Shown piece after piece: positions 1 through 64,000 of a stretch of DNA of 64,000 nucleotides. The notes beneath the pieces were generated by a model. It saw only the letters and a program-made list of their open reading frames with translations, searched no databases and was not told where the DNA came from. The stretch is from the NCBI RefSeq assembly GCF_027257155.1, contig NZ_JAPWDU010000003.1, positions 744,001 through 808,000 of the forward strand. Direction: 5' to 3'. Position 1 is the stretch's first letter. Every line of letters starts with the position of its first letter. Made by a program: the position numbers and the translations under genes. The DNA is from Cerasicoccus sp. TK19100. Its GTDB lineage: Bacteria; Verrucomicrobiota; Verrucomicrobiia; Opitutales; Cerasicoccaceae.

Positions 1-1512
1 CTCCGCCGCGCGATGGGCAAGAAGATCAAGTCCGTCATGGATCAGCAGAAGGAGATCTTCATTAAGGGTGCCAAGGAACACCATGACATCTCCGCCAAGC
101 AGGCCACGGAAATCTTCGGCATCCTGGAGAAGTTCGCGGAGTATGGTTTTAACAAATCCCACTCGGCGGCCTATGCGATGCTCTCGTATCGCACGGCCTT
201 TTTGAAGGCGAACTTCCCGACCGAGTTCATGGCGGCAGTGCTGTCATCGGAGCTCGGTAACGCGGACAAGGTTTCGCACTTCGTCGAGGAAGCCGAGTCG
301 ATGAAGATCGAGGTGCTCGGCCCGGACATCAACGAATCGCGGGAGATGTTTACGCCCGTCGTTCAATTGCAGAATGCGGATTGCGGATTGCGGAATGGTG
401 ATGAGAGTGCTCAGAAATCTGAAATCGAAAATCCGCAATCTGAAATGGGTCGCATTCGTTTCGGCATGTCTGCGATTAAGGGCGTGGGCGATGCGGCGGC
501 AAAGGTGATCATTGCCGAGCGCGAGGCAAATGGTCCTTACGAGGGCTTTCACGATTTCGCGCAGCGCGTCGATATGAAGGCCGTCAACAAGCGCGTGCTC
601 GAGTGTTTGATCAAGACCGGCGCGTTTGATTTTGAGGGCGTGGACCGCCAGCATTTGCTCGACTCGATGGAGGGCATTCTCGCGGAAGTCGCCGACTTGC
701 AGAAGGACAAGGAGACCGGCCAATCGAACTTGTTTGACCTCTTGGCCGAGCCTGAGCCCGCTGCGGGCAGCAAGTCCAGTGACAACCAATACGACACGCG
801 CGGGCCCAAGATGACGCAGACCGATAAGCTTCAATTTGAGAAGGAGCTGCTCGGTTTTTACGTCTCCGGCCACCCGATGAACGCCTACGCCGGGCTTGAT
901 GACATCATTAACAGCTTTGGCCCGGATGAGGACCTCAAGCGCTGGGATCGCGAGAGCTTCCGCTTGTGCGGGGTGATCAATAACATCGTTAAAAAACTCA
1001 CGCGTAAGGACAACCGGCCGTGGGCGTTTTTCACGCTTTCGACGCGTCGGCAAGCTTACCAAATCAACGTCTTCCCCGACGCCTTCGAGCAGAATATGCA
1101 GAACCTCGAGAACGCGTTCGTCGTGTGTGTCGAGGGCGAGATCCGCTACGACAGCGAGCGCGAGGAAGTGCGGCTCAACGCCAACCGCGTGGCCAAGCTC
1201 GACTCGTCGCTGTCGGCCTTTATCGATTCGGTGACCTTCTACGTGGACAACGATGCGACGCGCCTCGATGACTTCGCGCACGAGCTGTCGGACTACCTGC
1301 AAAGCAACGAAGGCCCGACTTCGGTTCGGTTGGCGATCATGACCGCACCCGACCGCGCGCTGCATGCCGATCTTGGGGTTTCGCTGAACTGCCAACTGCG
1401 CCCGGAGTCGTTTAAAAAGCTTCGCAGCCAACCCTGCGTCCGCGGGGTGCTCGGCCAGGCACGCTCCTTGCCCGAACCCCCCAAGCCCGCCTGGATGCGC
1501 GGCAAGAAGTGA
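1..1512 (+). CDS. dnaE: DNA polymerase III subunit alpha, C-terminal part (5' end outside window)
   Basis: Replicative polymerase catalytic subunit. The reading frame is open from base 1, so only the last 503 residues of a roughly 1,150-residue protein are present. Visible in order: the end of the polymerase core (GFNKSHSAAYAMLSYRTAFL), the helix-hairpin-helix region (SAIKGVGDAAAKVI), an internal QSNLF motif at partial residues 241-245 that fits the QxxLF beta-clamp binding consensus, and an OB-fold region around LCGVINNIVKKL. Oddity: about 29 residues between INESREMFTPV and GRIRFGMSAIKG do not belong to the family and are encoded by a palindromic repeat (separate entry). A double hairpin follows the stop codon immediately. 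Confidence 0.96.
   Translation, partial: LRRAMGKKIKSVMDQQKEIFIKGAKEHHDISAKQATEIFGILEKFAEYGFNKSHSAAYAMLSYRTAFLKANFPTEFMAAVLSSELGNADKVSHFVEEAESMKIEVLGPDINESREMFTPVVQLQNADCGLRNGDESAQKSEIENPQSEMGRIRFGMSAIKGVGDAAAKVIIAEREANGPYEGFHDFAQRVDMKAVNKRVLECLIKTGAFDFEGVDRQHLLDSMEGILAEVADLQKDKETGQSNLFDLLAEPEPAAGSKSSDNQYDTRGPKMTQTDKLQFEKELLGFYVSGHPMNAYAGLDDIINSFGPDEDLKRWDRESFRLCGVINNIVKKLTRKDNRPWAFFTLSTRRQAYQINVFPDAFEQNMQNLENAFVVCVEGEIRYDSEREEVRLNANRVAKLDSSLSAFIDSVTFYVDNDATRLDDFAHELSDYLQSNEGPTSVRLAIMTAPDRALHADLGVSLNCQLRPESFKKLRSQPCVRGVLGQARSLPEPPKPAWMRGKK
361..447. repeat. In-frame palindromic repeat inserted in dnaE
   Basis: About 87 nt inside dnaE contains two imperfect inverted arms: the left begins attgcagaatgcggattgcg and the right ends aaaatccgcaatctgaaat. 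The reverse complement of the right arm aligns with most of the left arm. The insert keeps the frame and adds about 29 polar residues between two conserved dnaE blocks. It resembles dispersed GC-rich/AT-rich palindromes known from intergenic DNA of other bacteria and, in behaviour, Rickettsia palindromic elements. That it is a mobile repeat is inference. Confidence 0.65.
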
Positions 1513-1555
1513 GCAACGTGAGGTTGCATCCAGAGTTTCGCACATTGTGCGAAAA
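1513..1555 (+). repeat. Stop-codon-abutting double-hairpin element, copy 1 (after dnaE)
   Basis: Begins at the first base after the dnaE stop. Hairpin 1 is gcaac-gtgag-gttgc (1513-1527), then the linker atccagag, then hairpin 2 tttcgca-cattg-tgcgaaa. Shares sequence and order with the copy behind degP and, with compensatory base changes, with the copies at 16.7 and 63.2 kb. May serve as a transcript 3' end although there is no U-run. Confidence 0.7.
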
Positions 1556-1593
1556 GCGGTGGGGCAGGCGGTGATGCTGACGGAATTGTAGCT

Positions 1594-1723
1594 GGCGGAA
1601 CGCGAACCTCTGTGTTCGCATATAAGCCATCACTTTTGCAGTGTAATATAGCGTTCCCTGCGCGCAGTGATGTCGCGTATTTATAGAAGGATAGGAGGCG
1701 AACACAGAGGTTCGCGTTCCGCC
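1594..1723. repeat. REPIN-like perfect 26-bp inverted repeat
   Basis: Two perfect 26-nt inverted arms at 1594-1619 (ggcggaacgcgaacctctgt...) and 1698-1723, separated by 78 bp, fill the gap between the convergent genes dnaE and lpxA. Each arm itself folds as GCGAAC/GTTCGC. A related half-site with a compensating C-G to G-C change lies at 19935-19960. The arrangement is that of two REP sequences in opposite orientation. No RAYT transposase is in the window. Confidence 0.75.
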
Positions 1724-1742
1724 TGCTAGCGATTGGCGCGGG

Positions 1743-2516
1743 TTAAGCCCATCCACGGTCGCCGGCGGCGGCGAAATCGAGGATCATTTGGGCGATGCGG
1801 GAATCGGCCTGCGGGTGCTCGCGGAGCTTTTCAAGGGCCTGGGTCTTGTTAAGATTCTCGCGGTAGAAGATCTTGTAGATAGCACGGGCAAGGGAAATTT
1901 CTTCCGCCGTGAAGCCGTCGCGTTCGAGGCCGACTTTGTTGATCGTACGGACCTCGGCGGGGTTGCCGTCGGCAATCATGAAAGGGGGGATATCCTGCAC
2001 GGCTTTGGCGCAGGCACCGACCATGGCGTAGCTTCCGATGCGGCAAAATTGATGCGTGCCAGCGTTCCAGCCGACGACGACACGGTCGCCCACGATCACG
2101 TGGCCGCCGAGCGCGGCGTGGCTGCTCATCACGAGGTGGTTGCCCACCTGGCAGTCGTGCGCGATGTGGCTGTAAGCGAGCACGTGGTTGTCGTTGCCCA
2201 TCGTAGTGAACTCGCCGTCTTTGGTGCCGCAGTGGACGGTGGCGTATTCGCGGAAAACGTTTCGATCGCCGATCTTCAGGCCCGGGCGTCCGCCTGTGTA
2301 TTTGAGGTCGTGGGTCTTGCCTCCGACCATGGCGTAGGGCCAGACTTCGTTGCCCTCGCCCATGGTGGTCCAGCCTTCCACGGTGGCGTGGTGGTGGACG
2401 ACCGTCCCCGCGCCGATGGAGACCTCCGCACCGATGTAGGCATACGCGCCGACCGTGACGCCATCAGCGAGCTGGGCGCCGGATTCGATGATCGCGGTCG
2501 GGTGGATGTCGGGCAT
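1743..2516 (-). CDS. lpxA: UDP-N-acetylglucosamine acyltransferase
   Basis: First enzyme of lipid A synthesis; transfers a 3-hydroxyacyl chain from ACP to O3 of UDP-GlcNAc in the cytoplasm. The 257-residue protein has the left-handed beta-helix hexapeptide pattern ([20 protein letters not shown]...) over its first two thirds and the conserved segment [11 protein letters not shown], whose His120 corresponds to the E. coli catalytic His125. The helical C-terminal region is present, so the length is normal. It lies 8 bp downstream of lpxC-fabZ on the same strand and is probably co-transcribed with it, coupling the first two lipid A steps. Confidence 0.97.
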
Positions 2517-2524
2517 GGAAATGG

Positions 2525-3850
2525 TTACGTGTCGCTGGGCGCGTCGGTAATGGTGAACATCAATTCGGCCGAGGATGCGACCTTGCCGTTTACCTTGCAG
2601 GTGCCGGCGGCGACGCCGATCTTGTTGCCGCGGTTCTTGGTGAGCTTCACGTGGATCTCCACTTGGTCGCCGGGGATGACGGCTTGGCGGAACTTCACCT
2701 TGTCGCAGCTCATAAAGAACGCGATTTTGTTTTCCGAGCTGATGCGGCGCAGCATGAGGATGCCGGCGGCCTGGGCCATGGCTTCGATCTGCAGCACGCC
2801 GGGCATAACCGGGTGGCCGGGGAAGTGGCCCTGGAAATACGGTTCGTTGATGGTCACATTTTTGATCGCGGTCAGCTCATCCGGGTTGGGGATGTCGGTC
2901 ACGCGGTCGATCATGACAAAGGGGTAGCGGTGCGGCAGCGTGTCGAGGATGCGGCGGATATCGAGCAGTGTCTCGTGCTCCATGACCTGCTGCACGGCCT
3001 TCTTCTTTTCCTTTTTCGCGGCCTTCTTCTTGGAGTCGATGATCGCCTGGCAGAGCTCGGCGTTGAGCGCGTGGCCCGGGCGGACCGCGACGATGTGGGC
3101 CTTGAGCGGTTTGCCGAGGAGCATCAGATCGCCAATGATATCCAGGACCTTGTGGCGGGCGAACTCCTCCTTGAAGCGTAGGGGCTCTTTGGAGAGAATT
3201 TTGTCGCCCTTGATGACGATGGCGCTGTCGAGGCTGCCGCCCTGGATCTTGCCCAGCTTGAGGAGCTCCTCAATGTCTTCGTAAATGGTAAACGTGCGGG
3301 CGGGGGCGATCTGCGCGGCGAAGGTCTCAGGGTCGATTTCGATCGAGTAGTGCTGCGTGTGGATGCCGCGGTCGTCCGCGCTGGTGCAGGTGATCTTCAG
3401 CTTGTCGCTGGGCAGAGCGATGATCGAGCTGGCACCCTTGGTCACGCTGATGGGGTTTTCCAGTTCCATGTATTCGCGCTCGGCTTCCTGCACGACGGGT
3501 TCGGCCTCCTGAATGAGGTTCACGTAGTGCTTGGCGGAGCCGTCGAGGATGGGCGGTTCGCTGGCGTCCATCTCGACAATGCAGTTATCCACCGCGCAGC
3601 CGTGCAGGGCGCTGAGGACGTGCTCGATCGTGTGGACCTTGGCGTGCCCATTGGAAATAGTGGTGCTGCGGACCAGGTCGGAGACGAGGGCGACGTCGGG
3701 CTTCAGCTCGGGCTTGCCGTAAAGATCGATGCGGCGAAAGACGATGCCATGGTTTTCCGGCGCTGGCTTGAGAGTCAGCGTAACTTCCTCCCCGGTGTGG
3801 AGGGCTTTGCCTTTTACCGAGGCTTCGCGCAAAATGGTCCGTTGCTTCAT
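2525..3850 (-). CDS. lpxC/fabZ: Bifunctional UDP-3-O-acyl-GlcNAc deacetylase / (3R)-hydroxyacyl-ACP dehydratase
   Basis: Fusion of LpxC (committed lipid A step) and FabZ (fatty acid dehydratase), a pairing known in Bacteroidota and Verrucomicrobiota. The open frame reaches 3880, but the LpxC start is placed at the Met of [14 protein letters not shown] because homology begins there. Counting from 3880, LpxC shows zinc ligands His87, His243 and Asp247 ([14 protein letters not shown]), general base Glu86 and His270. A lysine-rich linker (about 284-295) joins FabZ, which has [12 protein letters not shown] with catalytic His356 and Glu366. Divergent from efp; lpxA follows after 8 bp. Confidence 0.96.
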
Positions 3851-4012
3851 GTGCTGGGTAGAATCGATTCCAAAAGCCAATGAACGTAGGGCCCTGCGCG
3901 GCGGTGTAAAGCGTGGATTCTACCTGTGTATTCACTAATCTTGACACCGGGCCTGCAATTGCCCACAAGTCAGCGTTTTTCCTGCAAACCAACTTCAACC
4001 ACCGAAATCCCA

Positions 4013-4570
4013 ATGGCGTCACCCACCGAAATCCGCAAAGGCCGAGTCATGAACTACCAGAATGCCCCGCATTTGGTGCTCGATATGCAGCACCGCACGC
4101 AGGGCCGTCAGGCTGGTTTCGTGCAGGTAACCATGCGCAACCTTAACACCGGCGTCTCGACCAACGCCAAGTTCCGCTCCACGGACAGCGTCGACTTCTG
4201 CCACACTTCCAACGTAAAGCTCGAGTATTCCTACATCGACGAGATGGGCTACCACTTCATGGACCCGGAAAGCTTTGAAGACCACGTGCTTCCGCCCGAA
4301 GTCTGCGACGACGCCAAGATGTACCTCGTTGAAAACAACAGCTACGAAATCCTTTTTGTGGACGACAACCCGGTTTCCGTGAACCTCCCGGCTGCCGTGG
4401 AAATGGAAGTCACCGAGTCCGCCGAAGGCGTCAAGGGCGACACCGCTTCCAACGTGCAAAAGCCCGCCACGCTCTCCACGGGTCTGGTGGTGCAGGTGCC
4501 GCTGTTCATCAAGCCCGGCGAAATTCTTAAGATCCGCACCGAAGACGGCACCTACCTAGGCCGGGCGTAA
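4013..4570 (+). CDS. efp: Translation elongation factor P (Arg32-type loop)
   Basis: Binds stalled ribosomes at polyproline stretches and stimulates peptide-bond formation. The start is set at MASPTEIRKG, giving 185 residues, the usual EF-P length; the upstream in-frame extension has no homology. The KOW-like domain I carries the loop TQGRQAGFVQVTMRNLNTG, where the tip residue is Arg32, not Lys34. This matches the Pseudomonas-type loop (SGRNAAVVKM), which is rhamnosylated by EarP. Domains II and III follow, ending in the conserved IKPGEILKIRTEDGTYLGR. No modifying enzyme is in the window. Divergent from lpxC-fabZ; ends at a hairpin terminator. Confidence 0.93.
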   Translation: MASPTEIRKGRVMNYQNAPHLVLDMQHRTQGRQAGFVQVTMRNLNTGVSTNAKFRSTDSVDFCHTSNVKLEYSYIDEMGYHFMDPESFEDHVLPPEVCDDAKMYLVENNSYEILFVDDNPVSVNLPAAVEMEVTESAEGVKGDTASNVQKPATLSTGLVVQVPLFIKPGEILKIRTEDGTYLGRA

Positions 4571-4593
4571 ATCGGGCAAACTCTCAATTTTGA

Positions 4594-4624
4594 AGCGTCA
4601 GCCATTCGGCTGGCGCTTTTTTAT
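4594..4624. terminator. Bidirectional rho-independent terminator after efp
   Basis: Stem agcgtcagcc/ggctggcgct with loop att, followed on the plus strand by a run of T. It lies between the convergent ends of efp and the phosphatase-lipid kinase gene and overlaps the latter's stop codon. Confidence 0.85.
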
Positions 4625-6255
4625 TTCACGTCCAGCGAGCAAAATACCTTCAGCGATTTGGGCTGGCACTCGACTTCGATCGGAGCATTGAAACCCGTTT
4701 CACCGTCGATGATGATGCTTTGGCCGGGCTCGGTGGATACCTTAACTTTGCGGCCCTGGTAGCGGAGCACGGCGCTGTTCTCGTCGAGGTCCGTATCGCT
4801 GCTCAGGAGCAGGTTCGCAATGGCCTTGGGCGATAGGGCACCCTCGTCCTCTCCAGCCAGGATTACGGTGACGTCCAGCTTGCCGTCGGTAAAGTTCGTC
4901 ACCTCCAAGCCATTAGCAAATACCGAGGTGCTTGGCGCGGCGTTGGCGATGACCACGCTGCTAACCTGATGCTCGTGTGTCTCGCCATCGATCTCGATCA
5001 TGGCGGTGAACGCCTCTTGCTCGGAGACACTTTCCAGGCCGCCCAGCAGATAGGCGAGCATGCCGCTTTCGTCCTTCTTCTCGCGGTCGGCTTTCTCGAC
5101 CATACCGGCTTCGAGGCCGATGCCGGCGAGCAGGAAATACGTGCCGTGGTTGCTCTTGGCGGCGTCGATTTGGGCGATGTTGCCCTGCAAAATCTGGTGG
5201 CAGGCGTGGCGGATGGGGTCGATGAAAATACCCGCCCCAAACAGGCAGACGGACAGGCTGTTCGCGGTGCCGCCGGGGACGATGCCCAGCGGAATGTCCT
5301 CACCGGCAAGGGCCGAGGCAACCTCGCCCACGGTGCCGTCCCCACCGTAAACGAGCATCTGCTCGAAATCCTGTTGCAGGGCTTCGCGGGCGCGCTCGCG
5401 GCCGTTGATCTCGGGCGTCGTTTCGAGGACTTCGATGTCCATATAGGGTGACATCAGCTCGAGGATTTCCTGCTTCACGTCGACCTCGCTGTTCTTGCCC
5501 GAGGCAGGGTTGTAGATGAGGCAGGTGCGCGGCTTGGCAATGGGTTGGTTGGCCTCGGCAAACTTATTGAGCAGCTCCCACTGGCGGGCGTTGGGCCGGG
5601 CAATAGGGCGAATGTCTTTTATCTCTTGCAGCAGGTCTTCGTAGCTGCGGTCGGGCGCGAGCGCCTTGAAATATGCGAGCACGGCCATGACGGAGCGGCC
5701 CTTGCCCAATGCGCAATGGATCAGCACCTGCCGCCCGGCGCGGCGCTGCTCGTGGATCCAGGTCACCGCGCGCTTGAGCTGTGCGAGGTTCAGCGGCTCG
5801 TGGTCCATCACGGGCACATTCAGGTAATGGACGTCACTGGGCAGAAGGTCGCGGGGGAGGGTGTCGAACTCGGCCGTTACGTCGAGGATCGCGGTTATCG
5901 CGCTTTGGTCGATCAGCTCGGTGTCGGTGGGCAACAGCCGGCGGCCCAGCCAGACGCCGTCGCGCAGCCTTTGCATGCCCGGTTGGCCGTCGCGTGTGCG
6001 GGCCACGATGTTATAAACCGTCACCCCGAACAGCACGGGGAACAGCACGCATTTGACCCAAAATGGCAGGCGGCCCTCCTCGGTTTTAAACAGCAACCTG
6101 CCGCGACTGGTGAAATACGCGACGCCAAACCACAGCACCGAGGCCGCGATCCACAGCAGCAGAATCATCAGCGGCCAAGGCAGAAAAAATGAAACGATGG
6201 CGGTGATCGCGCCGCCGCCCAGGTAGTAGATACCGCGATTTACGTGGTCGAGCAT
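4621..6255 (-). CDS. Dual-specificity phosphatase / diacylglycerol kinase-family fusion, membrane-anchored
   Basis: The start is set at the ATG of MLDHVNRGIYYLGGG (6255; the frame is open to 6339), giving 544 residues. Three or more N-terminal membrane segments (about 10-85) are followed by a cysteine phosphatase domain with HCALGKGRS, nucleophile Cys181 and Arg187 of the Cx5R signature. A lipid kinase/DAGK catalytic domain follows, with YGGDGTVGEV (GGDGT at 304-308) and GIVPGGTANSL. Such proteins probably act on membrane phospholipids or polyprenyl lipids, with both phosphate-removing and phosphate-adding modules on one chain; the substrate is unknown. Convergent with efp. Confidence 0.85.
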   Translation of the reverse strand: MLDHVNRGIYYLGGGAITAIVSFFLPWPLMILLLWIAASVLWFGVAYFTSRGRLLFKTEEGRLPFWVKCVLFPVLFGVTVYNIVARTRDGQPGMQRLRDGVWLGRRLLPTDTELIDQSAITAILDVTAEFDTLPRDLLPSDVHYLNVPVMDHEPLNLAQLKRAVTWIHEQRRAGRQVLIHCALGKGRSVMAVLAYFKALAPDRSYEDLLQEIKDIRPIARPNARQWELLNKFAEANQPIAKPRTCLIYNPASGKNSEVDVKQEILELMSPYMDIEVLETTPEINGRERAREALQQDFEQMLVYGGDGTVGEVASALAGEDIPLGIVPGGTANSLSVCLFGAGIFIDPIRHACHQILQGNIAQIDAAKSNHGTYFLLAGIGLEAGMVEKADREKKDESGMLAYLLGGLESVSEQEAFTAMIEIDGETHEHQVSSVVIANAAPSTSVFANGLEVTNFTDGKLDVTVILAGEDEGALSPKAIANLLLSSDTDLDENSAVLRYQGRKVKVSTEPGQSIIIDGETGFNAPIEVECQPKSLKVFCSLDVK

Positions 6256-6377
6256 GGTAGTTGCGTTATTATTACCGCAACTCCGCAACTTTGCAACTGA
6301 ATCACCGACAAAGGCTTCGACACCTGGATGCGCAAACAAAGCTGGCGTCTGCGCATGGCATGAGCCAGTGATGAAGC

Positions 6378-7244
6378 GTGGTTCGGCATGTGGTCATTTT
6401 GATCCTCGGGGTCTTTTGTTGTTCGACGGCGGTGATTTTCATCAAGGCGTCGACGACCAACGTGCTGTGGCTGAGCGCGCTGCGGCTGCTGATCGCCAGC
6501 GCCATCATTGCGCCGCTCTGGCTGCGGGATGCGCGGCAGACGAAGATGCCGCCCGGCCTGTGGCGGATGACGTTTTGGCCCGCGCTGTTCCTCGGCCTGC
6601 ACATGATCAGCTGGCTCTATGGCGCGCGAATCACGCCCGCAGCCCAGTCCACGCTGATCGTGAACCTCGCCCCGCTGGCGAGCCCGTTCTTCCTCTTTTT
6701 CATGGTGGGCGAAAAGGTCAGCCGACGCGAAATTGCCGGCACGCTGGTGGCCCTCGTCGGTGTGTTAATCCTCTTTGGTGACGACCTTTTCGACACCGAT
6801 GGTCCGCTGTTGGGCAACGTGGTGTGCTTCGGCTCGATGCTGTTGTTTTGCGTGTATCTGGTGATCGCGCGGCAGCTGCGGGAAAAGTCGACGCTATGGA
6901 CCTACCTCGGCCCGCTTTACCTGATGGCGGGTCTGATCTGCGTGCCGCCCGCGCTCATCTGGGCTCCGCTGCCGGACGTAGGGGGCTGGGATTTTAAGGA
7001 GTGGGCGATGGTGCTTGGGCTCGCCGTCGTGCCGACGGTGTTTGGGCACTCCGTGCTCAACTTCGCCATGCGCCACTTGCGCGGCCAACTGGTCACTACG
7101 GCCAACACCGCCCAGTGCATCTTTGCAGCGGTGATGGCATACTGCCTCTTCGGTGAGGAGCCGGACTGGGCATTCTACGTCGCGGCGACGTTTATCCTGG
7201 CCGGCATTTTGATGAATATCCTGGGCAAACGGCAGGCGGGGTAG
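6378..7244 (+). CDS. EamA/DMT-superfamily transporter
   Basis: A 288-residue protein of about ten hydrophobic helices in two EamA repeats, the drug/metabolite transporter fold. The first repeat includes VFCCSTAVIFIKAS and LSALRLLIASAI; the second ends AATFILAGILMNILG. The GTG at 6378 is the first possible start because an in-frame stop lies at 6372; a second GTG is at 6390. It probably exports or exchanges small metabolites across the inner membrane; the substrate cannot be told. It stands alone between a divergent lipid kinase gene and a repeat-filled gap. Confidence 0.88.
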   Translation: MVRHVVILILGVFCCSTAVIFIKASTTNVLWLSALRLLIASAIIAPLWLRDARQTKMPPGLWRMTFWPALFLGLHMISWLYGARITPAAQSTLIVNLAPLASPFFLFFMVGEKVSRREIAGTLVALVGVLILFGDDLFDTDGPLLGNVVCFGSMLLFCVYLVIARQLREKSTLWTYLGPLYLMAGLICVPPALIWAPLPDVGGWDFKEWAMVLGLAVVPTVFGHSVLNFAMRHLRGQLVTTANTAQCIFAAVMAYCLFGEEPDWAFYVAATFILAGILMNILGKRQAG

Positions 7245-7290
7245 CTGGCGTTGGCCCTCTGGGGATAGCTGGCGTAGGTTCTCTGGGGGG

Positions 7291-7510
7291 AGGTAGCGCA
7301 GGCCGCACCCCATAGGAGTGAGCAACGTTGTCAGGTAGGGCTCGCGCTCGCGCGACGCCGCAATAGGTGGCCATGTAAGATAAGCTCGAACGTTTGCGGC
7401 ATCGCGCGAGGGCGAGCCCTACAACTTTTCCGCTGAAGCCGTCAGCATGGGGCGCGGCGCGAGACGCACCTGCGCCACCCGCTTACGGCGTGGAGACGCT
7501 CCGCGTAACC
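7291..7510. repeat. Nested REPIN-like repeat, copy A
   Basis: Composite of nested inverted arms between convergent genes. Inner arms are 7335-7361 (gtagggctcgcgctcgcgcg...) and 7396-7422, complementary with two mismatches. Outer arms start aggtagcgcagg (7291) and end near 7477; the left outer arm is shortened relative to copy B. A trailing half-site ggagacgctccgcg (7492-7505) is shared with copies B and C. The left-hand arms carry 5' GTAG, a hallmark of REP sequences. Confidence 0.75.
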
Positions 7511-7534
7511 ATATCTCAGTTCGTCCTGCTGGCC

Positions 7535-7574
7535 ATTTCGCAGTGCGAAATCTCTGGATGCAACCGCAGGTTGC
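7535..7574 (-). repeat. Double-hairpin element, copy 2 (after degP)
   Basis: Read in degP sense: stop codon, four bases, hairpin gcaac-ctgcg-gttgc, linker atccagag, hairpin atttcgca-c-tgcgaaat. Nearly the same as the element behind dnaE, in the same position and orientation relative to the gene. Confidence 0.75.
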
Positions 7575-7578
7575 CCAG

Positions 7579-9078
7579 CTAGGATTTCGACTTGGGCGCG
7601 ATGAGGGGCACGTAGCGGTAGCCGCCTTCGTGGAAGACATACAGGCGGTTGACGCCGTCCGGGCTAAGCGCGGCGAGGGCCTCGTCGAAATTTGCGACTT
7701 CCTGGCCGTTGATGGACTCAATGACCATGCCGGGCGAGAGCAGCTCGGCATATTTGTCGGTGACGCCGGATATCAGCAGGCCGTCGACATTGCCCGGAAT
7801 CTCGTGTTCGCGACGGTCGCGCGGCGTGATCGGGGTCACGCTGACGCCCTTGATCAAGGTATCCGGCTCGACAATTTCCATGGGCTCAGGCTTGGGCGCG
7901 GGGCGGGTGGGGCCGGAGAGCAGCGCGTCACGGTCGCCGAGGGTGACATCGAGATCCAGATACTGCTGGTTGCGGAAAATGGTCAGCGCGACATCCGTGC
8001 CCGGTGCCTGGCTGGAGATCAGGTAAATCAGCTCCTGCACGGAGTCGACCCCCTGGCCGTTGACTGCGGTGACCACGTCGCCATGGCGCATGCCGGCTTG
8101 TTCACCGGGGAGGCCGGGTGTTACGCGGACGACCAGCGCGCCACGGCTGCTGCTCAGCCCGAAGGCCTGCGCGAGCTGGCGGTCGAGGGAGTCCAACTGC
8201 ACGCCGATGAAGCCGCGGCGGACTTCCCCGTCGTTCACAAGGCTGTCCATGATCTGGGAGGCGAAATTAATGGGAATGGCAAAGCCGATGCCGATGCTGC
8301 CGCCCGAGGTGCTGGCGATGGCGGAGTTGATGCCGACCACACGGCCTTCGGCGTCGACCAGTGGCCCGCCGGAGTTGCCCCGGTTGATGGCGGCGTCGGT
8401 CTGAATGAAATTCTCGTAGCCCGGGCCGTTACGCGAGGCGTAGATGCCCAAGTCGGTGCGGTCGAGTGCGGAAACGATCCCCTGGGTAACGGTCAGGCCG
8501 ATGCTGAGCGGATTGCCCGCGGCAAACACGATGTCCCCCACGCGGAGCTGCGAGCTGTCCCCCAAGCGCAGGTAGGGCAGTGCCTCGCCGTCGGCGGTGT
8601 TGAGCTTAAGCACGGCAACGTCGGACTGCGGGTCGGCCCCCACAACGACGGCTTCGAACTCACGCCCGTCATCCAACTGCACAATAATTTCGTCGGCCTT
8701 GACGTTGGACCGGCCGCCGGCCACCACGTGGTTATTGGTCAATACATAGCCGTCGGGGGTGACGATAAAGCCCGAGCCAACGCCGGACACCGTAGGGTTG
8801 TCTTCCATGCCGTAATAGCGGCGCAGCATTTTCTCCTGGCGGCTAAGCTCGGCAAAATGCGAGGTGTGGACGCTGACCACGGCGGGTGTGACGTCGTCCA
8901 GCACGTCAGCGAAGCTGACAATGCGCGGGCCGTTGCGTTCCAGCGGGGCGGTATCGCGCTCCAGCTTCGCGGGCGGCAAATCGCTTTCGGCGACGAGCTG
9001 ATTGGCGGCGAACCCGGCAACAATCGCCGACGCCGCTGTTATCGTGAATGCGAGGGTGAGTTGGTGGGAACGTTTCAT
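7579..9078 (-). CDS. degP: DegP/HtrA-family periplasmic serine protease
   Basis: Envelope quality-control protease. The 499-residue precursor has an N-terminal signal/anchor (TLAFTITAASAIVAGFAANQ). It then has a trypsin-like domain with catalytic His117 (TNNHVV), Asp153 (QSDVAVLKL) and Ser236 (RGNSGGPL), followed by a first PDZ domain (about 285-380, GFIGVQL...GMRHGDVVTAVNGQ) and a shorter second PDZ-like domain near the C-terminus (LLSPGMVIESINGQEV). The Do-type layout of protease plus two PDZ domains is complete. Transcribed alone; a double hairpin lies directly behind the stop codon. Confidence 0.94.
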   Translation of the reverse strand: MKRSHQLTLAFTITAASAIVAGFAANQLVAESDLPPAKLERDTAPLERNGPRIVSFADVLDDVTPAVVSVHTSHFAELSRQEKMLRRYYGMEDNPTVSGVGSGFIVTPDGYVLTNNHVVAGGRSNVKADEIIVQLDDGREFEAVVVGADPQSDVAVLKLNTADGEALPYLRLGDSSQLRVGDIVFAAGNPLSIGLTVTQGIVSALDRTDLGIYASRNGPGYENFIQTDAAINRGNSGGPLVDAEGRVVGINSAIASTSGGSIGIGFAIPINFASQIMDSLVNDGEVRRGFIGVQLDSLDRQLAQAFGLSSSRGALVVRVTPGLPGEQAGMRHGDVVTAVNGQGVDSVQELIYLISSQAPGTDVALTIFRNQQYLDLDVTLGDRDALLSGPTRPAPKPEPMEIVEPDTLIKGVSVTPITPRDRREHEIPGNVDGLLISGVTDKYAELLSPGMVIESINGQEVANFDEALAALSPDGVNRLYVFHEGGYRYVPLIAPKSKS

Positions 9079-9232
9079 GAGTGTTCGGTTAGACAGAGAT
9101 CGAACGGAATGGTTTCATTGGGCACCCATTCCGCTGAAATTTATAAGCCAGCTGCATCAGTTTTTCAACTGAATGGTATTAGTAAAGCGCTTGACCTCGC
9201 GCCCCCATCTCAGTATTATTGACCATCCCCTT

Positions 9233-10084
9233 ATGAAAAAAGTAATCTATCCCCTCCTCGTTCTCGGTCTCACATCTTCTGTGTCGGCCAACCTGTTTAC
9301 TTACGATGGCTTTGACGAACCCGTCAGCCCGAACGCCCCAACCAATTGGCTGCCCGACGCCGGAGACGGTGCCAGTTCCCTGCATGGTGAAGTCGTTTCC
9401 GGCTCTCTGAGTTACACCGGATTGCAGGACTCCGTTGGCAACAGCTTTGGCCTAGCGAACAGAACTGCCGACTATAATTACGATGTCCCGGATGTGACCC
9501 TTGCCGTTGGAGAAACCGTATATTTTTCATTTTTGCTACAGTCCAATGTGGCGGATACCTCGTGGAACGGTAATTTCCGGTTGTTTAATGACCCTGATAT
9601 TTTCGGCAACGCAATCTCGGTGGGTTGGGGGTCCGCTAACGCTGATGACACGAATATGGGTTTCTCCCTGAACAATAGAAACCGAAATTACACTCATGCT
9701 GATTCGATTCAGACCGGAGAAAATTACTCGCAAACTGGCACTCATCTGGTGGTCGCTTCGTTTACGCTTGGTTCGGGAAACACAAACGGTGAGCTAAGCC
9801 TGTGGATTAACCCAAGCTCAGCGACCTTTGGCACATCCACGCCTCCAACTGCCGATGTGACTATAGCGAGTTATCAGGCTCAAGATACCTATACCAGCTT
9901 CGAAATCGTCTCGAACGGCTCTGGCTCATTCCCGAGTGACTGGCAGATGGATGAGTTTCGCGTCGCTACGGACTGGGCGGACGTGGTTCCGGCAACCGTC
10001 CCCGAACCAAGTGTGTATGCGCTAATGGTCGGCTTGTTGAGCATGCTGGTGGTCGCCCGCCGGCGTCTGAGCGCGGCCAAGTAA
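9233..10084 (+). CDS. PEP-CTERM sorting-domain protein
   Basis: Secreted protein of 283 residues. The start is set at MKKVIYPLLVLGLTSSVSA, a clear signal peptide; the frame extends 20 codons upstream without homology. The body is rich in Asn, Ser, Thr and Gly with a lectin/concanavalin-like beta pattern (LFTYDGFDEP...; FSFLLQSNVADTSWNG). The C-terminus VPEPSVYALMVGLLSMLVV followed by ARRR is a PEP-CTERM signal for exosortase processing: PEP motif, hydrophobic helix, basic cluster. No exosortase is in the window, so it must be encoded elsewhere. The gene is convergent with the following MFS gene; function beyond surface or exopolysaccharide association is unknown. Confidence 0.85.
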   Translation: MKKVIYPLLVLGLTSSVSANLFTYDGFDEPVSPNAPTNWLPDAGDGASSLHGEVVSGSLSYTGLQDSVGNSFGLANRTADYNYDVPDVTLAVGETVYFSFLLQSNVADTSWNGNFRLFNDPDIFGNAISVGWGSANADDTNMGFSLNNRNRNYTHADSIQTGENYSQTGTHLVVASFTLGSGNTNGELSLWINPSSATFGTSTPPTADVTIASYQAQDTYTSFEIVSNGSGSFPSDWQMDEFRVATDWADVVPATVPEPSVYALMVGLLSMLVVARRRLSAAK

Positions 10085-10095
10085 GCGCCACTCGC

Positions 10096-11271
10096 TTAAT
10101 TCGCATCCTGGCACTGCACGCTGGTTCTTTCCGCAGCGAACAGCATGACGACGGCGTAGGCCAGGAGCAGTGCTGGCAGCATCGCCAGGGTCGTCGAAGC
10201 TGCCAGAAAACCAAAGAGCGGAGGCAAGAACGTTGCCCCAACGTAGGCCACCGCCATTTGCACCCCCATGAGCATCTGGGCGTTGCTTTTGCCAAAGCGC
10301 GCCGGGGTCTCGTGTAGCATACAGGGGAAAATCGGTGCGCAGCCCAGCCCAATGAGTGCAAATCCCGCCAGTGCAAACGGAAGGGGCAGCGGCAGCAGCA
10401 TCAGGGCGATGCCAACCAGGACAGTCAGGCAGCCAGCGCGGATCAAGGCGTCATTGGAAAAGCGAATGGTGACGAAGCCCGTGAGGAACCGGCCCAGCGT
10501 GATGCTGGCAAAAAAGAGGGAAACCCACCGCGCTGCCGAAGCGGGATCGCAGCCTTTTATTTTGAACAAGAAAGAGCCGCCCCAGAGCCCCATGGTGGAC
10601 TCAATTCCGCAGTAGAGCAGAAAGGTTACCAAGGCCGACTTGGCCCCCTTGAGTCGCAGTGGGTAGAGGAATGATCGCGCGGATGAGTCGCCGTTTGTGG
10701 GTTCGTCTGGCTCTTCGCCCGAGCCAACCATGCCCCACAGGCGCAACGTGGCCAGCAGGACCCCCACGAGCACAAACTGCAGCACCGCAATCGACAGGTA
10801 GCCGAAACGCCAGGTGTGCCCCGCCAGAAGAGAGGAGGATAGAATCAGCGGGCCGGACAACGCCCCGACACCCCAGAAGCAGTGGAGCCAGCTCATGTGG
10901 CGTGACTCATAATTGGCCGCGACAAATGCGTTCAGCCCGGCGTCGACCGCCCCGGCACCCAGTCCGAGCGGAACGGCGGCCAGCGGCAGCCACCAAAACG
11001 ACGGGCTCAGGGAAAACCCCAGCAGTGCCACCGCCGTGAGCCCGACGCTGCAGGCCGTCACCTTGCCGGTTCCAAACCGGGTCAGCATGGTACCCGCCAG
11101 CATGCTCGAAATAATCGTCCCGCCAGCGGTAATCATGTGCACCAGCCCGGCCAACCCATAGGCGACCCCGAACTCGGATTGCATCGCCGGCCACCCGGCA
11201 CCCAACACGGCATCAGGCAGCCCGAGGCTGATGAAGGCAATGTAGATAAGAATGAGGAGCGCGCTTGCCAT
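10096..11271 (-). CDS. MFS transporter, FucP/YbjJ-like
   Basis: The start is set at MASALLILIYIAFISLGLPD (the frame runs on to 11364), giving 391 residues with about 12 hydrophobic helices in two halves joined by a polar loop (GSGEEPDEPTNGDSSARS). The N-terminal FISLGLPDAVLGAGWPAM and helix 4-5 region GLGAGAVDAGLNAFVAANY resemble sugar-type MFS permeases of the FucP/YbjJ kind. A proton-coupled sugar or metabolite transporter of the inner membrane is likely; the substrate is not visible. Convergent with the PEP-CTERM gene, gap 11 bp. Confidence 0.82.
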   Translation of the reverse strand: MASALLILIYIAFISLGLPDAVLGAGWPAMQSEFGVAYGLAGLVHMITAGGTIISSMLAGTMLTRFGTGKVTACSVGLTAVALLGFSLSPSFWWLPLAAVPLGLGAGAVDAGLNAFVAANYESRHMSWLHCFWGVGALSGPLILSSSLLAGHTWRFGYLSIAVLQFVLVGVLLATLRLWGMVGSGEEPDEPTNGDSSARSFLYPLRLKGAKSALVTFLLYCGIESTMGLWGGSFLFKIKGCDPASAARWVSLFFASITLGRFLTGFVTIRFSNDALIRAGCLTVLVGIALMLLPLPLPFALAGFALIGLGCAPIFPCMLHETPARFGKSNAQMLMGVQMAVAYVGATFLPPLFGFLAASTTLAMLPALLLAYAVVMLFAAERTSVQCQDAN

Positions 11272-11703
11272 TAGGTGATGCTTGGGCCTTGTCTGTTCTG
11301 ATCGAAGGCTCGACGAAAAGGAGCATGCTGAGAAACTCAAGACAAGCGGCATATATTTCAGCAATCTTCGCCTAAATGGTGGTGCTCCCGGGGAGTCGAG
11401 CTTGATTCACGTGCGGTGGCAAGGTGCAGTGCTGCATACGCTGTCGTTCTGCCACAGCACGATCGTTTTCTTGTAAGCCTCAGCCGGGCAATTACTTAGC
11501 GGATTTGTCCATTGATAAAAAATCCGGACTGATGCTGCATTTTGCAGTGTGACTTGGCGGTAAAAACGGCGAATCGAGTCATTTTGACCCGTTAAAACGG
11601 GCGTTTGGTCTAGAAAAGGCTCGACAAAGAGACGATATTGGTTCTCTTTAGAAGGTTTACGCGCAGTAGCGCTCAATCAACTCACAAGCTATCAAATATA
11701 TCA
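11272..11703. other. 432-bp gap upstream of the nucleoside phosphorylase-like gene
   Basis: No convincing gene. An 89-codon minus-strand frame (11407-11676) lacks homology, a signal or a sensible context. A short hairpin cccgtt-aa-aacggg lies near 11590-11604. The stretch probably holds the divergent promoters of the flanking genes. Confidence 0.4.
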
Positions 11704-13041
11704 ATGGCGCAGAAATCGTTATTGGCTTCTCGCAAGTTCATCAAGCCCTCTTTCTCGTATCTCATCGAGAAAAAACGCGATGGGGGTGAGTTCTCGGATG
11801 AAGAAATTCGTTTCATTGTCGATTCAATCCTCGACAAGGAAATGCCCGAATTTCAAATGGCCGCATTGGCCATGGCCATCTACTTCCAAGGCATGTCCGC
11901 TCAAGAGACGGCGGTATTGGCGGAAGAGATGATGCTCTCCGGCGAGGTAATCGACCTTTCAAAATTAACGCGTCCCAAGATCGCCAAGTATTCCACTGGC
12001 GGCGTTGGCGATAAGACCACTCTGGTGCTCGCTCCGCTGGCCGCTGCCTGCGGCGTGATCATGCCGTCGATGAACGGTGTCGACGAAAACTTCGTCATCA
12101 GCAACCTGGACAAGCTTAGCGCGATCCCGAAGTTTAAGCCCAACATGGAGCTGAAGGACTTCATCAAGCAGCTCGACGAAGTCGGTTGCGCGATCGTGTC
12201 CCAGCATCCGGAGATTGCTCCGGTGGACGGCATCCTTTACGACTTGCGCCAGAGCACGGCCACCATCCCGAGTCTGCAGCTCATCACCGGCAGTGTGCTG
12301 TCGAAGAAGCTGTCCGAAGGCGCGGAAGGCCTCGTGGTCGACGTCAAGTGGGGCAACGGTTCTTACATCAAGGATGTTGAGCAGGCCAAGCAGCTTGCCC
12401 GCAGCATTACCCGCGTCGGTCGCAGCATGAAGCGCCGTTGCGTGGCTTTGGTGACGGACATGAACCAACCGCTCGGCGACACCGTCGGCACTGGTTTGGA
12501 ACTGCTCGAAGCCGTGCAACTGCTCAAGGGCGAAGGCCCCGAGGACCTGCAGGAGCTCGTGCTCAAGCTCGGCATGGAAATCGTCCGCCTCGCCGGTGTG
12601 GCTGGCTCGACCCTGTCGGCCAAGCAGACCGTGCAAAAGCACCTCAAGGACGGCTCCGCACTCGACAAGTTTAAGGAAATGATCGAAGCCCAGGGCGGCG
12701 ACACCGCCTTCATCGACGATCCGGAAAAGATGCCCACCGCCAAGTATGTGCGCAAGCTACCGGCTCCGAAGCGTGGCTACGTTCACACCATCAACGCTGG
12801 CCAGATTGCCCGCGGTGTGCAGATCCTTGGTCAGCGCAAGAACGGCAAGTATGATCCGGCCGTTGGCGTCTCGGAGATCAAGAAGGTCGGCACCCAGGTC
12901 AAGCAAGGTGAGCCGTTGATGATGATCCATTACAACGACGAGTCCAAGCTGGACAGCGCTCTCGAATACCTGCGCAGCGCTTACCGCCTCGCACCGAAGC
13001 GCCCGAATCCGCCCGAGCTCATCGTCGAGCGCGTCGCTTAA
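11704..13041 (+). CDS. Divergent thymidine/pyrimidine-nucleoside phosphorylase homologue
   Basis: A 445-residue member of the thymidine/pyrimidine-nucleoside phosphorylase family, which splits nucleosides with phosphate into base and (deoxy)ribose 1-phosphate. The start at MAQKSLLASRKF gives family length. Base-contacting residues are kept: Arg182, Ser197 and Lys201 match E. coli Arg171, Ser186, Lys190 at identical spacing. The phosphate side is altered: the E. coli His85 position is Tyr96 (KYSTGGVGDK), and the SGRGLGHTGGTLDKL signature is replaced by NGVDENFVISNLDKL (124-138), changing Ser113 and Thr123 equivalents to Asn. Substrate or mechanism may differ. Ends at a strong terminator. Confidence 0.85.
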   Translation: MAQKSLLASRKFIKPSFSYLIEKKRDGGEFSDEEIRFIVDSILDKEMPEFQMAALAMAIYFQGMSAQETAVLAEEMMLSGEVIDLSKLTRPKIAKYSTGGVGDKTTLVLAPLAAACGVIMPSMNGVDENFVISNLDKLSAIPKFKPNMELKDFIKQLDEVGCAIVSQHPEIAPVDGILYDLRQSTATIPSLQLITGSVLSKKLSEGAEGLVVDVKWGNGSYIKDVEQAKQLARSITRVGRSMKRRCVALVTDMNQPLGDTVGTGLELLEAVQLLKGEGPEDLQELVLKLGMEIVRLAGVAGSTLSAKQTVQKHLKDGSALDKFKEMIEAQGGDTAFIDDPEKMPTAKYVRKLPAPKRGYVHTINAGQIARGVQILGQRKNGKYDPAVGVSEIKKVGTQVKQGEPLMMIHYNDESKLDSALEYLRSAYRLAPKRPNPPELIVERVA

Positions 13042-13133
13042 GCTTCGCCTAAGAACCTCGATGCTGCGCATCATAGCGACCAAAGTTTGGTCGCGGCGAT
13101 GAGGCAGTCAGGGATTACGAAATTCATTTAAAC

Positions 13134-13170
13134 AAAGCCCCCGGTCACTCCTGATTGACCGGGGGCTTTT
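13134..13170 (+). terminator. Rho-independent terminator
   Basis: Stem aaagcccccggtca / tgaccgggggctttt with an 8-nt loop and a T-run, about 95 bp after the nucleoside phosphorylase-like gene. A small palindrome cgaccaaa-g-tttggtcg lies just before it (13078-13094). Confidence 0.9.
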
Positions 13171-13246
13171 TGTGTCTCTGTGTTCTGTGTATCTGTCTGC
13201 CTGATTGCCGGGCACTCCCATACCCGGCGAAAGTCTTCAAAGGGGA

Positions 13247-13432
13247 TTACGCTGTGGCCGGGCGCGTGGACTTATCCGAAAAGATCACGTAGAGTGCGTG
13301 CAGGATGCCGGGCACCCAGGCCAGAAGCGTCAGGATGATGCTGATGACCAAGTGCGTGCCCGCGCCGCGCTTCACGGCAACGGCTGCCGGTGGCAGGATG
13401 ACTGCGAGGATGACGAGTAGGATAATTTCCAT
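13247..13432 (-). CDS. YqaE/PMP3-family small membrane protein
   Basis: A 61-residue protein with two transmembrane helices (EIILLVILAVILPPAAVAV and HLVISIILTLLAWVPGILHA) and the conserved PMP3/UPF0057 layout: PPxAV near the end of helix 1 and WxPGxxHAxY in helix 2. Family members affect membrane potential and ion homeostasis under salt or other stress. It is the last gene of a minus-strand stress/envelope cluster; the mscS stop lies only 4 bp upstream of its start, so co-transcription with mscS is likely. Confidence 0.9.
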   Translation of the reverse strand: MEIILLVILAVILPPAAVAVKRGAGTHLVISIILTLLAWVPGILHALYVIFSDKSTRPATA

Positions 13433-13435
13433 GGC

Positions 13436-14434
13436 TTAGCTTTGGGTTTCGGAGGTGGCTGGTTCGAAGACTTCGCCCATCGGCTCGGCGAGGTTTTGCC
13501 CGCCTTTGATGCCGAAGTCCAAGGTGCGAATGGGGAACGGGATCACGATGCCTTCATCGTCAAAGGCGTCCTTAATAGCTTTCACGCCATGGTGAATTGC
13601 GGCGTAGTAGCTGGTGTCGCCATCCGGATAATTAATCCAGTAGCGCACGCTGAAATTGATGGAAGAGTCGCCGAACTCCAGCGCCCAAATGTCCACGGGC
13701 TTGTCGTCGGCGAGAAAGTTCAGGCCCTCGATTGTTTTGCGCAGGGTGTCCTCAACGTGGTCCAGATTTTCGCCATAGGAGACGCCGACGCCGATCGTGA
13801 TGCGGCGTTTGCCGGACTGGCTGAAGTTTTCGAGGACGTTCTTAAAGACTTCTTTGTTTGGGATGTAAATGATCTGCCCGTCGAAATCGCGGACAATGGT
13901 GTTGCGTAAATTGAGGCGCTCTACGTGGCCAAAAATGTCGTTGGACTTGATGAGATCGCCCGGCTGAAACGGCTTGCGCACGCCAAGCATGAGGCCGGCC
14001 AACAAATTTTCCGCAAGGTCTTGAAAGGCAAAGCCTAGGGCCAGGCCGATAATACCAGCACCGGCGAGCAGTGAAAAGACGGCCTTTTGCAGGCCAATGA
14101 GGTCCAGTGCCAGAAAGAATCCGACGGCGATGATCAGCACCTTGCCGATGGTCGCCATGAGATCGGATATGGCTCGTGAGTCAAATACGCGGCCGAATAC
14201 CTTTTGCAGCGTCTTGTTGATGACGTTGCCCAGGATAAAGAAAACGGCGACAACGATGCTCGCGATGACCAGATTGGGGATCATGCTGACGCCAGTTTCG
14301 AGCCAGTGGGCCAGCTTGCCAATTAGCAGATCGGCGAAGTGCTCCACGTCGTAGTCGAGGTTGGTGTCCGGCATCGTCAGCTCAGCGTTGTCTTGTGTCG
14401 CTTGGGCGGTGTCGGTAGTATTTTCGGCAGCCAT
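13436..14434 (-). CDS. mscS: Small-conductance mechanosensitive channel, MscS family
   Basis: Opens on membrane tension to release solutes during hypo-osmotic shock. The 332-residue protein has an acidic N-terminal tail, three transmembrane helices and the pore-lining TM3 segment (LLAGAGIIGLALGFAFQDLA), rich in alternating Gly/Ala. It continues with NLLAGLMLGVRKPFQPGD, the MscS beta domain and the alpha/beta C-terminal domain. Slightly longer than E. coli MscS (286) because of the tails. Sits directly upstream of the PMP3 gene. Confidence 0.94.
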   Translation of the reverse strand: MAAENTTDTAQATQDNAELTMPDTNLDYDVEHFADLLIGKLAHWLETGVSMIPNLVIASIVVAVFFILGNVINKTLQKVFGRVFDSRAISDLMATIGKVLIIAVGFFLALDLIGLQKAVFSLLAGAGIIGLALGFAFQDLAENLLAGLMLGVRKPFQPGDLIKSNDIFGHVERLNLRNTIVRDFDGQIIYIPNKEVFKNVLENFSQSGKRRITIGVGVSYGENLDHVEDTLRKTIEGLNFLADDKPVDIWALEFGDSSINFSVRYWINYPDGDTSYYAAIHHGVKAIKDAFDDEGIVIPFPIRTLDFGIKGGQNLAEPMGEVFEPATSETQS

Positions 14435-14454
14435 AAGTCGTTTATTCGGTTAAA

Positions 14455-14488
14455 CATGCCCGCGCAGGTTGTGACTGACGCGGGCATG
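14455..14488. terminator. Hairpin between the DUF1328 gene and mscS
   Basis: Perfect 10-bp arms catgcccgcg / cgcgggcatg around a 14-nt loop, directly after the DUF1328 gene in its sense. No clear T-run, so termination is only likely. Confidence 0.45.
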
Positions 14489-14513
14489 GCGTGAAAGGTT
14501 TCACTTTACGGAG

Positions 14514-14681
14514 TTATCCGTTTTTTCGAATGGCACCAGTGATGGCGGATACGATCAGCAGCACGAGGAATACGAAGAACAGGATCTTGGCGATTCCAGC
14601 TGCGGCACCGGCGATGCCGCCAAAGCCGAGTACGGCTGCAATTAGAGCGATAACGAGGAATGTAATGGTCCAGCTTAACAT
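14514..14681 (-). CDS. DUF1328/YtjA (UPF0391)-family small membrane protein
   Basis: 55-residue protein translated by eye from the minus strand: [20 protein letters not shown], then [20 protein letters not shown] and a short tail ending RKNG. This is the full-length DUF1328 pattern: two membrane segments separated by the [12 protein letters not shown] turn. Members are often induced by envelope stress, but their function is unknown. Its neighbours are mscS, PMP3 and two small lipoproteins, again a stress/envelope context. Confidence 0.93.
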
Positions 14682-14730
14682 GATATTTCTTTTGATTGAT
14701 GATTAATGTCTATTGGTGGTCAGTGGTGGA

Positions 14731-15387
14731 TTAGTAACTGCCGCTGACGTAGATTGCGCGGCCTTGGCCTTCGTAAAAGCCCATGGCTTCCAGGGACTCG
14801 CCGAAGTTGTAGTCGCCATCGACACCATCAGTACTGTCGGCGTTGGTGATGACGTAATGGGTGATGTCGCCCTCAATCGGACGGTCGAGGTGGACGCTGT
14901 CCTGAGCAACACGCTTGGCTGTGTTCATGCTGTTCTCGACCTTCAGCGTGGAAATCACTGCGATGTCGCCATTATCGAGTTGGATGACGCGCTGGATTTC
15001 CAGGTCATAGCCGGGCTCAGGCGTTTCCACCTTGGCGATGATCGGGTAGTGCGAGCGCTCGCCATCGTCGTTGTTGGCGAAGTTGTCGTTGTCGTCCGGC
15101 ATGTCGACATCGATGGTAGGCACCTTGATGGTCTTTTCTTCCATGCGGACATCGACGTCGGCAACTTCGACATCATATTCTGGCAGTTGGCCGCCCTTGG
15201 CATCGACATCGACGGATGGCAGCTCGCCTTCCTCGGTCTTTACGACTTCATACTCGGGGAGGTTGCCGGGCTCGGCTTCCACCTCTACTTCGGGCAGTCG
15301 GGCTTCTTTGGTTTGGTCGACGTCACAGCCCGCGCTGAGAAAAGTGATGGCTCCGGCGGCGATGATGATGGTGAATTTGTCTTTCAT
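14731..15387 (-). CDS. Acidic repeat-containing lipoprotein
   Basis: 218 residues. Signal peptide with lipobox FLSAGC (lipidated Cys21). After it come four degenerate repeats of about 16 residues built around the core LPxVxV/LPEYxV: ARLPEVEVEAEPGN, LPEYEVVKTEEGE, LPSVDVDAKGGQ, LPEYDVEVADVDV, then KVPTIDVDMP. The C-terminal half (about 95-218) lacks the repeat and looks globular. Very acidic. I do not recognise a characterised homologue. It lies in a run of minus-strand envelope genes, suggesting a periplasmic or outer-membrane stress role. Confidence 0.8.
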   Translation of the reverse strand: MKDKFTIIIAAGAITFLSAGCDVDQTKEARLPEVEVEAEPGNLPEYEVVKTEEGELPSVDVDAKGGQLPEYDVEVADVDVRMEEKTIKVPTIDVDMPDDNDNFANNDDGERSHYPIIAKVETPEPGYDLEIQRVIQLDNGDIAVISTLKVENSMNTAKRVAQDSVHLDRPIEGDITHYVITNADSTDGVDGDYNFGESLEAMGFYEGQGRAIYVSGSY

Positions 15388-15434
15388 ATTTAAAGCTTTC
15401 TGAGTTGGCGGTTATTTTTGATGTGGAATTGATG

Positions 15435-15665
15435 TTAGTTAGTGGCGTCCTTGATGTTGTCGCCGGCTTCTTCGACTGCGTCTCCAACACTGTCGCCAGC
15501 GTCTTCCACTGCGTCTTGAGCGTTGTCGCCAGCGGATTCAGCGGCGTCGGAAATAGAGTCGCCTGCGTCCTCCAAATGGTCGCCGACATCGCCGTCACAT
15601 CCGGTGAAGGCGGTCATGGCAAGGGCCATTAAAAATGCGGTCAGTGATACTTTGATGTGTTTCAT
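15435..15665 (-). CDS. Small lipoprotein with tandem amphipathic repeats
   Basis: 76 residues: lipoprotein signal with lipobox AFTGC (Cys23) followed by about four tandem copies of an 11-residue acidic unit (DAGDSISDAAE, SAGDNAQDAVE, DAGDSVGDAVE, EAGDNIKDATN). The 11-residue period predicts an amphipathic helix like those of LEA or apolipoprotein-like proteins. Function unknown; a role in envelope stress is inferred from the neighbouring DUF1328, MscS and PMP3 genes. Confidence 0.8.
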   Translation of the reverse strand: MKHIKVSLTAFLMALAMTAFTGCDGDVGDHLEDAGDSISDAAESAGDNAQDAVEDAGDSVGDAVEEAGDNIKDATN

Positions 15666-15989
15666 AGCGATTTATTTGGTTCGCCATGTTTAATGCATCA
15701 CCCTTGCCAACTTTTTGAAACTATCCAGTAAGTCGCTATACATCAGTGCGATGCGAATTTATAACAAAAACACGCTACCCAGAAACCTTGCACATCACGG
15801 CGCTCCCAACGCTACGTATCCCGCATTTTGCAATGAATTGAGCACAGTTGGGCACGCCATTTCTGGCGGAGGTCTAACTACACCAATGGAGATGCGCGCA
15901 CTATATTCGGCATGATGTCAGTTAAACCGATATCCGTGCTTTCGGCTTGAGACTTCGCTCAGAATCAGATTATCCAAATATAACTGCTC
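15666..15989. other. 324-bp gap
   Basis: No credible gene. A 66-codon plus-strand frame (15715-15915) has no homology or signal. Relatively AT-rich; presumably holds divergent promoters. Confidence 0.4.
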
Positions 15990-16652
15990 ATGTTTAAAGC
16001 CATATTGCCATTTGCTCTCTTAGTCGTCGCGGTAACTTTGGAGGCTTCAAGTCCTTGCCCTGAGTTTTTTCAAGCTATCAGAAATTACACCAGTGTCTTC
16101 AGGAGCCTTGAGGCTATGGACGTAGCAGATGGCGTCAGTTCTGTTAATGAGGTGGGGCTTGAGTTAAAAGAGTCATGGGCAAATACGAAGCCGTTCCTTG
16201 ATGAATATAACCCTGAGTTAGCGGAATATTTAAATGGTCGAGCAGCCCTTCTCGTGGTTGCGACGTATATGATTCAGTATAATCCGGGATGGGATACCGT
16301 AGAGCCAGTGATTGATAAACATGGAAATGTGTTGATCGACCCATACGACGAGACATGGAAGGAAAAATACCACGCAGCAAGCGCCGCCACTCCACAATCT
16401 TACACAGATGAACTCACTCAGCAGTTATCACATAAATATCCAGACGCATCTTTCATTCGAAAGAACGGTCTGCTCTACGTTCCAGAGAAAGATATGTCAT
16501 TTTTGGTAGATGCTATTTCGATTTCTTTAATTGAGTCGGCAAAGGCAATGCTCGAGCAAGAGGATTTGATTGAAATCAATGATCCGGAATCTCGGTCGCG
16601 TATTGTTAGTGCGTTGCAAGATGCGATCGATGATATACTGGTGATTCCGTAG
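15990..16652 (+). CDS. Hypothetical secreted protein
   Basis: 220 residues with a signal peptide (MFKAILPFALLVVAVTLEAS). The mature part is mostly helical and polar and contains few cysteines. I recognise no domain. Base composition is AT-richer than most neighbours. It stands alone on the plus strand, convergent with the sugar ABC transporter genes. Confidence 0.6.
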   Translation: MFKAILPFALLVVAVTLEASSPCPEFFQAIRNYTSVFRSLEAMDVADGVSSVNEVGLELKESWANTKPFLDEYNPELAEYLNGRAALLVVATYMIQYNPGWDTVEPVIDKHGNVLIDPYDETWKEKYHAASAATPQSYTDELTQQLSHKYPDASFIRKNGLLYVPEKDMSFLVDAISISLIESAKAMLEQEDLIEINDPESRSRIVSALQDAIDDILVIP

Positions 16653-16691
16653 CTTTCGAGAGCCGCCTCACCGGTTATCACTTTGCCCCCT

Positions 16692-16734
16692 CATTTGCGC
16701 AATGCGCAAATCTATCGGTCCAGCCGGAGGCTGG
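16692..16734 (-). repeat. Double-hairpin element, copy 3 (after ABC permease)
   Basis: In permease sense the stop codon is followed at once by ccagcctccggctgg, linker accgatag and hairpin atttgcgca-t-tgcgcaaat. Same two-hairpin architecture as copies 1 and 2 but with different stem bases. Bases 16692-16723 are identical over 32 nt to the reverse complement of 63267-63298. Confidence 0.75.
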
Positions 16735-17577
16735 TTAGCCTTTGCCACCGGTGGTGGCGATGCCTTCGATGAAGTAGCGCTGGCAGAAGAAAAAGAGCAC
16801 CAGCACCGGGAGGACGATGAGCGTGGAGGCGGCCATGAGGTAGTTCCAGCTCGTGCCGCCGCCTTGGGATTGGTAGGACTGTAGGCCGAGGGCGAGGGTC
16901 ATGTCCTGCTGGTCGTTGAGGTAGATCAACGGGCCGAGGAAGTCGTTCCAGGTCGCCATGAATTGGAACAGGGCGACGACGATTAATGCCGGCTTTGCCA
17001 GGGGCAGGATGACGTGCCAGAAGATTTGAAACTCGTTGCAGCCGTCGATGCGGGCGGCTTCGGAGAGGTCTTTGGGCAGTGTCAGGAAAAACTGGCGCAG
17101 CAGAAACACGTTGAACGCGCCGGCGAAAAATGTCGGCACCCACAGTGGCTTGAAGGTGCCCGTCCAGCCGATCACTTTAAAGAGCGTGTAGATCGGCACC
17201 ATGACGACGGGGAAGGGGATCATCATCGTCGCCAGGACAAGGAAAAACACCGTATCGCGGCCGCGCCATTCGATGCGGGAAAAGCCATACGCGGCCACTG
17301 CGCTGCTGAGCACCGTGCCGAGAACGGTCATTACGCAGAGGAAAACGGTGTTGGCCAAGTAGCGCCAGAAGAAGCGCATTTCCTCAATGGCCTCGGGGTA
17401 GTTCTCCCACAGGAACTCATTGGGAATCCAGCGCGGCGGGATCGACATCGTTTCATTGAGCGGCTTGAGCGAGGTCGACACCATCCAGGCAAACGGTGCC
17501 AGAAAGGCAATCGCGCCGAGAATGAGCAGCACGTAAAGGCAGAGGGTTTGCGTCTTTCTGGCGGCGTCGGAAGTCAT
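16735..17577 (-). CDS. Carbohydrate ABC transporter permease, MalG type
   Basis: Inner-membrane permease of 280 residues. The start is set at MTSDAARKTQTLC, which overlaps the stop of the preceding permease gene by ATGA. Six predicted helices and the EAA loop EAARIDGCNEFQIFWHVILP, the ATPase docking site, define the MalG group. Third gene of the operon binding protein - MalF-type - MalG-type. No ATPase gene is nearby, so a shared MsmK/UgpC-type ATPase elsewhere is expected. Confidence 0.93.
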   Translation of the reverse strand: MTSDAARKTQTLCLYVLLILGAIAFLAPFAWMVSTSLKPLNETMSIPPRWIPNEFLWENYPEAIEEMRFFWRYLANTVFLCVMTVLGTVLSSAVAAYGFSRIEWRGRDTVFFLVLATMMIPFPVVMVPIYTLFKVIGWTGTFKPLWVPTFFAGAFNVFLLRQFFLTLPKDLSEAARIDGCNEFQIFWHVILPLAKPALIVVALFQFMATWNDFLGPLIYLNDQQDMTLALGLQSYQSQGGGTSWNYLMAASTLIVLPVLVLFFFCQRYFIEGIATTGGKG

Positions 17578-18491
17578 TTTCCTTCGTAGTGGATGTGGCG
17601 TGCCGAGAGACGGGTTGCCGCCAAGGTGAGCGCGAGGATAATCAAAAACAGCACCAGCGAAATGGCGCACGCGTAGCCCATACTCAGGCTGCGGAAGGTC
17701 TTGTTGAAAATATAAGTCGCCGCAAATAGCATGGACCGGCCGGGTCCCTCGCCGCCCTGCGTCATCACGTAGGGCACGGCGAATACCTGAAACGAGCCGA
17801 TCAGCGACATGATGCCGTTAAAATAAATGACCGGCGAGATGATGGGCAGCGTCACGTGGCGCGTCTTCTGCCAGAAGTTGGCCCCATCGAGGTCGGCGGC
17901 TTCGTAAAGTGAGCGCGGCACATCCTGCAGGCCAGCCAGGAAGATGACGACCATGTTGCCCACGCCCCAGGCCCCGGCGAGGATCAGCCCCAGCTTGGCG
18001 TAGGCGGGGTCGGCCAGCCAGTTAGGTGGCATAAAGCTGGTGCCGAACGCGCCGTTGAGAAAATCCGTCAGCGGGCGCAGGGCGTTGTTGATCAGACCGA
18101 TGCGGCCATTGAGCATCCATTGCCACAGAACGGCCAGGCAGACCATCGGTACGAGCGAGGGCAGGAAGTAAATCGTGCGGAAAATCTTTTTCCCCGGCAG
18201 GTCGAAATTGAGCAGGATCGCCAATAGCAGCGCCATGAACAGGTTGAGCGGAATCGAGATTGCGGCGAAGTAGGCGGTGTTCCAAATGGACTGCCAGAAG
18301 AGCTTGTCGACCGCCATATCGGTGTAATTTTCCACGCCGATATAGACTGGCTTCGAGAGTGTCGAGTAATCGGTAAACGACAGCGCGAACGAGCTGACCA
18401 GCGGGTAGAGCGCCATCAGCACGAAGCCGATAATCCACGGGCTGATAAAGAGCAGGCCGAGGCGGAGGTTACGCTTTTCCGAGCCAGTCAT
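17574..18491 (-). CDS. Carbohydrate ABC transporter permease, MalF type
   Basis: 305 residues, started at MTGSEKRNLRLGLLF, whose ATG overlaps the stop of the binding-protein gene (ATGA). Six hydrophobic helices and the EAA-type loop YEAADLDGANFWQKTRHVTLP are visible. It pairs with the downstream MalG-type permease to form the membrane channel of a sugar importer. Translational coupling across the three genes suggests balanced expression. Confidence 0.93.
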   Translation of the reverse strand: MTGSEKRNLRLGLLFISPWIIGFVLMALYPLVSSFALSFTDYSTLSKPVYIGVENYTDMAVDKLFWQSIWNTAYFAAISIPLNLFMALLLAILLNFDLPGKKIFRTIYFLPSLVPMVCLAVLWQWMLNGRIGLINNALRPLTDFLNGAFGTSFMPPNWLADPAYAKLGLILAGAWGVGNMVVIFLAGLQDVPRSLYEAADLDGANFWQKTRHVTLPIISPVIYFNGIMSLIGSFQVFAVPYVMTQGGEGPGRSMLFAATYIFNKTFRSLSMGYACAISLVLFLIILALTLAATRLSARHIHYEGK

Positions 18492-19864
18492 CGCGCGGCC
18501 TCCTGGTCGAGCTGGTCCCACTCTCGCTGGCGGGAGTCGGCGACTTTGTTCCAGCGGCGCTGCATGCGGTCTAAGAGTTTTTGCTGGCGCGCCTGCACTT
18601 CGGCGAGCGCGTCCTCAGCGGTGGCGTCGGCGCGGCTGACGGCATCATTGGCGTTAACCATGTCGGCCTGATACTCGTGCATGGTCGTCAGCGGCGGGCG
18701 GCTGGTCGCCTTGGGGTGAGCGGCGAGGTCACGGTAAATTTTAATGAACTCATTGGGGTGCTCGGCGTAGAAGGTGTCGCTGACTTCCGACAGTGGCGAG
18801 AACTTGCGCTGCAGCAGGCAAAGGCGCTCGATGACCTCCGGGCGCTGCACCCAGGCCATGAATTCGAAGGCTTCGTTGGGGTGCTTGGCCCCGCGCGGTA
18901 TGACAAGCAGATTCGTTTCGACCAGGTTCACGCCGTAGTCGGCGGGGTCCTCCGTGGGGAAGGGCGCAACGCCCCATTCGAAGTCTTCCGGGGCAAAGTT
19001 ATTGATGAAATTATACATCCACGGCCCTTGGATTTGCATGGCGATCCGGCCTTGAAAAAAGGGGTTCTGCGGTGAGGCGAAGTTGCCACTCATGTCTTTA
19101 AAGGCGAGGATCTGACTCCGACCAAATCGCTCCGGGTAGGAGCGCATCCACTCCAGTGCGCGGACGTTGCCCGGGTGGTCGGCGGTGATCTGCTCACCGT
19201 CCCAATACTGTCCGCCAAACCAGTAGCACCACGAGTCTTGCCACCAGCCGGGGTCGGTCGGTAAGTGCCCGAGCACGGCGATTTCGCCGCGGTCGTTAAA
19301 GCGGGTCAGTTGCTCGTTAAACGCTTCCAGTTCGGCGATGGTTTTCGGCGGAACGTCGGGGTCTAGCCCGGCTTCGCGGAAGAGCGTCTTGTTCCAATGT
19401 AGTGCGGTGTTGCCCGGCGTGGTTGGCAGGCCCCAGAGGCGACCGTGCAGGGTGAGTAGCTCCCAAACGGCGGGCAGGTAGTCGGACTCTTCGATGCCGT
19501 ATAGCGCCGCATGGCCATTAAGCGGGGTCAGTGCGCCGTTCTCGGCAAATACGGGCACATCGGCCGAGCGAATCCCCGCTAAATCTGGCGGATTGCCCCC
19601 GGCGGTCGCGAGCAGGAGTTTGCGCTCCATTTGGCTGACCGACAGGAAGTTCACGTAAATGCGGTCCTGCGAAGCATTGAAATCATCGACGATGGCCTGC
19701 ATCGCGTCTCGCTCAAAGCCGCTCCAGACTTCCCAGTAGTCGATGACCACGCGGCCATCTTGCCGGGCTTCGTCCGCGCATCCGCCCAGCACGCACGCCG
19801 CCACGAATAAGACGGCGGCAATTAGGCGTTGGGGCAAGCTGGTGGGGGAGAAGCGCCCGGTCAT
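18488..19864 (-). CDS. Extracellular sugar-binding lipoprotein of ABC transporter
   Basis: 458 residues with lipobox VLGGC (Cys29). Family 1-type solute-binding fold: VVIDYWEVWSGFERDAMQAI, NPPDLAGIRSADVPVFAENG, LWGLPTTPGNTALHWNKTLF and the tryptophan-rich segment PGWWQDSWCYWFGGQYWDG typical of oligosaccharide binding. An unusual Ala/Arg/Gln-rich helical tail (about 405-458) follows the normal C-terminus. First gene of the transporter operon; a catabolic operon lies just upstream on the same strand. Confidence 0.92.
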   Translation of the reverse strand: MTGRFSPTSLPQRLIAAVLFVAACVLGGCADEARQDGRVVIDYWEVWSGFERDAMQAIVDDFNASQDRIYVNFLSVSQMERKLLLATAGGNPPDLAGIRSADVPVFAENGALTPLNGHAALYGIEESDYLPAVWELLTLHGRLWGLPTTPGNTALHWNKTLFREAGLDPDVPPKTIAELEAFNEQLTRFNDRGEIAVLGHLPTDPGWWQDSWCYWFGGQYWDGEQITADHPGNVRALEWMRSYPERFGRSQILAFKDMSGNFASPQNPFFQGRIAMQIQGPWMYNFINNFAPEDFEWGVAPFPTEDPADYGVNLVETNLLVIPRGAKHPNEAFEFMAWVQRPEVIERLCLLQRKFSPLSEVSDTFYAEHPNEFIKIYRDLAAHPKATSRPPLTTMHEYQADMVNANDAVSRADATAEDALAEVQARQQKLLDRMQRRWNKVADSRQREWDQLDQEAAR

Positions 19865-19934
19865 GCCGCAAGATTCAAATAGGGCACTCTGCGAAACGCA
19901 AGCGAGGTTTACGACGATGTGAGGTGCGTTCAGA

Positions 19935-19962
19935 GAACGCGAAGCTTTGACTTCGCATATTT
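19935..19962. repeat. REP half-site related to the 1.6-kb REPIN
   Basis: gaacgcgaagctttgacttcgc, then atat, aligns with gaacgcgaacctctgtgttcgc at 1598-1619. The stem bases differ by a compensatory C-G to G-C change. Confidence 0.55.
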
Positions 19963-19997
19963 ATCCATCTCAAGAAAATGCAATCCGCCTTAAGAAA

Positions 19998-20216
19998 GGT
20001 AGCGCAGGCGCGTCTCGCGCCACACCCCAGTGGAGTAAGACAAGTGGTCAAGTAGGGCCCGCGCTTGCGCAAAGACGTAACCGCTCAAGCTCGCAGGGTC
20101 TACTACGTATTGCGGCGTTGCGCAAGCGCGAGCCTTACTTGGCAGCGGCTTTAGCCATAAGCATGGGGTGCGGCGCGAGACGCGCCTGCGCTACCATGGA
20201 GACGCTCCGCGCTACC
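19998..20216. repeat. Nested REPIN-like repeat, copy B
   Basis: Outer arms 19998-20029 (ggtagcgcaggcgcgtctcg...) and 20164-20195 are near-perfect inverted repeats. Inner arms 20051-20072 and 20118-20140 (gcgcttgcgcaa type) lie inside them. A trailing half-site ggagacgctccgcgctacc (20198-20216) follows. Same order of parts as copy A at 7.3 kb. It fills the gap between the catabolic operon and the ABC transporter operon. Confidence 0.78.
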
Positions 20217-20243
20217 TGAAAAATGCTGCACTGGCCCGGGGCT

Positions 20244-21020
20244 CTACACTTTCGCCACCAACTGGTCGTTGCACCAGTCGTAGGTGCGCTGGATGCGGTC
20301 CCAGGTGGCCTCGCCCTCTTTGCAGAATTCGACGGCGATGCTGTGGCCGTAGCCGGTGGTGGCGAGGTGCTGGAGCAGGGTGGCATAGTCGACGCCGCAG
20401 TTGTGCAGATCGCCGTCGGGGCGGTTGCCGATGTGTGGGTTTAGGTGAACTTGCCGGACGTCGGCTTTGAGCACTTCGTAGTCACCGACGAGATCGCCAT
20501 TGTCAAAGGCCTGGTAGATGAACTTCAGGTTTTCCGCGCCAACGAGCCGCTTGAGCTTGAGGCAGGACAAAGGGTTGTCCGCCAATGTCTTTTCGTGCGT
20601 TTCGACGGCAAAGGTGAGGTCGGGTGCCCACTCGGTGATGTCCTGCAGCGAGCGAACGGCGGTGATCCACTGCTCTTCGGTGGCGACATTGCTGCCGATA
20701 CCGGTTGGGCCGGCGTCGGTGAATGTGCGGATCATGCGCGCGCCGAGGTGGCGGGCAATGTAGATGCTGCGGCGGGCGATGTCCATGGATTCGCGCCAGA
20801 GCTTTTCATCCTGCGTGAACCAGAAATATGGCGCGACACCGGAAATCGTCAGGCCGTGGTCTTCAGCGCAGTGGCGAATGGCGTCCAGCTCGGCGTCGGT
20901 CTTGCCCTCGACTTGCTTGTAGATGATCTCAATTTCGTCGAAGCCGACTTTTGCCGCGTGAGGGATGACTTCGCGAACGTCGGTATTGCGGTAGGCGATG
21001 GTGCACAGGCCGAGTTTCAT
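20244..21020 (-). CDS. Sugar phosphate isomerase/epimerase-like TIM barrel protein
   Basis: 258 residues, started at MKLGLCTIAYRNTDVREVIPHA (frame open to 21077). AP-endonuclease-2/xylose isomerase-like fold: FDEIEIIYKQVEGK, IRHCAEDHGLTISG, TFAVETHEKTLADNP with a probable metal-binding Glu and His, and QVHLNPHIG. Such enzymes isomerise or epimerise sugars or inositol-type intermediates. Third gene of an operon with a serine hydrolase and an NAD-dependent epimerase/dehydratase and upstream of a sugar transporter, so sugar catabolism is likely. Confidence 0.85.
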   Translation of the reverse strand: MKLGLCTIAYRNTDVREVIPHAAKVGFDEIEIIYKQVEGKTDAELDAIRHCAEDHGLTISGVAPYFWFTQDEKLWRESMDIARRSIYIARHLGARMIRTFTDAGPTGIGSNVATEEQWITAVRSLQDITEWAPDLTFAVETHEKTLADNPLSCLKLKRLVGAENLKFIYQAFDNGDLVGDYEVLKADVRQVHLNPHIGNRPDGDLHNCGVDYATLLQHLATTGYGHSIAVEFCKEGEATWDRIQRTYDWCNDQLVAKV

Positions 21021-21045
21021 GGATGGGGGATAGTTTGGGTTTGGG

Positions 21046-21789
21046 TTAAGCGCCGGCGGGCAGGGGAAGTCGGTCAAAGTCGTAGCGGGGTGTCCAGCGA
21101 AGGCGGTCGATGGTGTGCTGGCTGCCCCACATTTTCTGTGCTTCGCGGGTGCTCATAACGGGGAAAACGTCGAGTGAAGTATCGGTCCGCTCCAGGGCGA
21201 GGCGGGCGACTTCACCAACGTCGCGACGATCACAATCGAGCGGGGCACGCTCGGAAATGTCACGCCCATACTTATCCTGCATCGCCTCGGCGTCAACGAT
21301 ATAGCCCAGGCGCAGGATGGAAACGGTCATGCCGAACTCCTCTGCGTATTGGCGGCCCAGGGTTTCCTGGCAGGCCTTGGTCGCACCGTAGAGTGAGCGC
21401 GCACTCAGCGGCACGGTCTTTACCCACTGGCGGTAATCGGCAGGTGGCTTCATGCCGGTAGTGGATATGATGACAATTTTTCTTATGCCGAGCTCGGCTG
21501 CGGCGTGGAGGACGTTAGCCGTGCCGGTGACGTTGATCTGAAAGCACACCTGCGGTGTCTCGTAGGCATCGGGCTTGCGCGGTGCCATGTGGTTGATGAT
21601 GACGGCGTCGACTCCGGTCAGCGCGCGGCGGACGTCGTCCAGGTCGGTCACATCGCCCTTGAGGCATTCGTGTGGGGGTAAGTCCAGGTCAAACACGTCC
21701 ATCAGGCGCAGTTCATGTCCTGCGGCCACGATGGGCTCGATCATGCCACGGCTGAGAAAGCCGCCGCCGCCAGTGATTAGAATTTTCAT
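21046..21789 (-). CDS. NAD(P)-dependent epimerase/dehydratase (extended SDR)
   Basis: 247 residues from MKILITGGGGFLSRGM; this ATG overlaps the upstream stop (ATGA), which favours it over the GTG two codons earlier. The Rossmann glycine motif GGGGFLSRG and the catalytic YGATK (Tyr-x3-Lys) are present; the Ser of the triad is probably in VIISTTGMK. Shorter than typical sugar epimerases (about 310), like uronate-dehydrogenase-sized members. Middle gene of the three-gene operon. Confidence 0.86.
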   Translation of the reverse strand: MKILITGGGGFLSRGMIEPIVAAGHELRLMDVFDLDLPPHECLKGDVTDLDDVRRALTGVDAVIINHMAPRKPDAYETPQVCFQINVTGTANVLHAAAELGIRKIVIISTTGMKPPADYRQWVKTVPLSARSLYGATKACQETLGRQYAEEFGMTVSILRLGYIVDAEAMQDKYGRDISERAPLDCDRRDVGEVARLALERTDTSLDVFPVMSTREAQKMWGSQHTIDRLRWTPRYDFDRLPLPAGA

Positions 21790-22793
21790 AAGCACTCCTT
21801 CAGGCGCGCGATGACCTGGTCATAGTGGTTCATGTTGATGACGCCGTCGTCACCCATGCGGACGATAATCGCGTCGCACTCGGGGATAATCAGGCAGATT
21901 TGGTTGCGGTTGCCCTGGGCGGCAATGACCTGGCCGGAGCCGGAGGGCCACAGTCGCTGGCCATTTAGCTTGATGCCGTTAACCCAGAAATGCAGGCCGT
22001 AGGTGCCGGGCAGCCAGTCGCGATACCAGCCATCGAGCGCGTCCCATGGCGGGGCGGCTGAAAGCTTTTGCGAGGTCTGCGCCTCGGTTAGCCACTCTCG
22101 GCTGATGAGTTGTTCGCCGTTCCATTCTCCTCCTTGCAGCATCAGGCGGCCAAACAGCAGGAGATTGCGCGGGTTCAAGTGAACTCCCGCCCCGAAACCA
22201 CCGCTGCCGCCGTTGTTTTTGCCGTCGGGCGTGTCGATTTCGCCCCAGCGAAAATAGTCGTAGTCGAAGCCGATTTTTTCCCCGATTTCTCGGCGAAAGA
22301 GCGCGCCCATGGGCTCACCGGCAGCTCGGCGGACAGCCAGCGCCAGCCACTCGGACTCGGGCGAGTAATGCAGGCAACGCCCGGGGGCGAAGCGTGGTTC
22401 GCGCACGTCAAAGGGATTCAGCGGCACGCTGGGGTCGGCTTCGTTGGCCTTGGTCTGCACGCCGGAGGTAAAGGTGAGCAAATGCCGGAGCGTGACGCCC
22501 GCGTAGTGCTGCTTCAGCTCAGGCAGCCACTCGGTGGCCGGGGCGTCGATGTCGAGCCTGCCCGCGTCGACCATCAGGCCCACGCAAGTAGCGGTAAAAG
22601 ACTTCGTGGCGGACCAGGCGTTGTAAATACGGTCGGTGATCGGGCCTTCCCAGCGGACTTCGCCCGCCTGCCAGAGTAGGGAGGATTCGGCACCGTCATG
22701 CAGCGAAATATCGGCCAGCACGTCCATCACGGACTGGGCATCGGCTTCGCTGATCGCGGGGGCGCTTGTGGAGCTAATTTCTGAAAGTGACAT
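21786..22793 (-). CDS. Serine hydrolase, beta-lactamase/class C family
   Basis: 335 residues. The SxxK nucleophile motif is SATK (Ser61, Lys64) and the second motif is YSPES, in place of the usual YxN. No signal peptide, so it is probably a cytoplasmic esterase-type member, not a penicillin-binding protein. It heads an ATGA-coupled operon with the epimerase, and a role in deacylating a substrate for the sugar pathway is a guess from context. Confidence 0.82.
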   Translation of the reverse strand: MSLSEISSTSAPAISEADAQSVMDVLADISLHDGAESSLLWQAGEVRWEGPITDRIYNAWSATKSFTATCVGLMVDAGRLDIDAPATEWLPELKQHYAGVTLRHLLTFTSGVQTKANEADPSVPLNPFDVREPRFAPGRCLHYSPESEWLALAVRRAAGEPMGALFRREIGEKIGFDYDYFRWGEIDTPDGKNNGGSGGFGAGVHLNPRNLLLFGRLMLQGGEWNGEQLISREWLTEAQTSQKLSAAPPWDALDGWYRDWLPGTYGLHFWVNGIKLNGQRLWPSGSGQVIAAQGNRNQICLIIPECDAIIVRMGDDGVINMNHYDQVIARLKECL

Positions 22794-22935
22794 GGTTTGG
22801 GTTTTCCTTATCGGGGTCTAACAGAATTGGCTTACGAGTATGGTTGGTCAAGGCCAATATCACGCGTTAGGTCACACCTTCGATTAAAAACTGCTGAGAA
22901 CGGCATTGACTACGGATATCTTAGTCAAAAAGTGA

Positions 22936-23637
22936 TTGCCGATGTTATTGGCCACGTTTCGCACCGTAGTTCTTCTTATCCTGGCTTTGTCGTGGAGCAG
23001 TTTACTGGACGCGCGTACCTGGACGCATCAGGACGGGCGGACATTTGAGGGGGACCTTATACGCGTTGATGACGACTCGGTGGTGATCGAACGCCTTTCC
23101 GATGGGGAGATTTTCCACGTTCGCGTAGCCGTTTTATCGACTAAGGATCAGAACTTCATTCGTATGCAGGAGGAGGGTATGTCTGAGGCGACAGCCAAAT
23201 CGTTGCTCATTCGAACAGTCGCGATTTGGGTAGGATTTAGCTGGCTAGGCCTCATCGTAATCTTCCAAATTGGCCGTGGTTTTCATTTTCCCAATTGGGG
23301 AATTCTAAAATTCATCGCTTGGCTGTTCGTCAGTGAATTCATCAACTTTGTCCTGATTGGGTTGGTCTATCTGGCGGTTATTTACCAGAAAAAGGGTTAC
23401 GAGTGGAACGCGTACAATACCGGTGTCTTTATCGGTGAATCGATTTTGCATCCGGCAACGTATCTCCTCGGGATATTTCTCTTGTTGATCGCCGGCTGGC
23501 CCAATAGCTGGTTTATCGGGACTACCTATTGGAGGGCCGTATTGTTCCTGGTCTGTAATTGGGTGATCATGTGGTTGACCTACCTGCTTTCCACCACCAC
23601 GATCCTCTATACCATGCGGGCAATGCTGGATTTCTAA
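22936..23637 (+). CDS. SHD1-domain membrane protein
   Basis: 233 residues. After a signal/anchor helix (LLATFRTVVLLILALSWSS) comes a compact SHD1-like domain (RTWTHQDGRTFEGDLIRV ... VAVLSTKDQNFIR), common in Planctomycetes and Verrucomicrobia exported proteins. Four or five transmembrane helices follow (about 90-230). Function unknown. Divergent from the serine hydrolase operon. Confidence 0.75.
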   Translation: MPMLLATFRTVVLLILALSWSSLLDARTWTHQDGRTFEGDLIRVDDDSVVIERLSDGEIFHVRVAVLSTKDQNFIRMQEEGMSEATAKSLLIRTVAIWVGFSWLGLIVIFQIGRGFHFPNWGILKFIAWLFVSEFINFVLIGLVYLAVIYQKKGYEWNAYNTGVFIGESILHPATYLLGIFLLLIAGWPNSWFIGTTYWRAVLFLVCNWVIMWLTYLLSTTTILYTMRAMLDF

Positions 23638-23719
23638 ACGTGACTTTTTCGTAACTTACACGTGTGGGATAAGTTTTGCTTCCCATTGCTGGGGAAAACG
23701 GTAAAGCTCTTTCCTCACC

Positions 23720-25717
23720 ATGTCACTGAACACAGAAGCTCTCGCCCGCGCCGCTACCGAAGCGCGCGGCCTTTCCATGGACGCTGTCGCTGCCGCGAAT
23801 TCCGGCCACCTCGGCCTGCCGCTCGGCGCGACCGAACTGGGTGCCGTGCTTTACGGCTCGGCCCTGCAAATCAACCCGAAGGAACCGAAGTGGATTAACC
23901 GCGACCGCTTTATCCTCTCGGCCGGTCACGGTTCGATGTTCCTTTACTCCTGGCTGCACCTGTCGGGTTACGCCGTTTCCAAGGACGACGTCGCGAATTT
24001 CCGCCAGCTGCACAGCATCACCCCCGGTCACCCGGAGTTTGGCGAAACTGACGGCGTCGAGTGCACCACCGGCCCGCTCGGCCAGGGTGTCGGCAACGCA
24101 GTGGGCTACGCAGTATCGGCCAAGATGCTCGAAGCGAACTTTAACACGCCTACGAACCCGATCCTCGACTACCATGTGGTCTGCCTCGCGGGCGACGGCT
24201 GCCTCCAAGAAGGTGTCTCCTGCGAAGCCAGCGCTTATGCCGGCCGCTTTGGGCTCGATAACCTGATTCTTTTCTACGACAGCAACGACGTCACCCTCGA
24301 CGCCATGGCTGACAAGACCCAGAACGAGGACACCGCCATGCGCTACGAGTCCTACGGCTGGGACGTCACCACGCTGACCGATGGCAACGACCTCGCTGCT
24401 ATCTCCGCCGCCTACGAAAAGGCCAAGGCGGACAACAACGGCAAGCCGAAGCTGATCATCCTGAAGACCGAAATCGGTCGCGGTATCCCGGAAGTTGCGG
24501 GCACGCAGAAAGCCCACGGCGAAGCCGGCGTGAAGTTTATCGACGAAGCCCGCAAGGCACTTGGCCTGCCCGAGGAGAAGTTCTTCGTTTCCGAAGAAAC
24601 CAAAGCATATTTTGCTGAGCTGACCAAGCAACGCGAAGCCGCCTACACCGAATGGCAGGAAAAGTTCAAGGCTTGGTCCACCAGCAATCCCGAGCAAGCC
24701 GCTCTCCTTGAGAAGGGCATCAACCACGAGCACCTGACCGTCGACGAGCTGCTCGCAAAGATCCCGGCCCTCGACGATTCCAAGGCTGCGGCCACCCGCG
24801 CTACTGGCGGCAAGATTCTCAACGAAATCGCCAAGCACAGCCCGCTCGTTATCTCCGGTTCCGCGGACCTCCATGGCTCGACCAAGAACTACATCGATGG
24901 CGTAGGTGACTTTGACACTGACAATTTTGCCGGCCGCAACTTCCACTTCGGTATCCGCGAGCACGGCATGGGCGCGATCATGAACGGCATCGCATACGAC
25001 GGCATCTTCAAGGTCTCCGGTGCGACGTTCTTCACCTTCTCCGACTATATGCGCCCGAGCGTTCGTCTCGCCGCGCTGGCCAAGCTGCCCGTCGTCTACA
25101 TCTGGACGCACGACAGCGTGGGCGTTGGCGAAGACGGCCCGACCCACGAGCCCGTGGAAACGCTCACCGCAGTCCGCGCCATCCCGAACCTCGACGTGCT
25201 TCGCCCCGCCGATGGTGAGGAAACCGCCGCTGCCTGGGCGCATGCTATTGAGCGTGCCGACGGTCCGACCGCGTTGATCCTTTCGCGCCAGAATCTGCCC
25301 TTCATGAGTGATATCTCCGTCGACGAGCGCCGCCAAGGCACGCTCAAGGGTGCCTACATCGCCAAGAAGGAAACCGGCGAGCTCGACACGATTCTCATCG
25401 GCACCGGCTCTGAAGTGCAGCACTGCATGGCGGCCGCCAAGGAGCTCGGCGACGGCGTCCGCGTCGTCTCCATGCCATCCATGGAGCTGTTCGACGCCCA
25501 AAGTGACGAGTATAAGGAATCGGTCCTGCCGTCCTCCTGCCAGAAGCGCGTATCGATCGAAGCCGGCATCACGATGGCCTGGCACAAATACGTCTGCTCC
25601 AGCAAGGGCAAGATCCTCGGCATCGACCGCTTCGGCATCTCCGCCCCGGGTGACACCGTGATGAAAGAACTCGGCATGACCCCCGAGGACGTCATCGCCG
25701 CAGCGAAGTCCTTATAA
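23720..25717 (+). CDS. tkt: Transketolase
   Basis: 665 residues, the normal length. Thiamine-diphosphate enzyme of the pentose phosphate pathway that moves two-carbon units between sugar phosphates. Visible: [20 protein letters not shown] at the N-terminus, [16 protein letters not shown], the ThDP/Mg motif [13 protein letters not shown]...DSNDVTLD, the pyrimidine domain [15 protein letters not shown] and [17 protein letters not shown], and the C-terminal domain with SRQNLP. Monocistronic, ending at a good terminator. Confidence 0.97.
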
Positions 25718-25725
25718 GCTCTGTC

Positions 25726-25746
25726 CCGGCCTGAGCCTGTCGAAGC
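25726..25746. repeat. GGCTTCGACAGGCTCAG-type short repeat
   Basis: ggcctgagcctgtcgaagcc, a motif that also occurs at 63248-63267 as ggctgagcatgtcgaagcc and is familiar as a dispersed repeat in many bacterial genomes. Lies just before the tkt terminator. Confidence 0.5.
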
Positions 25747-25750
25747 CCGA

Positions 25751-25765
25751 GCAAAGTAACTTTGC
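25751..25765. repeat. Short palindrome gcaaagtaactttgc
   Basis: Perfect 7-bp arms. Variants recur at 28853-28869, 32725-32745, 48671-48690 and 52141-52175, some inside genes. Confidence 0.5.
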
Positions 25766-25770
25766 AACAC

Positions 25771-25803
25771 AAAGCCCCGTCAGTTCGCTGGCGGGGCTTT
25801 TGC
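25771..25803 (+). terminator. Rho-independent terminator of tkt
   Basis: Stem aaagccccgtcag/ctggcggggcttt with loop ttcg and trailing T; it also serves the convergent HEPN gene. Confidence 0.85.
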
Positions 25804-25814
25804 TTCTGAGTTTC

Positions 25815-26516
25815 CTATTGATCTCCTTGAGGCTCTTTAAGTTTGAAGTCTATTGTAAACGATCTCGGAGGAAACTGCATTGCATGTATTTCATTTCGAA
25901 ACTCGCCTAAGAGTAGAAAAATTTCTCGTAATTGGTCATTGTTAAAAGTGATTCTATCGCCTGGCTTGAACCACTTGATTAATTTACATTTAGCCATATC
26001 GCTATTCGCTAACCCAAGGGAGTGTACGATAGATGTTCTGAGATGCCGCATGTCACCCCAGAAGTCGCTTCTAACCTCTTTGTTTAAAATTTTCCTTGTT
26101 TCTTTGGAGTTTTCAGCATCAGCGTCCAATACTCCCATTGCTTTGCCAATTTCTATTCTTAAGAACTCTTCCCAATAAGCATAAGAAGATACAATAATCA
26201 TACTTCCGAGCGTTTGATAGTTTTTCCCATTCGGTTGGATGCGTGATCGAAATGCTCCTTGCGTCATAAGTGGTTTTAGGGACATCGCTTGGTAGTCGGT
26301 ACCGCCTAATGCTTTGTATGATATATGGAGCTTGTCTAGGGATTCTCTTTTAGCAAGAGGGTGATCCCCTAGAATTTCTTTTCTGAAATCTTGATGTTTT
26401 TCTAAGCGCTCATGAAGTAATTCGTACCCGACAATGCTGTCTAAGTAAAGAGCATGCAAGTCTTCTAAGAATTCACCAAAAAGGTAGTATAGCTCATTGA
26501 ATCTAGGATAGTTCAT
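25815..26516 (-). CDS. HEPN-like protein (putative toxin/RNase)
   Basis: 233 residues, mostly helical. The segment MRHLRTSIVHSLG contains R160xxxxH165, the RxxxxH motif of HEPN RNases, preceded by SSYAYWEEFLRIEIGKAM, similar in feel to MAE_28990-type HEPN proteins. AT-rich relative to neighbours, pointing to recent acquisition. A minimal nucleotidyltransferase gene lies 45 bp upstream on the same strand, the classic HEPN/MNT pairing in which the MNT partner neutralises the HEPN toxin, often by AMPylation. Assignment rests on motif and context only. Confidence 0.6.
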   Translation of the reverse strand: MNYPRFNELYYLFGEFLEDLHALYLDSIVGYELLHERLEKHQDFRKEILGDHPLAKRESLDKLHISYKALGGTDYQAMSLKPLMTQGAFRSRIQPNGKNYQTLGSMIIVSSYAYWEEFLRIEIGKAMGVLDADAENSKETRKILNKEVRSDFWGDMRHLRTSIVHSLGLANSDMAKCKLIKWFKPGDRITFNNDQLREIFLLLGEFRNEIHAMQFPPRSFTIDFKLKEPQGDQ

Positions 26517-26561
26517 TGAGTATGGTTGATGGAAATTATATGTGATAGCTCCGATCTTGAA

Positions 26562-26873
26562 CTATGCGGCATAAATCGTTTCCCGAGAGCGCTCGACTTC
26601 CGCTTGGAACAATGGGTTACGAAACTGCTTCTGCGTCATCAGGTCCACGGGGCGTTTGAAAATTTCTTCAAGGCGCATCTTGAAGCCCATGAATTGCTCA
26701 AAGGCTCCGGCGAAACCCTCACGTTCAAACTCAACAATTAAGTCAATATCCTGCACTTGATCTAGCGGTTTGCTCAGCACGGATCCAAATGCATGCAGCT
26801 GCTTTACGCGAAACTGTTGGCAAGCTTCGATAAATGCAGGATCGCTGAATATGCCAGAAGACATAGTAAACAT
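26562..26873 (-). CDS. MNT-type minimal nucleotidyltransferase (putative antitoxin)
   Basis: 103 residues (possibly started three codons later). Shows the polymerase-beta nucleotidyltransferase signature: HAFGSVLSKPLDQVQDIDLIVEF, with GS at 30-31 and Asp42/Asp44, exactly GSx10DxD. The domain is complete with little else, as in MntA antitoxins. Followed by the HEPN-like gene, with which it probably forms a two-gene toxin-antitoxin or phage-defence module. Confidence 0.8.
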   Translation of the reverse strand: MFTMSSGIFSDPAFIEACQQFRVKQLHAFGSVLSKPLDQVQDIDLIVEFEREGFAGAFEQFMGFKMRLEEIFKRPVDLMTQKQFRNPLFQAEVERSRETIYAA

Positions 26874-26990
26874 TGTTTGTCATTTGGGGCGTGAGTCAAT
26901 TTCTCAGTTATTAGCCTTTGCGTCTCTGCGTCTTGAGCGAGCGAAGTGAGCGAGCGTGAAAATATTGGGTATCTGCTTATGCTGACTCTC

Positions 26991-27728
26991 TTACTCACGA
27001 ATAACTTCCATTGCTTGTTGGATGACGGTTAATCCATCCGGCACTGCAGGCAACCCATTGTGCCCTGTCCCATACAACCAGCAGCGCACGCCGACTTCGT
27101 CGCAGCGCGCTTGGACGGCGCGGGCGTTGCGCGGATGGTGGATGAGGTCGAGGCGGCTCGCGCGGGTGTGGAGTAAGATCGGCGCGCCGCCTTTCTTGAT
27201 ATACGGTAGCACTTGGTGGACGCCGTAGGGTTGCTCCAGCGCGATGCAGAACGAGATGCTCAGCGGTTCGGCGTAGGTGGCCCATTCGGCGATGATCGCG
27301 CCTGCGGATGAGCCGCCTGAGATGAAGCGTGCGGGGTCCAGGTTGTATTTGGCGGTGCGTTCTTGCAAGAAGCGCACGGCGTTAGCGGCTTCGCGCATAA
27401 TTTTGAGGTAGGGCTCGGGGCCGTCGGTGCGTTTCGCGCCCAGATCGCCCAACAGCGGGTAGCCGACACTGGCCACCGCCACGCCGTCTTGGACCAGCGC
27501 GAGCAAGTCGCGGCGGTAGGGCATGTCGCGAACCTTGTTACCACGCATGAATGCCCCGCCATGAAACATGAGCATCAGCGGCGCAGGCGTATCAGCTTCC
27601 GGGAGCCAGAGGTCCAGCGTGCAGCGCGCAAAGGCGTCACTGTAGCATAGGTCGGGGTGCGTTGGTGGCGGCTTTGCCGTCGTAGAAGCCTGCCGATTGC
27701 GTAGTGTGGACAGGATACGCTGGAGCAT
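26991..27728 (-). CDS. Alpha/beta hydrolase (HSL-like esterase), cytoplasmic paralogue
   Basis: 245 residues. Oxyanion-hole motif HGGAF (56-60) and nucleophile motif GSSAG with Ser141 in SGGSSAGA; a C-terminal GTGHNGLP probably supplies the catalytic His. No convincing signal peptide. About half of its residues match the secreted esterase at 28.1 kb (TLDLWLP, VAVASVGYP, YNLDPxRF, GLPAxP), so the two are duplicates flanking a DUF4235 gene. Substrate unknown; likely an acyl ester. Confidence 0.85.
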   Translation of the reverse strand: MLQRILSTLRNRQASTTAKPPPTHPDLCYSDAFARCTLDLWLPEADTPAPLMLMFHGGAFMRGNKVRDMPYRRDLLALVQDGVAVASVGYPLLGDLGAKRTDGPEPYLKIMREAANAVRFLQERTAKYNLDPARFISGGSSAGAIIAEWATYAEPLSISFCIALEQPYGVHQVLPYIKKGGAPILLHTRASRLDLIHHPRNARAVQARCDEVGVRCWLYGTGHNGLPAVPDGLTVIQQAMEVIRE

Positions 27729-27779
27729 GCTCTACTAGTGGCTGCTCAGGGCGCTGCGGGCGACGAAAAATTGCGTCTA

Positions 27780-28076
27780 TCAGGCTTCGATTTCTTCCGC
27801 CGCTTCGCCGACCTCGCCCGCGTCTTCGATGGCACCTTCTCCCGCCACGCGGTGAATACCCTCTAAGGCCGCAAGTCTAGCCAAGCCGGCAATTGCTCCG
27901 GACGCCGCTGTCCACATGATGATTTCTTTCCAGTCGCCTTGGTTGAGGCGTTTCTTGTTGGGGGCTTCCCTGCCGGAGCCTTTTTCCCAGGCGGCGTTCA
28001 TGGTTTTGCGTGCGAGGATGCCAGCGCCGGCAACGCCGAGTGTCAGCAGGATCTTTTTAGAAAGTGAGGATGCCAT
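27780..28076 (-). CDS. DUF4235-family membrane protein
   Basis: 98 residues with two hydrophobic segments (KILLTLGVAGAGILA and IIMWTAASGAIAGLARLAA) separated by a basic loop with WEKGSGREAPNKKR, the DUF4235 pattern. Acidic C-terminal tail. Function unknown. Lies between two paralogous esterase genes on the same strand. Confidence 0.75.
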   Translation of the reverse strand: MASSLSKKILLTLGVAGAGILARKTMNAAWEKGSGREAPNKKRLNQGDWKEIIMWTAASGAIAGLARLAALEGIHRVAGEGAIEDAGEVGEAAEEIEA

Positions 28077-28145
28077 GGTAGTGAGTGGTTATCGCTAGTT
28101 ACATTAACGAAGCCACGGCCGGGAAAAAGTCAAATGGGGCGTCGG

Positions 28146-28910
28146 CTACTCCGCTTGCCCAGCCCACACGGCGCGAATGATTTCCATGGCGTGCGGGATC
28201 AGCGCCTGTCCTTCGGGAATGGCGGGCAGGCCGTTGCTGCCACTGCCATAGAGGTAGCAGGTGACGCCTACTTCGTCGCATCGTTCTTTGATCGCGCGCG
28301 CGAATTGTGGGTGGTGGACGCAGTCGTTCTCGCCGGAGTAAGTGCAAAGAATCATCGGTGCGCCGCCTTCGCGAATGAAACCCTGGATCATCTCGACGCC
28401 GTAGGGCTGCTCCATGGGCAGGCAGGCGGAAATACCTAGCGGCTCGGCGTAGGTCAGGTAGATGGTAATCACTGCGCCAGCGGAAGAGCCGCCCACGACA
28501 AAGCGCTCGGGGTCGAGGTTATACTTGTCGGCGTTGGCTTGCAGGAAGCGAATCGAGTTCGCGGTTTCCATTAGAATGGTTGCGTAGTCCAGATTGCCTA
28601 TTTGCCCACCGGTCCCGCGGTCGCCGAGAAACGGATAACCAACGCTGGCCACCGCGATCCCGTCGTCGAGTAGCTGAAGCAGGGCCTTACGCTGAGGCAT
28701 GTTTCGTTCCTTGCTGCCAGCTTTAAAGCCGCCGCCATGGAACACGAGAATTAGTGGGGTGGGCTCATCGCTTTGCGGAAGCCACAGGTCGAGAGTGGAC
28801 CGGCCATAGGCTTCGCTGTAGCGCAGGTCGTCATAAGTCGGAACCGGGGCGGACTTTGCGTTGCAAAGTAAACCTGCGAAAAGCGCTGCGCTGGCGATGA
28901 GTCTTTTCAT
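28146..28910 (-). CDS. Secreted alpha/beta hydrolase (HSL-like esterase)
   Basis: 254 residues from MKRLIASAALFAGLLCNAKS, a signal peptide, so periplasmic or extracellular, unlike its cytoplasmic paralogue at 27.0 kb. HGGGF oxyanion hole, VGGSSAGAV nucleophile elbow and GSGSNGLPA near the C-terminus; the position homologous to the paralogue's GTGHNG His is Ser, so the catalytic His may be one of HHPQF or absent. A short actttgc/gcaaagt palindrome (28853-28869) lies inside the signal-peptide codons. Confidence 0.83.
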   Translation of the reverse strand: MKRLIASAALFAGLLCNAKSAPVPTYDDLRYSEAYGRSTLDLWLPQSDEPTPLILVFHGGGFKAGSKERNMPQRKALLQLLDDGIAVASVGYPFLGDRGTGGQIGNLDYATILMETANSIRFLQANADKYNLDPERFVVGGSSAGAVITIYLTYAEPLGISACLPMEQPYGVEMIQGFIREGGAPMILCTYSGENDCVHHPQFARAIKERCDEVGVTCYLYGSGSNGLPAIPEGQALIPHAMEIIRAVWAGQAE

Positions 28911-28967
28911 GTGAAGTGTATTTATCACTTCGCACAGAGTTTTTACGCTGTCGAGCTAGCTGAGATA

Positions 28968-29092
28968 TGGAGTGCGCCAGCCCTCTGGCTTGCGTGAGCG
29001 GATGAAGCAACGATAAACAGAATCTGTTGCTGCACATTTCAATTCTCTTGTCGTTTGAAAATACGAAAGCGCCAGAGGGCTGGCGCACTCCA
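28968..29092. repeat. REPIN-like perfect 22-bp inverted repeat
   Basis: tggagtgcgccagccctctggc at 28968-28989 and its exact reverse complement at 29071-29092, 81 bp apart. Each arm contains its own GCCAG/CTGGC hairpin. It fills the gap between the SulP and esterase genes. Different family from the 1.6-kb and 7.3-kb repeats. Confidence 0.75.
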
Positions 29093-29116
29093 AACTTTGG
29101 CAAACGGTCCGGTTGC

Positions 29117-30901
29117 CTACTTCTTGTTGTCCGCGGCGAAGATGGTGATGTCGGCGGAGTCGATGCCGGTGATTTGCTGGGCTCGCTTCAGGGCGTCGCG
29201 GGTGGAGACGTTGGGATTGCCCGGACTGTAGCGGAAGAAGTTTTCCTCGCCCAAAAGTGTCATGAGTTCGGATTGCCGGAAGACGCGCTCGATGTCCTCA
29301 TGCGCGCCGCTGACGAGAATTTCGCAGCCCTTGTCTCGCGCGAGGGTGATGAGCTGTTGCAGGCTCATGGCGACGGTGGCGTCGAGGTGGTAGGCATTGC
29401 GCAGGCGCAGGATGATCGCCTTTTGCGTGGGGTGTTCGGCGAGGCGTCGCACCTGCTCCAGGAAGAGATCGCTGGAGGCAAAAAAGAGGTCGCCCTCCAC
29501 GTGGACAATGGCGATTTCCGGCCGGTCGTGCTGGCTGTCTTTTTCGATAAGCTCGCCGGATTCAGCAAAGGAAATTTCTTTCAGGTCGGGGCGGGCAGCC
29601 TTACGGATAAAGAACATCATCGAGGCGGCGGCACCGAGGTAAATAGCGGTATCCAGCGGTAGTATAAGGCCTCCGACGAAGGTCGCCAGGAAGACGGCGG
29701 CATCGCTCTTGGTCGTCTTGAGCATCAGCTTGATGTGGTCGCGGTTGATCAGCGAAATGCCCACCGTGATGACGAGCGCCGCCAGCGCCGGGCGCGGGAT
29801 ATACTGGATCATGCCACCCAGCAGAAATAGCCCGCCGATGAGCAGCGCGCCGCTGAAGATGCTGGACATCGCCGTCTTTGCGCCGGACTTGTAGTTGAGC
29901 ACGGATCGGGTCAGCGAGCCCGACACCGTCATACCCGAACCAAAGGCGCACACCATGTTGGCCGCGCCCATACTGAGCATTTGCTGGTTGAGGTCGATGC
30001 GGTCACCGGCCTGCGCGGCGAGTGTCTTGGCGATGGACGAACTTTCCAGCAGCGACAGAAACGCGATCGCCATCGCGGCGTTGGCGAGGATGTTGAGCTC
30101 ATTCCAGTTGAAGTGCGGCACCGATAGCGGCCAGTCCGAGGCGTTGACCGGAGCCAGCATTTCCACGCCGAGCCCTGCGGGCTTAAGCGCCGCCGTGAGC
30201 CCGCCCATGATGACGAGCGTCACCGCGACGGTCGGCAGGCCGGAAATTTTCTTTTTCACCGTTTTGGCGAGCGTGTAGTAGATGACAAGCGTGAGCACAC
30301 CGACGCCGATGGCGTGCCAGTTAGTCGTGGACGCCCAGTCTGCCTCGACGAGGCCAATGGCAAAGTTCCACATCGATTCGGCGAACGTCCCCGCTCGCGG
30401 CACGTGGAGGCCGAACACCGTCTTGAGCTGGTTGACGATGATCAGGCAGGCCGCCGCCGAAATATAGCCAATGACCACCGCGCGCGAAATGTACTGCGTG
30501 ATCGTGGCCACCTTGAAAAACGAGCCGATGATCATGAAGGCACCCACGAGTATCAGCAAAAACGGGAGGGCAATGACTGACTGCGCTGGAGTGTAGCCGA
30601 GTGTGAGAAATGTCGACAGCAGCATGACCGCGGTGGCGTTCGTCGGCCCAAGCATCACGAAGCGCGAGCTGGCGAGAAGCGGCCCGGTGATTGACGCGAG
30701 CGATGAGCAGAAGATGCCGATCTGCACCGGCAGGCCCGCGATCAGCGCATAGGCCATGCCCTGGGGGAAGTCCAGCAGCGCGACGTTCACAGCGGCACCG
30801 AGGTCGGCCTTGGCCTTCTTCAAGTTATACTCGCGCAGCGTTTTACGCAGCGGAAACAAATCTAACCCCCGGGAGCGCCACCATTGACGAATGTCGATCA
30901 T
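29117..30901 (-). CDS. SulP-family anion transporter with STAS domain
   Basis: 594 residues. N-terminal cytoplasmic stretch, then about 12-14 membrane helices starting with the SulP signature region [24 protein letters not shown] cytoplasmic STAS domain (about 455-560, [20 protein letters not shown] ... [14 protein letters not shown]) closes the protein. Likely a proton- or sodium-coupled importer of sulfate, bicarbonate or a dicarboxylate. It is divergent from the fumarase gene, which makes a dicarboxylate substrate worth considering. Confidence 0.9.
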
Positions 30902-30957
30902 TGGTTCAGATTGAGGACCTCTGCCGTAGTGGGCACAAGCGCGAAATTTATCCGATA

Positions 30958-30981
30958 AGCGAATCTATTAAACTATTCGCT
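30958..30981. promoter_or_regulatory. Inverted repeat upstream of fumarase
   Basis: agcgaat-n10-attcgct, perfect 7-bp arms, immediately before ttgaca (30983-30988), a possible -35 box, in the divergent region between sulP and the fumarase. Could be an operator; no regulator is identified. Confidence 0.35.
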
Positions 30982-31047
30982 TTGACATTAGTAACGCTGA
31001 CGCCACGATGGCAGATGCTTGCCGCTTTCAACGAAACCACGACGATC

Positions 31048-32685
31048 ATGCCCACACCGGAATTTCACTATCAGGACGTCCTGCCGCTTGGCGAGGACCC
31101 GACTCAATACCGCCTGCTGACCAAGGAAGGCGTTTCTGTTGCCGAATTTGACGGCAAGGAAGTGCTGAAGGTCACTCCCGAGGCCCTGACGTTCCTCGCG
31201 CGCGAGGCCTTTAAGGATATCTCGTTCAAGCTGCGCCCGGCGCACCTTCAGCAGGTGGCCGCGATTCTTGATGACGAGGAAGCCAGCGAAAACGACCGCA
31301 TGGTGGCGCTCACCCTGCTGCGCAACGCCGAGGTGGCCGCGCACGGTATTTTGCCGTTCTGTCAGGACACCGGCACGGCGACCATCGTTGGCAAAAAAGG
31401 CCAGCAGGTCTGGACCGGCGGATGCGATGCCGAGGCGCTGAGCAAGGGCGTTTACGAAACCTACACGCAGGAGAATCTCCGCTACTCGCAGACGGCCCCG
31501 TTGGATATGTTTAAGGAGAAGAACACCGGCTGCAACCTGCCCGCGCAGATCGATCTCTATGCGACCGAAGGTGCCGCGTATAAGTTCCTTTTCGTCGCCA
31601 AGGGTGGTGGTTCGGCGAACAAGACCTACCTCTATCAAAAGACGAAGGCCGTGCTGAACCCGAAGGCGCTGGAGGCGTTTTGCATCGAGGCGATGAGCTC
31701 GCTCGGCACCGCAGCCTGCCCGCCGTATCACCTCACGTTCGTCATTGGCGGCACTTCGGCTGAAACCTGCCTGAAGACAGTCAAGATGGCGTCGACCAAG
31801 TTCCTCGACGAGCTACCGACGGAGGGCAATGACCACGGGCAGGGCTTCCGCGACCTGGAGTTTGAAGAGCTGCTTCTGCGCCGCGCGCGCGAGCTCGGCA
31901 TTGGCGCCCAGTTTGGGGGTAAATATTTTGCGCTCGATGTGCGCGTGGTGCGTTTGCCGCGTCACGGTGCCTCGTGCCCGATCGGTATCGGCGTGTCTTG
32001 CTCGGCCGACCGCAATGCGAAGGCGAAGATCACTAAGGACGGCATTTTCCTGGAGCAGCTGGAGGAGAACCCCGGCCAATACATTCCGGACGCGATGCGC
32101 CAGATCAACGACGCTGACCAGGCGATCAAGATCGACCTCAACCAGCCGATGGCCGACATCCTGGCCGAGCTGACCAAGCATCCTGTCACGACGCGGTTGT
32201 CGCTCTCCGGCACGATCGTGGTTGCGCGCGACATTGCCCACGCCAAACTGCAGGAGCGGATCGACTCCGGCGAGGGCCTGCCCGATTACATTAAGAACCA
32301 CCCGGTCTATTACGCCGGCCCGGCCAAAACGCCGAAGGGCTTTGCCTCGGGTTCGTTTGGTCCGACGACGGCTGGCCGCATGGATAGCTATGTGGGTCCG
32401 TTTCAGGCTGAAGGCGGCTCGATGGTGATGATCGCCAAGGGCAACCGCAGCAAGCAGGTGACGGATGCGTGTAACCAGTACGGCGGCTTTTATTTGGGCT
32501 CCATTGGTGGCCCGGCGGCGATCCTCGCGCAGAACAACATTAAGAAGGTCGAGGTGCTGGAGTATCCCGAGCTTGGTATGGAGGCGGTGTGGAAAATCGA
32601 AGTCGAGGACTTCCCCGCATTCATCCTCGTCGACGACAAGGGCAACGACTTCTTCCAGCAAATCAAAGGCTGCGCCGCCTGCTAA
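31048..32685 (+). CDS. fumA: Fumarate hydratase, class I (iron-sulfur)
   Basis: 545 residues, colinear with E. coli FumA/FumB over the whole length and unusually similar to them. Interconverts fumarate and malate in the TCA cycle using a labile [4Fe-4S] cluster. Cluster cysteines Cys105 (LPFCQDTG), Cys224 (TAACPPYH) and Cys318 (GVSC) occupy the same numbered positions as in E. coli. The start at MPTPEFHYQ is chosen because FumA begins the same way; the frame stays open for 119 more codons upstream without homology. Oxygen- and superoxide-sensitive by family. Confidence 0.96.
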
Positions 32686-32724
32686 GGTGCAGTCTTAGGA
32701 TCTCCGATGCTTTGCTCTGTCTAT

Positions 32725-32745
32725 TAACTTTGCGATGCAGAGTTA
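32725..32745. repeat. Short palindrome taactttgc-gat-gcagagtta
   Basis: Nearly perfect 9-bp arms between convergent fumarase and dehydrogenase genes; related to the gcaaagtaactttgc palindromes elsewhere in the window. Confidence 0.45.
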
Positions 32746-33714
32746 ATACTGGAAGAGGATGCCCATGGTGTTCTCTCGCTCGCGGTTCGCGAGGTCGTAG
32801 GCACTCTGGGCGTCTTGGAAATCGACGCGGTGCGTGATCATGTCGCTGGTGTTGAAACGCTGGTCTTGCAGATAATCGAAGAACAGCTCCACCGCCGGGC
32901 GCGTCTCGAAGAGGCCGTCGTGCGCGCCGACGATGCGAATGCCGTGCACGATGACGCGTGGTGACAGGTGCTGCGAGGCCGGTGAACCGGTGTCACCGAG
33001 CACGACCACCGTGCCCCGCGGGCGGCAGCATTCCAGTGCGCTTTCAAAGACGGCGGCGACGCCGGTGGTGTCGATCACGATGTCCGGTAACTCGCCGTCG
33101 AAGTGTGCGGGCATATCGTCGATCACGGCATCGATACGTTGGCCGATCACGGCGTGGGCACCACCGCGGGTAGCCATCTCTTGACGGAGCGGTAACGGGT
33201 CGACGAGCACTGTGCGCCGCGCGCCACACACGCGGGCCCAGCGCAACGCCATTTGGCCGATTGGCCCGCCGCCGATGACAAGCACTCGGCTGCCCAAGCG
33301 AATTTCGCCACTCACGGCACCGGTGTAAGCGATCTTGGCCAGTGCAAACCAAGCCGCCTCGTCCGTCGGCACATTGTCGGGAATCGGGATGATCCGGTCT
33401 ATCCGGTTGGTCGTGTGCTCCTCCGCATGTGGAAGGCGGGCGGCGATTCTCTGGCCGGGCTTTAAGCCTGGCACATTGGCACCGGACTCAACGATCTCGC
33501 CAATCCACGAGTAGCCGGGCGTAAAGGGATACTTTGCCCACTCGTCCCAGTGGGTGCCGGGGTCGAACAGGCGGTTGTAAACGGTGTTTTCCGTGCCGGT
33601 GCTCATGAGGGAGCAAATGCCACGGGCGCGGATTTCATCGGGTGCCAGTGGCTTGGGGGCGATGGGGGCCAGGGCAAGCTGCTGCTTCCCGGTGAAGATG
33701 AGTTTCTGGGGCAT
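32743..33714 (-). CDS. Medium-chain dehydrogenase/reductase, zinc-ligand-poor type
   Basis: 323 residues from MPQKLIFTGKQQLALAP. GroES-like N-terminal domain and Rossmann domain with VLVIGGGPIGQMALRWARV; cofactor site ends in VDPLP. The usual catalytic zinc CGTD motif is replaced by LMSTGTENTVY and the structural four-Cys lobe is absent, as in BchC-like and related members. An NAD(P)-dependent oxidoreductase of unknown substrate, perhaps a sugar or polyol. Confidence 0.82.
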   Translation of the reverse strand: MPQKLIFTGKQQLALAPIAPKPLAPDEIRARGICSLMSTGTENTVYNRLFDPGTHWDEWAKYPFTPGYSWIGEIVESGANVPGLKPGQRIAARLPHAEEHTTNRIDRIIPIPDNVPTDEAAWFALAKIAYTGAVSGEIRLGSRVLVIGGGPIGQMALRWARVCGARRTVLVDPLPLRQEMATRGGAHAVIGQRIDAVIDDMPAHFDGELPDIVIDTTGVAAVFESALECCRPRGTVVVLGDTGSPASQHLSPRVIVHGIRIVGAHDGLFETRPAVELFFDYLQDQRFNTSDMITHRVDFQDAQSAYDLANRERENTMGILFQY

Positions 33715-33770
33715 GGCTAACTCTCTAGACCTGGCCATACTTGTTTGGCAAGTGTGTCTTGCCGGAAATG

Positions 33771-33800
33771 AAAAGCGCCGCCCAAATGGACGGCGCTTTG
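33771..33800 (-). terminator. Terminator after SYLF gene
   Basis: Stem aaagcgccg/cggcgcttt; on the minus strand the hairpin is followed by TTTTCATTT. About 35 bp beyond the SYLF stop. Confidence 0.75.
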
Positions 33801-33832
33801 TGGTGCAAAGTGATTAGGTTTGCCGAGCGAGC

Positions 33833-34531
33833 TTAGTCCTTCTTTTGCTGATAGGAATAGTCGCGCAGGAGGAGCGTCAGGCTCTCAGCGGCTGCCGGCA
33901 TGGATACGCGGCTACCGAGAATCCAGGCTGTGGTGATGTCTTCCTTGTCGTAAAGTTCGGCGTTGAACTTTTGGTTCGGCTTTACGATGCCACCGCTGAA
34001 GGCGACGCCAACGTCGAGGCCCTTGGTGGTTTCGTAGAGAAGGATGTCTGCCTTAGGCATGGTGCTGGCACCGAGAGAGGCACCGGTCGGGCCGGCAATG
34101 GCTTCGAGGCCTACGCCCCACTGGATCTCAGGGTCATCGAGGATGCCTTCGGCTTCGTGGTTCATCAGCACGGCGATGAGGTCCATCTGGCTGGCACCAA
34201 TCTGCAGACCAAGGCTACCGGAGGCCACGGTGTAGAATGCGGGTGGGCTCCAGCTTTCGATGTTGTTCTTGAACGCCACACCGGCACCTTCGCTGGCACC
34301 GAGGATGATGCCGCCGCGGGTGATGCGGAAGATCATGATGGCGTCGGCTTCAGAAAGCACTTCATCGGGGATGCGCTTCTTGGGGTTTGCCTGATTCTTT
34401 TCGAAAATCTTGGTGGCCTCCGCGATGAAGGTCTCCAGTTGTTCGTCGGTCGCGCTGGCGGTATCGTCGGCCTGCGCGGCGCTCATCATCAAACCGGCTG
34501 CGAGGCCGGCAATCGTTAGCATTTTCTTCAT
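33833..34531 (-). CDS. SYLF-domain lipid-binding protein, exported (paralogue 1)
   Basis: 232 residues with a signal peptide (MKKMLTIAGLAAGLMMSAAQA) followed by a SYLF/Ysc84 domain: ADAIMIFRITRGGIILGASEG, FYTVASGSLGLQIGASQMDLI and GVGLEAIAGPTGA. Family members bind phosphoinositides or other lipids. Paralogous to the gene at 35.3 kb (shared RGGIxxG and GSLGLQ/GSIGLQ blocks). Followed by a terminator. Confidence 0.88.
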   Translation of the reverse strand: MKKMLTIAGLAAGLMMSAAQADDTASATDEQLETFIAEATKIFEKNQANPKKRIPDEVLSEADAIMIFRITRGGIILGASEGAGVAFKNNIESWSPPAFYTVASGSLGLQIGASQMDLIAVLMNHEAEGILDDPEIQWGVGLEAIAGPTGASLGASTMPKADILLYETTKGLDVGVAFSGGIVKPNQKFNAELYDKEDITTAWILGSRVSMPAAAESLTLLLRDYSYQQKKD

Positions 34532-34624
34532 AGCGTGTATCTGTTTGATTGGTGCGGAATCCTTATTGAGTAAGGTTCACACGATAGAGTGGTGAGTGGT
34601 CGGAAAATTCCCTCCCGTGTGCGA

Positions 34625-35299
34625 TTAATCGGCGGTGGCGAGGTAAATTTCTTTGCCGAGAAACTTCGGCTCGGTGTTTAAAACGTGAATGTCCAGCACT
34701 GCCTTGACGCGGGCCAGCTGCTCGCGAACCTGTGTCTTGAAGCCAACGGCGTAGGACACGTCTTGCGCGGCGAAACCGGTCGCCTCCAGGCCGTGATGCT
34801 CGGCAATGTAAATGGCGCGCTCAATGTGGAAGGGCTGGGAAACAATGATGACCTCGTCGCAGCCGAAGATTTCCTTCGCGCGGACGACGGAGTCTAGCGT
34901 GCGGAAGCCGGCGTAGTCGCGGGCAATGTTGTCCTTGGGCACGCCACGCTTGATCAGGGCGAGCTTCATCGCCGTGCTTTCATCGTAGAAGTGATTTGGA
35001 TTCGAGCCGCTAACGAGCAGCCGCTCGACTTTGCCAGCATGGTAAAGCTCGGCGGCGGCATCCATCCGGTGCTCGAAGTAGAGGTTGGGGCGGCCATCGG
35101 AGAGCTCAGGGCTGGTGCCCAAGACCAAGGCTACTTCGCTCGGCTGCACGGCGTCGACATTGCTGGCGATGCGTTCGGCCGCAGCGCCTTGCACGACGTA
35201 GCGCGCATAGAAGATGAGGCCGGTTGCCAAGGCTCCACCTAGCACGCCTGCGAGGAGCAGGCGGCGGGTCCAAAGCTTAATTCGTGCGCGGTCGATCAT
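34625..35299 (-). CDS. SanA/YdcF-family (DUF218) envelope protein
   Basis: 224 residues: one N-terminal membrane helix (LLLAGVLGGALATGLIFYA), then the DUF218 fold with VALVLGTSPELSDGRPN, LLVSGSNPN, ARDYAGFRTLDSVVRAKEIF and IIVSQPFHIERAIYIAE. SanA homologues contribute to the envelope barrier. Its ATG overlaps the stop of the upstream SYLF gene (ATGA), linking the two in one operon. Confidence 0.9.
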   Translation of the reverse strand: MIDRARIKLWTRRLLLAGVLGGALATGLIFYARYVVQGAAAERIASNVDAVQPSEVALVLGTSPELSDGRPNLYFEHRMDAAAELYHAGKVERLLVSGSNPNHFYDESTAMKLALIKRGVPKDNIARDYAGFRTLDSVVRAKEIFGCDEVIIVSQPFHIERAIYIAEHHGLEATGFAAQDVSYAVGFKTQVREQLARVKAVLDIHVLNTEPKFLGKEIYLATAD

Positions 35300-35988
35300 T
35301 CGGCACCAGCGGACATGATGGCGTTAATCTGGTCGTAAAGGTCGTCCATCAGGGGCGGGGCCGGAACTTCGCCGCTGATGATCTGGTTTACCTTTACGAC
35401 GTTGCTGTAAACTTCGTTATTCAGGTCGATGTCGAGCTTCACGAAGGCACCACCCACGGTTGCGCCGGCAAAGGCGCCGTCGGACAGGGCGTAAACATAA
35501 ATGTCGGACTTGGGCAGCTTGTCATTGGCGGCGGCGGCGTGGTCGGGGCCGGCGGTGGCGCTGGCCTTGGCGTCGAGCTCCACCTTGTCGCCCGTGAAGG
35601 CGAGGATGGCCTCATTGGTGTTGAGCACGTAAACGTAGTCCACGGTTTCCACGCCGAGCTGGAGGCCGATGGAGCCGCCACCGGTGTTAAATGCAGAGGG
35701 TGCCGACCAGCCGTCGCCGGTCTTGGCGATCACAATGCCGTCACCGCTTTGGCCGCCGATGCCGATGCCGCCGCGAGTGACGGAGGCGATGGCCAGACCC
35801 TTGCAGTTTTGCAGCACAATGGCGGGGATGGATTTATCCGTCTCCTGCATTTGGCTGACGGTGGCCTCGGCCTTGACGATGAGCTTGTTCATCGCGTCCG
35901 GCTTGGGGCCGGCGGGACCCTCTGCCTGAAGCGAGGGCATCAGTAAAGCGACTGTAGCGAGGAATGTGGTGGTGTATTTGTTTAGCAT
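35296..35988 (-). CDS. SYLF-domain lipid-binding protein, exported (paralogue 2)
   Basis: 230 residues; signal peptide MLNKYTTTFLATVALLMPSLQA, SYLF core with VLQNCKGLAIASVTRGGIGIG, SAFNTGGGSIGLQLGVETVDY and PKSDIYVYALSDGAF. First gene of an operon with the SanA-like gene. Together with paralogue 1 this suggests an envelope-lipid role for the cluster. Confidence 0.88.
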   Translation of the reverse strand: MLNKYTTTFLATVALLMPSLQAEGPAGPKPDAMNKLIVKAEATVSQMQETDKSIPAIVLQNCKGLAIASVTRGGIGIGGQSGDGIVIAKTGDGWSAPSAFNTGGGSIGLQLGVETVDYVYVLNTNEAILAFTGDKVELDAKASATAGPDHAAAANDKLPKSDIYVYALSDGAFAGATVGGAFVKLDIDLNNEVYSNVVKVNQIISGEVPAPPLMDDLYDQINAIMSAGAE

Positions 35989-36060
35989 GGGTTAATACTA
36001 AAAGGATTTTTACGGGATGCGCAATGGGTGTTGTGGCTATTTTTTCTTCAGCAGCAGGGC

Positions 36061-37608
36061 TTATTCCGGGTCGCTTTTGCCCCAGCCCTCGGGCATGGAG
36101 GTGCCTTCCTTGGCCTGCCGCCAGAGGTAACGCCCAAAGGCCTGCATGACAAAGTAGTGCACCACGGCCTGTGTGCATTCGTAGATCCACCACGGCAGGC
36201 GCGGGGCAAAGCCGTGGATTGCCGCAATGAGGCAGAAGTTCTCCGGGAAGATGCGAAACTCGAACCGCCCCGGCGGGTCCACCTTGCGCGCCAGGAAGCC
36301 GCCCGAGATATAAAACGCGCGCCGCCGGCCACCCCCGCGGGTGTAGGGCGTGGGCGTCAGCTCCAGCAGCATCAGCTTAAAGCCGAGCAACTGCAGCATG
36401 AAGCGGATGGTGTTGTTCTCGTCGCGGGTGACGTTGATCAGGTGGATGGACTTATCGGTGAGCCATTGGCCGTAAACCTGCGCGATGTAAGGCGCGTCCC
36501 AACCCGAGGGCAGGGGCATGCGCTGGACGGAGCGCACGCGTCGCGCTTTTTTAATGAGCTTGTCGTCGGTTTTTTGCGTGAGGCTGCGTGGGTTGGGCAA
36601 CGGTTCGCCGTTGGTGTCAACCGAGCTGTAGAGCGATTCCTCGAAGTCGATGGCGCCGGGCTTGATCTCGTCCATCAGCGGGTTGTCCTTGGCGCGCAGG
36701 CTGTGGCTGAGGCTTTCCAAGAGTGGGTTGACGAGTTGCGAGGACACGCCGCTGAGCGCTGCGACCCATTGCCGCGATATGGAAAACCAGTTGACCGGCA
36801 CATCGAAGCTGATCGGCTTGCGGTCGAGTATCTTGGCCGTGCGCAAAATCATCTCCCGATACGTCATCGGCTCGTGCCCGCCCAGGTCGTAGGTGCCGTT
36901 CCAATACTCGCGCTTTTCCAGAGCGAGATCGAACGCGCGAATCGCGTCGCGAATGTCGATGGACTGCGTCTCTGAATACGTCCACTTCGGCATCAGCATG
37001 ATGGGCAACCGGCGCACGAGATTGATTAAAATCCGCAGCGACGAACCGCCCGGCCCAATGATCAGGCCTGCGCGCAACACCGTTACCGGGACGCTGCGAC
37101 TGCGCAGCACGTGCTCCACCTCCTGACGGCTGCGCAGGTGCGGCGAGAGGTAGTCGTCGTCCGGGATCAGCCCGCCGAGATAGATAATGTGCTTCACGCC
37201 GGTGGCTTCAGCGGCGCGGACAAAGTTATCGGCCAGCAGCAGGTCGAGGTCTTCGAATTTTGCTTGCACGAGACGACTCGATGGCAGCATCGAATGCACC
37301 AGATAAATGGCGTAGTCCGCGCCCTCCATGGCCTCCTCCACCCGGGGCAGCGAATACAGATCGCATAAGCGCCAGGTCGTGTTGTCCCGCGTGCTGTGCT
37401 GGTTAACGATCGCCTCTGACCGCGTCAACGCGCGCCAGCGATAGCGGTCGGAGAGGGCAATGCGCAGACTCGCGCCGACAAAGCCACTGGCCCCGGCGAG
37501 CACCACGGTCGGTTGATCATCCGGCTCGCGCGACGGCGGTGTCTCCACGTCCGGGGCGAAATCCTGCACAACGCGGCGCGCATAATCATGGTCAGTAGCC
37601 TCGCCCAT
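36061..37608 (-). CDS. NAD(P)-binding / DUF2867 fusion protein
   Basis: 515 residues from the ATG at 37608. N-terminal Rossmann part with VVLAGASGFVGASLRIALS and atypical-SDR features (about 35-300), then a DUF2867-type C-terminal domain (about 330-500) with RFEFRIFPENFCLIAAIHGF. Proteins of this layout are annotated as NAD-dependent epimerases of unknown substrate; some act in lipid or quinone metabolism. Stands alone on the minus strand. Confidence 0.82.
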   Translation of the reverse strand: MGEATDHDYARRVVQDFAPDVETPPSREPDDQPTVVLAGASGFVGASLRIALSDRYRWRALTRSEAIVNQHSTRDNTTWRLCDLYSLPRVEEAMEGADYAIYLVHSMLPSSRLVQAKFEDLDLLLADNFVRAAEATGVKHIIYLGGLIPDDDYLSPHLRSRQEVEHVLRSRSVPVTVLRAGLIIGPGGSSLRILINLVRRLPIMLMPKWTYSETQSIDIRDAIRAFDLALEKREYWNGTYDLGGHEPMTYREMILRTAKILDRKPISFDVPVNWFSISRQWVAALSGVSSQLVNPLLESLSHSLRAKDNPLMDEIKPGAIDFEESLYSSVDTNGEPLPNPRSLTQKTDDKLIKKARRVRSVQRMPLPSGWDAPYIAQVYGQWLTDKSIHLINVTRDENNTIRFMLQLLGFKLMLLELTPTPYTRGGGRRRAFYISGGFLARKVDPPGRFEFRIFPENFCLIAAIHGFAPRLPWWIYECTQAVVHYFVMQAFGRYLWRQAKEGTSMPEGWGKSDPE

Positions 37609-37691
37609 AGCCAACGACCTTAGCCCCGCCGTGCGGTGTGGTCAATTCGCGAGTAGTGATTTCACTGTGTGCTCAAGTCGAGCCTCATTGG

Positions 37692-37916
37692 CTATCGGTG
37701 TTTCAAGAATTCTCCGATAGTCATGTCGATGTCAGCGGAAATTTTTCTCAGCAGCGAGGGCGAAATATCCTGACCTTTATGGAGTGGTACTGTGGTGCCG
37801 CGACCGTCGGCGTGGCGAAACTGTTTATGCGAGCCGCGTTGGCGAACTTCTACAAAGCCCAGAGCGATCAATATTTTTATCACTTCCTGGGGTTTGAGGA
37901 CTGGAACGTTGCCCAT
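37692..37916 (-). CDS. hicA: HicA-family mRNA interferase toxin
   Basis: 74 residues: LKPQEVIKILIALGFVEVRQ then GSHKQFRH with the catalytic-type His30, and VPLHKGQDISPSLLRKI, the complete HicA dsRBD-like fold. Cleaves mRNA when freed from HicB. Starts directly where hicB ends; order antitoxin-toxin. Confidence 0.93.
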   Translation of the reverse strand: MGNVPVLKPQEVIKILIALGFVEVRQRGSHKQFRHADGRGTTVPLHKGQDISPSLLRKISADIDMTIGEFLKHR

Positions 37917-38123
37917 TTAAACCGCTAGAGTTTGTGTTCCAATGAATTGTCCCTCAAGTATTGGTTCGCCATCCTCTAAAAGCATGGCGATGACTTCCTG
38001 CATGTTTTCGCGAAGTTCATCAAGGGTGGTGCCTTGTGAATGGGCACCTGGGAATCCTGGTACGTAGCCGACATAAAGCCCAGTTTCGGTGCACTTTTCT
38101 ACGACTGCCGTGTATGAATTCAT
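37917..38123 (-). CDS. hicB: HicB-family antitoxin
   Basis: 68 residues with the partial RNase-H-like HicB fold: YVGYVPGFPGAHSQGTTLDE and ENMQEVIAMLLEDGEP. No DNA-binding C-terminal domain, i.e. the short form. Abuts hicA to give a hicBA operon immediately upstream of and divergent from the retron operon. Confidence 0.92.
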   Translation of the reverse strand: MNSYTAVVEKCTETGLYVGYVPGFPGAHSQGTTLDELRENMQEVIAMLLEDGEPILEGQFIGTQTLAV

Positions 38124-38391
38124 GTTGTTAATACTATTTATTCAGGGGGCAAAGTCAATACAGTCATACCTAATTAGCGGCTAATGCGTATTCGTTGGCA
38201 GCAAATATATTTATTTCCGCGTGGAGCATTATGTTTGGCCCCAAGGATACTGGGCCTAGCCTGAATCTCGATACTGGAATGAGAAAATGGCTAGATGGCA
38301 CGGATTATTGGAGCGCAATGGCGTGTAACTACTTTGTCGCAAATACAGAAATCCGTTGACGCCGTGATTTTATTAGTTACGCCCTGATGGA

Positions 38392-41300
38392 ATGCGGCTC
38401 ATCGAACAAGCGACTCTCTACACCCGGTTGGGGGGCGCTGTTCAGTTGTATCAGGTGGACCTCTGCGATAACGGAGACGGCGAGTATGTCGTTAACTATC
38501 GATGGGGTAAGCTGGGCTCGGTTTACAAGGAGAGCTCGCGCACGGTATTTCCGGTCGCGTTGCCTGAGGCGCAGCGGATCTTTCAAGCGCTGGTCGAGGA
38601 GAAGCTGGCGGCGGGCTATGCCACGAGCCAGGAAGCATTGCAGGCACCTGTCGACGGTGAGGCAAGCCCTGCGGCAAACGAGCCCGTGGAAACGCCCAAT
38701 GCCGAGCCGACGACGCAACCGCCACCGCCCGGGATAAATACTCATCCACGCGCGGACACGGTCTTGGCTCATTTGGCAGCTGCGGCAGATGGCCGCTCGC
38801 CGCGCACGTCTTGGAAGCTGTCGCGCATCATTTGGCGCGCAGGGGAGCTAGGCTTGGTTGAAGCGGTTTCGCATCTGTTACGCATCGGGCTTAAGGGCGA
38901 GCATTTCCACGACTACTCCCTGCTTTGGTCGCTCGCACGCTTGGGTTCGGCGGACGCCATTCCCCTGCTTCGCGAGACGTTTGACGAAGCAAAGTTCCCC
39001 ACCGATGATTTGCAACGCGTCGCCGCCGAGGGTCTGATGCGCTGTCTGCCGGCTGCCGAACAGCGGGCCTTTGCCCAGCAGTTGGTCAAGCACCTGCCCG
39101 CGAAACTCAAGGACGAAGCGCTAACCGCCACGGCTGAGCAATTGGCCATGCGATTGGCTGAGGTTTGCCAGCGCAGTCAGGAGGCCTGCGATTTCCTTTA
39201 TGTCGTTTCGCTGCTGAGCGAGGTCCATCCGCCGGTGAGCGCGGGCATGGCGCTCTTTTGTCAGCAGGTGCCTTTGCGGAGTAATCTGTTCCGTGCGATT
39301 CGCTGGCTGTTCAAGGCGGCGGAATTGCGCCGTGACGCCGAGCTGTTTGCGGTGCTCAGCTACCGTTTTGAGACGAGTTACCAGAACTACAATTCCCCGC
39401 TCTGGGGTGACACCGTATACAAGGACGGGCAGGTGATTCGCAAGGTCAGTAAGGAGCTTAAAAAGCCGAACAGCCGTCTGGCGTATTCGGACAAAACACG
39501 GACGGCCTTTCGCCGCCGCGCGGCGAGGAGCATTCACCGCCTGGGAGACGCTGGCAGCACAGACTATGTCGCCATGGCCACAGCGCTGCTGCTCCAGTTC
39601 GATGACGACGTCGATGCCAAGCAGCCCTACAACACGACGAACTATGATTACAGTGGCGGCTGGCGCAATGTGGTGACGATACATACGCACTACGATGCCT
39701 ATTCTGAGTTCCTGGCATTCAACCAGATTTTACACGCCAACAGCCCGCGATTCGAGCTGGCCAAAAATCGCCTCAAATGGAAATGCCGCAGTGGTTATCG
39801 CCCCGGGCAGCCCCCGCCTGAGCAGCGCGAAGAAGCCTTCCCGGAGCTTTGGGACGACTCGCCGGATGCGGTGATCCGCCTGCTCGCGCAGTCCCGCTGC
39901 GAACGGGTGCACGAGTTTGCCGTGCGGGTTTTCCGCGCTAATTTGGAGGCCTTTGCGCCGCGTGTGAAAGTGGCCGATTTGATTAGCTGGTTGGCGCGCT
40001 CCAGCGAGCAAACGCAGACGCTCGCTCTGGACATCGCCATGGCGCAATTCAACCCCGAGAAGCCGTCCTACGAACTCGTGTTGGCCTTGCTGGATTGCGC
40101 GTTGGGCCGCGCCCGCGACACGGCGTTGGGCTGGGTGCGCGCGCAGCCGCAAAAGTTTTTGCCCGAGAGTTTGTTTACCGCTGCTTTGCTGACGTCCCCC
40201 TATGCGGACGTGCGTGCGACGGCATGCGAGCTCTTGCAACCTGATTCGCTCAGCGAATCAGCATGGGACATCGCCTTGGCGAGGGTGGTCTCGATCCTGA
40301 TCGATTCCGCGGCTGACGATGGTTTCGCCGAGCGTATCGACGCCGTGCGTGAAGCACTGGACGCCGTCGCGGGCCCGGCCATCGGGCGAATGCCCTTCAG
40401 CGTGATTGAGGATCTGCTGCGCCAGCCGGACGCGGCCTACCATGGCCTGGCGGCATCGTTTTTACAGGCGCGTCCGAGCGGCCCCTCGGAGTATCCATCA
40501 GGCACGTTGACGCTTCTCATAGAGAGCGCATCGCCCGTTGCACGGCGCATTGGCACGGAGCTGTTTGCACGGTTTAGCGATGAAGAACTGGCCCAGCGCC
40601 AGGACGTCGTGGCCAGCCTTTGCCTTTCGTCGCATGCGGAAATTCGTGATGCGGTGCAGGCAGTCGTGGCGCGCTTGGCGGCGCGCTTCCCGGACTTCGG
40701 GGGCGACTTGCTGGAGCGGTATTACCCGCTGCTGTTGCGCCGCGAATCTACGCCCGGTCTGCACGACGATTTGCTGCGCCTGATTCGAGCGCACTTGACG
40801 CCATTCCTTGATCGCGTGCCGGGCGAGTATGCCTTGCGCATGCTGCGCTGTCCTTACCCGGCGGGCAAGGAGCTCGGCTGGGAAATCCTGCAGCGCCACG
40901 GCGGGCTCGACTCACTGACGATGCGCGAGCGCGTCGAGCTCGGGGGCAACGACATCCAGCGCGTCCGCGCGGCGGTCTGCGATTGGTATCGCGCCAATGC
41001 GGCGACGGTGTTCAACGAACTCGCCGAGGCCGTGCGCCTGGTCGATGTTTCCTGGGACGACACGCAGGAGTTTGCCATGGACTGGCTGCGCCAAAACGTG
41101 GCCGAGGCGCAGTGGACGCCGGAAATCCTCGTCAGTCTCTGCGACAGCAATACGCCCAAGGTGCAGGCTTACGGCAAAGAGCTGATCACGCGCACCTTTA
41201 AGAGTGAGGACGGCCCGCGCTACCTGCTGCGGCTCAGCCAGCACCCGGCGGCGAGCATGCAGATCTTTGCGGTCAATTATCTGGAGAAATACGCGGCTGG

Positions 41301-41583
41301 CAATGTGCAGCGCCTGGCCGAGCTGGAAGACTTTTTCGTGACCGTGCTCGCGCTCATTGATCAGGGGCGCATCGCCAAGACGCGGGTGTTCGCATTCCTG
41401 CAAAAAGAGGGCGAGCAGTCCAGAGAAGCCGCAGCGATCGTCATGCGCATTCTGGGCCGCCACTCGGCCACGGTTTCCGTGCTCGATAAGGCGGCCTGTA
41501 TCGAGGCGATGGCAACGCTGCAAGCCGCGCATGCCGGGTTGGAGTCGCCGCTAACGCTCATGGAAACGGAGGCCGCCCGATGA
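38392..41583 (+). CDS. WGR-domain / HEAT-ARM repeat protein of retron system
   Basis: 1,063 residues. N-terminal WGR domain (about 1-80; YRWGKLG at 36-42), the nucleic-acid-binding module also seen in PARPs, then a Pro-rich linker (about 85-122). The rest is helical ARM/HEAT-like repeats (SRIIWRAGELGLVEAVSHLL, DYSLLWSLARLGSADAIPLL and many more). No catalytic motif was recognised. Its stop overlaps the start of the wH-SWIM gene (ATGA), and the msr-msd and RT follow, so it is probably an accessory or effector protein of the retron. The ARM partner of type XIII retrons is the nearest known match, from memory. Confidence 0.8.
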   Translation: MRLIEQATLYTRLGGAVQLYQVDLCDNGDGEYVVNYRWGKLGSVYKESSRTVFPVALPEAQRIFQALVEEKLAAGYATSQEALQAPVDGEASPAANEPVETPNAEPTTQPPPPGINTHPRADTVLAHLAAAADGRSPRTSWKLSRIIWRAGELGLVEAVSHLLRIGLKGEHFHDYSLLWSLARLGSADAIPLLRETFDEAKFPTDDLQRVAAEGLMRCLPAAEQRAFAQQLVKHLPAKLKDEALTATAEQLAMRLAEVCQRSQEACDFLYVVSLLSEVHPPVSAGMALFCQQVPLRSNLFRAIRWLFKAAELRRDAELFAVLSYRFETSYQNYNSPLWGDTVYKDGQVIRKVSKELKKPNSRLAYSDKTRTAFRRRAARSIHRLGDAGSTDYVAMATALLLQFDDDVDAKQPYNTTNYDYSGGWRNVVTIHTHYDAYSEFLAFNQILHANSPRFELAKNRLKWKCRSGYRPGQPPPEQREEAFPELWDDSPDAVIRLLAQSRCERVHEFAVRVFRANLEAFAPRVKVADLISWLARSSEQTQTLALDIAMAQFNPEKPSYELVLALLDCALGRARDTALGWVRAQPQKFLPESLFTAALLTSPYADVRATACELLQPDSLSESAWDIALARVVSILIDSAADDGFAERIDAVREALDAVAGPAIGRMPFSVIEDLLRQPDAAYHGLAASFLQARPSGPSEYPSGTLTLLIESASPVARRIGTELFARFSDEELAQRQDVVASLCLSSHAEIRDAVQAVVARLAARFPDFGGDLLERYYPLLLRRESTPGLHDDLLRLIRAHLTPFLDRVPGEYALRMLRCPYPAGKELGWEILQRHGGLDSLTMRERVELGGNDIQRVRAAVCDWYRANAATVFNELAEAVRLVDVSWDDTQEFAMDWLRQNVAEAQWTPEILVSLCDSNTPKVQAYGKELITRTFKSEDGPRYLLRLSQHPAASMQIFAVNYLEKYAAGNVQRLAELEDFFVTVLALIDQGRIAKTRVFAFLQKEGEQSREAAAIVMRILGRHSATVSVLDKAACIEAMATLQAAHAGLESPLTLMETEAAR

Positions 41584-43214
41584 ATTTCGACTACCAATAC
41601 CACGGCTCGTCATCGGTTTCCAACAGCGCTTCAGGCACGGGCATGAACTTTGTGCCGGATGCCACGCGCGAGCCGACGTTTTTCCGGGGCGAGCTCTCGC
41701 ACAAGCTGCCGTTTCGCGAAGCGATTTCCGCGCTGCACGATGTGGTCGTGTCGGACCTGCGCTGGAAACCCAAAGACCGCGAGGACTACAAGGCGTGGGC
41801 CCAGGAACAGGAGGATATCTGGATCGCCGAAGCCGTCGCGGAGGGCCAGCAGGCGCAAGCGCGCATGGCCGAGGTCAACGACCGCTTGATCGAAATGCGC
41901 TCCCAGCGCGCTGCGGTGATGCAGCCGTTTTACGAAGCGCGGCAGAAGTATTTTAACCACCTCTACCAGGTGAACAAGGATTACTGGTTCGTGCTCGATC
42001 CGGTGATCACCGTGCACCCCGATTGCGTGTTCTTCGAGTGCTTCAGCCAGGACGAATCGACCTATGGCCGCTTGGCCTGCAAATACGACGTCTTCCAAAA
42101 CGTGGGCGAGTTTGCCTGCGGCACGACGAACATCGATTACTCCGATTCGCTCTATCAGGAGTTTCAGAAAATTCGCGGCTATAAGACGACGCAGTTCGCG
42201 ATTGATCCCAGCGGCTTCGAGGCGAAGACCGAGGGCGAGGACGCCTACAAGGAAGTCAAAATCGACCTGCCCGACAGCTGGGTCCGCGGCTTCCTGCAGG
42301 TGAGCTCCGCCATGACGCTGCCTGCGGCCACGGTGGAGCTCCACCCGATGGACGTCCACAATATCTGCTTCATGCTGCGGCGGCATAAGGAAAAACTCGG
42401 GCCGCGTTCGCTGCGTTTTATCCTGAAGCCCGGCCAGCCTGTCACCCTGCGCTTTGATCCGTGGAACTACGAGGTGCGCTGCCCGCGCTCGATCTACCAT
42501 GGCAGCGAGGAGACCGAAGTGCGCATTTGGGGAAGGCGTCGTTTGCTGACCTTGCAGCGGCTCGTGCCGGTGGCCAAACGCTTCACCGTGCGCCTGCTCG
42601 GTTATGGCATGCCGTCGTTTTTCGAGGCTGACCTCGGCAACATGATCTACACGCTCGGCATCTCCGGGTGGACCGCCAACGACTGGTCGCGCATGGGCAA
42701 CTTCGACCTCATGGCGCCGCGCCAGCAGGTTGATCAGCACACAGTCGATCAGGTTTACGCCGGGCTCAAGGCCACGTGGTTTGCCGAGCCCGATCAACTC
42801 GCGTCGCGTCTCGGGCTGGACCGCAGCATCGTGCTCGGTGCCTTGTCACTGCTCACGCAAGCCGGGCGGGTGATCTTCGACGCGCATGACGGTGTTTACC
42901 GCGTGCGCGAGCTGAGCCGCGAGCCCTTGTCGTTCGAGCAATACCGCTACGCCAACGAGCGCGAACAGAAGGCCTACGACCTCGTCGCCGCTGGCGCTGC
43001 TCAAGTCTGGGTGGAGGACCAGCAAGGCCGCAAGCAGATGAAGGGGCGCACAAACTTTAACGGCTACGTGCACGAAACGAAGCTCACCATCGACGCCGAT
43101 GAGCGCATCGTGGCGGGGCAATGTAACTGTAACTTTTTTCAACAAAACGCATTGCGCCAGGGGCCATGCGAGCACATGCTCGCGCTCCGGATTGCGCATC
43201 AGCGAAAATCCTGA
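41580..43214 (+). CDS. Winged-helix SWIM zinc-finger protein of retron system
   Basis: 544 residues. A helical/coiled segment (about 70-130) is followed by a mixed central domain, a winged-helix region (about 400-455, ATWFAEPDQLASRLGLDRSI) and a C-terminal SWIM zinc finger CxCx12CxH made by Cys515, Cys517, Cys530 and His532. SWIM fingers bind DNA or protein partners. Overlaps the WGR/HEAT gene by ATGA; the msr-msd begins 20 nt after the stop. Fits the wH-SWIM partner of type XIII retrons. Confidence 0.82.
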   Translation: MNFDYQYHGSSSVSNSASGTGMNFVPDATREPTFFRGELSHKLPFREAISALHDVVVSDLRWKPKDREDYKAWAQEQEDIWIAEAVAEGQQAQARMAEVNDRLIEMRSQRAAVMQPFYEARQKYFNHLYQVNKDYWFVLDPVITVHPDCVFFECFSQDESTYGRLACKYDVFQNVGEFACGTTNIDYSDSLYQEFQKIRGYKTTQFAIDPSGFEAKTEGEDAYKEVKIDLPDSWVRGFLQVSSAMTLPAATVELHPMDVHNICFMLRRHKEKLGPRSLRFILKPGQPVTLRFDPWNYEVRCPRSIYHGSEETEVRIWGRRRLLTLQRLVPVAKRFTVRLLGYGMPSFFEADLGNMIYTLGISGWTANDWSRMGNFDLMAPRQQVDQHTVDQVYAGLKATWFAEPDQLASRLGLDRSIVLGALSLLTQAGRVIFDAHDGVYRVRELSREPLSFEQYRYANEREQKAYDLVAAGAAQVWVEDQQGRKQMKGRTNFNGYVHETKLTIDADERIVAGQCNCNFFQQNALRQGPCEHMLALRIAHQRKS

Positions 43215-43233
43215 TTCTTTGAAAACACTTTTA

Positions 43234-43458
43234 ACAGAGGGAAGGTCCGCGAGACTTTGCAATCCGAGCGGTGGATCGCCGTTCATGCATACAGCCTTGC
43301 GACGCATCACTGGTCCAATCGCGACTGTGCCGCCCGCACCCACCTACCGCGTTTACCGTTCAGGCGCCTTGCGCCTAAACAGCGGTAGGTGGGTCGGGCG
43401 GCTTGAGTTGATCGGCCCAGTCCTGAGACTACGCGAAAGTCGCGGACCTTCCCCTGTT
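43234..43458 (+). ncRNA. Retron msr-msd RNA
   Basis: Lies between wH-SWIM and RT genes, the standard place. Ends are complementary: a1 gggaaggtccgcg (43239-43251) pairs exactly with a2 (43441-43453), with extra pairing AACAG and ACTTT on the flanks. The 3' half holds a long msd-type hairpin: 43329-43350 pairs with 43382-43402 (21 bp with one bulge), with an inner hairpin aggcgc-ctt-gcgcct (43362-43376). The msr part (about 43252-43328) contains small stems such as cggtg-gat-cgccg. The branching G was not assigned. Confidence 0.88.
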
Positions 43459-43469
43459 GCCTTTGTCGC

Positions 43470-45062
43470 ATGATCTTTAACCGCCAGCCATCCAGCCGAG
43501 AGGAGCTCTACCAGCGCATCCGCGAGAGCTCGAAAGACGCGGTTATCCGCGAGGAAATGATCCGCCTTGGCTACTGGAAGCCCGACGCTGCCCAGCCGCA
43601 GCTCGCCAACGACTGGATGGAGGAGCATGCCGCGCTGACCAAGGAACTGCAGGAGCTCTACCGGCGCACCGCGCGCATGCAAAACCGCGAGCAGTTGCTG
43701 GCCGATATCCGCAAAAAGCGGATGGCGGAATCCCGCGAAAAGCAGAAGCAAAACAAGCTGCGCCGCGAGGCCGAGCGCAAGGCCCGCGCTGAGCGTTGGG
43801 CACAAACCCAGGCCAAGGACATTATCTACCTGGGCGAGGGCGTCTCGGGCGGCCTCAACGAACGCCAGACGCGGCCCGAGTTACTCGCGCAAAACCAGTT
43901 GCCGGTTTACATGGATGCCGAGTCGCTGGCGGTCGCCATGGGCATCAGCGTCGGCCAGCTGCGGTTCTTGTCCTTTCACCGCAAGGTCGCGAAGACGAGT
44001 CACTACCGCCGGTTTCTGTTGCCGAAAAAGTCCGGCGGCACACGCAAGATTTCCGCGCCGATGCCCCGCCTGAAGCGCCTGCAATATTGGATCCTGCACA
44101 CGCTGCTTTACCAGCTCGACATCAGCGAGCAGGCGCATGGATTCGTGCCGGAGCGCTCGATTAAAAGCAACGCCCAGGCCCACGTCGGGCAGGACGTCGT
44201 CATCAACCTCGACTTCAAAGACTTCTTCCCGACGATCACCTATCCGCGGGTCAAAGGCCTGTTTGGCAAGCTCGGCTACTCCGAGCAGATCGCGACGATT
44301 TTCGCGCTGCTCTGCACCGAGCCGGAGATTCAGGAAGCGCAGATGGACGGCGAGTCGTGGTTCATCCAGCAGGGCGAGCGCAAGCTGCCGCAAGGCGCGC
44401 CCACGAGCCCCGCGATTACGAACATCATCTGCCGCCGCTTCGACCGACGCCTCCAGGGTGCCGCGCAAAAGCTCGGTTTTCAATTTACCCGCTACGCCGA
44501 CGACTTGACGCTGTCCGCCTCGGGCGAGGCCGTGAAGGACCTCGGCCGCATGCTCTGGCAGACGCGTAAGATCATCGAGGAAGAGGGCTTCGTGCTCCAC
44601 CCCGACAAGCTCCGCGTCATGCGCAAAGGCATGCGGCAGGAGGTGACGGGCATCGTGGTCAATGAAGGTCTCGGCGTCGAGCGGCACAAGCTGCGCGCGT
44701 TCAAGGCGCTCCTGTTTCAGATCGAAAAGGACGGCCCCGTAGGCAAGTCCTGGCAGGGCCAGAGCGACAACCTGCTCGAGCGCATCACGGGCTACGCGGA
44801 CTTCATCGCCATGGTCGATCCGGCCAAGGGCAAGGCGTTCCAGACCCGCGTGGCCGCGATTTGTCAGAAGGAGCAATACCAGCGCCGCCCCAAGCCGGAG
44901 CCCAAGCCTAAGATTCCCCCGGCCCGGCGGCTCTCCAATCAGCCCCCGCCTTTGCCAACGACGCCGGGCAAGGCGTCACCGCCACCTTTGCCATCCAAGA
45001 CCTCTGGCTCGCCAACTCCCAAGAAATCCTTCTGGGAAAAGCTGATGTTCTGGAAGAGCTGA
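43470..45062 (+). CDS. Retron-type reverse transcriptase
   Basis: 530 residues. RT core about 140-470: NLDFKDFFP (Asp248, Asp251), PQGAPTSP, catalytic YADD at 342-345, plus the retron hallmarks NAQAH (NAxxH, 234-238) and EVTG (VTG, 392-394). It copies the msd part of the adjacent RNA into a branched DNA. Extras: a charged coiled-coil-like N-terminus (about 50-115, rich in Arg/Glu/Lys) and a Pro/Lys tail (about 472-530) ending in FWEKLMFWKS. Starts 11 nt after the msr-msd. Confidence 0.95.
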   Translation: MIFNRQPSSREELYQRIRESSKDAVIREEMIRLGYWKPDAAQPQLANDWMEEHAALTKELQELYRRTARMQNREQLLADIRKKRMAESREKQKQNKLRREAERKARAERWAQTQAKDIIYLGEGVSGGLNERQTRPELLAQNQLPVYMDAESLAVAMGISVGQLRFLSFHRKVAKTSHYRRFLLPKKSGGTRKISAPMPRLKRLQYWILHTLLYQLDISEQAHGFVPERSIKSNAQAHVGQDVVINLDFKDFFPTITYPRVKGLFGKLGYSEQIATIFALLCTEPEIQEAQMDGESWFIQQGERKLPQGAPTSPAITNIICRRFDRRLQGAAQKLGFQFTRYADDLTLSASGEAVKDLGRMLWQTRKIIEEEGFVLHPDKLRVMRKGMRQEVTGIVVNEGLGVERHKLRAFKALLFQIEKDGPVGKSWQGQSDNLLERITGYADFIAMVDPAKGKAFQTRVAAICQKEQYQRRPKPEPKPKIPPARRLSNQPPPLPTTPGKASPPPLPSKTSGSPTPKKSFWEKLMFWKS

Positions 45063-45168
45063 CCGCGACCATGGTGGCTTTCGCCAGTAGGGACGGTCTT
45101 TTACGGTCCCCAAAGCACGCCAGCCGAAGCAACTGAGCCAAAAGAACGTTTCCTACACTGGTGTTTCC

Positions 45169-45307
45169 AAAAAGCCTACTGCTTCTTTTTCAAAAAGCCC
45201 TATGCTGTGTTTTGGAAAAGACGCATGCTGTGTTTAGGAAACAACACTACTGTTGTTGAGGCAACACAGCCTGCTGTGTCGTCCTAACAACAGTAGTGGC
45301 TTTTTGA
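45169..45307. repeat. Tandem array of ~23-nt mini-hairpin units behind the RT gene
   Basis: Six consecutive units at 45169, 45192, 45216, 45239, 45262 and 45285, each 23 nt (one 24). Units share an A-rich or CAAC-type left arm, a core ending CTACTG or TGCTG, and a right arm complementary to the left (e.g. aaacaac-actact-gttgttg). Units 2, 3 and 5 share TGCTGTG. Units 4 and 6 also pair with each other: 45245-45257 is the exact reverse complement of 45286-45298, enclosing the hairpin cacag-cctg-ctgtg. A preceding partial unit may start near 45146. Confidence 0.65.
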
Positions 45308-45655
45308 ATTTGACCATGCGGCTTTTCAAACAACCACTCGCTGCTCCTCCGGCCAATACCCCAGGTTCGCTGAGCAAGGCTACGAGGTCCCCCCTTCCTT
45401 CCTGCATGATGCGCGCGCTGCTTTGGGGCTTCGCAATCCACTGCTTGAAGCCCCCTCTGCACACCCGGTGATGAACACGAACTTAGGGTGAAGTAATTTC
45501 ATGTTTTCCCGGATGATTTGCGTACATAAAAATCACCCAATAGGAATACTAATTAACATAACCTCTTGACTCGCAGGCTCATCAAGTCAGCCTTAACTCA
45601 AAACAGACATGAGGTCGTACATGACAGATTTCATGTATGACTTACGTTTAGTGAA
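45308..45655. other. Gap after the tandem array
   Basis: Overlapping 70-76 codon frames on both strands (45234-45471) have no homology and are judged chance. An inverted repeat gtcgtacatga/tcatgtatgac (45614-45641) lies 15 bp before the next gene and could be an operator. The right half is AT-rich. Confidence 0.4.
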
Positions 45656-45931
45656 ATGAAACCAAAGAATTTAAATATTATCGGATTAATCTTCGGAATC
45701 ATTGGGGTTGTTATGATTTTTATCTGGGGTCCACCACAACCAAACTTAAGTCCAGAGGTATTTATTGAGGCAGATGGGTCTCCAGATCAAAACATAGAAA
45801 AAAGAAAGGAGTATGAACTCAAGTCCAGAGCAGGATTATTCTTTGTTCTCATTGGCTTCTTCTTTCAACTTGTTGCTACCTGGATATCTCCTTCATGCGG
45901 AGAAAAAACTAAGCCCGAAAAGATAGAATAA
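45656..45931 (+). CDS. Small two-helix membrane protein, hypothetical
   Basis: 91 residues: hydrophobic helix NIIGLIFGIIGVVMIFIWG, a polar loop with SPDQNIEKRKEYELK, a second helix LFFVLIGFFFQLVATWI and a short Cys-containing tail. AT-rich compared with neighbours. No recognised family. Lies between the retron and Hsp70 operons, on the same strand as both. Confidence 0.55.
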   Translation: MKPKNLNIIGLIFGIIGVVMIFIWGPPQPNLSPEVFIEADGSPDQNIEKRKEYELKSRAGLFFVLIGFFFQLVATWISPSCGEKTKPEKIE

Positions 45932-46132
45932 CAAAAGGGGCTGAGCTGTCTTTTGAAGCAGAATCGAATAATTATCATTTGCTAACAAGCCGCCAGGAAC
46001 GGGCAGAGCTATAACCAAGCTGGTAAGCAAATAAAGATTACCCCAAAAAGAAAGCCACTAAATCAGACGGCATAGGCAATGTCTTTCGGGCCCCTCGCTA
46101 CGACCATTGCCAGCCTCCACGTTCTCTCAATA

Positions 46133-46642
46133 ATGGAATTCTATGTTTACAGCTTAGATCTCGGAATCGGATACGGTTTGCATCCATTTGACATAGTCCA
46201 TTTAGATGGGTGCGACGGTTTTTACGAAGAAACTCTAAGCCCAGAGATGAGCGGCACCGAACTTCACATTTTTTGCCAAATGAAGTCGCTGAAAAAGTGC
46301 CACAGCACTTCCGCCTTGATGAGCAAAGCAGATCTAAAGATCGTAAAGGTTGAATTAGAAGAGTGCAGCAGTACACATGGTATCAGCATGGTGACCGAGA
46401 TTGTCTCATTGTCGGAGTATATCAAGATACCTGTTTTATTGAACGACTACCCTCAAGCGCCAATCATGGAATACATATTAAGAAGTCTTCAGGGCATCCC
46501 AGCCTTCAATAGGAAGGTAGAATTCTGCTGGCACGAATCCGTCGGTCTTTTCAATTCAGTGTTTGGATTTGAATTCGATAATCGATTTCGAGTTGTAGCT
46601 TTTAGAGGAAACGATAGTCCCTCGTACGTGTTGGATTTCTAG
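46133..46642 (+). CDS. Hypothetical protein
   Basis: 170 residues if started at MEFYVYSLDLGIGYGLHPFD; the frame is open from 46079. No signal peptide. Contains LSEYIKIPVLLNDYPQAP and a WHESVGLFNSVFGFEFDNRF stretch; no recognised domain. AT-rich like the preceding gene, so probably part of the same acquired segment. Confidence 0.5.
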   Translation: MEFYVYSLDLGIGYGLHPFDIVHLDGCDGFYEETLSPEMSGTELHIFCQMKSLKKCHSTSALMSKADLKIVKVELEECSSTHGISMVTEIVSLSEYIKIPVLLNDYPQAPIMEYILRSLQGIPAFNRKVEFCWHESVGLFNSVFGFEFDNRFRVVAFRGNDSPSYVLDF

Positions 46643-46781
46643 TTGAGAGTTGAGTTTGAGAACAAATCGTGTGATGCAATGTGTTATGCTTCGTTCTACG
46701 GCCATGGTAATCACTCACCGTTCTGCGGAATCAAAAGAAAGCAGAGTTGCCTGACCTTTCATTCCCCAAAAAAATCTTTCC

Positions 46782-47360
46782 GTGCCTGAACCTGACCCAG
46801 CGAAAATCTTAGCCTTTGCATCGCCAAAGGAACTCAGCCGGTGGTTGAAAAAGAATCATGCGACTGAGTGGGAGCTATGGGTGAAGATTTTCAAGAAGGG
46901 ATCGGGATTACCCAGCGTGAATTGGGATCAAGTCGTGATCGAGTCGCTGTGCTGGGGGTGGATTGATGGCATTAAGAAGTCGCTGGACGACCAGGCCTAC
47001 CTCCAACGCATTACCCCAAGGAGGCCTGGAAGCAATTGGTCCAAGCGCAACACGGAGCACGTGGAACGACTCATCGCCGAAGGGCGCATGGAAGAGTCAG
47101 GGCTGGCGCACGTTCGTGCCGCGAAGGAGGACGGCCGCTGGGAGCGTGCTTATGCGCCGGCCAGTGATATGGAGGTCCCAGCCGACTTCGTTGAAGCCCT
47201 GGAAAATCGACCCAAGGCCAAAGAGTTTTTCCAGACGCTAAACAAAGCCAACCGGTTTGCGATCGCCTACAGATTAACGACAGCCAAGAAACCTGAAACC
47301 AGGAAAAAGCGGTTTGAGCAATTCTTGGATATGCTTGAACGGGGGGAGAAGCTGCAATGA
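46782..47360 (+). CDS. YdeI/OmpD-associated family protein
   Basis: 192 residues from a GTG start. Family pattern: PKELSRWLKKNHATEWELWV, SLCWGWIDGIKKSLDDQAYL, TPRRPGSNWSKRNTEHVERL and the C-terminal helical region with TAKKPETRKKRFEQFLDML. The family is often called bacteriocin-protection or YdeI; its molecular role is not established. GC content is back to the local norm. Confidence 0.87.
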   Translation: MPEPDPAKILAFASPKELSRWLKKNHATEWELWVKIFKKGSGLPSVNWDQVVIESLCWGWIDGIKKSLDDQAYLQRITPRRPGSNWSKRNTEHVERLIAEGRMEESGLAHVRAAKEDGRWERAYAPASDMEVPADFVEALENRPKAKEFFQTLNKANRFAIAYRLTTAKKPETRKKRFEQFLDMLERGEKLQ

Positions 47361-47561
47361 AGGCCTTAGCATGAAAATCAGCGATGTAGGTAGCTGACAG
47401 CCTGCATTGGCCGCGTTAGGTCCACGCGTTCGTTAGAGGCTATGGCTATTTTCAAGCTGTCGGCGGATAGTGCATCAAAGTCACCCTGGCAGCCTTTCGG
47501 ATTCCCTGCTTGAGTTTCGGGAACAAATCGCCTTCATCGACAGACCACTTTTCCCATAACC

Positions 47562-48200
47562 ATGAAAGCGATTTTCATCATTGGCGGCCTGTTGGTCGCG
47601 ATTCTTAACGGTCTGACCTTTGTTCCGTCCCTCGCGGAGCAGGCCGTGGCCTTTAACGCATTGGCGATCATTGCTGGCGTCGGCCTGGCGCTGGCGGCGC
47701 TGGCCAAGTTCCCCGCGGCGACGCAACCGGCGGCGTCTGCCCCCGAGCCGGAACCCGCGCCCAAGCCGCTGGTCGAGTCCGCCCCGCCGCCCAAGGTGGA
47801 AAAGCCCGCCGAACCCGACCATGCCGAGCTGGTGCAGTTCCTCGCGCAGTTGCAGGAGAAGGGCCGCTTCATTGATTTCGTGATGGACGACGTCACCGCC
47901 TACACGGACGCCCAGGTCGGCGCCGCCGCGCGCGTGGTTCACCAAGGCTGCCAAAGCGTGGTTAAGGAAACGCTGGCCGTCGAGCCGGTCACGACCACCG
48001 CCGAAAACGCCAGCATCACACTGGAGTCCGGTTACGCCGTCGCGGATTACCGCCTCGTCGGCAAGGTCGCGGGCGAGCCGCCTTACACGGGCACTTTGCG
48101 CCACAAAGGTTGGCGCGCCACGTCGTTCAAGTTGCCCAAGGTCGTCGCCAAGGACGGCACCTTGCCGCCCATCGCCCCCGCGCAAGTGGAGCTGAAGTAA
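47562..48200 (+). CDS. DUF2760 protein
   Basis: 212 residues: two N-terminal hydrophobic helices (AIFIIGGLLVAILNGLTFV; NALAIIAGVGLALAALAKF), a Pro/Ala/Glu linker (about 55-85), then the DUF2760 domain LVQFLAQLQEKGRFIDFVMD, GAAARVVHQGCQSVVKE, VGKVAGEPPYTGTLRHKGWR. Function unknown; by family it accompanies Hsp70-like genes as here. First gene of a three-gene operon; 46 bp to the next start. Probably tethers the chaperones to the membrane (inference). Confidence 0.88.
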   Translation: MKAIFIIGGLLVAILNGLTFVPSLAEQAVAFNALAIIAGVGLALAALAKFPAATQPAASAPEPEPAPKPLVESAPPPKVEKPAEPDHAELVQFLAQLQEKGRFIDFVMDDVTAYTDAQVGAAARVVHQGCQSVVKETLAVEPVTTTAENASITLESGYAVADYRLVGKVAGEPPYTGTLRHKGWRATSFKLPKVVAKDGTLPPIAPAQVELK

Positions 48201-48246
48201 ACGCGCCACCCCAGTCCGAAGCTACCCCGCCAACGACTAATTTGCC

Positions 48247-50085
48247 ATGAGCACCACACATTGTTTGGGAATTGATTTGGGAACGAGTAACTCGGCGATG
48301 ACGCTGACCTCGATTGACGCGCGCGAGCTGCGCGTGCTGCCCGTCACGCAGGCTTTCGGGCCCAACAGCGTCGGCGAGCAATCCGGTTTGCCCTCCGCGC
48401 TCTACCTGCCGAACGACGGCGAGTTCGAGCCCGACGCCTTCAACGTGCCGGGGCTGGATGCCGAGCAGCCGGGCATCGTCGGCCGTTTTGCCCGCGAGCA
48501 TGGCGCGCAGGTCCCCGACCGTTTGGTGACGTCGGCCAAGAGCTGGCTTTGCCATAGCCAGATCGACCACCGTCAGCCGATCTTGCCGTGGGGATCGACT
48601 GTCGTGCCGACCGAGCAAAAGCTCTCTCCGATTACCGCCTCGCAGCGTTACCTCGAGGTACTCAAGGCAAGCTTTGCATCGCAAAGTGAATCGCTGGGCG
48701 CTTCGCTGGAGTCGACGCAAGTCGTGTTGACCGTGCCCGCCTCGTTTGACGAAGTCGCGCGCCAACTCACGCAGGAGGCCGCGCAAGCCGCGGGCCTCGG
48801 CGAAGTGATTTTAATGGAAGAGCCGCAGGCGGCGTTTTACGCGTGGCTCGAAAAGATGGGCGGCGATTGGCGCAACCACGTCACCCCGGGTGATCTCGTG
48901 TTGGTGTGCGATGTCGGCGGCGGCACGTCGGACTTCAGCCTGATCGCCGTGTCCGACGAAGGCGGCGACTTGCAACTGGAGCGCGTCAGCGTGGGTGAGC
49001 ACATCCTGCTCGGCGGCGACAACCTGGACCTCGCGCTGGCCTACGCGCTGCGTGCGCAGATCGAAGGAGAGGGCGCCTCGATTGACGACTGGCAATTCCT
49101 CGCGCTAATTCACGCCGCGCGCGTTGGCAAGGAACAGCTCTTTGAAGACTTATCGCTGGCCGAAGTGCAGGTGGCCGTGCCGTCGCGCGGTTCGTCGTTG
49201 TTTGCCGGGACCGTGAGCACGGCGCTGCGTCGCGAGCTGCTGGAGCAGATCGCGCTCGAAGGCTTTCTGCCGCTGACTGCGCCCACCGACATGCCCGCTG
49301 CGCAAACCGGTGGCGGCTTGAAGGAATTTGGCCTGTCCTACGCGTCAGACCCGGTCCTGAGTAAGCATCTCGCGCGCTTCCTCAAGCGGAGCCTCGACAG
49401 CGTGCGCTCCAGCGAAACGCTGTCTGCGCTGTTGCCGGACGAGGCCTTGCAAGGTGAGCTGATCGTGCCGTCGGCCGTGCTCTTTAACGGCGGTTTCTTT
49501 AACGCCGATCCGGCTCGCGCCCGCGTGCTGGAGCTGTTGCGCTCCTGGGCAGGCGCGCGCGAAGTCCGCGAGCTGGCGGGTAGCGACTACGCCTTGGCGG
49601 TGTCTTATGGTGCCTGTTATTACGGGCTGAATAAACTGTCCGGCCAAGGGGTTCGCATCAAGGCGGGTGCGTCGCACAGCTACTACCTCGGCCTGGAAAC
49701 GACGATGATGGCGATCCCGGGATTCAAGCCGCCGGTCAAGGGCGTGTGCGTGGTGCCGCAGGGTATGGAAGAGGGGACCGAAGCCGTGCTCGACGGGCAG
49801 GAGTTTGGCCTCGTGCTCGGGCAGGAGGTGAACTTCCGCTTCTTCAGCTCGACCGCCCGCGCCGGTGACGCCGTGGGCGCGGTCGTCGCGAACGCCGAGA
49901 AAGATTTGGAAGAAACTGCCTCGGTGCAAACGCAGTTGGAACCGGTCGACGGCATGTCGGTCGGCGAGGCTATCCCGGTCAAGCTCCACTCCCGTGTGAC
50001 CGAGCTTGGTGCGCTGGAACTGTGGATGCAGCACACGCGGAGCGAGGCCAAGTGGAAGCTGGAGTTCTCGGTGAGGACCGCGTGA
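48247..50085 (+). CDS. Divergent Hsp70-family protein 1
   Basis: 612 residues. Actin-type ATPase with phosphate-1 motif LGIDLGTSNSA at the N-terminus, AKSWLCH, LMEEPQAAFYAW, phosphate-2 motif CDVGGGTSDFSL and GGDNLDLALA. The adenosine motif is replaced by LFNGGFFNADPAR. The C-terminal part is a short beta-rich domain unlike the DnaK substrate domain. Part of the DUF2760-Hsp70-Hsp70 operon; the client is unknown. Contains an in-frame short palindrome (48671-48690). Confidence 0.9.
   Translation: MSTTHCLGIDLGTSNSAMTLTSIDARELRVLPVTQAFGPNSVGEQSGLPSALYLPNDGEFEPDAFNVPGLDAEQPGIVGRFAREHGAQVPDRLVTSAKSWLCHSQIDHRQPILPWGSTVVPTEQKLSPITASQRYLEVLKASFASQSESLGASLESTQVVLTVPASFDEVARQLTQEAAQAAGLGEVILMEEPQAAFYAWLEKMGGDWRNHVTPGDLVLVCDVGGGTSDFSLIAVSDEGGDLQLERVSVGEHILLGGDNLDLALAYALRAQIEGEGASIDDWQFLALIHAARVGKEQLFEDLSLAEVQVAVPSRGSSLFAGTVSTALRRELLEQIALEGFLPLTAPTDMPAAQTGGGLKEFGLSYASDPVLSKHLARFLKRSLDSVRSSETLSALLPDEALQGELIVPSAVLFNGGFFNADPARARVLELLRSWAGAREVRELAGSDYALAVSYGACYYGLNKLSGQGVRIKAGASHSYYLGLETTMMAIPGFKPPVKGVCVVPQGMEEGTEAVLDGQEFGLVLGQEVNFRFFSSTARAGDAVGAVVANAEKDLEETASVQTQLEPVDGMSVGEAIPVKLHSRVTELGALELWMQHTRSEAKWKLEFSVRTA
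48671..48690. repeat. Short palindrome inside hsp70-like gene 1
   Basis: gctttgc-atc-gcaaagt, reading ASFASQS in frame. Same family as the intergenic copies. Confidence 0.45.
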
Positions 50086-50094
50086 ATTTTTTCT

Positions 50095-50158
50095 CCCGCA
50101 GAGGCGCTGAGTCGCAGAGATATGGTAAATACACTCCGCGCTTCTGCGCCTCTGCGGG
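50095..50158. repeat. 13-bp inverted repeat between the two hsp70-like genes
   Basis: cccgcagaggcgc (50095-50107) and its exact complement gcgcctctgcggg (50146-50158). The CTCTGCG-rich wording also occurs near 26909-26930 (tttgcgtctctgcgtctt), so it belongs to a dispersed repeat. It could also attenuate readthrough within the operon. Confidence 0.6.
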
Positions 50159-50182
50159 ATTTTCTTGTGATACATTATTTTA

Positions 50183-53017
50183 ATGCCTGCTCGTTACACC
50201 ATAGGAATTGATCTCGGCACGTCGAATTGTGCCTTGGCCTACATTGATACCGAGGCACCGACGCCGCGGACGCAGCTGCTCGAAGCGCCGCAGTATGAGT
50301 CGCTGGGTAAGTGGCGTGAGGATGCCGTGTTGCCGTCGTTCTGTTATTTCTTAACGGACGATGAGGCGCGTGAGCTGCATGGCGAAGAGCAGGCGGCGGA
50401 TCAGATTTCGGACTGGTCGCGCTCGAGGGTCGTGGGGCTTTGGGCGCGGGAAATGGCGTCACTGGCGCCGGAGCGCGTCGCGTATTCCGCGAAGTCTTGG
50501 CTTTGCCATCGCGGGGTGGATCGCGAGAGCAAACTGCTGCCTTGGCAGTCGACCGTGTTGCCCGCTGAGCGCAAGCTGTCGCCGGTGGATGTATCGGCTG
50601 CCTACCTGAGCTACCTGCGCACCGTGTGGGATCAGCAGATGGCGGGCAAGGATAAGACGGCGCGCTTTGACCGGCAGGACATCGTGATCACGGTGCCGGC
50701 TTCGTTCGACAGTGATGCGCAGCGACTGACTCAGGAGGCGGCTGAGCGCGCGGGCTACCCGGCCTCGACGCGTTTGCTGGAAGAGCCACAGGCGGCGTTT
50801 TACGCCTGGCTGGAGCGTCATCCGGGTGCGGAAGAGCTGGCAGCAGCGTTCCCTAAGTTGGACGAGCGACCGGAGCTGGTGCTGGTGTGCGATATCGGCG
50901 GCGGAACGTCGGACTTTAGCTTGTTTGAAGTCACGGCGCCGGAGCAGGCAGGCGCGCTCCCCGCGATTCGACGGCTTGCCGTGAGTGAGCACATTTTGCT
51001 GGGGGGGGACAATCTGGACCTCGCACTAGCCAAGACGATGGAGGCACGGCTGACTGATGGCGGCGAACTTTCAACGAGCGCCTGGGCGCAACTGCTTTCG
51101 CAATGCCGCAGCTTGAAGGAACGGGTGCTGGCCGAGGCCTCCCCCGATCGCGATAAGAAGCTGCCGGTCTCGGTGACCGAAGGGGGATCTAGTTTGTTCG
51201 CCTCGGCGCGCAGTGCGGATATCACGCAAGGTGAGTTGCTGGACCTGTTGCTCGATGGCTTTTTCCCGGATTGCCCGGCGGACGCCAAGCCTACGCGCGA
51301 GCAGGGTGGTATTCGGGAGATGGGGCTGCCCTATGCACAAGACTCGGCGATCACGCGTCACTTGGCGGGCTTTTTGAACGGCCGGCGCGTCGATGCCTTG
51401 CTCTTTAATGGCGGCACGGTGGCGTCCTCGATTTTACGCGAGCGCCTTTGCTCGCAAGCGGCAAAGTGGCAGGATGAAGCGCAACCTAGCGTGCTGGCCA
51501 ACGACGAGCCCCACCTGGCCGTGGCCCGTGGCGCGGCGCACTACCGCTACTGCGAGCGCGAGGCGGCCGGGGTGACGATTTCCGGCGGCAGCGGCCATGC
51601 GATTTATTTGGAAATCGAAGGCGTGGCCCCCAAGAAACTGCGCGGTAAGAAAAAGAAGAAGCAAGCCGCCGCGATGCGGACCGGCGTTTGCATCCTGCCG
51701 CAAGGCGCGGAGATCGAATCGCCGCAGCGACTTGTTGAGCACGACATCCAACTGTTGGTTGACCGGCCGGTGCGCTTTCAGGCGTGGACTTCGCCTTCGC
51801 GGCCGGATGACGCGGTGGGCGAGGTTGTTGATTTGAACGACGACGCCTTTCACCGATTGCCTGCGTTGTCGACGCTGGCTCAGTTGCCGCCTACGGTGGA
51901 GAAGCCCGCTGACGGCAAGCTCGCGGTTCACCTGATTGCCGAACTGAACAACCTTGGTCTGCTGCAAGTGGTTTGCGAGAGCGTGCGCCGCATAGGGGAG
52001 CGCCAGCGTCGCTGGGCGCTGGAGTTCAATCTTCGAGAAAAGCTGACTGGCGACGGCGCGCCGCAGAAGTCAACTGGTGGCGAAGACACCGGCGTATCGA
52101 CCGAAGATCTGCAACGCGCACAGGCGATGGTAGTTGCTTGCTTTGGGATGCAAAGTAACTCTGCCGTGCAAAGTGAACCGGCGCGCTTACTTAAAAATTT
52201 AGAGGAAGCGCTGCGGCTGAAACGCAAGGAGTGGAACACTGCGCTGCTGCGAAAGCTATGGGAGCCCTTGGGCGAGGCGCTGACCAAGCGCGACATTTCG
52301 CTGGAGCACGAGCTGTCCTGGCTGATGGCGGCGGGCTTTGCGCTGCGGCCGGGCTACGGACACGCCTTTGATCAATACCGCATGCAGCGCCTGTGGTTTG
52401 TGCATGAGCTGGGGCTCGCGCACGACCGCGACAAGGCGATCCGCGAGCAGTTGTTTATCCTGTGGCGACGCACGGCAGGTGGGCTTGACCGCGAACAGCA
52501 GCTCACGCTTTACCGATACTGGCAGGAGAAAATTTACGAAGACACCAAACAGGGCTACGAACCGCTGCGCATGGCGGGTGCCCTGGAGCTGTTGCCCATT
52601 GAGGAACGCACCAAGCTTGCGCAGCATTGCCTGGCGCTGATCTCGGAGCGCGCGGAGAAATACTGTGATCACGCGATCTGGGCTCTGGGCCGTTTGCTCA
52701 GCCGCACGCCGCTTTATGGCGGCGAGGGCGCGATTCTGCCGGATGAATTAGTGGACGAGACATTTGGCCAATTGGAACCTTTGGCGTGGACCGGTTCGCT
52801 GGCTGGGCTGACCACCACCTTCGCGCAAGCCGCGCGCCGCCTCGATAGCCGGGACCACGATTTGCCGCCTGGGTTGCGTGAGCGTATTCTGACCAAGCTG
52901 CGCAGCTCGGGCGCGAGTGCGGAGCAAATCGAGCGCATTGAGACCTTTGTTCCCCTGGAGGAGAAAGATCGCCAGCAGCTCTTTGGCGAGTCACTGCCCG
53001 TTGGGCTACAGTGGTAG
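50183..53017 (+). CDS. Divergent Hsp70-family protein 2 with DUF3731 C-terminal domain
   Basis: 944 residues. The N-terminal ~600 residues repeat the Hsp70-like ATPase of protein 1: GIDLGTSNCALAY, AKSWLCHRGVD, LLEEPQAAFYAWLE, CDIGGGTSDFSLF, LLGGDNLDLALA. A lysine run KLRGKKKKKQ lies near 490. The C-terminal ~300 residues are helical and match the DUF3731 type (FGMQSNS, LWEPLGEALTKRDISLEHEL, YWQEKIYEDTKQGYEPLRMA). The two chaperones are paralogues from one ancestor. Last gene of the operon. Carries the in-frame palindromic stretch at 52141-52175. Confidence 0.9.
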   Translation: MPARYTIGIDLGTSNCALAYIDTEAPTPRTQLLEAPQYESLGKWREDAVLPSFCYFLTDDEARELHGEEQAADQISDWSRSRVVGLWAREMASLAPERVAYSAKSWLCHRGVDRESKLLPWQSTVLPAERKLSPVDVSAAYLSYLRTVWDQQMAGKDKTARFDRQDIVITVPASFDSDAQRLTQEAAERAGYPASTRLLEEPQAAFYAWLERHPGAEELAAAFPKLDERPELVLVCDIGGGTSDFSLFEVTAPEQAGALPAIRRLAVSEHILLGGDNLDLALAKTMEARLTDGGELSTSAWAQLLSQCRSLKERVLAEASPDRDKKLPVSVTEGGSSLFASARSADITQGELLDLLLDGFFPDCPADAKPTREQGGIREMGLPYAQDSAITRHLAGFLNGRRVDALLFNGGTVASSILRERLCSQAAKWQDEAQPSVLANDEPHLAVARGAAHYRYCEREAAGVTISGGSGHAIYLEIEGVAPKKLRGKKKKKQAAAMRTGVCILPQGAEIESPQRLVEHDIQLLVDRPVRFQAWTSPSRPDDAVGEVVDLNDDAFHRLPALSTLAQLPPTVEKPADGKLAVHLIAELNNLGLLQVVCESVRRIGERQRRWALEFNLREKLTGDGAPQKSTGGEDTGVSTEDLQRAQAMVVACFGMQSNSAVQSEPARLLKNLEEALRLKRKEWNTALLRKLWEPLGEALTKRDISLEHELSWLMAAGFALRPGYGHAFDQYRMQRLWFVHELGLAHDRDKAIREQLFILWRRTAGGLDREQQLTLYRYWQEKIYEDTKQGYEPLRMAGALELLPIEERTKLAQHCLALISERAEKYCDHAIWALGRLLSRTPLYGGEGAILPDELVDETFGQLEPLAWTGSLAGLTTTFAQAARRLDSRDHDLPPGLRERILTKLRSSGASAEQIERIETFVPLEEKDRQQLFGESLPVGLQW
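52141..52175. repeat. Compound short palindrome inside hsp70-like gene 2
   Basis: ctttgggatgcaaag, overlapping gcaaagtaactctgc, then gcaaagtgaa; in frame it reads FGMQSNSAVQSE. Related to 25751-25765 (gcaaagtaactttgc). Confidence 0.45.
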
Positions 53018-53060
53018 CATGGGGAGTGTCTGGGACTTTTAAAAAAAGACTGATACTCCC

Positions 53061-53423
53061 CTAGACCAAGTTTTTCGCGTAGCTGGCGATGGAGGCGATT
53101 TCGGCCAGGTCTACGTCGTCGATGGAGAACAAGGCCAGCAGTGCGATCATCGTTCCGGTGGCGAGAATCATGCCCGCCATAAACAGCCAGAACAGCAGCT
53201 GTTTATCGTAGATCAGGTGCATGAACCACAGGATGACGGCAAAGAATTTTACAATCGAAAGCACGACGAGAACCGTCATGACCAGCCATGAGGCCCAAGG
53301 CAGAAAGATGATCACGATCTCAATGCCGGTCAGCACCGCCAGCGCCATGGCGAGATTGAAGAAGGTGTGGTAGCGCGCGTTTTCGATGATCGCGGCTTCT
53401 TTCCAGGTGGTGGCTTGGGACAT
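53061..53423 (-). CDS. ctaF: Cytochrome c oxidase subunit IV (caa3 type)
   Basis: 120 residues with three membrane helices (NLAMALAVLTGIEIVIIFL, WLVMTVLVVLSIVKFFAVIL, LFWLFMAGMILATGTMIALL), the bacterial caa3/prokaryotic subunit IV pattern including KFFAVILWFMHL. Last gene of the oxidase operon ctaC-ctaD-ctaE-ctaF on the minus strand; stabilises the complex. Confidence 0.88.
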   Translation of the reverse strand: MSQATTWKEAAIIENARYHTFFNLAMALAVLTGIEIVIIFLPWASWLVMTVLVVLSIVKFFAVILWFMHLIYDKQLLFWLFMAGMILATGTMIALLALFSIDDVDLAEIASIASYAKNLV

Positions 53424-53491
53424 GGCTAGAAGATTAAAGTGAGCAAATTAAAAATTAAAGAGCGTGATAACTCGAAACTGGAAACTCGTAG

Positions 53492-54925
53492 CTATAATTC
53501 GATGTATTCGACGAGGTAAACGACGGTGAAAATGACGATCCAGACGATGTCGACGAAGTGCCAGTAAAGGCCGGCGATTTCGACGTCCATGGCGTTGCGT
53601 GCAGTCAGGCGGCCAGTGTAGCTGTAGATTAACATCGAGAACAGCCAGAGCACGCCGATGGCAACGTGGGTGCCGTGGGTGCCGGTCATCACGTAGAAAG
53701 TGGAGCCAAAGACGCTGTTCGACAGGCTGAGGCCGGGGACGACTTTCACCTGCTTGAACTCGTCGAGCTGGAAGCCGTAGTTGTTGTGTTTAAAGAAGTC
53801 TTTGGCGGCGGCCTTCATGCCTTCCATGCTGGTCGGTGCTGCGGCTAGGGTTGGCGCAGACTCATGGTGACCATGGGCTTCTTCAGCTTTGGCCTCATCC
53901 TGTTTCTCTTCGCTCTGGGCAACGTCTTCGGAGCCGGACTCGCCCGCATTCTCTTGGGCGTCTTCCTCGGCAGAAGCATTCTCCTGCTGGCCATTTTCGG
54001 CGACTTTTTCTTCTGCGGACTGTTTTGATCCTTCTGAGGACTCCTTTGATTCTTCCGCGGACTCTTCGTTGGCTGCGGTTGCTTCGTCCTTGGATTCGTC
54101 GGATGCGGTTTCGGTGTTTGCCGCTTCCTTGGAGTCGTCTTTGCCTTCCTCGGATTTCGCCTCTTCCTTCTTGGCGTCTTTCTTGGCAGGAAGTTCGGGC
54201 AGCTTGGACAAGATGGTGGTCTTGGAGCTGTCCGGTGAGAGCGGGTTGAAAAGATAGGTGCCGTCAATGATCATCGGGTCCCCGCTGTCCTTGGGGACTT
54301 CGAGCTGATAATTGAAGGGGACTGCGCTGCCGTTGATATCGGCGTTTTCAGCGGGCTCGAAGGAGAGCAGCTTGAGCGCGAGGTGCTCGTGGGCGAAGTT
54401 TTCCTTGGCGTGTCCGGCGTCGGCGACGTCGTGGAACAGGCCCTTGTTCTGCTCGTTGCCGAACAGCACCTGCCCGTCGTTGGCTTTAGCGGTCCATTGA
54501 TACCAGCCCTGGCCGTGGTAGAAATGCTGGAACTCATACACTTGGCCGCCGAGGAAGATCAGACCGAAGACGATCACGCCGAAGGTGTAGCGGCGGAAAC
54601 TCTCGATCGCGCCCTTGTGCATGGCCGAGACCGCGAGCGCCATGAGGAACGAGCTCATCAGCAGGATAAACGTCGAGAAGGAGGTCAGCTCGATGTCGAA
54701 GGTGCCGGTGATGTCCACGGCACCCTCCTGCGGGTGGCCAAACTTATAGAGCTTGCGGTAAATCAGGTGCGTGGAAATCAGCGTGCCGAAGAACATGCAG
54801 TCCGACGCGAGGAAGAGCCACATGATGAGCTTCTTGTTCTCGATGCCGGTATTGGTGTGAGCGTCGGCGTGGATTTCTTCCAGCAGCTTGTCGTCGAGGG
54901 GCGGATTGGCGGGTTGAGAGGCCAT
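53492..54925 (-). CDS. ctaE: Cytochrome c oxidase subunit III with large acidic insertion
   Basis: 477 residues against about 200 for the five-helix bacterial subunit III. Normal parts: KLIMWLFLASDCMFFGTLIS, helices to about residue 137 (GQVYEFQHFYHGQGW), and TFYVMTGTHGTHVAIGVLWL to the end. Between them is an insertion of roughly 255 residues (about 142-400), whose middle (247-352) is almost only Glu, Lys, Ala, Ser, Asp, Asn and Gln, ending in a His-rich HGHH. The frame is clean, so it is not an assembly break. Third gene of the oxidase operon. Confidence 0.9.
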   Translation of the reverse strand: MASQPANPPLDDKLLEEIHADAHTNTGIENKKLIMWLFLASDCMFFGTLISTHLIYRKLYKFGHPQEGAVDITGTFDIELTSFSTFILLMSSFLMALAVSAMHKGAIESFRRYTFGVIVFGLIFLGGQVYEFQHFYHGQGWYQWTAKANDGQVLFGNEQNKGLFHDVADAGHAKENFAHEHLALKLLSFEPAENADINGSAVPFNYQLEVPKDSGDPMIIDGTYLFNPLSPDSSKTTILSKLPELPAKKDAKKEEAKSEEGKDDSKEAANTETASDESKDEATAANEESAEESKESSEGSKQSAEEKVAENGQQENASAEEDAQENAGESGSEDVAQSEEKQDEAKAEEAHGHHESAPTLAAAPTSMEGMKAAAKDFFKHNNYGFQLDEFKQVKVVPGLSLSNSVFGSTFYVMTGTHGTHVAIGVLWLFSMLIYSYTGRLTARNAMDVEIAGLYWHFVDIVWIVIFTVVYLVEYIEL

Positions 54926-54950
54926 CAGTCAGGTAAAGAGAGGTGTGAAA

Positions 54951-56987
54951 TTAATGAGCGGCGTGGGCGACGGGGGCGTCCTTGGGATTGCCCGACTTGT
55001 TTTCGTCGTGCGGTGGCTCGAGGTGATAACCGCCGGGGCCTTCGAGTGCCCAGAGGTAAACGCCGAGGAATACCATGCCGAGACCGGCGATGACGCTATA
55101 GCCGGCAAACGGTACGCCGCCGCCAAACATCGCCATGGATATGCCGAACCAGCTGAAGCCGATGCCGCAGAGCAAGGGCCACCAGGATTGGCTGGGCATG
55201 TGGATGCCGTGGCCGTCGCCGGGCATGTATTCCATTTTCTTGTCGCCGTGCTTGTGGACCCAGTAGCAGTCGCGGGCCTGGACAATCGGCGTTGCGGCAA
55301 AATTGTAGGCGGGTACCGGGGTGGGGGTCGACCACTCCAGCGTGCGGCCGTCCCAAGGGTCAGCCGGGGACTTCGGGCCCTTAACGGCGGTCCAGGCCAG
55401 GTTGACGAAGCAGAGGAAAACGCCGATGCCGAGGATGAACGCGCCGATGGTGGCAACGAGGTTCCACAGGTCCCAGCCCATGTCACCCAGGTAGGTGTGG
55501 GTGCGGCGGGGCATACCGGTGAGGCCCAGGTAGTGCATCGGGAAGAAGGTGATGTTGAAGCCGGCGATGACGAGCACGGCAGTCAGATAACCGAGCTTTT
55601 GGTTGGGCATGCGGCCGAAGATTTTCGGCACCCAGAAGTAGAGGCCGGCCAGCAGGCCGAGGAGCACGCCGCCGAGGAGCACGTAGTGGAAGTGCGCGAC
55701 GACGAAGTAGCTGTCTTGCTGCTGCGCATCGGCGGGGGCGGAGGAGTGCATGATGCCGGTGAAGCCACCCATCATGAACATCCAGATGAAGCCCAGCGCA
55801 AACACCATCGGCACGGTGAACTTGATGCGGCCGCCCCAGAGCGAGCCCATCCAGTTAAAAATCTTCACGCCGGTCGGGACCGCGATAGCCATCGTCAGCA
55901 AAGAGAAGGCGGCGGTGGCGATCTTACCCAGGCCAGTGGTAAACATGTGGTGCGACCAAACGGCGAAGCCGAGGAAGCCAATCACCGCGCCCGAGAACAC
56001 AATAATCGGGTAGCCGAAGAGCGGCTTGCGCGAGAAGGTGGGCAGGATTTCCGATACGATGCCCATGGCCGGAAGCACGAGGATGTAAACCTCCGGGTGG
56101 CCAAAGACCCAGAACAAGTGCTGCCAGAGGATCGGTTGGCCGCCGTTTTCGATGCGGAAGAAATTCGTGTTAAAGAGGCGGTCGAACATCAGCTCGGCCA
56201 GCGCAATGGTGATGGCCGGGAACGCGAAGATGATCAGGAAGCTCGTGATGAGGGTCATCCAGGTGAAGACCGGCAGGCGCATCATGGTCATGCCCGGCGC
56301 GCGCATATTGAGAATCGTCACGATGAAGTTAAATGACGCCGCGAGCGAGGCGACACCGAGGATTTGCAGGCCGACGATCCAGAAATCCGTGCCGATGCCG
56401 GTGTAGTCACGGCCGGTCAGCGGGGCGTAGCCAAACCAGCCGCCTGCGGGCGCAATTTGCGACAGGTCCTGGTTCTTGCCCATGATGGTCAGCGTGTCGC
56501 CGAGCCAGCCCACGGTGTGCGCAAACTGGAAGAACCAGCTGACGTTCAGCACCAGGGCACCGGCGATAAAGGTCCACAGTGAAAAGGTGTTGAGCCGGGG
56601 GAAGGCGACGTCTCGCGCGCCAATTTGCAGGGGAACGAGGAAATTAAAGAACGCGGCCGAGAGCGGCATGACGCCGAGGAAGATCATCGTCGTGCCGTGC
56701 ATCGTGAAGAGCTGGTTGTAGAGCTCGGCCGTGATCAGATGATTCTCCGAGGTGGCCAGCTGCGCGCGAATGAGCAGCGCTTCAATCCCGCCCACGAGGA
56801 AGAAGAACATCGCCGCCGCGCCATACATGATGCCGATCTTTTTGTGGTCGACGGTGGTCAGCCAATCAATGATGCCACTGTGGCGATCAGGGCGGGTGAG
56901 GCCAAGGTGGGATTTCTCCGGCGCGAGTTGCGTCTTATCCGCAACGGCGTGGTGGTGATGGGGGTCTGCGACGTGGGTGGCGCTCAT
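54951..56987 (-). CDS. ctaD: Cytochrome c oxidase subunit I (A1-type haem-copper oxidase)
   Basis: 678 residues: catalytic subunit carrying haem a and the haem a3-CuB centre. Visible: FTMHGTTMIFL with a haem a His, FWVFGHPEVYILVLPAMGI with a CuB His, the GHPEV glutamate of A1 oxidases and the His-Tyr pair, SHHMFTTGLG with the other CuB ligands, and AHFHYVLLGG with haem ligands. The extended C-terminus (about 565-678) adds two helices, as in caa3-type subunits. His-rich N-terminal tail. Confidence 0.96.
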   Translation of the reverse strand: MSATHVADPHHHHAVADKTQLAPEKSHLGLTRPDRHSGIIDWLTTVDHKKIGIMYGAAAMFFFLVGGIEALLIRAQLATSENHLITAELYNQLFTMHGTTMIFLGVMPLSAAFFNFLVPLQIGARDVAFPRLNTFSLWTFIAGALVLNVSWFFQFAHTVGWLGDTLTIMGKNQDLSQIAPAGGWFGYAPLTGRDYTGIGTDFWIVGLQILGVASLAASFNFIVTILNMRAPGMTMMRLPVFTWMTLITSFLIIFAFPAITIALAELMFDRLFNTNFFRIENGGQPILWQHLFWVFGHPEVYILVLPAMGIVSEILPTFSRKPLFGYPIIVFSGAVIGFLGFAVWSHHMFTTGLGKIATAAFSLLTMAIAVPTGVKIFNWMGSLWGGRIKFTVPMVFALGFIWMFMMGGFTGIMHSSAPADAQQQDSYFVVAHFHYVLLGGVLLGLLAGLYFWVPKIFGRMPNQKLGYLTAVLVIAGFNITFFPMHYLGLTGMPRRTHTYLGDMGWDLWNLVATIGAFILGIGVFLCFVNLAWTAVKGPKSPADPWDGRTLEWSTPTPVPAYNFAATPIVQARDCYWVHKHGDKKMEYMPGDGHGIHMPSQSWWPLLCGIGFSWFGISMAMFGGGVPFAGYSVIAGLGMVFLGVYLWALEGPGGYHLEPPHDENKSGNPKDAPVAHAAH

Positions 56988-57009
56988 GATAAAATGGGTC
57001 GTTTAAAAA

Positions 57010-58503
57010 TTACTTCAAGGTCTGCAGGTAGGCGGTGATCTTCCGGAACTGGTCTTCGGTCAACCAGCCACTGACCTCAGCCAGCTTGTCCATCATCTCG
57101 GGATTTTCTTCGATTTTCTCGACGATGTGGCGCAGGACCAGTTGGTCGCTGACTACCGCGGTGATGGCGGCGTCGGGGTCTTCCTTCAGCAGTGCCAGCT
57201 GCTCCTTGGAAACGCCAGCGGTGGTTAGATTCTTATCGGTCAGGCCGACTTTGCTCATCGCGCCGTAGGTCAGGCCGGAGTATTTGTAATCGATCAGGCC
57301 GGCGTCCATGCGCTCATACATGAGGTTGCCCGGCTTGTAGAAGTGAGACTTGGAAATCCACTCAAAGATATTCTCCTGCTGCTTGGCCGCATCAATACCG
57401 CCATTTTCGGTGTAGTGGTTGAGAATACCGGCGGCGACGGACTTGCGTTCGCCGAGCTTGGTGAGGTTTGGTGCACTGGGGCCGGCGGCGGGGGAGCCAT
57501 CAATGGCGTGGCAGACGATGCACTTGCCTTCGCCGAAGAAGAGCTGCGCGCCTTGCGTGATGTCATCCTTTTGCTGGTCACCGGTTAAGAGGGACTGCGG
57601 GTCCTTGGCGTTTTGCGCGGACCAGGCCATCCAGTGATCCTGGTTGGTGGGCTCGGGCTTGTCGGCGGTGGGCTGCATTTGGAAGCCAGCGGGAGCAGGA
57701 GCGCCGTCCTTGTAGCTGGCGATCCATTCGTTAAATTTCTGGTCGCTAACGACTTCCGCGCGGAAAAGCATGTAGGCGTGGGCTTCGCCACAGTACTCGG
57801 CGCATTGGCCAAAGTAGTAGCCTTCCTCTTCGGCCATGAGCCACATCCAGTTCTTGCGGCCGGGGACGATGTCCACCTTACCGCCGAGCTTGGGCAGCCA
57901 GAAGGAGTGGATGACGTCGTAGCCCCGCAGGTTGAACTTCACCACCTTGTCCTTGGGCATGACGAATTCGTTGGCCGTGGTGATGCCGAGCTGCGGGTAT
58001 TCAAAAGCGAACCACCATTGCCAGCCGTAAACGTTGATCTCCAGCACTTCGTCTTTGTTTTCGGGGGAGATCAGGCCGCGCTCCATGTAGGCACCGAGCT
58101 TGGAGCCCTCGTAGTAGGGCTGGTCCTCGGGCAGATCGTGGGTAAACCAGATCGCGCGCAGGGTCGGGATGGCGATGATGACGAGCAGGAAAATGGAAGC
58201 GCCGATCAGGCCGATTTCGATCAGCGGGTTGCCGTGGCCCTGGGAGGGCATGGGCTTGGCGTCGTCACCCGGCTTTTCGCGGAAGCGCCACACGACCCAC
58301 ACCAGTGCGCCGCCGACGAGGACAAAGATGCCGGTGCAGACGTAAACCGTCAGCAGGAACAGGTCGAGCTGCGTCTGGGCCACGGGGCCCTTGGGGTCCA
58401 GGCTGGATTGCGGCGTGGTAATGCTGCAGCCAGCAAGCCATAGGCTGAGCAATAGCAGCCCAGCGCCCAAAATCAGACGAGAAAGTCGGGGGTAAAGTGT
58501 CAT
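57010..58503 (-). CDS. ctaC: Cytochrome c oxidase subunit II fused to cytochrome c (caa3 type)
   Basis: 497 residues from MTLYPRLSRLILG (frame open to 58524). Lipoprotein signal (LAGCS, Cys26), two membrane helices, CuA domain with ligands His199, Cys234, Glu236, Cys238, His242 and Met245 (CAEYCGEAHAYM), then a class I cytochrome c domain with CIVCH (328-332) and the likely axial Met in PGNLM. The fused haem accepts electrons from soluble carriers. First gene of the oxidase operon; an azurin-like gene is divergent. Confidence 0.95.
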   Translation of the reverse strand: MTLYPRLSRLILGAGLLLLSLWLAGCSITTPQSSLDPKGPVAQTQLDLFLLTVYVCTGIFVLVGGALVWVVWRFREKPGDDAKPMPSQGHGNPLIEIGLIGASIFLLVIIAIPTLRAIWFTHDLPEDQPYYEGSKLGAYMERGLISPENKDEVLEINVYGWQWWFAFEYPQLGITTANEFVMPKDKVVKFNLRGYDVIHSFWLPKLGGKVDIVPGRKNWMWLMAEEEGYYFGQCAEYCGEAHAYMLFRAEVVSDQKFNEWIASYKDGAPAPAGFQMQPTADKPEPTNQDHWMAWSAQNAKDPQSLLTGDQQKDDITQGAQLFFGEGKCIVCHAIDGSPAAGPSAPNLTKLGERKSVAAGILNHYTENGGIDAAKQQENIFEWISKSHFYKPGNLMYERMDAGLIDYKYSGLTYGAMSKVGLTDKNLTTAGVSKEQLALLKEDPDAAITAVVSDQLVLRHIVEKIEENPEMMDKLAEVSGWLTEDQFRKITAYLQTLK

Positions 58504-58664
58504 GTGATTCAGTACTGAAGTCAAAGCGAGCAGGTGCGTCGGGAAGCGACAGGGCTAAGGTGCCGTTTCTTATAACGCTGAATACTTTGTTTAATGTGCT
58601 TAGCGGGCGCTTAAATTCAAGCGGAATATTGCATCGCGGGGATTTACCGCTTTTACTGCTCGAA
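58504..58664. promoter_or_regulatory. Divergent promoter region, oxidase operon / azurin
   Basis: 161 bp between the divergent starts of ctaC and the azurin-like gene; it must hold both promoters. No clear operator or sigma box could be fixed by eye. Confidence 0.4.
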
Positions 58665-59186
58665 ATGCGTATCTGTATCAGTTTCTGCACGTTGGCTGTT
58701 TTAGCCGCGTTTACTGCCTGTGGTCCCCAGCCGCCCAAGCCGGAGGCCAAGCCCGCCACGGCCAAGGTGTCCAACGCCGCTGGCAAGGCCGAGACGAAGT
58801 TTGTCATCGAGGCCAACGACCGTATGCGCTTCAGCGAATCCCTGATTGAAGTGCCTGCCGGAAAGAAGATCACCATCGTCTTTAATAACGTTGGCCACAT
58901 GCCCAAGGAGCAAATGGGGCACAACCTCGTCATCCTCAAGGACGACAAGGATGCGCAAAAGTTCGCCATGGAGGCCACCTACAGCAAAGACAACGGCTAC
59001 ATCCCCAAGGAGATGGAAGACTGGATCGTCGCCCACACGGAGCTGCTGGGGCCCGGCCAGTCGGAGACACTCGTCTTCAACGCGCCCAAAAAACCCGGTG
59101 AATACCCGTTTATCTGCACCTTCCCCGCCCACTACGCCATCGGGATGAAGGGCATCATGCGCGTCGTCGTCGAGGTGGATCAGTAG
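58665..59186 (+). CDS. Azurin/plastocyanin-like copper lipoprotein
   Basis: 173 residues from MRICISFCTLAVLAAFTACG, a lipoprotein-type signal (Cys19); the 56-codon upstream extension is ignored. Azurin fold with type 1 copper ligands His86 (MGHNLVI), Cys151, His156 and Met161 (CTFPAHYAIGM) and the azurin-like helical insertion with YIPKEMEDWIVAHT. Likely periplasmic electron donor for the divergent caa3 oxidase (inference). Confidence 0.9.
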   Translation: MRICISFCTLAVLAAFTACGPQPPKPEAKPATAKVSNAAGKAETKFVIEANDRMRFSESLIEVPAGKKITIVFNNVGHMPKEQMGHNLVILKDDKDAQKFAMEATYSKDNGYIPKEMEDWIVAHTELLGPGQSETLVFNAPKKPGEYPFICTFPAHYAIGMKGIMRVVVEVDQ

Positions 59187-59276
59187 GCCGTTCGCCTATT
59201 GCTCTGTCGGCTGACCGGTGGGAGTCGAACGTTTTTCGATGTTGCGCGCGTGCCGCAAACACCTTGGATTTAAGGC

Positions 59277-60353
59277 ATGATTGCTCGCATTCCCCTGTTC
59301 CTGATTTTGTCGCTCGCCGCGCTGGCCCTGCATGCCGGAGAGCTGCCTCAAAAGATCGCCCCTGGCGACGACCATATCGCCCTACAGGGCAGCTGGTCCG
59401 AGGAGTTTGTCGGCGAGTGGACGGGGATCGGTTTTAAGGTCCGCACCGACGCGCCTGCGATGAACATCCTCATGGAGGATTATGCGCCCGGCGGCGAGCA
59501 TCCCAATGGCGGTTTTAAAAACAACTACCTCAACGTGCGCATTGACGACCAGGAGCCGGTGGTCATCCCGCTGCAAAAGGGGCAAACCCGCTACGCCGTT
59601 CCAGGCCTCGATGGGAAGCCCCACACGGTTACCGTATTTCGACGCACGGAGCCGCTTTTTAAACCGATTAAATTCCTGGGGCTGGAGCTCCCGGAGGGCG
59701 CTCAACTGCTGACTCCACCTGCGCCCGCCGACATCCGCCTGCAAGTGATCGGCGACTCCATCAGCTGCGGCTACGGCAATGAAACCGACAACCACGAATC
59801 GCCCTTCACCCAACACACCGAAAACGGCGAAATGACCTACTGGGCCATCGCTGGTCGCGAGCTGGGTGCCGACGTGCGTTGCTCGGCCTGGTCGGGCCGT
59901 GGCGTGCTGCGCGATCGCGGGGGCAGGCTCAACGGGCAGCTCCCGGAGATCTGGCGTCAAGCCGTCCCGTCTGAAGGCACGCCCGAGCGCAGCGGCGTCG
60001 AGTGGACCCCGACCATCGTGGTGGTCAACCTCGGCACGAACGACATCGCCAAGGGCATCCCGCCGAAGGACGACTTTATCAAGGCCTATCAGGGCCTCAT
60101 CGACGACATCCGCTCCACCGCTCCAGATGCCGACATCTACACCTGCTTTGGCCCGATGATTGGCGAGAAAAAGCACGGCGACATCCTCACCTATCTCAAC
60201 GAAATCTCCGCCGCCAACGAGCGCGTTTACGTCGTTAAGCTGACCAACCCGGACGGCGTCAACGGCGTCGGTGCCCACTGGCACCCCAACGTGAAGACCA
60301 ACCAAAAGATGGCCAGAGAGCTATTGTCCGAAATCCGCGAGCACTCGCTGTAG
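59277..60353 (+). CDS. Secreted SGNH esterase, CE2-like
   Basis: 358 residues with a signal peptide (LFLILSLAALALHAGE). N-terminal jelly-roll domain (about 25-150) then an SGNH hydrolase domain: GDSISCGYG with nucleophile Ser161, NLGTNDIAKG and the C-terminal GAHWHPN with the catalytic His. Domain order and motifs match carbohydrate esterase family 2 acetylesterases acting on plant or algal polysaccharides. Confidence 0.87.
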   Translation: MIARIPLFLILSLAALALHAGELPQKIAPGDDHIALQGSWSEEFVGEWTGIGFKVRTDAPAMNILMEDYAPGGEHPNGGFKNNYLNVRIDDQEPVVIPLQKGQTRYAVPGLDGKPHTVTVFRRTEPLFKPIKFLGLELPEGAQLLTPPAPADIRLQVIGDSISCGYGNETDNHESPFTQHTENGEMTYWAIAGRELGADVRCSAWSGRGVLRDRGGRLNGQLPEIWRQAVPSEGTPERSGVEWTPTIVVVNLGTNDIAKGIPPKDDFIKAYQGLIDDIRSTAPDADIYTCFGPMIGEKKHGDILTYLNEISAANERVYVVKLTNPDGVNGVGAHWHPNVKTNQKMARELLSEIREHSL

Positions 60354-60372
60354 AGCTATTTTCGATTTCCAG

Positions 60373-60520
60373 AAGGTAGCGCGGAGCGTCCCCGCTCCGC
60401 AAGGATTGAAGCAATGGATGGAAGGTTCGCCCAATGCGATTTGCGCTAAACCGTCGCCATCGCGAACTCATATGGCGCATCCTGTTGGCTTGCGGATCGA
60501 GACGATCCGCGCTACCTTTT
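60373..60520. repeat. REPIN-like inverted repeat, copy C (GTAGCGCGGA family)
   Basis: Arms 60373-60402 (aaggtagcgcggagcgtccc...) and 60490-60520 are inverted copies with few mismatches; each folds as GCGGA/TCCGC. The arm also matches the half-sites at 7492-7505 and 20198-20216. Lies between convergent genes. Confidence 0.75.
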
Positions 60521-60531
60521 GTGCTTCAGGA

Positions 60532-61347
60532 TTACTCACCGGGAAACAACCGCTCGCGCTGTTCATCCGTGAGCGGGGAACCATGCTCGGCGATTTCAAA
60601 GCCTTCGGCATAGCGAATCTCTTCCGCCGTCTCCGCGCCGTATAGTGGCATCATGTCGGGGCGCAGGCGGTCGGCGCGTTCGCGCCAGCGGCCTTCGATG
60701 TGATGTTTATATAGCCACTCACGGCGCGCGGCGGCCTCGCTCGGGGGCGGGTCGAACTGGTGGTTGTAGACGAGCCACTCGAAGACCTGCGATTCGTGCT
60801 GGGCAACCATGTCCGTGATGGTCGGCAGGGCGCTTTCGGCGTCGATCACCACATCGGCGCGGAAGGGCGCGGGGCGGGTAAAGCGGTCGGCCATAAACGC
60901 GATGACCGGGTCCCGCCGCAAGTGGGGAACCTCGGGCAGGACTGCGGGCACGGTGACGAGGTACGCGGCGTCCTGCACGGCCAGGGCGACGGCGCGGTGG
61001 TCCGGATGGTAATCAATCGTGCGGTGCGTTAAGACCAGATCGGGCTGGTATTCGCGGATGGCACGGATGATCTGCAGGCGCACGTCGAGGCTGGGGGTGA
61101 GGTAGCCGTCGCGGTTTTCCCACGACTCCGCCTCGGCCCCAATGATGGCCATCGACGCGGCGAACTCCTTGGCGCGCCGCGCGGCCATGCCGGGGCCAAA
61201 ATCGGTGTGGTGGCCGGACTCGCCGTTGGTCACGCTGACGGCTTTGACCGGCCAGCCGCGCTCGCGATAGCGTATCATTAGCGCGCCCGCGTAGAACTCG
61301 GCATCGTCCTGATGCGCGCCAAGAATGAGGAGCTTGGGTGGCGTCAT
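60532..61347 (-). CDS. PIG-L family deacetylase
   Basis: 271 residues. Zinc-binding AHQDDAEFYAG (the AHPDD position is AHQDD), and HPDHRAVALAVQDAAY with the third ligand. Removes acetyl groups from N-acetylglucosamine-like sugars by family. Its ATG overlaps the stop of the beta-helix gene (ATGA), so the two are co-translated and may act on the same glycan. Confidence 0.9.
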   Translation of the reverse strand: MTPPKLLILGAHQDDAEFYAGALMIRYRERGWPVKAVSVTNGESGHHTDFGPGMAARRAKEFAASMAIIGAEAESWENRDGYLTPSLDVRLQIIRAIREYQPDLVLTHRTIDYHPDHRAVALAVQDAAYLVTVPAVLPEVPHLRRDPVIAFMADRFTRPAPFRADVVIDAESALPTITDMVAQHESQVFEWLVYNHQFDPPPSEAAARREWLYKHHIEGRWRERADRLRPDMMPLYGAETAEEIRYAEGFEIAEHGSPLTDEQRERLFPGE

Positions 61348-63185
61348 GGCAGTAGGTCCACGTGGGGATAATCAATGCGCCGCAGGCGATAAAAACGGCG
61401 AGTGGGTTGGGGGATTAGTTTCTCCCGCGTGATCACGCGGCCCTGATCATCGGAGAAGAGAATCGCGCCGGGCGTCCAGTGAACCAGGTCCGCGCTGGAC
61501 TCAATCTGATAGCGGCCATTGGCGGAGTCGACCAGCGTGGCGTGGATGTCCGATGCGTCGCCGTTGGGCGTGACTTGAACGCTAATGTGCTCCGCTAAGG
61601 GCTTTTTTTTTTCGCCCGTGTTGGCCTTGGCAAACACGCCGCGGTTGGGTGACTCGGGATCGTAGGGAACACCGTTCACGTCCGCCGGCACGCCGGGTGG
61701 CAGGCTGCCCGTGCCGTAGGCGGGCGAGGTGGGCAGCAGGCGGTAGTTGTCGTTGTCGTAGTCGACAAACTGCGGATCACCAAGCGTGGCGTTCTCACCC
61801 AAGGTCTCGGTTTGGTTCCAGTTAAGCGCCTTGGTGTGGGCGTGGGTGATGTTGAAGGCCGGATTGTCCTGGTTGTCCGCGATGAACGTGGAGAAGACGC
61901 AGTTTTGCACGTAAATGTCTTCCATGTCGGCGGAGTTGCGGAAGTTGAAGGTCTGGTCGGCTTCGGTGATGTTCCAGAACAGGATATGCTTCCACAGGCC
62001 GGACATCTGCGACATGAGCGCGCTGTTGGGCGGGTCCTTTTCCAGAATGATGTTTACCAAGGCGACATCCTGCGCCGTGCCCGCGCCGCCAAAGAAGCCT
62101 TGTGCGAGCATGTCGTAGCACTCGATGTTGTAGAGGATGACGTTCTCCGAAATGTCGTTGGGATTGTAGAGTTGGATGAAGTCCGGGTGCGCGGCGGTGT
62201 CGCCCTTGTCCATGGTGCGGATTTTCACATTGATCGCCACGAGGCCCGAGCCGACGCGATAAATGTCCGACCCGATGCGCTCGATGGACATATTGCGGTG
62301 GAAGCTGCCGCCGGAGTTGTTAACGTCGGTGATCTTGCTGTTGGTCAGGTAGGTGACGCCACCCTGATTGTTAAAGGCGGTGGTGCCGTTCCAGCGACCG
62401 TTTTTGTCGTAGAGCCAGCAGCCGTCGAACCACACGCGCTGGCCGTTATTGATGTAAAAGATATTGCTGTAGCCGGGGCCGGGGTCGCAATACATGGCCA
62501 CGTTTTTCCACCGGATGCCGCTCTTACTAAAGCGGCCGGTGCTGTCGCTGGCTCCGTAGGTGAGGATTTTTACGTCGTCGGCATCAAGGCCGGGTGCCGC
62601 GCTAACGGTGGTCCAGTAGGTAAACGCGCCGCCGCTGATATTGGTGAGTTTGTAATTCTCACTCGCCTTCAAATAAACCGTGCCGCCATCGCCCGCGGCT
62701 TGCACGCCGGCGTTGATGGACTTCTTGGGCGAGGCTTCGGTGCCGGGGTTGCCGTCGTCGCCGTTTTCCCAATCGAGCCAAACCACTGTGCTATTCGTCA
62801 GCGAGCCGTTGCTGTTGGCGTAAAGGGTGAGGTCGGTCAGTGTGCGGCTTTCGCCCGCGCCGTCGGTATTGGCAGTGGCGGCTACGGTCAGCGGGCCGTC
62901 TGCGTAGTCGGCGGGGTCGAGCTCGAACCAGTATTCCCAGACGCCGGTGCGGTCGTTCCACGTGGGGTCGTCGACCGAGGCGACTGCCGCGCCGTTGACT
63001 TTGAAGTCCACATTCGCACCGGTCTCGTGGAAGGCCACCACGCCGACCTTGAACGGCGCATCGATCATCTGGCCGGGAACGACGTCCCAATTGGCAATGA
63101 CCTGCGTCGCGAAGACGCTAGGCGTGGAGAGCGCCAGCGCGGCAAATGCACTGGCCAAACAAGCAAATAAACGGTGTGGGGGCAT
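61344..63185 (-). CDS. Secreted right-handed beta-helix protein
   Basis: 613 residues with a signal peptide (LFACLASAFAALALSTPSVFA), an Ig-like/beta domain (about 27-130), then a pectate-lyase-like beta-helix: WENGDDGNPGTEASPKKSIN marks the start, followed by many short Asn-rich turns. A C-terminal module (about 520-613) reads RYQIESSADLVHWTPGAILF, like the verrucomicrobial post-helix domain. Likely a polysaccharide-binding or lyase-type protein; catalytic residues not identified. Confidence 0.8.
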   Translation of the reverse strand: MPPHRLFACLASAFAALALSTPSVFATQVIANWDVVPGQMIDAPFKVGVVAFHETGANVDFKVNGAAVASVDDPTWNDRTGVWEYWFELDPADYADGPLTVAATANTDGAGESRTLTDLTLYANSNGSLTNSTVVWLDWENGDDGNPGTEASPKKSINAGVQAAGDGGTVYLKASENYKLTNISGGAFTYWTTVSAAPGLDADDVKILTYGASDSTGRFSKSGIRWKNVAMYCDPGPGYSNIFYINNGQRVWFDGCWLYDKNGRWNGTTAFNNQGGVTYLTNSKITDVNNSGGSFHRNMSIERIGSDIYRVGSGLVAINVKIRTMDKGDTAAHPDFIQLYNPNDISENVILYNIECYDMLAQGFFGGAGTAQDVALVNIILEKDPPNSALMSQMSGLWKHILFWNITEADQTFNFRNSADMEDIYVQNCVFSTFIADNQDNPAFNITHAHTKALNWNQTETLGENATLGDPQFVDYDNDNYRLLPTSPAYGTGSLPPGVPADVNGVPYDPESPNRGVFAKANTGEKKKPLAEHISVQVTPNGDASDIHATLVDSANGRYQIESSADLVHWTPGAILFSDDQGRVITREKLIPQPTRRFYRLRRIDYPHVDLLP

Positions 63186-63231
63186 GGGAACCTAACTAAT
63201 TAGGGTGGCCCTCAGAAATTATCAAGAGTAA

Positions 63232-63298
63232 ACCAGCCTCCGGTCCTTGGCTGAGCATGTCGAAGCCTGGACCGATAGATTTGCGCATTGCGCAAATG
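63232..63298 (+). repeat. Double-hairpin element, copy 4
   Basis: Contains 32 nt (63267-63298) identical to the reverse complement of 16692-16723 and the ccagcctccgg half of hairpin 1 at 63233-63243. Here the two parts are split by a 24-nt insertion carrying ggctgagcatgtcgaagcc. No gene ends next to it; it lies upstream of the beta-helix gene. Confidence 0.7.
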
Positions 63299-63454
63299 GC
63301 CAAACCATCTGCCTGAGGTAGGGCGCGTAGGTCGGTCTCTTTAGAGGCCGACATGTCGTGAAGGCCGAAGGTGTGAAGACTGGCCAATGCGTGATGAAGA
63401 GTCGGCATCGTTGGCCAAATTAACATGCGGATGGCTAAAGCCAACCGCCAACGT

Positions 63455-63488
63455 CAAAAAAGCCCCGCCGGAAAACCGACGGGGCTCG
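63455..63488 (-). terminator. Terminator of carbohydrate-binding gene
   Basis: Stem agccccgccgg/ccgacggggct around aaaa; on the minus strand it ends in TTTTTT. About 20 bp after the stop of the gene at 63507. Confidence 0.85.
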
Positions 63489-63506
63489 AAAATTTTCACT
63501 CTTCAA

Positions 63507-64000
63507 TCAAGAGCTCGCCTTGCTGGGTTCGAGGCGCTGGGGCTCGACGTCGGGGCTGGTGATCAGGAAGTAGTCCATGTTGACGCCCTTGCCGTTGACG
63601 TTGGTCATCTTGATCGTGTTCTTGCCCTTCTTGAGCTTGTAGAGGAGCGGCTTCTCGTTGGTCGGGTTCATTACGGTGAACAAGCGCCAGTCGTCCGAGC
63701 CGTTGGCCCAACCACCGGTAGCGGGGAGGCTGGGCAGCACGAAGGGCTCCTGGTCTTCGCCATTAATCAGGATGGCGCGTTCGCCGCCATCGAGCTGCGA
63801 GCAGTAAACGAGCGACACATTGTAATAACCGTCTGCGGGCGCATCGACCTCGTATTCCAGCCAGTGGCCGTCAGCATTCCAGCCGGAGAAGGCCTTGCCA
63901 ACAATGGCTTTCTTGTTCGAGCTGACGCCCACTTCGCCGCCGCCTTGGCCAGTCATGTCCTCGGCCTGGATGGCGATCGTTGTGCCAGCAGGCACGTTGT
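63507..64000 (-). CDS. Carbohydrate-binding module protein, C-terminal part (5' end outside window)
   Basis: The frame is open to the window edge; 164 residues are visible. CBM6/CBM35-like beta-sandwich: TIAIQAEDMTGQGGGEVGV, DGHWLEYEVDAPADGYYNVS, GGERAILING, KKGKNTIKMTNVNGKGVNMD then YFLITSP. Ends EPSKASS. Probably the C-terminal binding module of a larger secreted glycan-active enzyme. Confidence 0.8.
   Translation of the reverse strand, partial: NVPAGTTIAIQAEDMTGQGGGEVGVSSNKKAIVGKAFSGWNADGHWLEYEVDAPADGYYNVSLVYCSQLDGGERAILINGEDQEPFVLPSLPATGGWANGSDDWRLFTVMNPTNEKPLLYKLKKGKNTIKMTNVNGKGVNMDYFLITSPDVEPQRLEPSKASS

Follow-up and report, generated by a model that had tools for sequence, protein, structure and literature searches.

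A structured RNA gene upstream of a reverse transcriptase (RT) gene in Cerasicoccus sp. TK19100 is, at a probability that we put near 0.88, the msr-msd gene of a type XIII retron, whose RT would make branched msDNA and whose complex of msDNA, RT, SWIM protein, and WGR/HEAT protein would react to phage. The element lies in a 64,000-nucleotide stretch of DNA, the whole of which was analyzed and is called the window throughout, and its analysis provides retron type XIII with a covariation-backed RNA structure, exact coordinates, and predicted msDNA ends (Table 1).

Table 1. Features of the operon and its RNA, in window positions; the last row gives positions within other loci
Feature	Position	Strand	Basis and description
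WGR_XIII protein, 1063 aa	38392..41583	+	PADLOC; N-terminal WGR-like part and helical repeats
SWIM_XIII protein, 544 aa	41580..43214	+	PADLOC, Pfam, and model; predicted PCNA-like fold 35-364, SWIM finger 504-536
msr-msd RNA gene	43232-43459	+	Fold, covariation, covariance model
a1 arm	43232..43258	+	Six outer pairs, a bulged A, the perfect 14-bp run, and GACUUU at the inner end; folds, arm-swap
UUGC, predicted branch site	43257..43260	+	G43259 is the presumed priming guanosine
msr hairpin, 8 bp	43266..43284	+	98.7% of cells paired; two-sided changes in 4/8 pairs
msd hairpin	43309..43426	+	Basal helix (alignment A1 columns 71-82 with 176-187), 21-bp stem, inner hairpin 43362-43376
Hypervariable part of msd stem	43336..43395	+	Arms 43336-43351 and 43380-43395; species and unit comparisons
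CGAA (43434-43437) and a2 arm	43434..43459	+	Reverse transcription would start near C43434
Reverse transcriptase, 530 aa	43470..45062	+	PADLOC; N-terminal extension, flexible C-terminal tail ending in KKSFWEKLMFWKS
Tandem loci	L004 5478-5948; L005 5352-5887; L006 5443-5911; L007 5441-5878; L025 767-1248

Operon and reverse transcriptase

The open reading frames of the window place the operon on the + strand at 38392-45062 in the order WGR/HEAT, SWIM, RNA, and RT. Assignment of the locus to retron type XIII is supported by the sequences of its three proteins, all of which match PADLOC models of that type (RT_XIII, 1.1e-187; SWIM_XIII, 6.8e-232; WGR_XIII, 2.6e-298), so that an RT_XIII stands together with the SWIM_XIII and WGR/HEAT_XIII partners by which membership is recognized. 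Retron type XIII has been reported as a PADLOC call in a Variovorax genome (PMC11953036). According to Pfam, the SWIM finger of the SWIM protein scores slightly above its cutoff, and the WGR family reaches 19.8 bits on the WGR_XIII protein, below its cutoff of 22. A fold match for the WGR/HEAT protein was set aside, the best one (Z 13.8 over 127 residues) being a designed repeat that reflects a common solenoid arrangement only; the other matches listed had Z values of 7.9 to 10.7 and mostly large root mean square deviations. Downstream of the RT gene, 3.3 copies of a 23-nt repeat occupy 45161-45235, and two adjacent genes at 48247-53017, which by eye resemble Hsp70 relatives, have 82 to 84% DNA identity in Cerasicoccus maritimus.

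A profile search of the PDB with the RT was led by the RTs of retrons Ec86 (3e-69) and Ec67, and the protein, which belongs with the retron clade, carries NAxxH, YADD, and VTG. Across an alignment of 14 RTs, including L010 and L013 as distant rows, YADD and TG are invariant, and the 12 core type XIII RTs share N-A-x-x-H, with G for N in the two distant ones. NAxxH and VTG are motifs that we take, in part, to be marks of retron RTs. In 12 of 14 loci, the RT has a flexible linker at its end followed by a short peptide of hydrophobic or aromatic character (44883-45062 in the window), which may resemble clamp-binding peptides; the exceptions are L024, with a membrane-like tail, and L008, which is frame-broken. 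YADD and regions X and Y are described marks of retron RTs (PMC6868368).

We consider it quite improbable that the RNA is copied by a nonretron route such as that of DRT2, in which repeat cDNA is made from a pseudoknotted RNA and for which a1/a2 would be only a stabilizing stem. DRT2 also pairs an RT with a neighboring structured RNA (PMC12039810), and the window RT does match the Drt2 model, but the match is weak (2.1e-08 and 33.8 bits, far below the cutoff of 390), RT_XIII is the best-matching model, the PDB search is led by retron RTs with Drt2 far lower, and a1/a2 ends combined with a long msd hairpin are the plan of a retron (PMC6868368).

Homologous loci

Once L001, L018, and L019 had been removed as duplicates of the loci of the window, L002, and L003, 25 distinct loci had a match to SWIM as well as to RT, and 14 of these carry RNA of the window type, as 19 units in total. 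Verrucomicrobiota account for eight of the RNA-bearing loci and Saprospiraceae for four, the other two coming from a cyanobacterial MAG and a Methylobacterium plasmid record, and gene order is identical in all 14 within the stretch covered for each. Model R1 at an E value of 1 gave no match in 11 of the 25 (L009-L014 and L027-L031). One of these, L029, has at 542-700 a shorter, divergent RNA of similar plan before a more distant RT (29.8 bits with model R2, described below), and its stem and the window stem have CTACCGCG in common. At the locus from the cyanobacterial MAG (L008, 2967-5724), the SWIM gene and the RNA are separated by about 3 kb holding two ORFs, one of which resembles a VWA-domain protein. 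The nearest relatives are found in Cerasicoccus frondis and C. maritimus, with RTs 96% and 86% identical to that of the window. As the C. maritimus operon is flanked on both sides by the same sequences as in the window, it was inherited in place there; of the four Cerasicoccus genomes, one had no match.

Fold and ends of the RNA

The whole element folds at -128.8 kcal/mol, compared with a shuffle mean of -87.05 (SD 4.83; z -8.64), and none of 200 shuffles was as low. Its ends, a1 (43239-43252) and a2 (43440-43453), are 100% complementary over 14 nt, and no other inverted repeat of that length or more occurs within 43150-43550; an earlier note on this DNA, written from the sequence, had claimed perfect pairing, which stands, over 13 bp, a length that the inverted-repeat search extends to 14. 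The minimum-energy fold has six extra outer pairs (43232-43237 with 43454-43459) past a bulged A43238. Pairing of the arms by themselves offers an alternative inner end, with 12 bp, a 2-nt bulge, and GACUUU/AAAGUC flush with UUGC. Each of the 19 units has at least three flush pairs next to UUGC, the third being T-A in 8 and C-G in 11.

Within the msd, a stem at 43329-43350/43382-43402 consists of 8 bp (43329-43336 with 43395-43402), a bulged C43337, and 13 bp (43338-43350 with 43382-43394); above it are a bulged A43381 and four further pairs, and an inner 6-bp hairpin is formed by 43362-43367/43371-43376. The earlier note had correctly described a 21-bp stem with one bulge and the inner 6-bp hairpin, and its placement of the element 11 nt before the RT start agrees with the ATG at 43470, 11 nt after 43458. 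Rfam at its own cutoffs holds no family for the window RNA, and candidates obtained at a loose threshold were discarded as microRNA models scoring far below their cutoffs.

UUGC occurs in 19/19 units with its G just inside a1, and CGAA occurs in 19/19 units, 175 to 180 nt downstream of TTGC, a constancy that is partly built in because both motifs served to locate the units: these were first found with a TTGC-containing pattern, and CGAA was an anchor sought 130 to 230 nt downstream, with another CGAA left unused in two units. The window UUGC differs from TAGC, CAGA, CAGC, GAGC, and ACGC, which are known retron branch contexts (PMC6868368).

Covariation and covariance models

Judged by sequence comparison, the RNA fold is maintained by compensatory changes across distant bacteria from four phyla. 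When arms were swapped among units, the unit's own a1/a2 partner ranked first in 15 of 19 (exceptions L005b, L006b, L007a, and L023) and its own msd-stem partner in 17 of 19 (exceptions L005b and L006b); the top rival in these exceptions was a close relative, save for a1/a2 of L005b, where L020 leads by 0.1 kcal/mol. For the msr hairpin, the basal msd, and the inner hairpin in alignment A1, 95.8% of 456 cells are paired and 90 cells are changed on both sides, compared with 28.1 in shuffles (0/500 as high), a test inflated by related sequences, and with 6 to 11 in slid controls, which are affected less. Further pair types, at 30 compared with 27.9 in shuffles, were not above them (92/500). RNAalifold on A1 left a1/a2 and the apical stem unpaired because their letters diverge too far to align, and the case for those helices is therefore made by the arm-swap test and by the three Cerasicoccus species, in which 10 of the 11 variable msd pairs stay standard throughout and the remaining one is broken in C. 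frondis.

Model R2, a held-out covariance model made from 10 units and no Verrucomicrobiota, had one match only in the 64-kb window, covering 43239-43456 end to end (121.2 bits; E 1e-24), and it recovered all nine verrucomicrobial units. The earlier note had read the element as the msr-msd of a retron, to be checked by compensatory changes and by a covariance model from homologous loci. Both checks come out in its favor, with the changes present in the trio and among the 19 covarying units and the window unit found by R2, and the reading itself is strengthened by the arm-swap test, the covariation, the PADLOC type XIII matches, and the RT motifs. The msr-msd RNA lies next to the RT and has the pairing a1/a2 ends and the msd hairpin of a retron RNA.

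Tandem units and genomic distribution

Two complete msr-msd units stand in tandem before one RT in 5 of the 14 loci, the window having one unit. Within the tandem pairs the msr parts are alike, and in 5/5 the two units diverge most in their apical msd arms. A tree that leaves out the apical stem joins the L025 pair with good support (97/95) and the L004 pair with weaker support (91/81), and the units of L005-L007 form one weakly supported group (81/82), a pattern in these sequences that suggests at least two duplications of the unit or homogenization of its copies.

The tandem arrangement bears on two further explanations. That the RNA acts in cis as a regulatory leader or attenuator for the RT gene, and does not serve as a template for reverse transcription, is very unlikely: it does sit between two genes of one operon, directly 5' of the RT start, but no terminator-like site occurs on the + strand within 43050-43500, the five tandem loci hold complete second units, and the 175- to 180-nt frame is constant over four phyla. 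No promoter was found 5' of the RNA by consensus, which says little for Verrucomicrobiota. We give almost no credence to the stem-loops being a mobile or repeat element (REP-like or MITE-like) present by chance, for which tandem copies in some loci would speak, as R1 has a single match in the window's own genome, none in 33 of 36 relatives' genomes and one each in the other 3; of 387 Verrucomicrobiota genomes it matches 3, all with an RT match too, and no copies distant from RT genes were seen. RT matches occurred in four of those 387 genomes, and the three R1-matching genomes were in the R1 training set, so the survey demonstrates specificity, not discovery. Among viral contigs, no relatives were found.

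A hypervariable stem tip

In sequence comparisons, the tip of the msd stem (its apical ~16 bp) is hypervariable yet mostly compensated. Between the window and C. frondis, 18/76 positions of 43329-43404 differ, compared with 2/179 in the remaining intergenic sequence (Fisher P = 8e-9) and 92/1593 in the RT gene (P = 7e-7), and between the window and C. maritimus the counts are 16/76 and 4/179 (P = 2e-6); the boundaries of the stem region were picked after data inspection, and these P values are therefore optimistic. Relative to C. maritimus, the stem region changes no faster than the RT gene (308/1596 columns). In the Saprospiraceae, L007 unit a and L005 unit a agree at 68/70 msr-side positions but at 5/16 apical ones; in the apical part, L007 unit a matches L006 unit b at 15/16, and it looks from these sequences as if the stem tip was swapped between copies.

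Two ideas about the content of the tip were rejected. A common apical-stem motif, CTACC, occurs in 7/16 stems (reached by 1/1000 dinucleotide shuffles), in 6/14 stems of a thinned set (12/1000), and in 4/9 with one stem per lineage (169/1000), so ancestry may explain the sharing. As for mimicry of the host, CCACCTACCGCG has two occurrences in its own genome, of which the window is one, and the reversed control has four.

The SWIM protein

An AF2 model of the SWIM protein made with 13 homologues, L024 being left out (mean pLDDT, 65.6; pTM, 0.59), is firm in its second half (ten-residue means of 70 to 95 over 241-360) and less sure in its first. All 50 matches listed by Foldseek for this model are clamps or clamp complexes (best E 1.5e-7), and VIA-align places residues 35-364 on PCNA 1-243 (Z 16.8; 2.7 Å; 218 residues). 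A complete PCNA-like clamp fold is thus predicted for the protein, the model having both domains. PF00705 (PCNA) had no match at an E value of 10 in its own genome, a Pfam scan of the 13 SWIM members found no clamp family, leaving the fold unannotated by Pfam, and a PDB profile search with the SWIM protein had no clamp among its matches; as there is no PCNA sequence match, we speak of a clamp-like fold and not of a clamp family member. Plasmid relatives of the SWIM gene lie beside DUF6493 genes in L040 (7809-14142) and L041 (7782-12070), with no retron RT annotated nearby in either of these two loci, and perhaps represent a nonretron form of the SWIM-HEAT pair.

Discussion

As a retron, the locus would work as follows. 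Pairing of a1 with a2 in the transcript would present UUGC, and the RT would prime from the 2'-OH of G43259, the predicted branch point, and copy the msd from about C43434 toward the msr. The product would be a branched RNA-DNA molecule whose DNA part, one long hairpin, is estimated at ~110 to 125 nt. By analogy, the msDNA, RT, SWIM protein, and WGR/HEAT protein would form a complex that is harmless until a phage factor disturbs it, and the same analogy makes the retron probably an anti-phage system; in Eco8, phage SSB is sensed by the msDNA (PMC13158370).

A more specific proposal, which we advance tentatively and regard as less likely than the retron reading it builds on, is that type XIII joins an msDNA sensor, which evolves fast and is duplicated in some loci, to a PCNA-like clamp and is thereby linked to phage replication. 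The apical ~16-bp msd duplex would be the variable recognition element, present in two versions at tandem loci, the RT would dock through its hydrophobic C-terminal peptide on a clamp formed by the SWIM protein, and phage replication would be watched or blocked through that clamp. Where phage recognition may lie is suggested by the hypervariable tip of the stem and by the tandem units. The predicted fold offers a concrete hypothesis for a partner hitherto named by its zinc finger alone, and a PCNA-like clamp in the SWIM protein, if the model is right, would link a retron to DNA replication. Among the open-literature matches listed in our search, which lay outside the main retron classification and census papers, none recognizably reports an RNA for type XIII, a tandem arrangement of msr-msd units, or a retron partner with a clamp-like fold.

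Several known systems frame these results. The window shares with PADLOC type XIII (RT_XIII, SWIM_XIII, and WGR_XIII or HEAT-ARM_XIII) all three proteins and the expected operon. The SWIM model has the two-domain fold of PCNA sliding clamps without a sequence match to them, and it differs from PCNA by a long inserted helix around 68-131 and by an extra C-terminal part with the SWIM finger. Retron Ec86 (Eco1) has the closest solved RT by profile (3e-69), whereas its effectors are others and its RNA is another sequence. The Eco1 RNA has ACG right before a2, as does that of the window. The myxobacterial retrons Mx162 and Sa163 resemble the window in their N-terminally extended RT, long msd hairpin, and a1/a2 plan (PMC6868368). 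Their branch context is CAGC, in contrast to UUGC in the window, and Mx162 has a 71-nt msr and a 162-nt msd (PMC6868368), compared with 177 nt from G43259 to G43435 in the window.
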